Below, one piece after another: positions 1-20,550 of a stretch of DNA of 20,550 nt; the stretch's first letter is position 1; every line of letters starts with the position of its first letter. Origin of the DNA: a virus; IMG/VR virus record IMGVR_UViG_3300037119_005152, positions 1 through 20,550 of that record. One strand, 5' to 3'. The notes beneath the pieces are model-generated. The model saw only the letters and a program-made list of their open reading frames with translations, was not told where the DNA came from and did not search any database. Both the position numbers and the translations under genes were made by a program.

Positions 1-1
1 A

Positions 2-1522
2 ACCATGGCGGGCATGACGGATGCGACTGAGAAGGCCGCGCTTGCTACCGCGGTGTTCGGCAAGGGTGGCGCCGAGATGGTCCGCGTGCTCGACCAGGGC
101 AGCCAATCCATCGAGGCGATGAAGCAGAACGCCAAAGACCTTGGCATCATCATTCCCGAGGATCTGATAGCCCGGTCCGGCGCACTGGACGACAAGCTGA
201 CGACGTTAGCAAAAGTCATCGAAGTCAACCTCAGTGAAGCGCTCGTCAAGGCCGCGCCGCTGCTCGTCGCCGCCGCCGAGGGCATGGTGAAACTCGCGAA
301 GGGAGCCAACGCTGCCAGCAACGCGTACAACGCGTTTATGGAAGTGCTTCATCCGGAGCCGGTGGCGGTGCTCAACGATGAACTCTACACGACCCAGGTG
401 CGGATGAAGGAAGTCGGGGACGAGGTCAGGGTGGCCGAGGCCGAGCTGGCGAAGCTCAAGGCGGACCTGGTAGGCGCACCGGCCGCTATTGTCGAGGTTC
501 AGACCGCCGAAGCCCAGGCAAAGATAGATGGGCTGCGTGCGCAACTAGATGATCTGGACGCCCACGCGAAAGACATCAAGGTCACCATGGACACCGAGCA
601 GGCCCGCGCCGCGATAGACCAACTCCGCTCGTCCGACCTGGCCGCGCTGAACGCGGATGATGCCGCCCGTGCCAACCGGCCACGCGTCCACCGCGGCGGC
701 ACCGGCGGCACCGGCGGCACCGGCACCGGCCGCAGCGGCGGCGCCACCGGTGGCGATGGCAGCGGCGGCTTTGACCCGGAGTTCCTCCGGCAGCGCGCCA
801 ACAGCGATGCCATCCTGGAGTACCTGCGCGGGCAAGAGGGGCGATGGGGCACCACGTACCTGCGCGGCGGGCAAGAGACGAATAAGCTGCTGCAGGGAGG
901 CAACGATCTTGCTCAGGCGACGGAAGCGGACATCGAAGAGGCCATCGCGAACCAGGAGCGGGGGATCAAGACGACGGAGAACGGGGTCGACGTGACGAGG
1001 TACGGCCTCGAAAACAGCGCCCAGATAATCACCGGCAGCATCGACAGGAACGGTTATTACGTTAGCGGGCGGTTCGAGGAGGCGACCAGTGCGCAGACCA
1101 ACGCACTGCTGGGGGGGCTGGGAGGCAGCTTCCGCGACATGGGTACCGCGCTGCGGTCGATCCCATGGAACCAGCGCACCATGGCGGCCGCTAATGAAAG
1201 TACCGGCTTCAGGTTCTCCGGTCTCGGCAACGCCGACAGTTGGGCCGGCAAGCGCCTGACGATCGGCGGCGGCAGTACATCGATGCACAACCGGTTCGGC
1301 AAGGGCTTTTGGGGAACGACAGATCCCGCCTTGTCGATGGGGACGTCTGGCATCGAGGGCACCTCGACGATCACCAGCGGCGGCGGCGCTGCCATCAACG
1401 TCAACGTGACCGTCCGACCGATCCTGGAGGGGACGCGGCTGTCAGCGCAGAGCGCGGCGGAAATCAAGCAGGCGGCATCGGCCGGCGCCAATGCGGCCTT
1501 GAGGGCGTTCAATGGTCGATAA
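2..1522 (+). CDS. Phage tail tape measure protein, C-terminal part (5' truncated by window)
   Basis: The frame is open to the first base of the window, so the ATG at 5 is probably internal and the N-terminus lies outside. The first ~100 residues (VFGKGGAEMVRVLDQGS, then an LGIIIPEDLI-like stretch) resemble prophage tail length tape measure proteins (TMP_2 type), which set tail length and pass through the tail tube. Residues ~130-215, counted from that ATG, are Ala/Glu/Lys-rich and likely coiled coil. A Gly/Thr/Ser linker follows at ~228-256, then a C-terminal region ending in a hydrophobic, Ala-rich segment. Its end overlaps the start of the distal tail gene by 11 bases. Position directly before distal tail and hub genes fits the standard siphophage tail order. 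The family call is firm, the full length unknown. Confidence 0.85.
   Translation, partial: TMAGMTDATEKAALATAVFGKGGAEMVRVLDQGSQSIEAMKQNAKDLGIIIPEDLIARSGALDDKLTTLAKVIEVNLSEALVKAAPLLVAAAEGMVKLAKGANAASNAYNAFMEVLHPEPVAVLNDELYTTQVRMKEVGDEVRVAEAELAKLKADLVGAPAAIVEVQTAEAQAKIDGLRAQLDDLDAHAKDIKVTMDTEQARAAIDQLRSSDLAALNADDAARANRPRVHRGGTGGTGGTGTGRSGGATGGDGSGGFDPEFLRQRANSDAILEYLRGQEGRWGTTYLRGGQETNKLLQGGNDLAQATEADIEEAIANQERGIKTTENGVDVTRYGLENSAQIITGSIDRNGYYVSGRFEEATSAQTNALLGGLGGSFRDMGTALRSIPWNQRTMAAANESTGFRFSGLGNADSWAGKRLTIGGGSTSMHNRFGKGFWGTTDPALSMGTSGIEGTSTITSGGGAAINVNVTVRPILEGTRLSAQSAAEIKQAASAGANAALRAFNGR
695..727 (+). repeat. 9-bp tandem repeat coding a Gly-Gly-Thr linker
   Basis: Three perfect tandem copies of GGCGGCACC at 695-721, followed by a partial copy (GGCACC, 722-727). 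In frame it encodes Gly-Gly-Thr units, residues ~231-241 of the tape measure fragment. It lies between the coiled-coil region and the C-terminal region. Copy number could vary by slippage without breaking the frame. Confidence 0.8.
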
Positions 1523-2120
1523 CGTCATCATGGACGAGCGCATGGCGCTCGGCTTCAAGGGCGGCCCGACCTTTTCGACCGACAAGCTGGTGATGGTCAA
1601 CGGCCAGGAACGCCGGCTGCAGAACCGTTCGGTCGCCATCCACAACTACGTCTGGAGTTTCAAGAACACCTCGCTGGCGATCGAGGCCTCGCTCAAGGCG
1701 TTCTGGTTCGATCGGCGCGGTGATTTCAAGGCGTGGCTGCTGAAGGACTGGTCGGACTATTCCGGCACGCTGCAGGCCATCGGCGTCGGCACCGGCGCGC
1801 TCACCACCTTCCAGCTCATCAAGACCTATACGGCGGCGGGGTCGAACCCATACCAGCGCACGATCCGGCATATCAAGGCCGGTACGCTGTCGGTTTATGT
1901 CGACGGCGTCCTGGCGCCTGACACCGGCTACACGGTCACCGGCACCGGGCTGATTACGTTTTCCGTCGCGCCGGCCAGCGGCAAGATCGTCACGGCCACA
2001 TATGAATTCTTCGTGCCCGTGCGCTTCGAGGGCGATCGCTTCACATCGATTGTCGACTTCCAGCCGCAGATGGACATCATATCCATTGAAGACGTGACCG
2101 CGATCGAGGTCGTCCCGTGA
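1512..2120 (+). CDS. Distal tail protein, DUF2460 / RcGTA g12 type
   Basis: 202 residues. The N-terminus (GFKGGPTFSTDKLVMVNGQE, then RRLQNRSVAIHNYVWSF) matches the pattern of the TIGR02217/DUF2460 family, whose RcGTA member is the distal tail protein that links tail tube and baseplate hub. The middle (residues ~60-75, FWFDRRGDFKAWLLKDWSDY) is the family's characteristic Asp/Trp-rich segment. The ATG at 1512 has GAGGG about 7 bases upstream and overlaps the tape measure end; an in-frame ATG at 1530 is the alternative. It ends in a GTGA overlap with the hub gene. Gene order tape measure, this gene, hub is the same as in RcGTA and many alphaproteobacterial siphophages. Confidence 0.85.
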   Translation: MVDNVIMDERMALGFKGGPTFSTDKLVMVNGQERRLQNRSVAIHNYVWSFKNTSLAIEASLKAFWFDRRGDFKAWLLKDWSDYSGTLQAIGVGTGALTTFQLIKTYTAAGSNPYQRTIRHIKAGTLSVYVDGVLAPDTGYTVTGTGLITFSVAPASGKIVTATYEFFVPVRFEGDRFTSIVDFQPQMDIISIEDVTAIEVVP

Positions 2121-2932
2121 GAAGCTGGGACTCCGCGCTGCTCGCCATGTTGAGCGGCGGCGAAGTCACAAGATGCTTCCTGGCCGAACTCACCAATCCG
2201 ACCGGTCAGACCGTTCGCCTTACCAACCATGACGTCGATATGATCGTCGGCGCGGACACCTACATCAAGACGCCCGGCTTCAACCTCTCCCGGTATACCG
2301 TGAAGAACGGCGGCGAGGCCGCGACGCTCGATTTCGAAATTCCGCTTTCCGATGAGGGGCCGATCCTGATTGAGCATGTTCGCCGCGGCGCATGGCGTGG
2401 CGCGACGATCATTGTCTGGGTCGCGGATACGGCCGTCCCGGCGCATCGCAACGTCCTGGCCGAAGGGTTCGTCGGGCGCCTTGATTTCACCGACCGACTT
2501 CAGGGTACGATGGAACTGGTCACGCTTGCCGATGCGCTGAAGGACGTCTTGCTGTTCACGATCCAGCCGGCGTGTCCGTTCAAGTTCTGCGGCCGGGAAT
2601 GCGGCGCCGTTGAAGCGACATGGACGCGGGCGGGCGAGGTGACATCGGTCATCAGCCGCCGCTCCTTCACGGCCACGATCGCCAGTCCCGGTGCTCTTAA
2701 CTTCGCGCACGGCAAGGTGACGTGGACGTCCGGCGCCAATGCCGGCGCGACCGGCTGGGTGCGCGACTGGACGTCCGGCACGGGGACTTTCGCGATGGTG
2801 ACCGACTTCCCGTTCGACATCGCGGTCGGCGACGATTTCCAGGTGCTGGCCGGCTGCAGGAAGAACCGCGCCGATTGCGCGGCATATAACAACATCGACC
2901 GCTACGGCGGGTTCGACTTCGTGGCGCGCTGA
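2117..2932 (+). CDS. Baseplate hub protein, DUF2163 / BR0599 type
   Basis: 271 residues, GTG start overlapping the previous stop (GTGA). The N-terminal half (residues ~17-150) looks like DUF2163, the C-terminal part like Phage_BR0599. The RcGTA counterpart is the hub protein, functionally like lambda gpL. Cysteines lie at ~153, 158 and 162 (CPFKFCGREC) and at ~247 and 254 (CRKNRADC). In this family and in gpL such a set is known or proposed to hold an iron-sulfur cluster; here that is inferred from spacing only. The gene ends TGATG into the next one. In RcGTA-like clusters an NlpC/P60 peptidase gene usually comes next; it is absent here. Confidence 0.85.
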   Translation: MRSWDSALLAMLSGGEVTRCFLAELTNPTGQTVRLTNHDVDMIVGADTYIKTPGFNLSRYTVKNGGEAATLDFEIPLSDEGPILIEHVRRGAWRGATIIVWVADTAVPAHRNVLAEGFVGRLDFTDRLQGTMELVTLADALKDVLLFTIQPACPFKFCGRECGAVEATWTRAGEVTSVISRRSFTATIASPGALNFAHGKVTWTSGANAGATGWVRDWTSGTGTFAMVTDFPFDIAVGDDFQVLAGCRKNRADCAAYNNIDRYGGFDFVAR

Positions 2933-3723
2933 TGGTCCTCGCGATAACCGGCGGCGATGCAGGCGCCGCCTCCATGGCCCAGTCACAGTGGGCGCGCTTC
3001 CAGCCATCGGGGCCGACGTCGCATACCGAGGTCACAACCAACCCGGCCCAGTTGTCAGCCAGGACAGATGTCAACCAAGCGCAGCAGGCGCTCGGTCAGC
3101 CATTGCCGGTCGTCATCGGCACGGGCCGTGTCGATGGCATCTATTTCATCGGCGGCGTCGAGACCGTCTCGACCGTGACGGAGACGACGACGACGACCCC
3201 TAACCCGCCATCGAACCAGTATGTCACGATCGTCGGCGGCAACATGGGATCCGCTTCCATGGTGGCCTCGCAGTGGAGAATGTTCGGCGGCGGCAGCACC
3301 TCCGTCACCGAGGCAGTGACGGAAATCGAGAACCAGACAATGGCCGGCTATGTCCTGGCCTACGACGCTTACGAGCGCGGATATGATCTGGTCCGGCTGG
3401 AGATCGATGGCCAGGTCGTCTACGACATCGAGGCGGGGATCCCGGCCTCGCAGACATTCCGCTTCTATGGCGGCCGGCATGCGTCGACCGACGCGATCCT
3501 GACCGAGATCATCGGCGCCAATGCCGGCGCCTACAAGAACTTCGTGATGGTCTTTATCGACGGCTACCCCTCCGATTCGCCGCCGGGGGTGTCAGCCGTG
3601 ATTTCCAACTACGCCAACAGCGGCATTCCGAAGAAGGCCGATCTTAAGGATCTCATCACCGATATCATGTTCCTGGCCGGGTTCGGACCGGCCGATCTGA
3701 CGTTCGAGGGTTTTGGCAGCTAA
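2932..3723 (+). CDS. Tail tip protein, N-terminal half (J/megatron-like, split)
   Basis: 263 residues. It shows the start of a J-like/GTA-megatron tip protein: GQPLPVVIGTGRVDG (~55-69) corresponds to the usual G-x-P-I-P-x-V-Y-G-x-x-R-V-x-G signature. EIDGQVVYDIEAG lies in the middle (~157-169) and KKADLKDLITDIMFLAGFGPADL near the end corresponds to the next conserved tip-protein segment. That segment normally runs straight on to a G-Y/F-V-I-D motif, but here the frame ends and the motif appears in the next gene after ~175 extra residues. A ~30-residue motif is repeated: GGDAGAASMAQSQW near residue 7 and GGNMGSASMVASQW near 102. The stop overlaps the next start (TAATG). Probably one half of a two-piece tip protein. 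Confidence 0.7.
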   Translation: MVLAITGGDAGAASMAQSQWARFQPSGPTSHTEVTTNPAQLSARTDVNQAQQALGQPLPVVIGTGRVDGIYFIGGVETVSTVTETTTTTPNPPSNQYVTIVGGNMGSASMVASQWRMFGGGSTSVTEAVTEIENQTMAGYVLAYDAYERGYDLVRLEIDGQVVYDIEAGIPASQTFRFYGGRHASTDAILTEIIGANAGAYKNFVMVFIDGYPSDSPPGVSAVISNYANSGIPKKADLKDLITDIMFLAGFGPADLTFEGFGS

Positions 3724-5981
3724 TGGCTACGTCAACCCTCTCGTTCCAGGGCTACTTCATCCAGGACGACGACGTGCAATTGTTCAATTTCACAGCCATT
3801 GCCCCGTCTACCGTGACGTTCCGGTCATTCTCATACGCGGGTGGCGTGAACGGCGCCGGCGCAACGATCCTGCGCGGTGGATTTGATCCGATGCTCGCCG
3901 TCTTCGACGGCGACGGACTCCTGATCGATCAGATCGACGACGACGCGCCTGGCGTGGCGGATGGTGATGGCGTTCCAGTCGACCCGATGACGGGTAACTA
4001 TCAGGATACACTCTTCACGTTATCGCTGGCAGCGGGAACCTATACCGTAGCCATCATGCAGGTTGACAACTGGGCCAATGGTCCGCTGCTCAGCGACGGC
4101 TTTGCGAAAGTCGGACAGGGCAACTACACGGGCGACATTGGGTGCAGCCAGGGGTTCTTCTGCGATACGGCTGGAGGTGATGCAGTCAATCGCGACGGAC
4201 ATTGGGCATTCGACATCATCGGCGTGGAAACAGGTGGCATCGGCGCCGCCATCCCCACCTACGGATTTGTCATCGACAGCGACACCACGGTCCAGACCGT
4301 CGTCCGGTCGATAGCGGACATCTATGGATTCTCGTGGTGCGATACGGGTTCCGGTTTTTTCTTCAAGAAGAGGGAGCGGGACGAACCGTTCTCGATCGAC
4401 ATCGCGCTCGATGCCGACGATATCGTTGAGGCCGTGCAGCCGGTCCGGTCGAGCGACGAGGCCAGCATCAGGACGCCGTCTACCGTCGAGATGGAATATG
4501 TCTCCAAGGAAGGCGGCTACAAGTCTCGGCCCGTTTCGTTCAACATGACCGTGGGTGTCCTGAACTCGATCACCAAGCCGAAGTTCTCGACGCCGATCCT
4601 GTTCGACGACGCGGAGGCGCAGCGCATCGTCACCGAAAAGTTTTTCGAGTACCAGGAAAAACGCCGCAGCCACAGCCTGACTGTCGCGCCGGAAAACATT
4701 GTTCTGCTGCCCGGCGACATCGTTTCCTTTCCGTCCGGCACGCGCACCTACATCACTCGCGTCGAGGAGATAGCGATCGACCTGCGCAACATGGGCGTGG
4801 AGATTAGCGCGCGCGACTTCCAGACCGAGGTCGCGACCCCGATTACGGCGGTTAGCAATACCGGTCCCGTCTGGCAGGTGGTCTACCTGGCGAGCCAGTA
4901 TGTTCACCTCGACATGCCGCTATTGCGCTACAGCGACGACGCCGCCGGCACCTCGCTGGTTCAGTACGGCGTGTTGATGCCGCACAGTCAGGAGCTATGG
5001 TCCGGGGCTTCGCTCTACCGCAGCCCGGTTACGACGGGATATGTCCCGATCTTCAGCCAGTTGCCGCATGCCGGCGTCCTGGGCACCTGCGAAACGGTCC
5101 TGCCGGCGCCGGCCGACCCGTTTGCGCTCGACGATGGCTCGACCCTCACCATCCGCCGCACCACCGCCGCCGCCACCCTGCTGATCGACGCCACCGAGGC
5201 AGAGGTGCTGGATGGCGCCAACAATGCGCTGGTCGGCACCAACGGCCGTTGGGAATGGGTAGGGTACAAGACGGTTGCCGACAATGGCGACGGCACCTAC
5301 ACGCTCAGCGGGTTCACGCTCAGGGGCTACCGCGGCTCGGAAGTGTTCTGCGGCCTGCACGAGATCGACGACACGTTCATCACGATCGACCAGGCGTGGG
5401 TGCGGAGCATGGGACACCCGGTTGTCGATCTCGGCGACACGTTCAATTACAAGGCGGCCGGCTTCGGGCAGAGCCTGAGCTACATCGATGAAACGCGGCA
5501 CACCATTCCCGGCACGGCCGAGACGCCCTATGCACCGACCGGTCTCAAGGCCGACGAAGGCAGCCCGAACGGCATCGACATCAGTTGGGACTATCGGTCG
5601 AGGATAACGACCGGGTTCAATCCGGCCGAACACGGCGAGGCGGCGCTGGCGTTCGAGGTCGATATCTATGACACGGACGGCACAACCTACATCCGCACGC
5701 TGACGACGGCCACGAATTCCGTCCACTATGCCGCGGCGGACGTGATCACGGACTTCGGTTCGGATCCTCCAGCCGAATGTTTCTTCCGGGTCTATATGAT
5801 GTCGGCGCTGCCGATCTTCGTCGCTGGCCAGGATCGGCCCGTCGCGGGGCGCGGCTACGAAGCCCGCGGGCATTTCCCGACAGTTGCGCTGCTGCTGTCC
5901 GGCGACATGCAGAGCGGCACCGATAACGTCAAACTGTCCGGCGATGCAGCGCCCGGCAACCTGCTGCTGACTGAGGAATAG
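3723..5981 (+). CDS. Tail tip protein, C-terminal half, with N-terminal DVUA0089/FDP-type domain
   Basis: 752 residues. Residues ~1-172 resemble DVUA0089-family (FDP) domains: an FNFTA...PSTVTFRSFSYAGG strand pair, a GGFDPMLAVFDGDG motif, then LAAGTYTVAIMQVDN and a late LSDGF. This domain is otherwise typical of secreted and PEP-CTERM proteins. From ~177 (YGFVIDSDTTVQTVVRSIAD) to ~380 the protein is a Phage-tail_3-like tip domain, including LLPGDIVSFPSGTRTYITRV. The middle contains a VGTNGRWEWVGYKT region. Residues ~598-715 look like a fibronectin-III-type domain (APTGLKADEGSPNGIDISWDY). Translation is coupled to the preceding half (TAATG). The two proteins should meet in the baseplate; the extra domain would sit at the tip, perhaps for binding host surface glycans (inference). 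Confidence 0.75.
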   Translation: MATSTLSFQGYFIQDDDVQLFNFTAIAPSTVTFRSFSYAGGVNGAGATILRGGFDPMLAVFDGDGLLIDQIDDDAPGVADGDGVPVDPMTGNYQDTLFTLSLAAGTYTVAIMQVDNWANGPLLSDGFAKVGQGNYTGDIGCSQGFFCDTAGGDAVNRDGHWAFDIIGVETGGIGAAIPTYGFVIDSDTTVQTVVRSIADIYGFSWCDTGSGFFFKKRERDEPFSIDIALDADDIVEAVQPVRSSDEASIRTPSTVEMEYVSKEGGYKSRPVSFNMTVGVLNSITKPKFSTPILFDDAEAQRIVTEKFFEYQEKRRSHSLTVAPENIVLLPGDIVSFPSGTRTYITRVEEIAIDLRNMGVEISARDFQTEVATPITAVSNTGPVWQVVYLASQYVHLDMPLLRYSDDAAGTSLVQYGVLMPHSQELWSGASLYRSPVTTGYVPIFSQLPHAGVLGTCETVLPAPADPFALDDGSTLTIRRTTAAATLLIDATEAEVLDGANNALVGTNGRWEWVGYKTVADNGDGTYTLSGFTLRGYRGSEVFCGLHEIDDTFITIDQAWVRSMGHPVVDLGDTFNYKAAGFGQSLSYIDETRHTIPGTAETPYAPTGLKADEGSPNGIDISWDYRSRITTGFNPAEHGEAALAFEVDIYDTDGTTYIRTLTTATNSVHYAAADVITDFGSDPPAECFFRVYMMSALPIFVAGQDRPVAGRGYEARGHFPTVALLLSGDMQSGTDNVKLSGDAAPGNLLLTEE

Positions 5982-5984
5982 AAA

Positions 5985-6344
5985 ATGGCTGACAAAGAGA
6001 TAGGCGCACTTACCGCCGCCTCGACGCTCGCCGGCACCGAGCTGGCGCACGTCGTGCAGGGCGCCAACAGCCGCAAGGTCACCGCGACAAGGGTGATCAG
6101 CGAGGTCACACATTCGGCTGCTGGCAAGACGACGCCGGTCGATGCCGACGAGATGCCCGTGGTCGACACCGCCGCCTCGGACGTGCTGAAGAAAGTGACG
6201 TGGGCGAACGTCAAGGCGACGCTGAAGACCTATTTCGACACGCTTTATGTGGCGCCCGACGAGGTCGTCGGCGGCAAGATCACGATCGCTTCTACCGCGC
6301 CGTCATCGCCGGCCACCGGCGATGTCTGGATCGACACAAATTGA
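5985..6344 (+). CDS. Small tail appendage / fibre-base protein
   Basis: 119 residues, good ribosome site (GAGGAATAG just before the ATG). The segment TELAHVVQGANSRKVTATRV resembles the short opening of many phage tail-fibre proteins (a 'VVQGGNSRK'-like motif). The C-terminus, ASTAPSSPATGDVWIDTN, is a common fibre motif. No catalytic features. It sits between the tip protein and the lectin-like fibre gene with only 3- and 9-base gaps, which suggests a connector or fibre-base role. The precise function is not known. Confidence 0.55.
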   Translation: MADKEIGALTAASTLAGTELAHVVQGANSRKVTATRVISEVTHSAAGKTTPVDADEMPVVDTAASDVLKKVTWANVKATLKTYFDTLYVAPDEVVGGKITIASTAPSSPATGDVWIDTN

Positions 6345-6353
6345 GGAACTGAG

Positions 6354-7382
6354 ATGGCGTGGTCTTTTGGAGACGGCTTCGACCTGTATGCGGCGGTAGC
6401 CGATATGACAACCGGTTACTGGGACAGCGGGTCTTTTGCTTCTGTTACGCTTGTGGCTGGACGGTTTGCTGGTAGCCAGGCTGTTCAGTGGGCTTCGTCG
6501 ACCAATATCCTTACGAAGTCGTCCAGCGTCAACGACGCTGTGCATCATCTGGTGCTTGCCATCAGGCAGACTGCCGTGCTTTCCGGTTCTACCCTTGGAT
6601 ATTATCTGGAGCTGTTCGACGGTGCCACCGCACAATGTTCCGTCGTGTTTCGCTCGGATGGGGCATTATTGCTGACGTCCGGTGGCCCCGGCGGCACCGT
6701 GCTTGCGACATACGCTGGCGCGATCAGTGCTCAGAACACCTGGTTTGCATTCGAGATCGAGGTGACGATCAACAATACGACCGGCGGCATTGCCGTTCGC
6801 AAGAACGGCAGCACGTCGAACGACTTTTCGGCCGCCAGCCTCGACACCCAGAATTCGGCCAATGCTTACGCAAACAAATTGAGCGTTGGATTGCAGGCAA
6901 TTTTCTCCAGCCATCAGGTCGACGACCTGTTCTGGCAGTCCTCCGCTGCCGCCGGGACGTGGCTGGGCGACATCCGCTGCTACACGCGGATGCCCGCGAG
7001 CGATGCCACGGCAGTGTTTTCGCGTTCCACCGGAGCAACCAATTACAGTTGCGTCGATGAAGCCCCATTGAACACGACCGACTATGTCTTTTCCGCCACG
7101 CCCGGCGACGCCGACTTCTACGGCATTGCCAGTATCGCTTCGACGCCCGCCTCGGTCGTTGCCGTTACCACGCGGGGCTACATGAGCAAGTCAGACGCCG
7201 GCGCGCGAACGGCCTGCGTGCAAATGAAAAGCGGCGGCACCACGGTCGCTTCCACGACGTTGACGTTATCCACAAGTTGGGGATGGACGTGGCGCACCGA
7301 TATGACGGATCCGGCGACGAGCACCGCGTGGACGGCCGCCGGGGTTAACGCCGTACAGATCGGTCCAAAGACAATCGCATGA
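6354..7382 (+). CDS. Tail fibre / receptor-binding candidate with LamG-like fold
   Basis: 342 residues, strong ribosome site (GAGGAACTGAG). The body (~1-215) is rich in alternating beta segments typical of concanavalin A/LamG-like lectin domains: FGDGFDLY at the start, YYLELFDGATAQCSVVFRSDG, NTWFAFEIEVTINNTTGGIAVRKNG, and VDDLFWQSSAAAGTWLGDI before the end of the domain. A second beta-rich region follows (~225-340). Base use looks less GC-rich than in the flanking tail genes, as often seen in exchanged fibre genes (visual impression, not measured). Likely role: adhesion to a host surface polysaccharide. It ends with an ATGA overlap into the next gene. Confidence 0.6.
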   Translation: MAWSFGDGFDLYAAVADMTTGYWDSGSFASVTLVAGRFAGSQAVQWASSTNILTKSSSVNDAVHHLVLAIRQTAVLSGSTLGYYLELFDGATAQCSVVFRSDGALLLTSGGPGGTVLATYAGAISAQNTWFAFEIEVTINNTTGGIAVRKNGSTSNDFSAASLDTQNSANAYANKLSVGLQAIFSSHQVDDLFWQSSAAAGTWLGDIRCYTRMPASDATAVFSRSTGATNYSCVDEAPLNTTDYVFSATPGDADFYGIASIASTPASVVAVTTRGYMSKSDAGARTACVQMKSGGTTVASTTLTLSTSWGWTWRTDMTDPATSTAWTAAGVNAVQIGPKTIA

Positions 7383-7618
7383 CTGACACTCGCGTTACCC
7401 AGGTTGCCCTTGAGCAGTTCATCACGACGAACCCCAGTGTTCGGTTCACGCAGACGGCGATCGAGCAGTGGGCGTCGGTCGCCACGGCCGTCGCGCCAAC
7501 CGGCCGCGCCAAGGTGTGGACCGGCTCGGCCTGGGTGATCAAGCCGGTCAAGGTGTGGTCGGGCTCGGCGTGGGTGACGAAGCCGGCCAAGGTGTGGAAC
7601 GGCAGCGCCTGGGTATGA
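7379..7618 (+). CDS. Small tail protein with KVWxGSAWV repeats
   Basis: 79 residues, started by an ATGA overlap with the lectin-like fibre gene. The C-terminal half consists of three copies of a 13-residue unit, consensus AKVWxGSAWVxKP (the last copy cut after GSAWV). Similar Trp-Asn-Gly-Ser-Ala-Trp repeats occur at the ends of phage tail and fibre proteins, where they probably form small beta hairpins. The N-terminal part (TQVALEQFITTNPSVRFTQTAIEQW) has two similar halves, 'TQVALEQF' and 'TQTAIEQW', which suggests an older duplication. Its position after the fibre gene suggests a fibre accessory or tip role (inference). Confidence 0.65.
   Translation: MTDTRVTQVALEQFITTNPSVRFTQTAIEQWASVATAVAPTGRAKVWTGSAWVIKPVKVWSGSAWVTKPAKVWNGSAWV
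7508..7615 (+). repeat. 39-bp tandem repeat (2 full copies plus 30 bases)
   Basis: Units at 7508-7546, 7547-7585 and 7586-7615 (partial), each beginning G(C/T)CAAGGTGTGG. Most differences between units are silent or affect one residue after Trp (T, S or N), so the protein unit is kept by selection. It encodes the KVWxGSAWV repeats. Confidence 0.85.
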
Positions 7619-8080
7619 ATGACCGAGCAGCCGCCTCCGCATCAGACCGGCGTCGTTGTCGCCGTGCTCAATGCCGTCAAGGGCATGAGCCTAACCAACG
7701 TGCTGGTCATCCTCGTCCTGGCCGTCGTGCTGCTGCCCAGCTATCTGATGTGGCGCATGCTCAACGACCCGGCCATGCTCGGCCGGTTCCTTAGCAGCTA
7801 TGAAGAGGTCACCAGCGATAAGTGGCCGTGCACGCTGCGCATTGCTAGCCTGCGCGGTAGCGGCGACCAGTACTCGATCTCGACCGGTTTCGCATATCAG
7901 GGCAGCGAGCGCTGGACGCTGGCGGTGCTGATGGATCGCAAGCCGACCGATTCCGAGATGCTGTCCTACTGCGAGACGCTGCAGTTATTGGTGGACTTCA
8001 TGCGGGATCCGACCAAGCACCCGCCACCATTTCCAGGCACCGAGGAACCGCTCATTCACATGTATCCCAATGGTCAATGA
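7619..8080 (+). CDS. Single-span membrane protein, unknown function
   Basis: 153 residues starting one base after the previous stop. A hydrophobic segment at ~25-45 (NVLVILVLAVVLLPSYLMW) predicts one membrane helix with a short cytoplasmic N-terminus. The remainder (~50-153), with LRIASLRGSGDQYSISTG and RWTLAVLMDRKP, would then be periplasmic; two cysteines (C71 area and C120 area) could pair. It overlaps the next, secreted, gene (ATGA). Not recognised. Its position at the end of the late operon among membrane proteins suggests an envelope function such as lysis support or superinfection exclusion, but the sequence itself shows neither. Confidence 0.55.
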   Translation: MTEQPPPHQTGVVVAVLNAVKGMSLTNVLVILVLAVVLLPSYLMWRMLNDPAMLGRFLSSYEEVTSDKWPCTLRIASLRGSGDQYSISTGFAYQGSERWTLAVLMDRKPTDSEMLSYCETLQLLVDFMRDPTKHPPPFPGTEEPLIHMYPNGQ

Positions 8081-8577
8081 AAGCGACCCTCGCCCTGGCG
8101 CTGCTGCTGCTGGCCTCGTCGGCCCATGCGGAGGCGCCGTGGCCGCGGGAAGACGAGATCGAGTTCAGTGCGAGCCAGTGCCGCGTCCTGCGCCAGATGC
8201 GCGTGGATGTGAGGGCCATCTGCGTCAAGAAATACCCGGCGCGGCGGCAGGAGCAGCGGCAACAGAAGGGCAACGCCCGTGACCAGCAGCAGCAAGAGGC
8301 ACCAGCACCTAGCGCACCTGCTGCCTCGCCTCCCGCCTCACCTTCGTCGCCTCCCGCGGGCGGGGGAGGCGGTGGAAATCAGCCTCCTGATCCTGGCAGT
8401 GGTGGCGGTGGTGGCCCTCCTGATGGCGGCGGCGGTGGCCCTGGTCCTCCTGACGGTGGGGGAGGTGGCGGCCCGCCTGACGGTGGCGGCGAAGGAGGCG
8501 GTGATGGAGGAGATACCGGTGAAGGCGCTGGCGGCGATCGGCCGCCCGGCGATTCGGAACGTGAGCAAGGAGACTAA
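8077..8577 (+). CDS. Secreted Gly/Pro-rich protein
   Basis: 166 residues with a clear signal peptide (KATLALALLLLASSAHA, cut before EAPWP). A short folded part follows (~20-60) with two cysteines (SASQCRVLRQM and VRAICVKKY), then a Gln/Arg stretch, a Pro/Ala/Ser stretch and a long low-complexity tail of GGGGGPPDG units. The ATG overlaps the previous stop (ATGA). Pro-rich exported partners occur in spanin pairs (Rz1), and this gene follows a one-span membrane protein, but there is no lipobox cysteine, so a spanin role is only a possibility. The Gly-rich tail makes another frame look hydrophobic; that frame is not called. Confidence 0.6.
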   Translation: MKATLALALLLLASSAHAEAPWPREDEIEFSASQCRVLRQMRVDVRAICVKKYPARRQEQRQQKGNARDQQQQEAPAPSAPAASPPASPSSPPAGGGGGGNQPPDPGSGGGGGPPDGGGGGPGPPDGGGGGGPPDGGGEGGGDGGDTGEGAGGDRPPGDSEREQGD

Positions 8578-8580
8578 GCC

Positions 8581-8775
8581 ATGATCAATGCACTCATCCT
8601 ACTGCTGATCACCGTCCTGGTGGTCGGCCTCGTCGCGTATCTCATAATCATGCTGGTCGACATGCTGCCGATCGAGGGGCAGTTCAAGCAGGTCGCCCGC
8701 GTGCTGATCATGGTGATTGCCGTGCTGGTGATCCTGGCCAAGGCACTGCCGCTACTCGGCGTGCCGGTGATGTAA
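8581..8775 (+). CDS. Small two-span membrane protein (holin-like size)
   Basis: 64 residues, AAGGAG 8 bases before the ATG. Two hydrophobic helices (~3-27 and ~42-60) flank a short loop, LPIEGQFKQ. The layout resembles small two-helix proteins such as the Thivi_2564 family and also small holins. It is the last gene before the terminator at 8818 and follows two other envelope proteins. A holin role is possible, although the endolysin is encoded far away at 19499. Not proven. Confidence 0.55.
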   Translation: MINALILLLITVLVVGLVAYLIIMLVDMLPIEGQFKQVARVLIMVIAVLVILAKALPLLGVPVM

Positions 8776-8817
8776 CCATCCGATAGTTCGCCTAGCCCAA
8801 GCGGCTATCGAGGATTG

Positions 8818-8843
8818 GGGGAGGCTTCGGCCTCCCCTTTTTT
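8818..8843 (+). terminator. Rho-independent terminator of the late tail operon
   Basis: Perfect 8-bp stem GGGGAGGC / GCCTCCCC closed by a TTCG tetraloop and followed by six T. It lies 42 bases after the stop of the two-span membrane gene. Very strong intrinsic terminator; separates the late block from the integrase cassette. Confidence 0.93.
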
Positions 8844-8860
8844 GTTGCCCGAAAATAAAT

Positions 8861-8875
8861 TACTGACGGCCAGTA
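8861..8875. promoter_or_regulatory. Inverted repeat upstream of the cassette promoter (candidate operator)
   Basis: TACTG-acggc-CAGTA, flanked by A/T-rich bases (AAAT on the left, TTTT on the right) that extend the symmetry imperfectly. It ends 7 bases before the -35 at 8883, so it could bind a regulator. It does not match the 17-bp phage operator found at 14.8 and 16.7 kb, so control by a different (host?) factor is likely. Confidence 0.4.
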
Positions 8876-8882
8876 TTTTCTG

Positions 8883-8911
8883 TTGACATGAATACGTGTG
8901 GTACGTAAATG
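8883..8911 (+). promoter_or_regulatory. Promoter of the secreted-protein/integrase cassette
   Basis: TTGACA at 8883-8888, 17-base spacer, TAAATG at 8906-8911. Perfect -35, fair -10. Transcription would start near 8918, which is downstream of an in-frame ATG at 8909 and so favours the ATG at 8960 for the first gene. Confidence 0.6.
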
Positions 8912-8959
8912 AGCGGTGCGGGGCTGGCAATGGTGCTGACTCATTGGGGGTACAAAGAA

Positions 8960-9409
8960 ATGAAAAGGCTTTTCGCTTCGGCCGCGCTGGTGGCGGCGGT
9001 TATCGCTTCGCCTGCCTTGGGCGAGGACAAAAAAGATCTCAAAAAGTATTTGGGAGAGGCACTTGCGCTGATGGAAGTCGCGCCGACTCTGTGTGGGACT
9101 TCATCGAGTGAGATCGCATCTTTCACCAACAAAGTGAAATCGTTCGCTTTGATAAAGAACTGGAAAATGGAAGATCTGGAAGGAATCGGGGACGGTTTTC
9201 TCGCGGAGCATAGGGCCAATCTGCCAAAAGTTCGTGACAGCGCCTGCCAGGCAGTCAACTCATTCCTCGATACCAAGGAAGAGACAGCCGGGCCACCGAG
9301 AGCCGAGATCAAGGCCAAGTGCGCCGGCGACTGGCCTGACAACTATGTCATGCAGGAATGGTGCATCAACAACCAGGTCGAAGCCTGGACGAAGGTGGAG
9401 CAATTCTGA
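8960..9409 (+). CDS. Secreted small protein with C-terminal Cys-pair motif (moron candidate)
   Basis: 149 residues from the ATG at 8960. The upstream ATG at 8909 falls in the -10 box and would put 17 polar residues before the signal peptide. Signal peptide KRLFASAALVAAVIASPALG, then a helical, charged domain. The C-terminal segment IKAKCAGDWPDNYVMQEWCINNQ resembles a motif common in small secreted proteins of rhizobia (C-x-x-x-W-P-x-x-[YF]-x-M-Q-x-[YW]-C). Own promoter and an upstream terminator are the classic layout of a lysogenic-conversion gene. The function, perhaps in the host envelope during lysogeny, is unknown. Confidence 0.7.
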   Translation: MKRLFASAALVAAVIASPALGEDKKDLKKYLGEALALMEVAPTLCGTSSSEIASFTNKVKSFALIKNWKMEDLEGIGDGFLAEHRANLPKVRDSACQAVNSFLDTKEETAGPPRAEIKAKCAGDWPDNYVMQEWCINNQVEAWTKVEQF

Positions 9410-9609
9410 TGGCCCTCATGCTTGGAGCCTTGCACCGCGCGCTGATCGGCGCCGGTGCAACCGAGGACGACGCCCGCAAGGCGGCTGAAGAGGTCGCCGG
9501 CTACGAGCGAGAGCTCGCCGCGGTCAAGACCGACCTGACGCTGCTCAAGTGGATGGCCGGCACCAACCTCGCCATGACCCTCGCCATTCTCTGGAAGGTA
9601 TTCCTATGA
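9409..9609 (+). CDS. Small tail-anchored coiled-coil membrane protein
   Basis: 66 residues. The start at 9409 overlaps the previous stop (TGATG). The N-terminus is helical and charged (ATEDDARKAAEEVAGYERELAAVKTDL, coiled-coil-like) and is followed by one hydrophobic span (~47-65, MAGTNLAMTLAILWKVFL). The layout recalls small XhlA-type or DUF1640-like proteins, but I cannot assign it to either. It ends ATGA into the next secreted protein, so it is coupled on both sides. Confidence 0.6.
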   Translation: MALMLGALHRALIGAGATEDDARKAAEEVAGYERELAAVKTDLTLLKWMAGTNLAMTLAILWKVFL

Positions 9610-9914
9610 AAAAGTTGCTGATGTTGATGATGGTGCTGGCGGCAGTTCCGGCTTACGCCGGCGACAACCGGGCGCCGTGGATCTGGTACGGGCTAAACGG
9701 CGTACCATCGCCGCAGCGGCACCGCGACAATTACCACGACAGGCAGCGGTACGATGACCCGTACAGGCGGCAGCACGAGCAGTGGAATTCGGGCAGCGGC
9801 GATTTCCGGTATTCGGGCAACAATCTTGACCCGTGGCACAAGCAGCGACCGACCACCACCATGACCTGCGGCCGTCTCGATGACGGGTCGACCGTGTGCG
9901 TATCGCGGCAATAG
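9606..9914 (+). CDS. Small secreted basic/aromatic protein
   Basis: 102 residues, ATGA-coupled. Signal peptide KKLLMLMMVLAAVPAYA. The mature part is rich in Arg, His, Tyr, Gln and Trp (RHRDNYHDRQRYDDPYRRQHEQW), with a C-terminal pair of cysteines (TMTCGRLDDGSTVCVSRQ) that could form a disulfide. Small Arg/Tyr-rich secreted proteins are common in rhizobial genomes. Likely envelope-located; no function can be assigned. Confidence 0.6.
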   Translation: MKKLLMLMMVLAAVPAYAGDNRAPWIWYGLNGVPSPQRHRDNYHDRQRYDDPYRRQHEQWNSGSGDFRYSGNNLDPWHKQRPTTTMTCGRLDDGSTVCVSRQ

Positions 9915-9925
9915 GAGCGCAAACC

Positions 9926-10117
9926 ATGAATGCAACTGATCTCGCCGCCCAGGTGAAGGCCTGGCGCGGCAAGGTGCCGGCCAGGGTCGCCGCCGAGCAG
10001 ATCGGCGTCCCACGGCGCACGCTGGAATACATCGAGCAGGGCAATGGCTTCCGCTATCCGGAGCTGTTGCTCATCGCCCTCGAGGCCACAAGGGAGCGCA
10101 TCCGTGAGGCATCCTGA
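9926..10117 (+). CDS. Small XRE-like HTH protein upstream of integrase
   Basis: 63 residues with AGGAG 8 bases before the ATG. The core VKAWRGKVPARVAAEQIGVPRRTLEYIEQG is a helix-turn-helix (helices around residues 17-40) of the XRE/Cro type. Length and position directly before, and overlapping by 14 bases, the integrase gene suggest a directionality factor or a regulator of integrase. A simple XRE regulator is the alternative. No dimerisation domain is present. Confidence 0.65.
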   Translation: MNATDLAAQVKAWRGKVPARVAAEQIGVPRRTLEYIEQGNGFRYPELLLIALEATRERIREAS

Positions 10118-11240
10118 TTATCCCGGCGTCTCGTCGTTCACCGACAACCGCGGCACTCTGCGCTGGCGCTTCCGCTTCAAAGGGAAGACGACATACATGC
10201 CGGGCGAGCCGCACAGCAAAATCTTCATCGCGGCCTATCAGGCGGCGCTCGAGGGGCGCGCGTTCGATGCCACTGCCTACAAGGCCGAGGTGATCGGGCT
10301 GCCCGGCGCGGTCGGTCCCAAATCCTTCGATGCCGCCTGGCGGCTGGTCAAGCGGTCCGGCGAGTGGGAGGTGCTCGACAATTTCTCGACCAAGGCCGGC
10401 TACCAGACCGAGGCAGAGGAGTTCCTGGACTCGCTGGTCGAGGATGTTCCCGGCAGCCGCTGGGGCGCGATCGCCATACCGGAAGTCCGCCGCAAGCACA
10501 TCAAGGCGATCCTTTCGCGGTACGTCCGGCAGCCATTCAAGGCGCGCCGCCTGATGACGGTGCTGAAGAAGATGATCGTGGCGGCGATGGACGAGGAGTG
10601 GATCGATCACAATCCCTGCACCGACATCCATGTCAAGGCGAGCACGCAGGGCCACAAGGCTTGGCCGCTGGAGGTCCGCGAACAGTACGAGGCGCACTGG
10701 GCGCCAGGCACGCAGGCGCGCACCGCCTATGCGCTGGCCCTATGGCTTGGCGATCGCCGCAGCGATGTCGCTCGCGTCACCTGGGGTCAGCTCGGGTGGA
10801 AGAAGTCCATCATCGACGGCGTGCAGGAGCGGGTGCAGGGTTTCGAGTTCACGCAGCACAAGGGCCGTAACCGCAAGGGCGGCGGCAAGACCCTGTTCGT
10901 GCCGATGACGCCGATGCTGGCCGAGGCGCTGGCACCGCTGCGCCGCGGCAACGGCACCATCCTGACCAAGCAGACCGGCGAGCCGTATGCCGAGCGCTCA
11001 CTCAGCGAATCGATGAAGCGGTGGACGACCCAGGCGGGGCTGCCGCGCGGCTATGTCCTGCACGGGCTGCGCAAGACGCTCGGCGTGATGCTGGCCGAGT
11101 CCGGTGCATCGACCCGGCAGTTGATGGATATCCTCGGTCACGATGCCATCGCCCACGCCGAGCTATATTCGCGCGAAGCCTCGCAGATCCGGATGTCCTC
11201 GCAGGGCATGCTGCTGCTGGTGCCGAAGGGAAATGGATAG
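10104..11240 (+). CDS. int: Tyrosine recombinase (phage integrase)
   Basis: 378 residues from GTG 10104, which has AGGGAG upstream. An earlier in-frame ATG (10044) would add 20 unlikely residues and lies deep inside the HTH gene. The N-terminus (RGTLRWRFRFKGKTTYMPG) looks like an arm-binding domain, followed by a core-binding domain (~70-185). Catalytic residues can be placed: R219 in GDRRSDVARVTW, K253, H320 and R323 in HGLRKTLG, H346 in LGHDAIAHAELY, and nucleophile Y355. The enzyme looks intact. The gene ends GGATAG inside an arm-type repeat of the putative attP. Confidence 0.92.
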   Translation: MRHPDYPGVSSFTDNRGTLRWRFRFKGKTTYMPGEPHSKIFIAAYQAALEGRAFDATAYKAEVIGLPGAVGPKSFDAAWRLVKRSGEWEVLDNFSTKAGYQTEAEEFLDSLVEDVPGSRWGAIAIPEVRRKHIKAILSRYVRQPFKARRLMTVLKKMIVAAMDEEWIDHNPCTDIHVKASTQGHKAWPLEVREQYEAHWAPGTQARTAYALALWLGDRRSDVARVTWGQLGWKKSIIDGVQERVQGFEFTQHKGRNRKGGGKTLFVPMTPMLAEALAPLRRGNGTILTKQTGEPYAERSLSESMKRWTTQAGLPRGYVLHGLRKTLGVMLAESGASTRQLMDILGHDAIAHAELYSREASQIRMSSQGMLLLVPKGNG

Positions 11241-11415
11241 CACGCGTGGATAGCAGGTCCGAAAATGCCTCGTAAGCCTTTGAAAGGACTAGGGCCTTGA
11301 CTTTGTATCATGTTGAGGCCGATCAGCGCAAAATCAAAGGCTTGCGAGGCCGGTTATCCACGTTCGTTCCCGCATCGTACCGCCCGGTTATCCATTTCCG
11401 CCGCCCGGTTATCCA
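11234..11415. other. Putative attP with five integrase arm-type repeats
   Basis: Five copies of a TATCCA(C/T)-core motif bracket the int/excisionase-like intergenic region. On the left, in reverse orientation, are TGGATAGCA at 11234-11242 and 11247-11255. On the right, CCGGTTATCCA occurs at 11350-11360, 11384-11394 and 11405-11415. Right-hand spacings are 34 and 21 bases, about helical turns. Two outward groups around a central segment are the normal plan for a lambda-type attP. The crossover core is not identified; it should lie between 11256 and 11349. The TTATCCAC cores also resemble DnaA boxes, so a replication role cannot be excluded. Confidence 0.6.
11267..11350. repeat. 17-bp inverted repeat in the middle of the putative attP
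   Basis: GCCTCGTAAGCCTTTGA at 11267-11283 and TCAAAGGCTTGCGAGGC at 11334-11350 are complementary at 16 of 17 positions, separated by 50 bases. The left arm also holds a CCTTT-g-AAAGG mini-palindrome (11277-11287). The right arm touches the first right-hand arm-type repeat. It may be a recombinase or accessory factor site, or a hairpin at the end of the converging transcripts. Confidence 0.7.
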
Positions 11416-11660
11416 CGCCGCCGGGCGCCCTCGGCGAACAGCGCGTCGAGTGTATTTTCCTCGTCGCCGGGCAGCGCCTTGAACGCGAGGCGCAGAGCTT
11501 CCTGATCCCAGACCTTGCGGTTGTTAACGCACTTCGGCCGCGGCATGCGCCGGTCCCTTACCATCTCGTCAAATAGCGTCGGGCCGATGCCGACATAGTG
11601 GGCCGCGTCCTCGCGCGACATGCCGAGCGGCGGGTAGGATTTTGGGTCAGGCTTCAGCAT
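11409..11660 (-). CDS. Excisionase-like HTH DNA-binding protein
   Basis: 83 residues from the ATG at 11660, which is preceded on the minus strand by GGAGGGTGA at good spacing; a start 8 codons earlier lacks this. The core GMSREDAAHYVGIGPTLFDEMVRDRRMPRPKCVNNRKVWDQEALRLAF is a winged-helix/AlpA-excisionase pattern (helix-turn-helix, then a wing with a basic NRKVWD). Last gene of the recombination operon and next to attP opposite int, so an excisionase role is likely. Its stop codon TAA is part of the outermost arm-type repeat (11405-11415). Confidence 0.7.
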   Translation of the reverse strand: MLKPDPKSYPPLGMSREDAAHYVGIGPTLFDEMVRDRRMPRPKCVNNRKVWDQEALRLAFKALPGDEENTLDALFAEGARRRG

Positions 11661-11665
11661 ATGCG

Positions 11666-11776
11666 TCACCCTCCAAACAGCCACCAGGCCAGGGCGAACT
11701 CGGCGGCCAGCGCCAGCGTGAACGAGACGCAGAACACCGACAGGAAACTGAGCGCGGCGCCGGGCCGGACGATCAT
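11666..11776 (-). CDS. 36-residue membrane peptide coupled to recT
   Basis: A short frame starting with an ATGA overlap with the recT stop and ending 5 bases before the next start. The peptide begins MIVRPGAALSF and is one hydrophobic helix (LSVFCVSFTLALAAEFALAW) ending WWLFGG. Its TGA sits within the ribosome site of the downstream HTH gene, so translating it may help start that gene. Evidence is the double coupling and the membrane-helix character; there is no family match. Confidence 0.55.
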   Translation of the reverse strand: MIVRPGAALSFLSVFCVSFTLALAAEFALAWWLFGG

Positions 11777-12777
11777 GGCAGCGACTCGATGTAGCGTTTG
11801 GCTGCCGCCGGCTTCAGTTCGGAGCGGACAACCTTGGCGGCAGTCTCGACCACCGTCTTGATCAAGTCGGCCGGCAAGTTCCCCGCAAGCTTGCCGGCCT
11901 CGGCACGCAGCTCATCAAGCATGACCAGCCGCGTATCCAGGTCGAATCCTTCGCGGGTGGCGAGCTGCATCGCCGAATCAATGAGTGCCTTGCGCGCCGC
12001 AGCGGGCGGCAGCGACGAGGGGGGCTCGGAGGGCGAGGTCTCGCCGCTGCCTTCACCGGCAGTTGGGCGGGGGGCCGTTGTGGCTGCCGGCGATTCGGGA
12101 TCGGCGGCGGTTGAAGCTTGCTGAAGCCCTTCACCGCCGCCGCGCTCGGCCGCCGCTGATGAGGGGGTGGACAGGCCGGCCGAACTGCTCATTTCGGTGC
12201 CGGCCGCGAACGCGTCAAGATCGTCGATGGCCTGCGCTTCCGTAATTTTTTCCTGCACGACGATTGGTTTCATGTCGCGCGCCTCGTCCTCGTCGATGAC
12301 GCCGGAAAAGCCGAAGCAGTAGCGGGCCGCTTCCTTGAACGCCTTGTGCCGCAGCATCCTGGCTGGCATCAGGTTCCACGGCTCCGTGTTGCGGTAGCAC
12401 TCGCTCAGGAATTCCGTCACCACCACCGGCTGGTCATGGTTTTTGCGAAACATGGTGCAGGTGGCGGACCGGAGCCGGCCTTCCTCGTCGTGGCCATAGG
12501 TGAAGGAAAAGCCGTTGCAGTCAGGATGGCTGTTGACCAGGTGGATCCAGCCGTCGATCGACACCACCGGATTGATGCCGCCGCCCTTGCCGGGGAACGC
12601 ATAGATTTCCTTCGTGAAGGGGTCGAGTCCATAGCGGTCGGCGACCATCAGGAATGCCGCGACCTGTTCCTTGGTGATGGCGCTCGGCATCATCGTGTTC
12701 TTGAGGGTGTTGTAATAGGTCGCGGCATCGATATGGCGCCGTTCGGCCATGCGCTCGATGAGACTGGTGCCGGTCAT
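11773..12777 (-). CDS. bet: Phage recombination protein Bet/RecT (single-strand annealing)
   Basis: 334 residues from the ATG at 12777 (GGAG upstream, ATGA overlap with the preceding gene); a longer frame upstream is in the zinc-finger gene's shadow. The N-terminal ~190 residues match lambda Bet/RecT: ITKEQVAAFLMVADRYGLDPFTKEIYAFP, VSIDGWIHLVNSHP, and RMLRHKAFKEAARYCFGF near the end of the core. Known role: binds single-stranded DNA made by the partner exonuclease and anneals it. A Pro/Ser/Ala-rich linker (~205-265) and a helical C-terminal domain follow, as in many Bet proteins. The YqaJ exonuclease is two genes upstream in the same operon. Confidence 0.9.
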   Translation of the reverse strand: MTGTSLIERMAERRHIDAATYYNTLKNTMMPSAITKEQVAAFLMVADRYGLDPFTKEIYAFPGKGGGINPVVSIDGWIHLVNSHPDCNGFSFTYGHDEEGRLRSATCTMFRKNHDQPVVVTEFLSECYRNTEPWNLMPARMLRHKAFKEAARYCFGFSGVIDEDEARDMKPIVVQEKITEAQAIDDLDAFAAGTEMSSSAGLSTPSSAAAERGGGEGLQQASTAADPESPAATTAPRPTAGEGSGETSPSEPPSSLPPAAARKALIDSAMQLATREGFDLDTRLVMLDELRAEAGKLAGNLPADLIKTVVETAAKVVRSELKPAAAKRYIESLP

Positions 12778-13049
12778 GCGGCTTGCTCCTGTTGTTGTTT
12801 TCTCTTGCGAAATGCGATCAGGCGGCAGCGGTTCGAGCAGATATGAGCGTTGCGCCGGACAGGTGCGAAGAGATCGCCGCAGACGCTGCAAGGTCGCGTG
12901 GCCGAGGGCACGATCCTGATGCCATAGCGCACCAGCAGCGCCAGCACGGCATAGCGGATGAAGGCCTCGCGGCCTTCCTTGCCTCGCACGCTGTCGATTG
13001 CATCGATGATGGCCGGCTCCAACCGAAAGCGGCTATGTTTGCCGCTCAT
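12774..13049 (-). CDS. Small zinc-ribbon protein between exonuclease and Bet
   Basis: 91 residues from the ATG at 13049 (MSGKHSRFRL). It overlaps the exonuclease stop (ATGA) and has GGAG upstream. The N-terminal half is helical and ribbon-helix-helix-like (FRLEPAIIDAIDSVRGKEGREAFIRYAV). The second half has a CSVCG...CSNRC metal-binding knuckle, followed by a basic tail (RLIAFRKRKQQQEQ). This suggests a DNA-binding accessory protein. It ends QEQAA, the same as the EEQAA end of the upstream exonuclease, because a 17-bp repeat spans both junctions. Confidence 0.65.
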   Translation of the reverse strand: MSGKHSRFRLEPAIIDAIDSVRGKEGREAFIRYAVLALLVRYGIRIVPSATRPCSVCGDLFAPVRRNAHICSNRCRLIAFRKRKQQQEQAA

Positions 13050-13062
13050 GCGGCTTGCTCCT
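12774..13062. repeat. 17-bp direct repeat at two coupled start sites
   Basis: TCATGCGGCTTGCTCCT occurs at 12774-12790 and again at 13046-13062. On the minus strand each copy holds a ribosome site (AGGAG), the codons for Gln-Ala-Ala, and the ATGA stop/start overlap. One copy starts bet, the other starts the zinc-ribbon gene. Confidence 0.8.
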
Positions 13063-13963
13063 CTGATGTCCTGGTGGTGCGGATCGGGTAACTCGTCGAC
13101 GCCTTGCGCATGTGCTCGGCGACGTGTCGCGGCTTGCGGGTGATGCGCCACCCCTCGCAGATGGCTTCCTCGGCACCGTCCAGCTTGACGATGATCTCGG
13201 CTTCGATGGCCTTGCCTTCGGCCACAGCGGCCCGCTCAGCGGCTTTCGCCGCCTCGAGGCCATCCAATAGGGTTCCGATGCGATTGTCGCTGGTGAGGTC
13301 CAGAACCGGGCTGTCTGGCTGCGCCGGGAACAGCCGCCCGATGAAGTCGGCGTCCTTGGTATAGTCGGGATCCGGGCGGCGGCCGCTGGCGACCCTGTGC
13401 CAGAACTCGAGCGCAAGCTGCCGGATGCGATCCTCGGCCGCTTCGTGGCGCGGCACGTCGAACAGCTTCAGCTCGGCGTCGTAGGCCGACACCACCAGCA
13501 CGGCCAGGATGCCGCGGTCGGCACCAGTCAGCATGTTTTCGCAGACCACCTGCAGCTGGTAGCCGAGCGGCGCCTGGCCGTTCCAGCGATCGAACGTGTA
13601 GCGGTTGATGGTTTTTATCTGGCAGTTGACGAGGGCGCCGGTCTCGTCGGTGATGAAGGCGTCCGGCGTGCAGCCGAGCCGGTGCGCGGTGTCAGTGATG
13701 AAGATGGCCGGCCGCTCGATCTTCCAGTGCGGATGCTCATCGGCCAGGTACTCAAGTGCTGCGCCCTCGAACAGCCGACCGCGCTTCATCGCGGCATTCT
13801 CGACGACGTCCGGCACCAAGCCGGTCTTTTCCGCATAGACGCGCAGCGCGCTCTTGTAGGGATCGGCGCCGGCCACCGCCGGCACGTCGGACGCGGTCAG
13901 GAACTGCTTGCGCATGGCGAGCCATGACGCGCGATCGGTGACCGGGTGGCGCTCGATAGTCAT
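13046..13963 (-). CDS. YqaJ-type phage exonuclease (PD-(D/E)XK, lambda Exo-like)
   Basis: 305 residues. The N-terminal ~200 residues fit the YqaJ viral recombinase family: RKQFLTASDVPAVAGADPYKS, GRLFEGAALEYLA (E66), TPDAFI (D101), and YQLQVVCEN for the motif-III Gln/Tyr (Y135, Q136). The catalytic E-x-K position reads CQIKT, i.e. Q115 and K117, so the usual acidic residue is Gln. The family chews one strand from double-strand ends and hands the remaining strand to Bet/RecT. The C-terminal ~100 residues are helical. ATGA-coupled on both sides within the recombination operon. Family call firm; activity uncertain because of Q115. Confidence 0.85.
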   Translation of the reverse strand: MTIERHPVTDRASWLAMRKQFLTASDVPAVAGADPYKSALRVYAEKTGLVPDVVENAAMKRGRLFEGAALEYLADEHPHWKIERPAIFITDTAHRLGCTPDAFITDETGALVNCQIKTINRYTFDRWNGQAPLGYQLQVVCENMLTGADRGILAVLVVSAYDAELKLFDVPRHEAAEDRIRQLALEFWHRVASGRRPDPDYTKDADFIGRLFPAQPDSPVLDLTSDNRIGTLLDGLEAAKAAERAAVAEGKAIEAEIIVKLDGAEEAICEGWRITRKPRHVAEHMRKASTSYPIRTTRTSEEQAA

Positions 13964-14292
13964 GCTTTGCGTTCCTTGGCAAGATTGCGCAGGAGTCGAC
14001 TAAATTCCGCGATCCCGGCGGCAATTACCATCATCGCATCTGCAGCACTTTCCAGCTGGTCGGTATTGATCGATGGCAGCACCGTAGTAGTTGTCTTGGC
14101 TGTTGCGGACCCATTCAGTGCCTCAACGATGCGCTTGACCTCGGATCCCGGCACCAGAATACGGTTGCCAAAACGAGTGGCATTGATGTCGCCGCGGCTG
14201 ATTGCTCCCGCCATCACGCGCTCCGAAACGCCGATCATCTGGGCCGCATGTTTGCGCAGGTAGTGCTCCGCATATTCGGGCTCGACGCTCAT
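13960..14292 (-). CDS. HTH DNA-binding protein (excisionase/regulator-like)
   Basis: 110 residues from the ATG at 14292, chosen because it overlaps the previous stop (ATGA). The residues ahead of it in the longer frame are Arg-rich shadow. The segment YAEHYLRKHAAQMIGVSERVMAGAISRGDINATRFGNRILVPGSEVKRIVEAL is a MerR/excisionase-type helix-turn-helix with a wing (~6-58). The C-terminal part (LESAADAMMVIAAGIAEFSRLLRNLAKE) is an amphipathic helix, probably for self-association. Candidate second directionality factor or operon regulator. Confidence 0.6.
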   Translation of the reverse strand: MSVEPEYAEHYLRKHAAQMIGVSERVMAGAISRGDINATRFGNRILVPGSEVKRIVEALNGSATAKTTTTVLPSINTDQLESAADAMMVIAAGIAEFSRLLRNLAKERKA

Positions 14293-14492
14293 TGTTTCCA
14301 CACGCCGCTCCAGCCTTCGCCACGGCGCTGGATCTCGAGACGCAGCCGGGTGATCTCGACGGCCCACCTTTCGCGCTCGCGCCGCATGCGCGCGGTCTCG
14401 TCGATGAACTCGGCGCACATGAACTGCTGCTCGGCCAGGGCCAGTTCCTCACGCAATTCGGTGAGGGTGGGGAAGCGTGTCGCGCTCACCAT
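14289..14492 (-). CDS. Small coiled-coil protein, unknown
   Basis: 67 residues from the ATG at 14492, overlapping the previous stop by 7 bases. Almost entirely helical and charged (LTELREELALAEQQFMCAEFIDETARMRRERERWAVEITRLRLEIQ), a likely coiled coil. Ends with an ATGA overlap into the HTH gene. Not recognised. Confidence 0.6.
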   Translation of the reverse strand: MVSATRFPTLTELREELALAEQQFMCAEFIDETARMRRERERWAVEITRLRLEIQRRGEGWSGVWKQ

Positions 14493-14770
14493 GGCCGACC
14501 TCGCCGCTGCAGCCAGCGCACGACATGGTATTTGCTGCCGTAGCATTGCGGCGGCGCGTGGTTCCACAACCAGCGCTGCGTCTCGCGGATGAGTTCCCAT
14601 TCCGTCGAGCTGCTGACGGCGATCGTGTGGCCGAGGTCGTTATCGAGGATGGCGCGCAGCAATTCGCTGTCTGGCGGCAGGCCGGATTCGACCCAGTCGT
14701 CAAGCTTGGCGGCGAACACGGGCGGCGCCCATTGCAGCGGCGCGCCCTGCACTTTCAGCTGCGGACTCAT
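14486..14770 (-). CDS. First gene of the leftward recombination operon, unknown
   Basis: 94 residues, ATG at 14770. It begins MSPQLKVQGAPLQWAPPVFAAKLDDWVESGLPPDSELLRAILDNDLGHTIAV and contains WLWNHAPPQCYGSKYHVVRWL. The Leu-rich middle and the Trp-rich end suggest a compact helical protein. It follows the leftward promoter and operator A1, and its position suggests an early function. No family recognised. Confidence 0.6.
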   Translation of the reverse strand: MSPQLKVQGAPLQWAPPVFAAKLDDWVESGLPPDSELLRAILDNDLGHTIAVSSSTEWELIRETQRWLWNHAPPQCYGSKYHVVRWLQRRGRPW

Positions 14771-14807
14771 TACACACTCGCGCGCTGAACGATTTTACGA
14801 AACGTTT

Positions 14808-14837
14808 ACTATTCGCGATAGTCGCAAAGGTCGTCAA
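14808..14837 (-). promoter_or_regulatory. Leftward early promoter of the recombination operon
   Basis: On the minus strand TTGACG (14837-14832), 18-base spacer, AATAGT (14813-14808). Operator A1 fills most of the spacer, so a bound repressor would block RNA polymerase. The -10 is weak, so the exact hexamer is uncertain. Confidence 0.45.
14812..14828. promoter_or_regulatory. Operator A1
   Basis: TTCGCG-ATAGT-CGCAAA, a 17-bp near-palindrome with half-site TTTGCG. Lies in the spacer of the leftward promoter. Confidence 0.7.
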
Positions 14838-14845
14838 GCGCCAAT

Positions 14846-14862
14846 GTCGCGATTATCGCAAA
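14846..14862. promoter_or_regulatory. Operator A2
   Basis: GTCGCG-ATTAT-CGCAAA. Between the two divergent promoters; ends one base before A3. Confidence 0.7.
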
Positions 14863-14863
14863 A

Positions 14864-14880
14864 TTTGCGTTGACGGCAAA
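14864..14880. promoter_or_regulatory. Operator A3
   Basis: TTTGCG-TTGAC-GGCAAA. It covers the -35 of the rightward promoter, and A2 and A3 lie nearly side by side (18 bases centre to centre). Confidence 0.6.
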
Positions 14881-14898
14881 AAACGGCAGGCGCATCCT
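14870..14898 (+). promoter_or_regulatory. Rightward promoter before the 14958 gene
   Basis: TTGACG at 14870-14875, 17-base spacer, weak -10 CATCCT at 14893-14898. Overlaps operator A3. The -35 is good; the -10 is poor, so activation or another -10 is possible. Confidence 0.4.
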
Positions 14899-14957
14899 GA
14901 TCGTGCATGTGAACCGAGGGCACGGCGCCCTTGGCCCGTTCATGAAGGAGTATGAGT

Positions 14958-15353
14958 ATGGACGTACAGGTTAAGCCGGCCGCATTGCCGGCCACGCGGG
15001 ACGAACTTCTCGCTCGCAAGACGATGCGCGGAGGCCCCAGCCTCAACGACGATGTGGACCGCATCCACATTATCCTCTGGGACAATCCCGACTATCGCCG
15101 CTTCCACGAAGCCGTCTTCGATGAGGACACCGTCGAGGGTTCCTGCACGGCCGACAATTTCGAGGCTGCAGCGATGATCCGCGATTATGCCAAGCAGCAC
15201 GACGAGCTGCACTACGTTGCCAAGAAGAACAAGACGACCCTAGTCAAGTCGATGAAGGTCGTGCTTCGTCGCTACCACATGTCCCGCGACGAGCGGGCTC
15301 AGACGGTCGGCGGTGAGATCGTTCCAGGCAGTGGCAACATTGCCGCCAAGTGA
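14958..15353 (+). CDS. Early phage protein, unknown function
   Basis: 131 residues from the ATG at 14958 (MDVQVKPA), chosen because AAGGAG ends 7 bases upstream; the ATG at 14952 would sit only one base from it. Mostly helical and charged: NDDVDRIHIILWDNPDYRRFHEAVFDEDTVEGSCTADNFEAAAMIRDYAKQHDELHYV, then a basic stretch (KKNKTTLVKSMKVVLRRYHMSRDER). First gene of the rightward early unit behind operators A2/A3. Possibly DNA-associated given the basic C-terminal half; no family recognised. Confidence 0.65.
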   Translation: MDVQVKPAALPATRDELLARKTMRGGPSLNDDVDRIHIILWDNPDYRRFHEAVFDEDTVEGSCTADNFEAAAMIRDYAKQHDELHYVAKKNKTTLVKSMKVVLRRYHMSRDERAQTVGGEIVPGSGNIAAK

Positions 15354-15362
15354 TCTCAATCA

Positions 15363-15384
15363 GGGGCGGCGCCAATGCCGCCCC
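15363..15384. promoter_or_regulatory. Stem-loop between the 14958 and 15409 genes
   Basis: GGGGCGGC-gccaat-GCCGCCCC, a perfect 8-bp stem with a 6-base loop, 9 bases after a stop codon and 24 bases before the next ATG. No T tract follows, so RNA protection, attenuation or a weak terminator are all possible. Confidence 0.6.
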
Positions 15385-15408
15385 CATCTCACCGCAGGGA
15401 AAGCAATC

Positions 15409-16344
15409 ATGGACGTAGTCACCACATCGCCAGATGGGCTCGATGCCCTGACGGCCAGGATCAATGATGCCATCGAGCGACGAGAACACAGCAAGGAAGA
15501 ATGGGCGGCAGCGACCATTCAACTATGCGAGTGCCTTGCTGAAGCGCGCAGCCGGTTCAAGAACGACAAAGCCTTCGGCGAATGGTTCGATGCCAGCGGG
15601 TTCGGGCTTTCCCATCAAGACCGCGCTGCGGCGATCGCCATGGGCAAGGAAATCGAACTGGCGCGTGAGGTGTTGGAGAAGACCGATCGGCGGTCGCTGC
15701 AACACATCCATAGCAAAGAGTTCAAGAGGTTTACTCACGTGAGTAAACCTCCCAAGCCCAAGAAGACCAATGACAAGCTTGAAGCGGCTCTGCACGTCTA
15801 TGACCGCCGCAAGCTGGCCGGTGAGGAACTCACCTACGAGGCTATCGCAAAGGAGGCCGGCGTATCCTCAACTCCGGTGCGTCGCGCCATCGCTATCCGC
15901 GAGGCCGAGGAGGCCGCTGGTAAGGAGGAACAAGCCGCTCTTTCCATGTCGGCCAAGGAAAAGCTGGAGGCTGCCATCCGCCGCGAAATCAGGCGGCTGG
16001 AACTCGAGGCCGAAACCAAGGCGAGACAGGAGGCTCGGCGCATCGTCGATGAACTGTCGATCCCCAATTACCTCGAGACGCTGAAGAAGGTCGAGGGGAT
16101 GCTCAAGTGGACGCGGGGCGTCATGCCTCGTTCCGAGTATCGCAAGATACTCGCATGCCTGCATCCCGACATGGCTAGGGACGGCCACGCCAAACGGTTC
16201 GAAGAAGCCTTCCGCTTGTTCAACCAGTACGAGGCCAAGTTGGTCATCGACAACGAACAGGCAGATATCAAGAAGGTCAGCACCTTGCCGCGCACCGTCG
16301 AGGAAATGCTAGCTCGCAAACAGGCGAAGGGGGCGAAGGCCTGA
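15409..16344 (+). CDS. DUF3102/HTH protein with J-domain-like C-terminus (replication-associated candidate)
   Basis: 311 residues from the ATG at 15409 (AGGGA upstream). Three parts are visible. Residues ~1-100 (EEWAAATIQLCECLAEARSRFKNDKAFGEWFDASGFGLSHQDRAAAIAMG) resemble DUF3102/ParB-associated segments. Residues ~130-170 (GEELTYEAIAKEAGVSSTPVRRAIAIREAE) form a helix-turn-helix. Near the C-terminus YRKILACLHPDMARDGHAKRFEEAFRLF carries the HPD motif and spacing of a DnaJ-type J-domain. J-domains recruit Hsp70 (DnaK); with a DNA-binding domain this could be a replication or partition factor that uses the host chaperone (inference). A 26-bp palindrome lies in its coding sequence. Converges on the repressor gene with a 5-base gap. 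Confidence 0.65.
   Translation: MDVVTTSPDGLDALTARINDAIERREHSKEEWAAATIQLCECLAEARSRFKNDKAFGEWFDASGFGLSHQDRAAAIAMGKEIELAREVLEKTDRRSLQHIHSKEFKRFTHVSKPPKPKKTNDKLEAALHVYDRRKLAGEELTYEAIAKEAGVSSTPVRRAIAIREAEEAAGKEEQAALSMSAKEKLEAAIRREIRRLELEAETKARQEARRIVDELSIPNYLETLKKVEGMLKWTRGVMPRSEYRKILACLHPDMARDGHAKRFEEAFRLFNQYEAKLVIDNEQADIKKVSTLPRTVEEMLARKQAKGAKA
15726..15751. repeat. 26-bp perfect palindrome inside a coding region
   Basis: GAGGTTTACTCAC joined directly to its exact reverse complement, GTGAGTAAACCTC, with a central CACGTG. It encodes FTHVSKP in the linker between the DUF3102-like part and the HTH of the gene around it. Far too long to be chance in 20 kb; likely a protein-binding site. Confidence 0.9.
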
Positions 16345-16349
16345 AGTAT

Positions 16350-16724
16350 TTATTTGGGGATAAGCCGATACCCGCGCAGCTCTTCGGCCAATGCCTTGCC
16401 GCAGTTGAGCACGAGATCGCGCTCCTCCCGGCTCAGACCCTTGAGCGCTTGATGAAATGCTCGCAACGTGGTCTTGGGACGAACTGGCGGCCTGGCATTT
16501 CTCGATATCTCCATCGGCGCTTTCGAGCCGAGAAATTCCTCTATCGTCGAAAGCTCATGAGTGCGGATCATGCGGGTTTCCTTGCCCGGCTCGACGTTCT
16601 GCATTCGTGTAATAGCATCCGTCCGTATGTTGAGTCGTCGCGCTAGTTCCGCGCGTGCACCGCGTCCCTTGTCATTGAGCCCGCGCCGCATCCAAAGCCG
16701 GAGCTGTTCTTGTTCGTCTGCCAT
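16350..16724 (-). CDS. CI-like phage repressor, short form without peptidase domain
   Basis: 124 residues from the ATG at 16724 (AAAGG upstream); a longer frame would run through the operators. The HTH (~24-43, RAELARRLNIRTDAITRMQN) is XRE-like, followed by helices (IRTHELSTIEEFLG) and a C-terminal helical region (TLRAFHQALKGLSREERDLVLNCGKALAEEL). No S24/LexA-type Ser/Lys cleavage domain is present, so RecA-driven self-cleavage as in lambda CI is not expected. It is transcribed away from the Cro-like gene with three operators between, as in cI/cro regions. Likely the lysogeny repressor acting on the 17-bp operators (inference). Confidence 0.75.
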   Translation of the reverse strand: MADEQEQLRLWMRRGLNDKGRGARAELARRLNIRTDAITRMQNVEPGKETRMIRTHELSTIEEFLGSKAPMEISRNARPPVRPKTTLRAFHQALKGLSREERDLVLNCGKALAEELRGYRLIPK

Positions 16725-16732
16725 GACGAACC

Positions 16733-16749
16733 TTTGCGGATTTCGCAAA
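16733..16749. promoter_or_regulatory. Operator B1
   Basis: TTTGCG-GATTT-CGCAAA, the most symmetrical of the six sites (perfect 6-bp halves). It lies 8 bases before the repressor ATG and overlaps its -10, suggesting autorepression. Confidence 0.75.
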
Positions 16750-16774
16750 TAAACTTCTATCGCGAACTTCGCAA
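16746..16774 (-). promoter_or_regulatory. Repressor promoter
   Basis: On the minus strand TTGCGA (16774-16769), 17-base spacer, TATTTG (16751-16746). Moderate match; operators B1 and B2 overlap its -10 and -35. Confidence 0.4.
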
Positions 16775-16775
16775 C
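16759..16775. promoter_or_regulatory. Operator B2
   Basis: ATCGCG-AACTT-CGCAAC. Middle site of the repressor/Cro-like region, 26 bases centre to centre from B1. Confidence 0.65.
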
Positions 16776-16781
16776 GTCTGC

Positions 16782-16810
16782 TTGACGATTTATCGCGATT
16801 CCCGCAAAGT
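16782..16810 (+). promoter_or_regulatory. Rightward promoter of the Cro-like gene
   Basis: TTGACG at 16782-16787, 17-base spacer, weak -10 CAAAGT at 16805-16810. Operator B3 covers spacer and -10. Transcription would begin close to the ATG at 16819, so the message may be nearly leaderless. Confidence 0.4.
16792..16808. promoter_or_regulatory. Operator B3
   Basis: ATCGCG-ATTCC-CGCAAA. Ends 10 bases before the Cro-like ATG; 33 bases centre to centre from B2. Confidence 0.7.
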
Positions 16811-16818
16811 CAGCCATC

Positions 16819-17073
16819 ATGAATGCGGCGCATCTCGAGCCTGCCAAATCGGTGATCGGCAAGATCGGCATCGACCGAGTTGCCGAAGTCACCGGCAAGC
16901 ATGTCTCGCGCGTTTATCGGTGGATGTACCCGAAGGAACGGGGCGGCACTGACGGCCTCATTCCGCATTCTGACGCATCCAAGCTTCTCGCATACGCAGA
17001 GCAGAATGGCATCGCGCTTTCGCCGGCTGATTTTTTTGCCGAGCGAAAAGAGGATACCGCCTCCGCAGCCTGA
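16819..17073 (+). CDS. Cro/CII-like HTH regulator
   Basis: 84 residues. VIGKIGIDRVAEVTGKHVSRVYRWMYPKERGGTDGLIPHSDASKLLAYAEQNGI has the CII/Cro-type layout: HTH at ~18-37, then a short helix. Divergent from the repressor gene with three operators between, hence a Cro or CII counterpart. No clear ribosome site precedes the ATG, consistent with a leaderless or near-leaderless message. First gene of the rightward transcript leading to replication and lysis genes. Confidence 0.7.
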   Translation: MNAAHLEPAKSVIGKIGIDRVAEVTGKHVSRVYRWMYPKERGGTDGLIPHSDASKLLAYAEQNGIALSPADFFAERKEDTASAA

Positions 17074-17297
17074 CTTTTGTGACTTCGGGTGACCGCGCCA
17101 GCGGGCGGCGCGGCTACCTTTATTGCGGTTAGCCCGGCCTACTACTGCCCGTGCGAAATGTTCTGAGTACGCCGGGCAGTCAGATGCGGGTTGACGGGTT
17201 GTCGGGCGGCTCATTCCGTCCGGCAGCTCCGTCTTTTCCTTCCTTTGCTCAGACGCAAGAGCCGCAGCCGGATCCCACCGGCCGCCGAGGAGGGGAA
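17074..17297. other. Non-coding gap with a GC-rich hairpin
   Basis: 224 bases between the Cro-like gene and the VRR-NUC start. It contains CCGCGCC (17093-17099) and GGCGCGG (17107-17113), a perfect 7-bp stem with a 7-base loop, followed by CTACCTTTATTG, a poor T tract. It could be a weak terminator or antitermination point as after lambda cro. A start at GTG 17151 for the nuclease would use half of this gap; the encoded residues are low-complexity, so I did not use it. Confidence 0.35.
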
Positions 17298-17705
17298 TTG
17301 AACGCATCCTGGCGCCAGCTCGACCTGTTGCGGGGACCGCCGCGCGAGCAGCGTGAGTTCCGCATGCAGGTGGCGCTGGTCGACCTGCTGGACCATGGCG
17401 GGCTGGCGCAGGGCTGGGACTATTTCGCCATTCCGAACGGCGAATTCCGCACCGTTGAGACCGGCGCGCGGGTGAAGCGCATGGGCGCCAAGGCGGGGGT
17501 GCCGGACCTGCAGTTCCTGTCGCCGAGGGGCATTGCGTACTTCCTCGAGCTGAAGTGGGGCAAGCAGCCGCTGACCGGGGCGCAGAAAGCATTTATGGAG
17601 CGCAATGGCCCCAAGGGGTTTCCGTGCGCGGTGGCGCGCTCGTTCAACCAGGCGGTGGCGATCCTGACCGAGTGGGGCGCGCTGCGGGCGAGGGTGGCCG
17701 CATGA
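17298..17705 (+). CDS. VRR-NUC domain nuclease
   Basis: 135 residues from the TTG at 17298, preceded by an excellent GAGGAGGGG; the frame is open upstream to GTG 17151, with low-complexity residues. The VRR-NUC (PD-(D/E)XK) motifs are complete: GVPDL (D70), FLELK (E84, K86) and TGAQKAF (Q96), plus EFRMQVALVDLLD at the start and NQAVAILTEWG at the end. Phage members sit in replication/recombination regions and probably cut branched DNA, as shown for relatives (Holliday-junction-type or FAN1-like activity). ATGA-coupled to the next small gene. Confidence 0.85.
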   Translation: MNASWRQLDLLRGPPREQREFRMQVALVDLLDHGGLAQGWDYFAIPNGEFRTVETGARVKRMGAKAGVPDLQFLSPRGIAYFLELKWGKQPLTGAQKAFMERNGPKGFPCAVARSFNQAVAILTEWGALRARVAA

Positions 17706-17800
17706 GCAGGCGCGTCCAGATACCAGCCAAGGGTACCCGCGCAACCAAAACCGAAAACCCGGCTGTTTTGTCAACCGTAATCCATGCGAGGGCCGCATGA
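17702..17800 (+). CDS. 32-residue coupled peptide
   Basis: A short frame, MSRRVQIPAKGTRATKTENP then AVLSTVIHARAA, starting with ATGA over the nuclease stop and ending with ATGA at the DUF1376 start. Basic N-terminus, no domain. It may be a real peptide or mainly a way to keep ribosomes moving between the two genes. Both junctions have the same GCATGAGC context. Confidence 0.45.
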   Translation: MSRRVQIPAKGTRATKTENPAVLSTVIHARAA

Positions 17801-18543
17801 GCCGGTTCCCGTCCATGCCATTGTTTGCCGGCGACATGCTGGCCGACACCCAGCATCTCACCAACGAGGAGTTCGCGGTTTATCACCGGCTGCTCTATGC
17901 GATGTGGCGGCGTAATGGCTGGGTGCCGGATGACGACGTCGACCTGGCGCGCATCTGCCATGTCGGCACGCGTGCGTGGCACCGTTTGAAGCCGCGGATG
18001 ATGGAGTTTCTAGTCCGCAACGAGGCCGGCGAACTGTCACAAAAGAAGCTCCTGAAAGTGCGGAAGTTTGTCGAAAGTTTGAGCGCCGCGCGGTCACAAT
18101 CTGCACGCAAAAGGTGGGGGTCGGTTTCCAATAAAAACAAGGACATGGCTGATGCGAGTGCATATGCAAACGGCATGCACGCGCGCGCGACTCCAAATCC
18201 AAATAATAATAAACCTTCTATGGTAGCTCCTAGCTTCACCCCCAAAAACGGCAACGGCAGCGCATTGCAGGCTGACGGCGCGCTCGGCCTAGGGGGCCGC
18301 GCGCCGCAGCCCAATGGAAGGGCGCCACCACCGGACAAGGAATGGCCACCACCGTCGCACCTGAAAGAACGCATCTATGGCAAAGCCGCCGCCAAGCCGA
18401 AACCTAAACCCGGCAATGGAACTCAGCCCGGAAGAAATCGCCGCCGTCCGCGCCAGACTGCCCCACCTGGCCGAGCCGCTGAAGATAAGCCCGGCGCTCA
18501 AAAGGGCGCTGAAAATGAAGGCCCGCATCCACGCCGATCGTGA
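17797..18543 (+). CDS. DUF1376 (YdaU-type) replication-associated protein
   Basis: 248 residues, ATGA-coupled. The N-terminal ~100 residues are a clear DUF1376 domain: FPSMPLFAGDMLADTQHLTNEEFAVYHRLLYAMWRRNG, then PDDDVDLARICHVGTRAWHRLKPRMMEFL. This family sits in phage replication modules and is thought to be winged-helix, initiator-like. A linker with Asn runs (NPNNNKP) and a Pro/Lys/Arg-rich tail follow. The last ~55 codons overlap a second coding frame (18377-18571), and the DUF1376 tail there reads as low-complexity, which suggests that the other frame is the one under selection. Confidence 0.8.
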   Translation: MSRFPSMPLFAGDMLADTQHLTNEEFAVYHRLLYAMWRRNGWVPDDDVDLARICHVGTRAWHRLKPRMMEFLVRNEAGELSQKKLLKVRKFVESLSAARSQSARKRWGSVSNKNKDMADASAYANGMHARATPNPNNNKPSMVAPSFTPKNGNGSALQADGALGLGGRAPQPNGRAPPPDKEWPPPSHLKERIYGKAAAKPKPKPGNGTQPGRNRRRPRQTAPPGRAAEDKPGAQKGAENEGPHPRRS

Positions 18544-18571
18544 ACCCAAGCCCAGAAGGAAAACCCCATGA
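18377..18571 (+). CDS. Small overlapping gene in +1 frame of the DUF1376 tail
   Basis: 64 residues (ATG 18377; ATG 18416 is an alternative). MELSPEEIAAVRARLPHLAE and PLKISPALKRALKMKARIHAD look like ordinary folded helical protein, unlike the Arg/Pro-rich sequence in the DUF1376 frame over the same bases. Its stop overlaps the next start (ATGA), as in the rest of this operon, which supports it being translated. It shares 167 bases with the DUF1376 gene. A frameshift fusing the two frames is an alternative. Confidence 0.5.
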   Translation: MAKPPPSRNLNPAMELSPEEIAAVRARLPHLAEPLKISPALKRALKMKARIHADREPKPRRKTP

Positions 18572-18837
18572 CCGAACCAGCCCGCTCCATGGCCGCATCA
18601 TTGGCCAACCTTGAAGCACACCGCTCAGACCGTGACGAGGTGCGCGCTTATGTCGACAAGGCCGCATCCGTGCTCGGCATGGTGCGCAACAAGGCCATCG
18701 AGATCGATACCGCATGGCGCCGCCAGCGCGCAGCACTGCGTGACGAGCTCGTCAAGCTCGACCAGGTGCACGAGCGCGACATGGCCAGGCTGGCCGACAT
18801 GGAGCGCCGGCTCGAGATCATGCGCGGCGAGGGGTGA
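18568..18837 (+). CDS. Small coiled-coil protein, unknown
   Basis: 89 residues with AAGGA before the ATG and an ATGA overlap on the left. Almost all helix with heptad-like spacing (DEVRAYVDKAASVLGMVRNKAIEI and RQRAALRDELVKLDQVHERDMARLADMERRLEIMRG). It overlaps the next gene by GTGA. Not recognised; probably an early accessory protein. Confidence 0.6.
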   Translation: MTEPARSMAASLANLEAHRSDRDEVRAYVDKAASVLGMVRNKAIEIDTAWRRQRAALRDELVKLDQVHERDMARLADMERRLEIMRGEG

Positions 18838-19181
18838 CGTGTGATATCATGCTCATACGCCCTGACATCAACATGCTCCTCGATGTGCTTCGAGTGATTG
18901 AACGTCGGCTCGACCGCATCGAATCCGAGGTGACGCACACTAGGGTTTTTATCGAAAGAGAGGCGATCGAGGCAGAACTCCGTCGCCGTGGTCAGTTAGG
19001 AGAAAGGGAAGCCATGGACATCGAGCAGGAACTGCAGGAACTCACCGACGCCGCACGTGAAGCCGGCGTATCGCTGGTCGACATCATTGCGGCGCTTCAG
19101 GCGCATGTCGTCACGCTGACCGGCGAGGGCGCCCTCGAGGAAGAGGCCGAGCATGCGGAGGAGGACGACGACACGCCATGA
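18834..19181 (+). CDS. Acidic coiled-coil protein with possible internal start
   Basis: 115 residues from GTG 18834 (GTGA overlap). N-terminal half: helices rich in Arg/Glu (LLDVLRVIERRLDRIESEVTHTRVFIEREAIEAELRRRG). The C-terminal half begins at an in-frame ATG (19014) with a very strong ribosome site (AGGAGAAAGGG), MDIEQELQELTDAAREAGVSLVDIIAALQAHV, and ends in an acidic tail (EEEAEHAEEDDDTP). A separate 55-residue product from 19014 is plausible. Function unknown; ATGA-coupled to the next gene. Confidence 0.55.
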   Translation: MTCDIMLIRPDINMLLDVLRVIERRLDRIESEVTHTRVFIEREAIEAELRRRGQLGEREAMDIEQELQELTDAAREAGVSLVDIIAALQAHVVTLTGEGALEEEAEHAEEDDDTP

Positions 19182-19333
19182 GCAAGCCGCCGGATACGTT
19201 CCAGAACTGGAAGCGCGGCAAGCTTCAAGGGCTGAAGGTGATGCGAAAGCCGCCGCTGCCGGTTAACCCGTCGATGATCTCGCAGCTCAGCAAGCAGTCG
19301 AAGCCGATCTCGCTGCCGAAGGTTTGGAAGTGA
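19178..19333 (+). CDS. 51-residue basic protein, coupled
   Basis: Starts with ATGA on the previous stop and ends GTGA into the next gene. MSKPPDTFQNWKRGKLQGLK, then VMRKPPLPVNPSMISQLSKQSKPISLPKVWK. Strongly basic and Pro-rich with no hydrophobic span. Not recognised; supported mainly by overlap at both ends. Confidence 0.5.
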   Translation: MSKPPDTFQNWKRGKLQGLKVMRKPPLPVNPSMISQLSKQSKPISLPKVWK

Positions 19334-19515
19334 ACTGGTTCTGGGATGCGCTGTGGTGGGTGGTCAAACCGCACGATCATACCGAGCACGAGCCGCAGCA
19401 AGAACGGAACTCGAAGGCAGATGCTGGCGCCGAGCCGTTGGAGCGACCCGGCGCCAGGAGGTTGGGCAAGTCGCTCCCACCCGACTGGACGGGCCTGGAT
19501 GACAGCGGTTTTTGA
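19330..19515 (+). CDS. Trp-rich small protein immediately before endolysin
   Basis: 61 residues from GTG 19330 (GTGA overlap). N-terminus VNWFWDALWWVVKPHDH, a short Trp-rich hydrophobic patch of about 11 residues, followed by a polar tail (EHEPQQERNSKADAGAEPLERPGARRLGKSLPPDWTG). Its end overlaps the endolysin start by 17 bases. The patch is too short for a standard membrane helix but could insert at an interface, so a lysis-accessory role is possible. Unproven. Confidence 0.45.
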   Translation: MNWFWDALWWVVKPHDHTEHEPQQERNSKADAGAEPLERPGARRLGKSLPPDWTGLDDSGF

Positions 19516-20194
19516 TCGAAAAGTGTTCTTCGAGAGCGTGCGCAATTCGCTGTTCGGCGGCGCTTTGAAACAGCGCCAGGTCGACGGCATGGAAGCATTG
19601 CTTTCCGCATGGGAAGCTGCGCCGATATCGGACGACCTGCGCTATTTCGCCTACATGCTCGCGACGACTTTCCATGAGACGGCGCGCACGATGCAACCGA
19701 TCGAAGAAATAGGGAAAGGCAAGGGCCATAGCTACGGCAAGCCGGATCCTGAAACGGGTCAGACCTACTATGGCCGGGGGTTTGTGCAACTGACCTGGAA
19801 AGCCAACTACGAGGAAGCGACGAGCAGACTCGGGCTGACTGGTGACGACGACCTGGTGTGGCATCCCGTCAAGGCGCTCGATCCGAAGATCAGCGCGGAA
19901 GTCATGTTTCAGGGAATGACGCAGGGTTGGTTCACCGGCAAGAAGCTGAAAAACTACTTCAGCAGCCACATCAATGATCCGATCGCAGCGCGTGCGATCA
20001 TCAATGCTGACGTCAGCAAGAATGGGAAGCGCATAGCCGGTTACCATGCCGACTTCCTTGCCGCATTGCAGGCTGCTGCCTCGGCGGCCGAACCGATACC
20101 GCCAACCGAGGTCAACACGGTGCATCTGAACATCCAGGCGTCACCTGGTGTCAGCGTATCGGTGGCGCTCAACGGGGTGATACTGGTGGGGTGA
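19499..20194 (+). CDS. Endolysin, glycoside hydrolase family 19 (chitinase-like muramidase)
   Basis: 231 residues from the ATG at 19499. GH19 motifs are clear: FAYMLATTFHETARTMQPIEE with catalytic Glu60 (second acid E69/E70) and TYYGRGFVQLTWKANYEEA (~89-107), then helices and an A-rich end. Phage GH19 enzymes cut peptidoglycan glycan strands at host lysis. The last ~33 residues (TEVNTVHLNIQASPGVSVSV) are beta-like, an added tail of unknown use. No signal peptide, so a holin or other route would be needed. Overlaps the HNH gene by TGATG. The ribosome site is weak; translation may depend on the upstream overlap. Confidence 0.88.
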   Translation: MTAVFDRKVFFESVRNSLFGGALKQRQVDGMEALLSAWEAAPISDDLRYFAYMLATTFHETARTMQPIEEIGKGKGHSYGKPDPETGQTYYGRGFVQLTWKANYEEATSRLGLTGDDDLVWHPVKALDPKISAEVMFQGMTQGWFTGKKLKNYFSSHINDPIAARAIINADVSKNGKRIAGYHADFLAALQAAASAAEPIPPTEVNTVHLNIQASPGVSVSVALNGVILVG

Positions 20195-20550
20195 TGGAAC
20201 AGCGCTTCTACAGCACCAAGCAATGGCGTTACCTCAGTGCTAGGTATCGCAAGGCGCACCCGCTGTGCCGTAGGTGTGGACGCAAGGGTGAGCATGTGGA
20301 CCATGTGATCGACATACGCACCGCACCCGAGCGCAGGCTCGACTGGTTCAACCTTCAATGCTTGTGTGCTGCATGCCACAACGAGAAGACCGCAGCCGAC
20401 CAGGCTGGCAGGGCAGTGCGACCGCATGCCGGATGCGATCAGCATGGCATGCCCACCGATCCGCGCCATCCGTGGGCGGTGCAACCTGCACGGGGGAGGG
20501 GGGGGTGGCTCAACCGGGAGAGGAACGAGCCCGGACCGGCCCGCATCCTT
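20194..20550 (+). CDS. HNH endonuclease (3' end cut by window)
   Basis: 119 codons visible, still open at the last base. YSTKQWRYLSARYRKAHPLCRRCG begins the fold, with zinc-binding C25, C28, C58 and C61. HVDHVID gives D36 and catalytic H37, and WFNLQCLCAACHNEKT gives N53 and H62. Phage HNH proteins of this type lie next to the terminase and help DNA packaging in HK97-like phages, so the terminase genes probably follow beyond the window. Started by a TGATG overlap with the endolysin. Confidence 0.85.
   Translation, partial: MEQRFYSTKQWRYLSARYRKAHPLCRRCGRKGEHVDHVIDIRTAPERRLDWFNLQCLCAACHNEKTAADQAGRAVRPHAGCDQHGMPTDPRHPWAVQPARGRGGWLNRERNEPGPARIL

Follow-up and report, generated by a model that had tools for sequence, protein, structure and literature searches.

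A DVUA0089/FDP domain inserted at a polymorphic break in a megatron-type phage tail-tip protein

Why should a phage tail-tip protein be encoded in two overlapping pieces that meet at the edge of a domain resembling bacterial secreted proteins? The locus raising this question lies in an IMG/VR virus record of 20,550 bases, hereafter called the window. The original prediction described a tail-tip protein split exactly where a foreign DVUA0089/FDP domain is inserted, with a coupled start at the split and a possible role of the domain at the host surface.

Tail module and identity of the two genes

The tail genes follow the order distal tail protein, hub, gene 1 and gene 2, each overlapping its successor. 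The main features, with two recombination genes of the same phage, are:

1512..2120, plus strand: distal tail protein (DUF2460; family match)
2117..2932, plus strand: baseplate hub (PF09931/PF09356; family match)
2932..3723, plus strand: gene 1, N-terminal part of a megatron-type tail-tip protein, 263 aa (ORF and identity to relatives), with a helix and putative adhesin-like domain and then the first, helical part of the central domain
3610..3654, plus strand: insertion site 1 (after VISN), empty in the window, 14–15 aa, but occupied by a domain of 218–390 aa in most relatives (comparison of relatives)
3723..5981, plus strand: gene 2, FDP domain with megatron central and fibre-binding parts, 752 aa (ORF and profile matches)
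3732..4226, plus strand: FDP/DVUA0089 domain (NF038127), residues 4–168 of gene 2, at insertion site 2 (profile match and homologue alignment)
4278..4772, plus strand: Phage-tail_3 (PF13550), central domain (profile match)
5076..5378, plus strand: Rcc01698_C (PF23666; profile match)
11773..12891, minus strand: RecT-family annealase (family match)
13046..13963, minus strand: YqaJ-type recombination exonuclease (family match)

Genes 1 and 2 together encode a 'megatron' tail-tip protein of the RcGTA/R4C type, and the megatron profile matches confirm the predicted tail-tip identity. From residue 180, where YGFVIDSDTT starts, gene 2 constitutes the megatron core: it matched positions 787–1287 of NF048004 (E 2e-44), which together with PF13550 and PF23666 represent the central and fibre-binding domains of an RcGTA-type megatron, it also matched phrog_4271, and about 500 of its residues aligned with three phage megatrons in a profile comparison (E 6e-31). 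The NF048004 score (151.8 bits) is below the whole-protein equivalog cut-off of 800, and the protein is encoded in two ORFs, not as a single chain. A search for family matches to gene 1 returned none of its own; nevertheless, gene 1 is clearly the N-terminus of the protein of gene 2, since relatives have both in one ORF, and it is 36–70% identical to the N-termini of these unsplit relatives. For a putative N-terminal adhesin-like domain, profile comparison gave a weak match (E 0.03, probability 1.7%).

Structure models, which can be read as rough fold hints and are too weak for interfaces, were obtained for the FDP domain and for the protein of a sister contig in which the two genes are fused (see below). 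The best matches of the fused model (mean pLDDT 45, low confidence) were tail-tip proteins (8gtc_M, Z 12.2; also 8rk3, 6tba, 8vjh and lambda J), and this low-confidence model was collinear, N-terminal domain through core, with residues 65–970 of the RcGTA megatron (6tba_8A, Z 7.5). For FDP, the model (mean pLDDT 53) is a beta-sandwich nearest to PPC/collagen-binding and GOLD domains at borderline values (Z 8–9); a Foldseek search with it gave no match at E 0.001.

A tyrosine integrase accompanies the RecT and YqaJ genes (10044–13963 in the window), which makes this a temperate phage that brings recombination genes of its own; RecT and YqaJ are plausible candidate agents of domain shuffling. 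Past the tail genes, positions 8077–8577 encode a small protein that looks secreted and ends in a long low-complexity tail rich in Gly and Pro.

The FDP domain and the two insertion sites

The identity and position of the domain are near certain. NF038127.1 (FDP_fam, DVUA0089 family) matched residues 4–168 of gene 2 over profile positions 4–150 of 150, scoring 136 bits for the isolated domain and 132 bits for the whole gene 2 protein against a cut-off of 29 (E = 1e-39). The match is far above chance, and the domain is intact and canonical. The predicted family assignment is thereby upheld, and the outcome that would have contradicted it, namely no match of the N-terminal residues of gene 2 to this profile, is excluded. 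The domain is located between LTFEGF and YGFVI. Relatives without the insert read F-x-G-F, 5 residues, Y-G-F, and it therefore sits exactly at the break, as had been proposed; this linker was 5 residues long in 13 related contig groups.

The nearest FDP homologues found are stand-alone secreted-type proteins of 190–240 residues, consisting of a signal peptide, the FDP domain and a PEP-CTERM-like tail, and the window's domain resembles only their mature part. It shares with secreted NF038127 proteins the full-length domain (30–56% identity) and the blocks GGFDP, DDD and AGTY; unlike them, it has neither signal peptide nor PEP-CTERM and is embedded in a virion protein, gene 2 opening directly with the mature domain and running on from it into the tail core. 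The nearest relative found (L072:897-1586, 52–56% identical) is on an IMG/VR contig, where it adjoins a prophage-like capsid region and carries the sorting tail VPGPIAGAGLPG...WWRKRRQ. The FDP domain was absent from 50,697 phage records, and tblastn found it in no other phages or plasmids; a motif scan of IMG/VR detected it, apart from L072, only in two sister contigs. No match at E 1e-6 was obtained in 397 genomes of the order of the Mesorhizobium prophage, in a search run without a positive control.

The GC3 of the domain (0.70) is lower than that of every 510-base stretch of the neighbouring tail genes (0.77–0.88), a comparison of equal-sized segments that bears out the foreign origin put forward in the original prediction; GC3 is low (0.67–0.71) in the insert of the window as well as in those of two relatives, L005 and L006. 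We consider it very likely that the domain was acquired from a bacterial secreted protein. PEP-CTERM proteins have been associated with exopolysaccharide production and with soils, sediments and biofilms (PMC1569441), and one of them is reportedly involved in floc formation (PMC9850573). In the literature examined, no established function was found for FDP proteins.

The tip protein was compared among 16 groups of IMG/VR contigs, the window's included, some of the contigs corresponding to prophages that also occur in Mesorhizobium loti DSM 2626 and Pseudaminobacter arsenicus CB3. Bulky domains are taken up at two points, after VISN (site 1) and between F-x-G-F and Y-G-F (site 2). Site 1 is occupied (218–378 aa) in the 13 groups that were measured, and their site 2 has only 5 aa; by inspection, L007 likewise has a filled site 1 and a short site 2. 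In the window's group, with FDP, and in L006, with an unrelated domain of ~290 aa, it is site 2 that is occupied, site 1 having 14–15 aa. Both sites were filled together in none of the relatives. By order, site 1 corresponds to the position of the RcGTA peripheral domain; site 2, within the central domain, is the more unusual location. The L006 domain (L006:5110-6000) occupies the same loop as FDP and has no Pfam match, and a diverse insert of ~340–390 aa, propeller-like in appearance, follows VISN in L007, L009, L010, L011, L013, L015 and others. For the inserts of L005, L006, L007 and L015, no convincing family was found in Pfam or PHROGs; WD40 matches were discarded for want of a passing stretch.

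The linker GGIG lies after FDP in the window and ahead of the insert in L006, and this differing placement suggests that the two inserts arrived separately. Since both share a short site-1 linker, a single event may have shifted the occupied position from site 1 to site 2, and the mutual exclusivity of the sites may stem from that one ancestral switch and not from a rule. A search for cassette-like repeats at the insert borders found only the 5-bp TGGCA, within chance, and the junction motif had no second copy in the window, L005, L006 or L078.

The split junction and rival readings

Three short features define the break:

3708..3714, plus strand: heptamer G_GGT_TTT, in frame, two codons ahead of the stop (sequence)
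3715..3719, plus strand: polymorphic junction, GGCAG in the window but AGA in its sister contig L002, the latter giving one ORF (contig comparison)
3721..3725, plus strand: TAATG, overlap of the gene 1 stop and gene 2 start (sequence)

Gene 1 ends ...DLKDLITDIMFLAGFGPADLTFEGFGS*, and the ATG of gene 2, in the -1 frame, overlaps the TAA by one base. A GAGGG ~11 bases upstream of this ATG is a possible ribosome-binding site, and the coupled start predicted at TAATG is supported. Anti-Shine-Dalgarno pairing there (-6.4 kcal/mol) is akin to that of neighbouring genes; pairing at the restart codons of the window and L005 is about -6 kcal/mol, an energy that ~1/10 of random positions reach. Translational coupling by short stop–start overlaps has been reported, as has their frequent occurrence between genes for subunits of the same complex (PMC6728339, PMC10666635). 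The junction reads GGTTTTGGCAGCTAATGG in the window and in L003, and GGTTTTAGACTAATGG in the sister L002, which has a single ORF (...TFEGFRLMATSTL...) covering the same protein sequence as genes 1 and 2. L002 agrees over all 11,784 bases of the L003 contig, with the junction as the sole difference. The remaining relatives are unsplit bar L005. There an independent split arises from an in-frame TAG that lies right at the far end of this relative's site-1 insert and precedes a GTG. This TAG with its nearby GTG (L005:5896-5910) constitutes a second split at an insert border in one lineage. The original prediction therefore needs amending in one respect: the split at the FDP edge is present, but it is polymorphic, and with the sister fused and all but one relative unsplit, the break is a property of the window's allele and not of the inserted domain. 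The fused sister also makes it unlikely that the split is a lasting lineage trait; the junction is either under active change or selection, or in error in one record.

The last of these options belongs to a broader, rather unlikely reading, in which the split allele is non-functional or artefactual, the working gene is the fused sister ORF and the window is a defective variant or an assembly error. It accords with the single ORF of L002, identical over 11.8 kb except for AGA/GGCAG, with the unsplit state of nearly all relatives, and with the errors seen where contigs of this population end, as in the first two bases of the window, which do not agree with L069. However, the same split junction occurs in two records (the window and L003), and the change is compound, 5 to 3 bases, unlike a homopolymer error. 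GG follows TTTT in the window and also in L006, an unsplit relative, so that of the two forms the split may be the older; moreover, L005 is an independent split, and the start of gene 2 is well placed, with its plausible ribosome-binding site. A programmed -1 frameshift at G_GGT_TTT could also fuse the two genes: the heptamer fits X_XXY_YYZ exactly in the zero frame two codons ahead of the stop, and the product, EGF-WQLMATS, would nearly equal the EGF-RLMATS of the sister. Yet the codons GAG GGT TTT are also found in unsplit L006 and fused L002, so the heptamer is older than the split, and downstream structure was no better than in shuffles (z 0.58 and -0.52). Frameshifting was thus rejected as the main model, the heptamer being common to unsplit relatives and no stem-loop being found, that is, neither a split-specific slippery heptamer nor a downstream stimulator; we regard it as very improbable.

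It is also unlikely, in our judgement, that FDP is a neutral passenger with no binding role, tolerated in a surface loop. The loop does take unrelated domains (FDP and that of L006), and the want of an established function for FDP proteins in the literature is compatible with such a role-free guest; against this, the FDP domain is intact and canonical, and every tip protein examined has one bulky insert at one of the two sites, which suggests selection for having one. A bolder idea, which we hold to be quite improbable, is that the junction is a natural switch between a one-chain and a two-chain tip and that FDP mimics a host matrix protein; displaying such a mimic, the phage would recognise biofilm matrix with the host's own parts.

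Proposed model and comparison with known systems

We find it reasonably probable, overall, that the captured FDP domain is a swappable tail-tip adhesion module, carried on two coupled chains here and on one in the sister. A temperate siphophage with an RcGTA/R4C-like baseplate, whose relatives are prophages of Mesorhizobium and Pseudaminobacter, would have captured the mature domain of a DVUA0089-family protein secreted by bacteria. Within the central domain of the megatron, this FDP domain occupies a loop that separates the small helical element from the beta core. Exposed on the outside of the tail tip, it would serve as an accessory module for adhesion, its target being, for example, exopolysaccharide or the matrix that houses bacterial FDP proteins, and it would do the work that relatives leave to their insert at site 1, the 'peripheral' position of other megatrons. 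Two analogies make binding to the host surface plausible: the secretion and PEP-CTERM sorting of FDP proteins, and the carbohydrate binding, known or predicted, of other megatron and Dit inserts; an adhesion role is, to us, somewhat favoured. In the window's allele, with its out-of-frame junction, the ribosome would halt at the TAA and restart at the overlapping ATG, a route to two chains that we consider moderately likely; these would assemble together, and the sister allele would yield one chain. As the sister is fused, a protein in one chain may be preferred.

The locus illustrates unusually cleanly the move of a bacterial domain of extracellular-matrix type into a phage tail tip: relatives show the site unfilled or the loop taken by another visitor, and split as well as fused forms occur. 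Given that no established function for FDP proteins was found, the phage is a useful setting in which to ask if FDP binds matrix or exopolysaccharide, and the two-site pattern charts where GTA and phage megatrons accept new adhesion modules.

Among known systems, the RcGTA/R4C megatron (Rcc01698; PDB 6tba/6teh, 8gtc) has the same PF23666 and PF13550 core as gene 2, and the distal tail–hub–megatron order is common to both baseplates; RDJL Phi 1 has a peptidase-type gene between hub and megatron that the window lacks. The RcGTA megatron carries a large peripheral domain (230–744) between the adhesin-like and central domains (PMC7296036), within which R4C has an extra carbohydrate-binding domain inserted (PMC10276861), whereas the window has no peripheral domain, bears its FDP insert inside the central domain and has its gene in two pieces. 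Evolved Dit and CBM-decorated siphophage tails of the lactococcal 936 type (PMC6669499) likewise contain a foreign binding-type domain inside a conserved tail protein; there, however, the tail protein and domain family are different and the hosts Gram-positive, and in the window, unlike in those tails, a gene split accompanies the insert.
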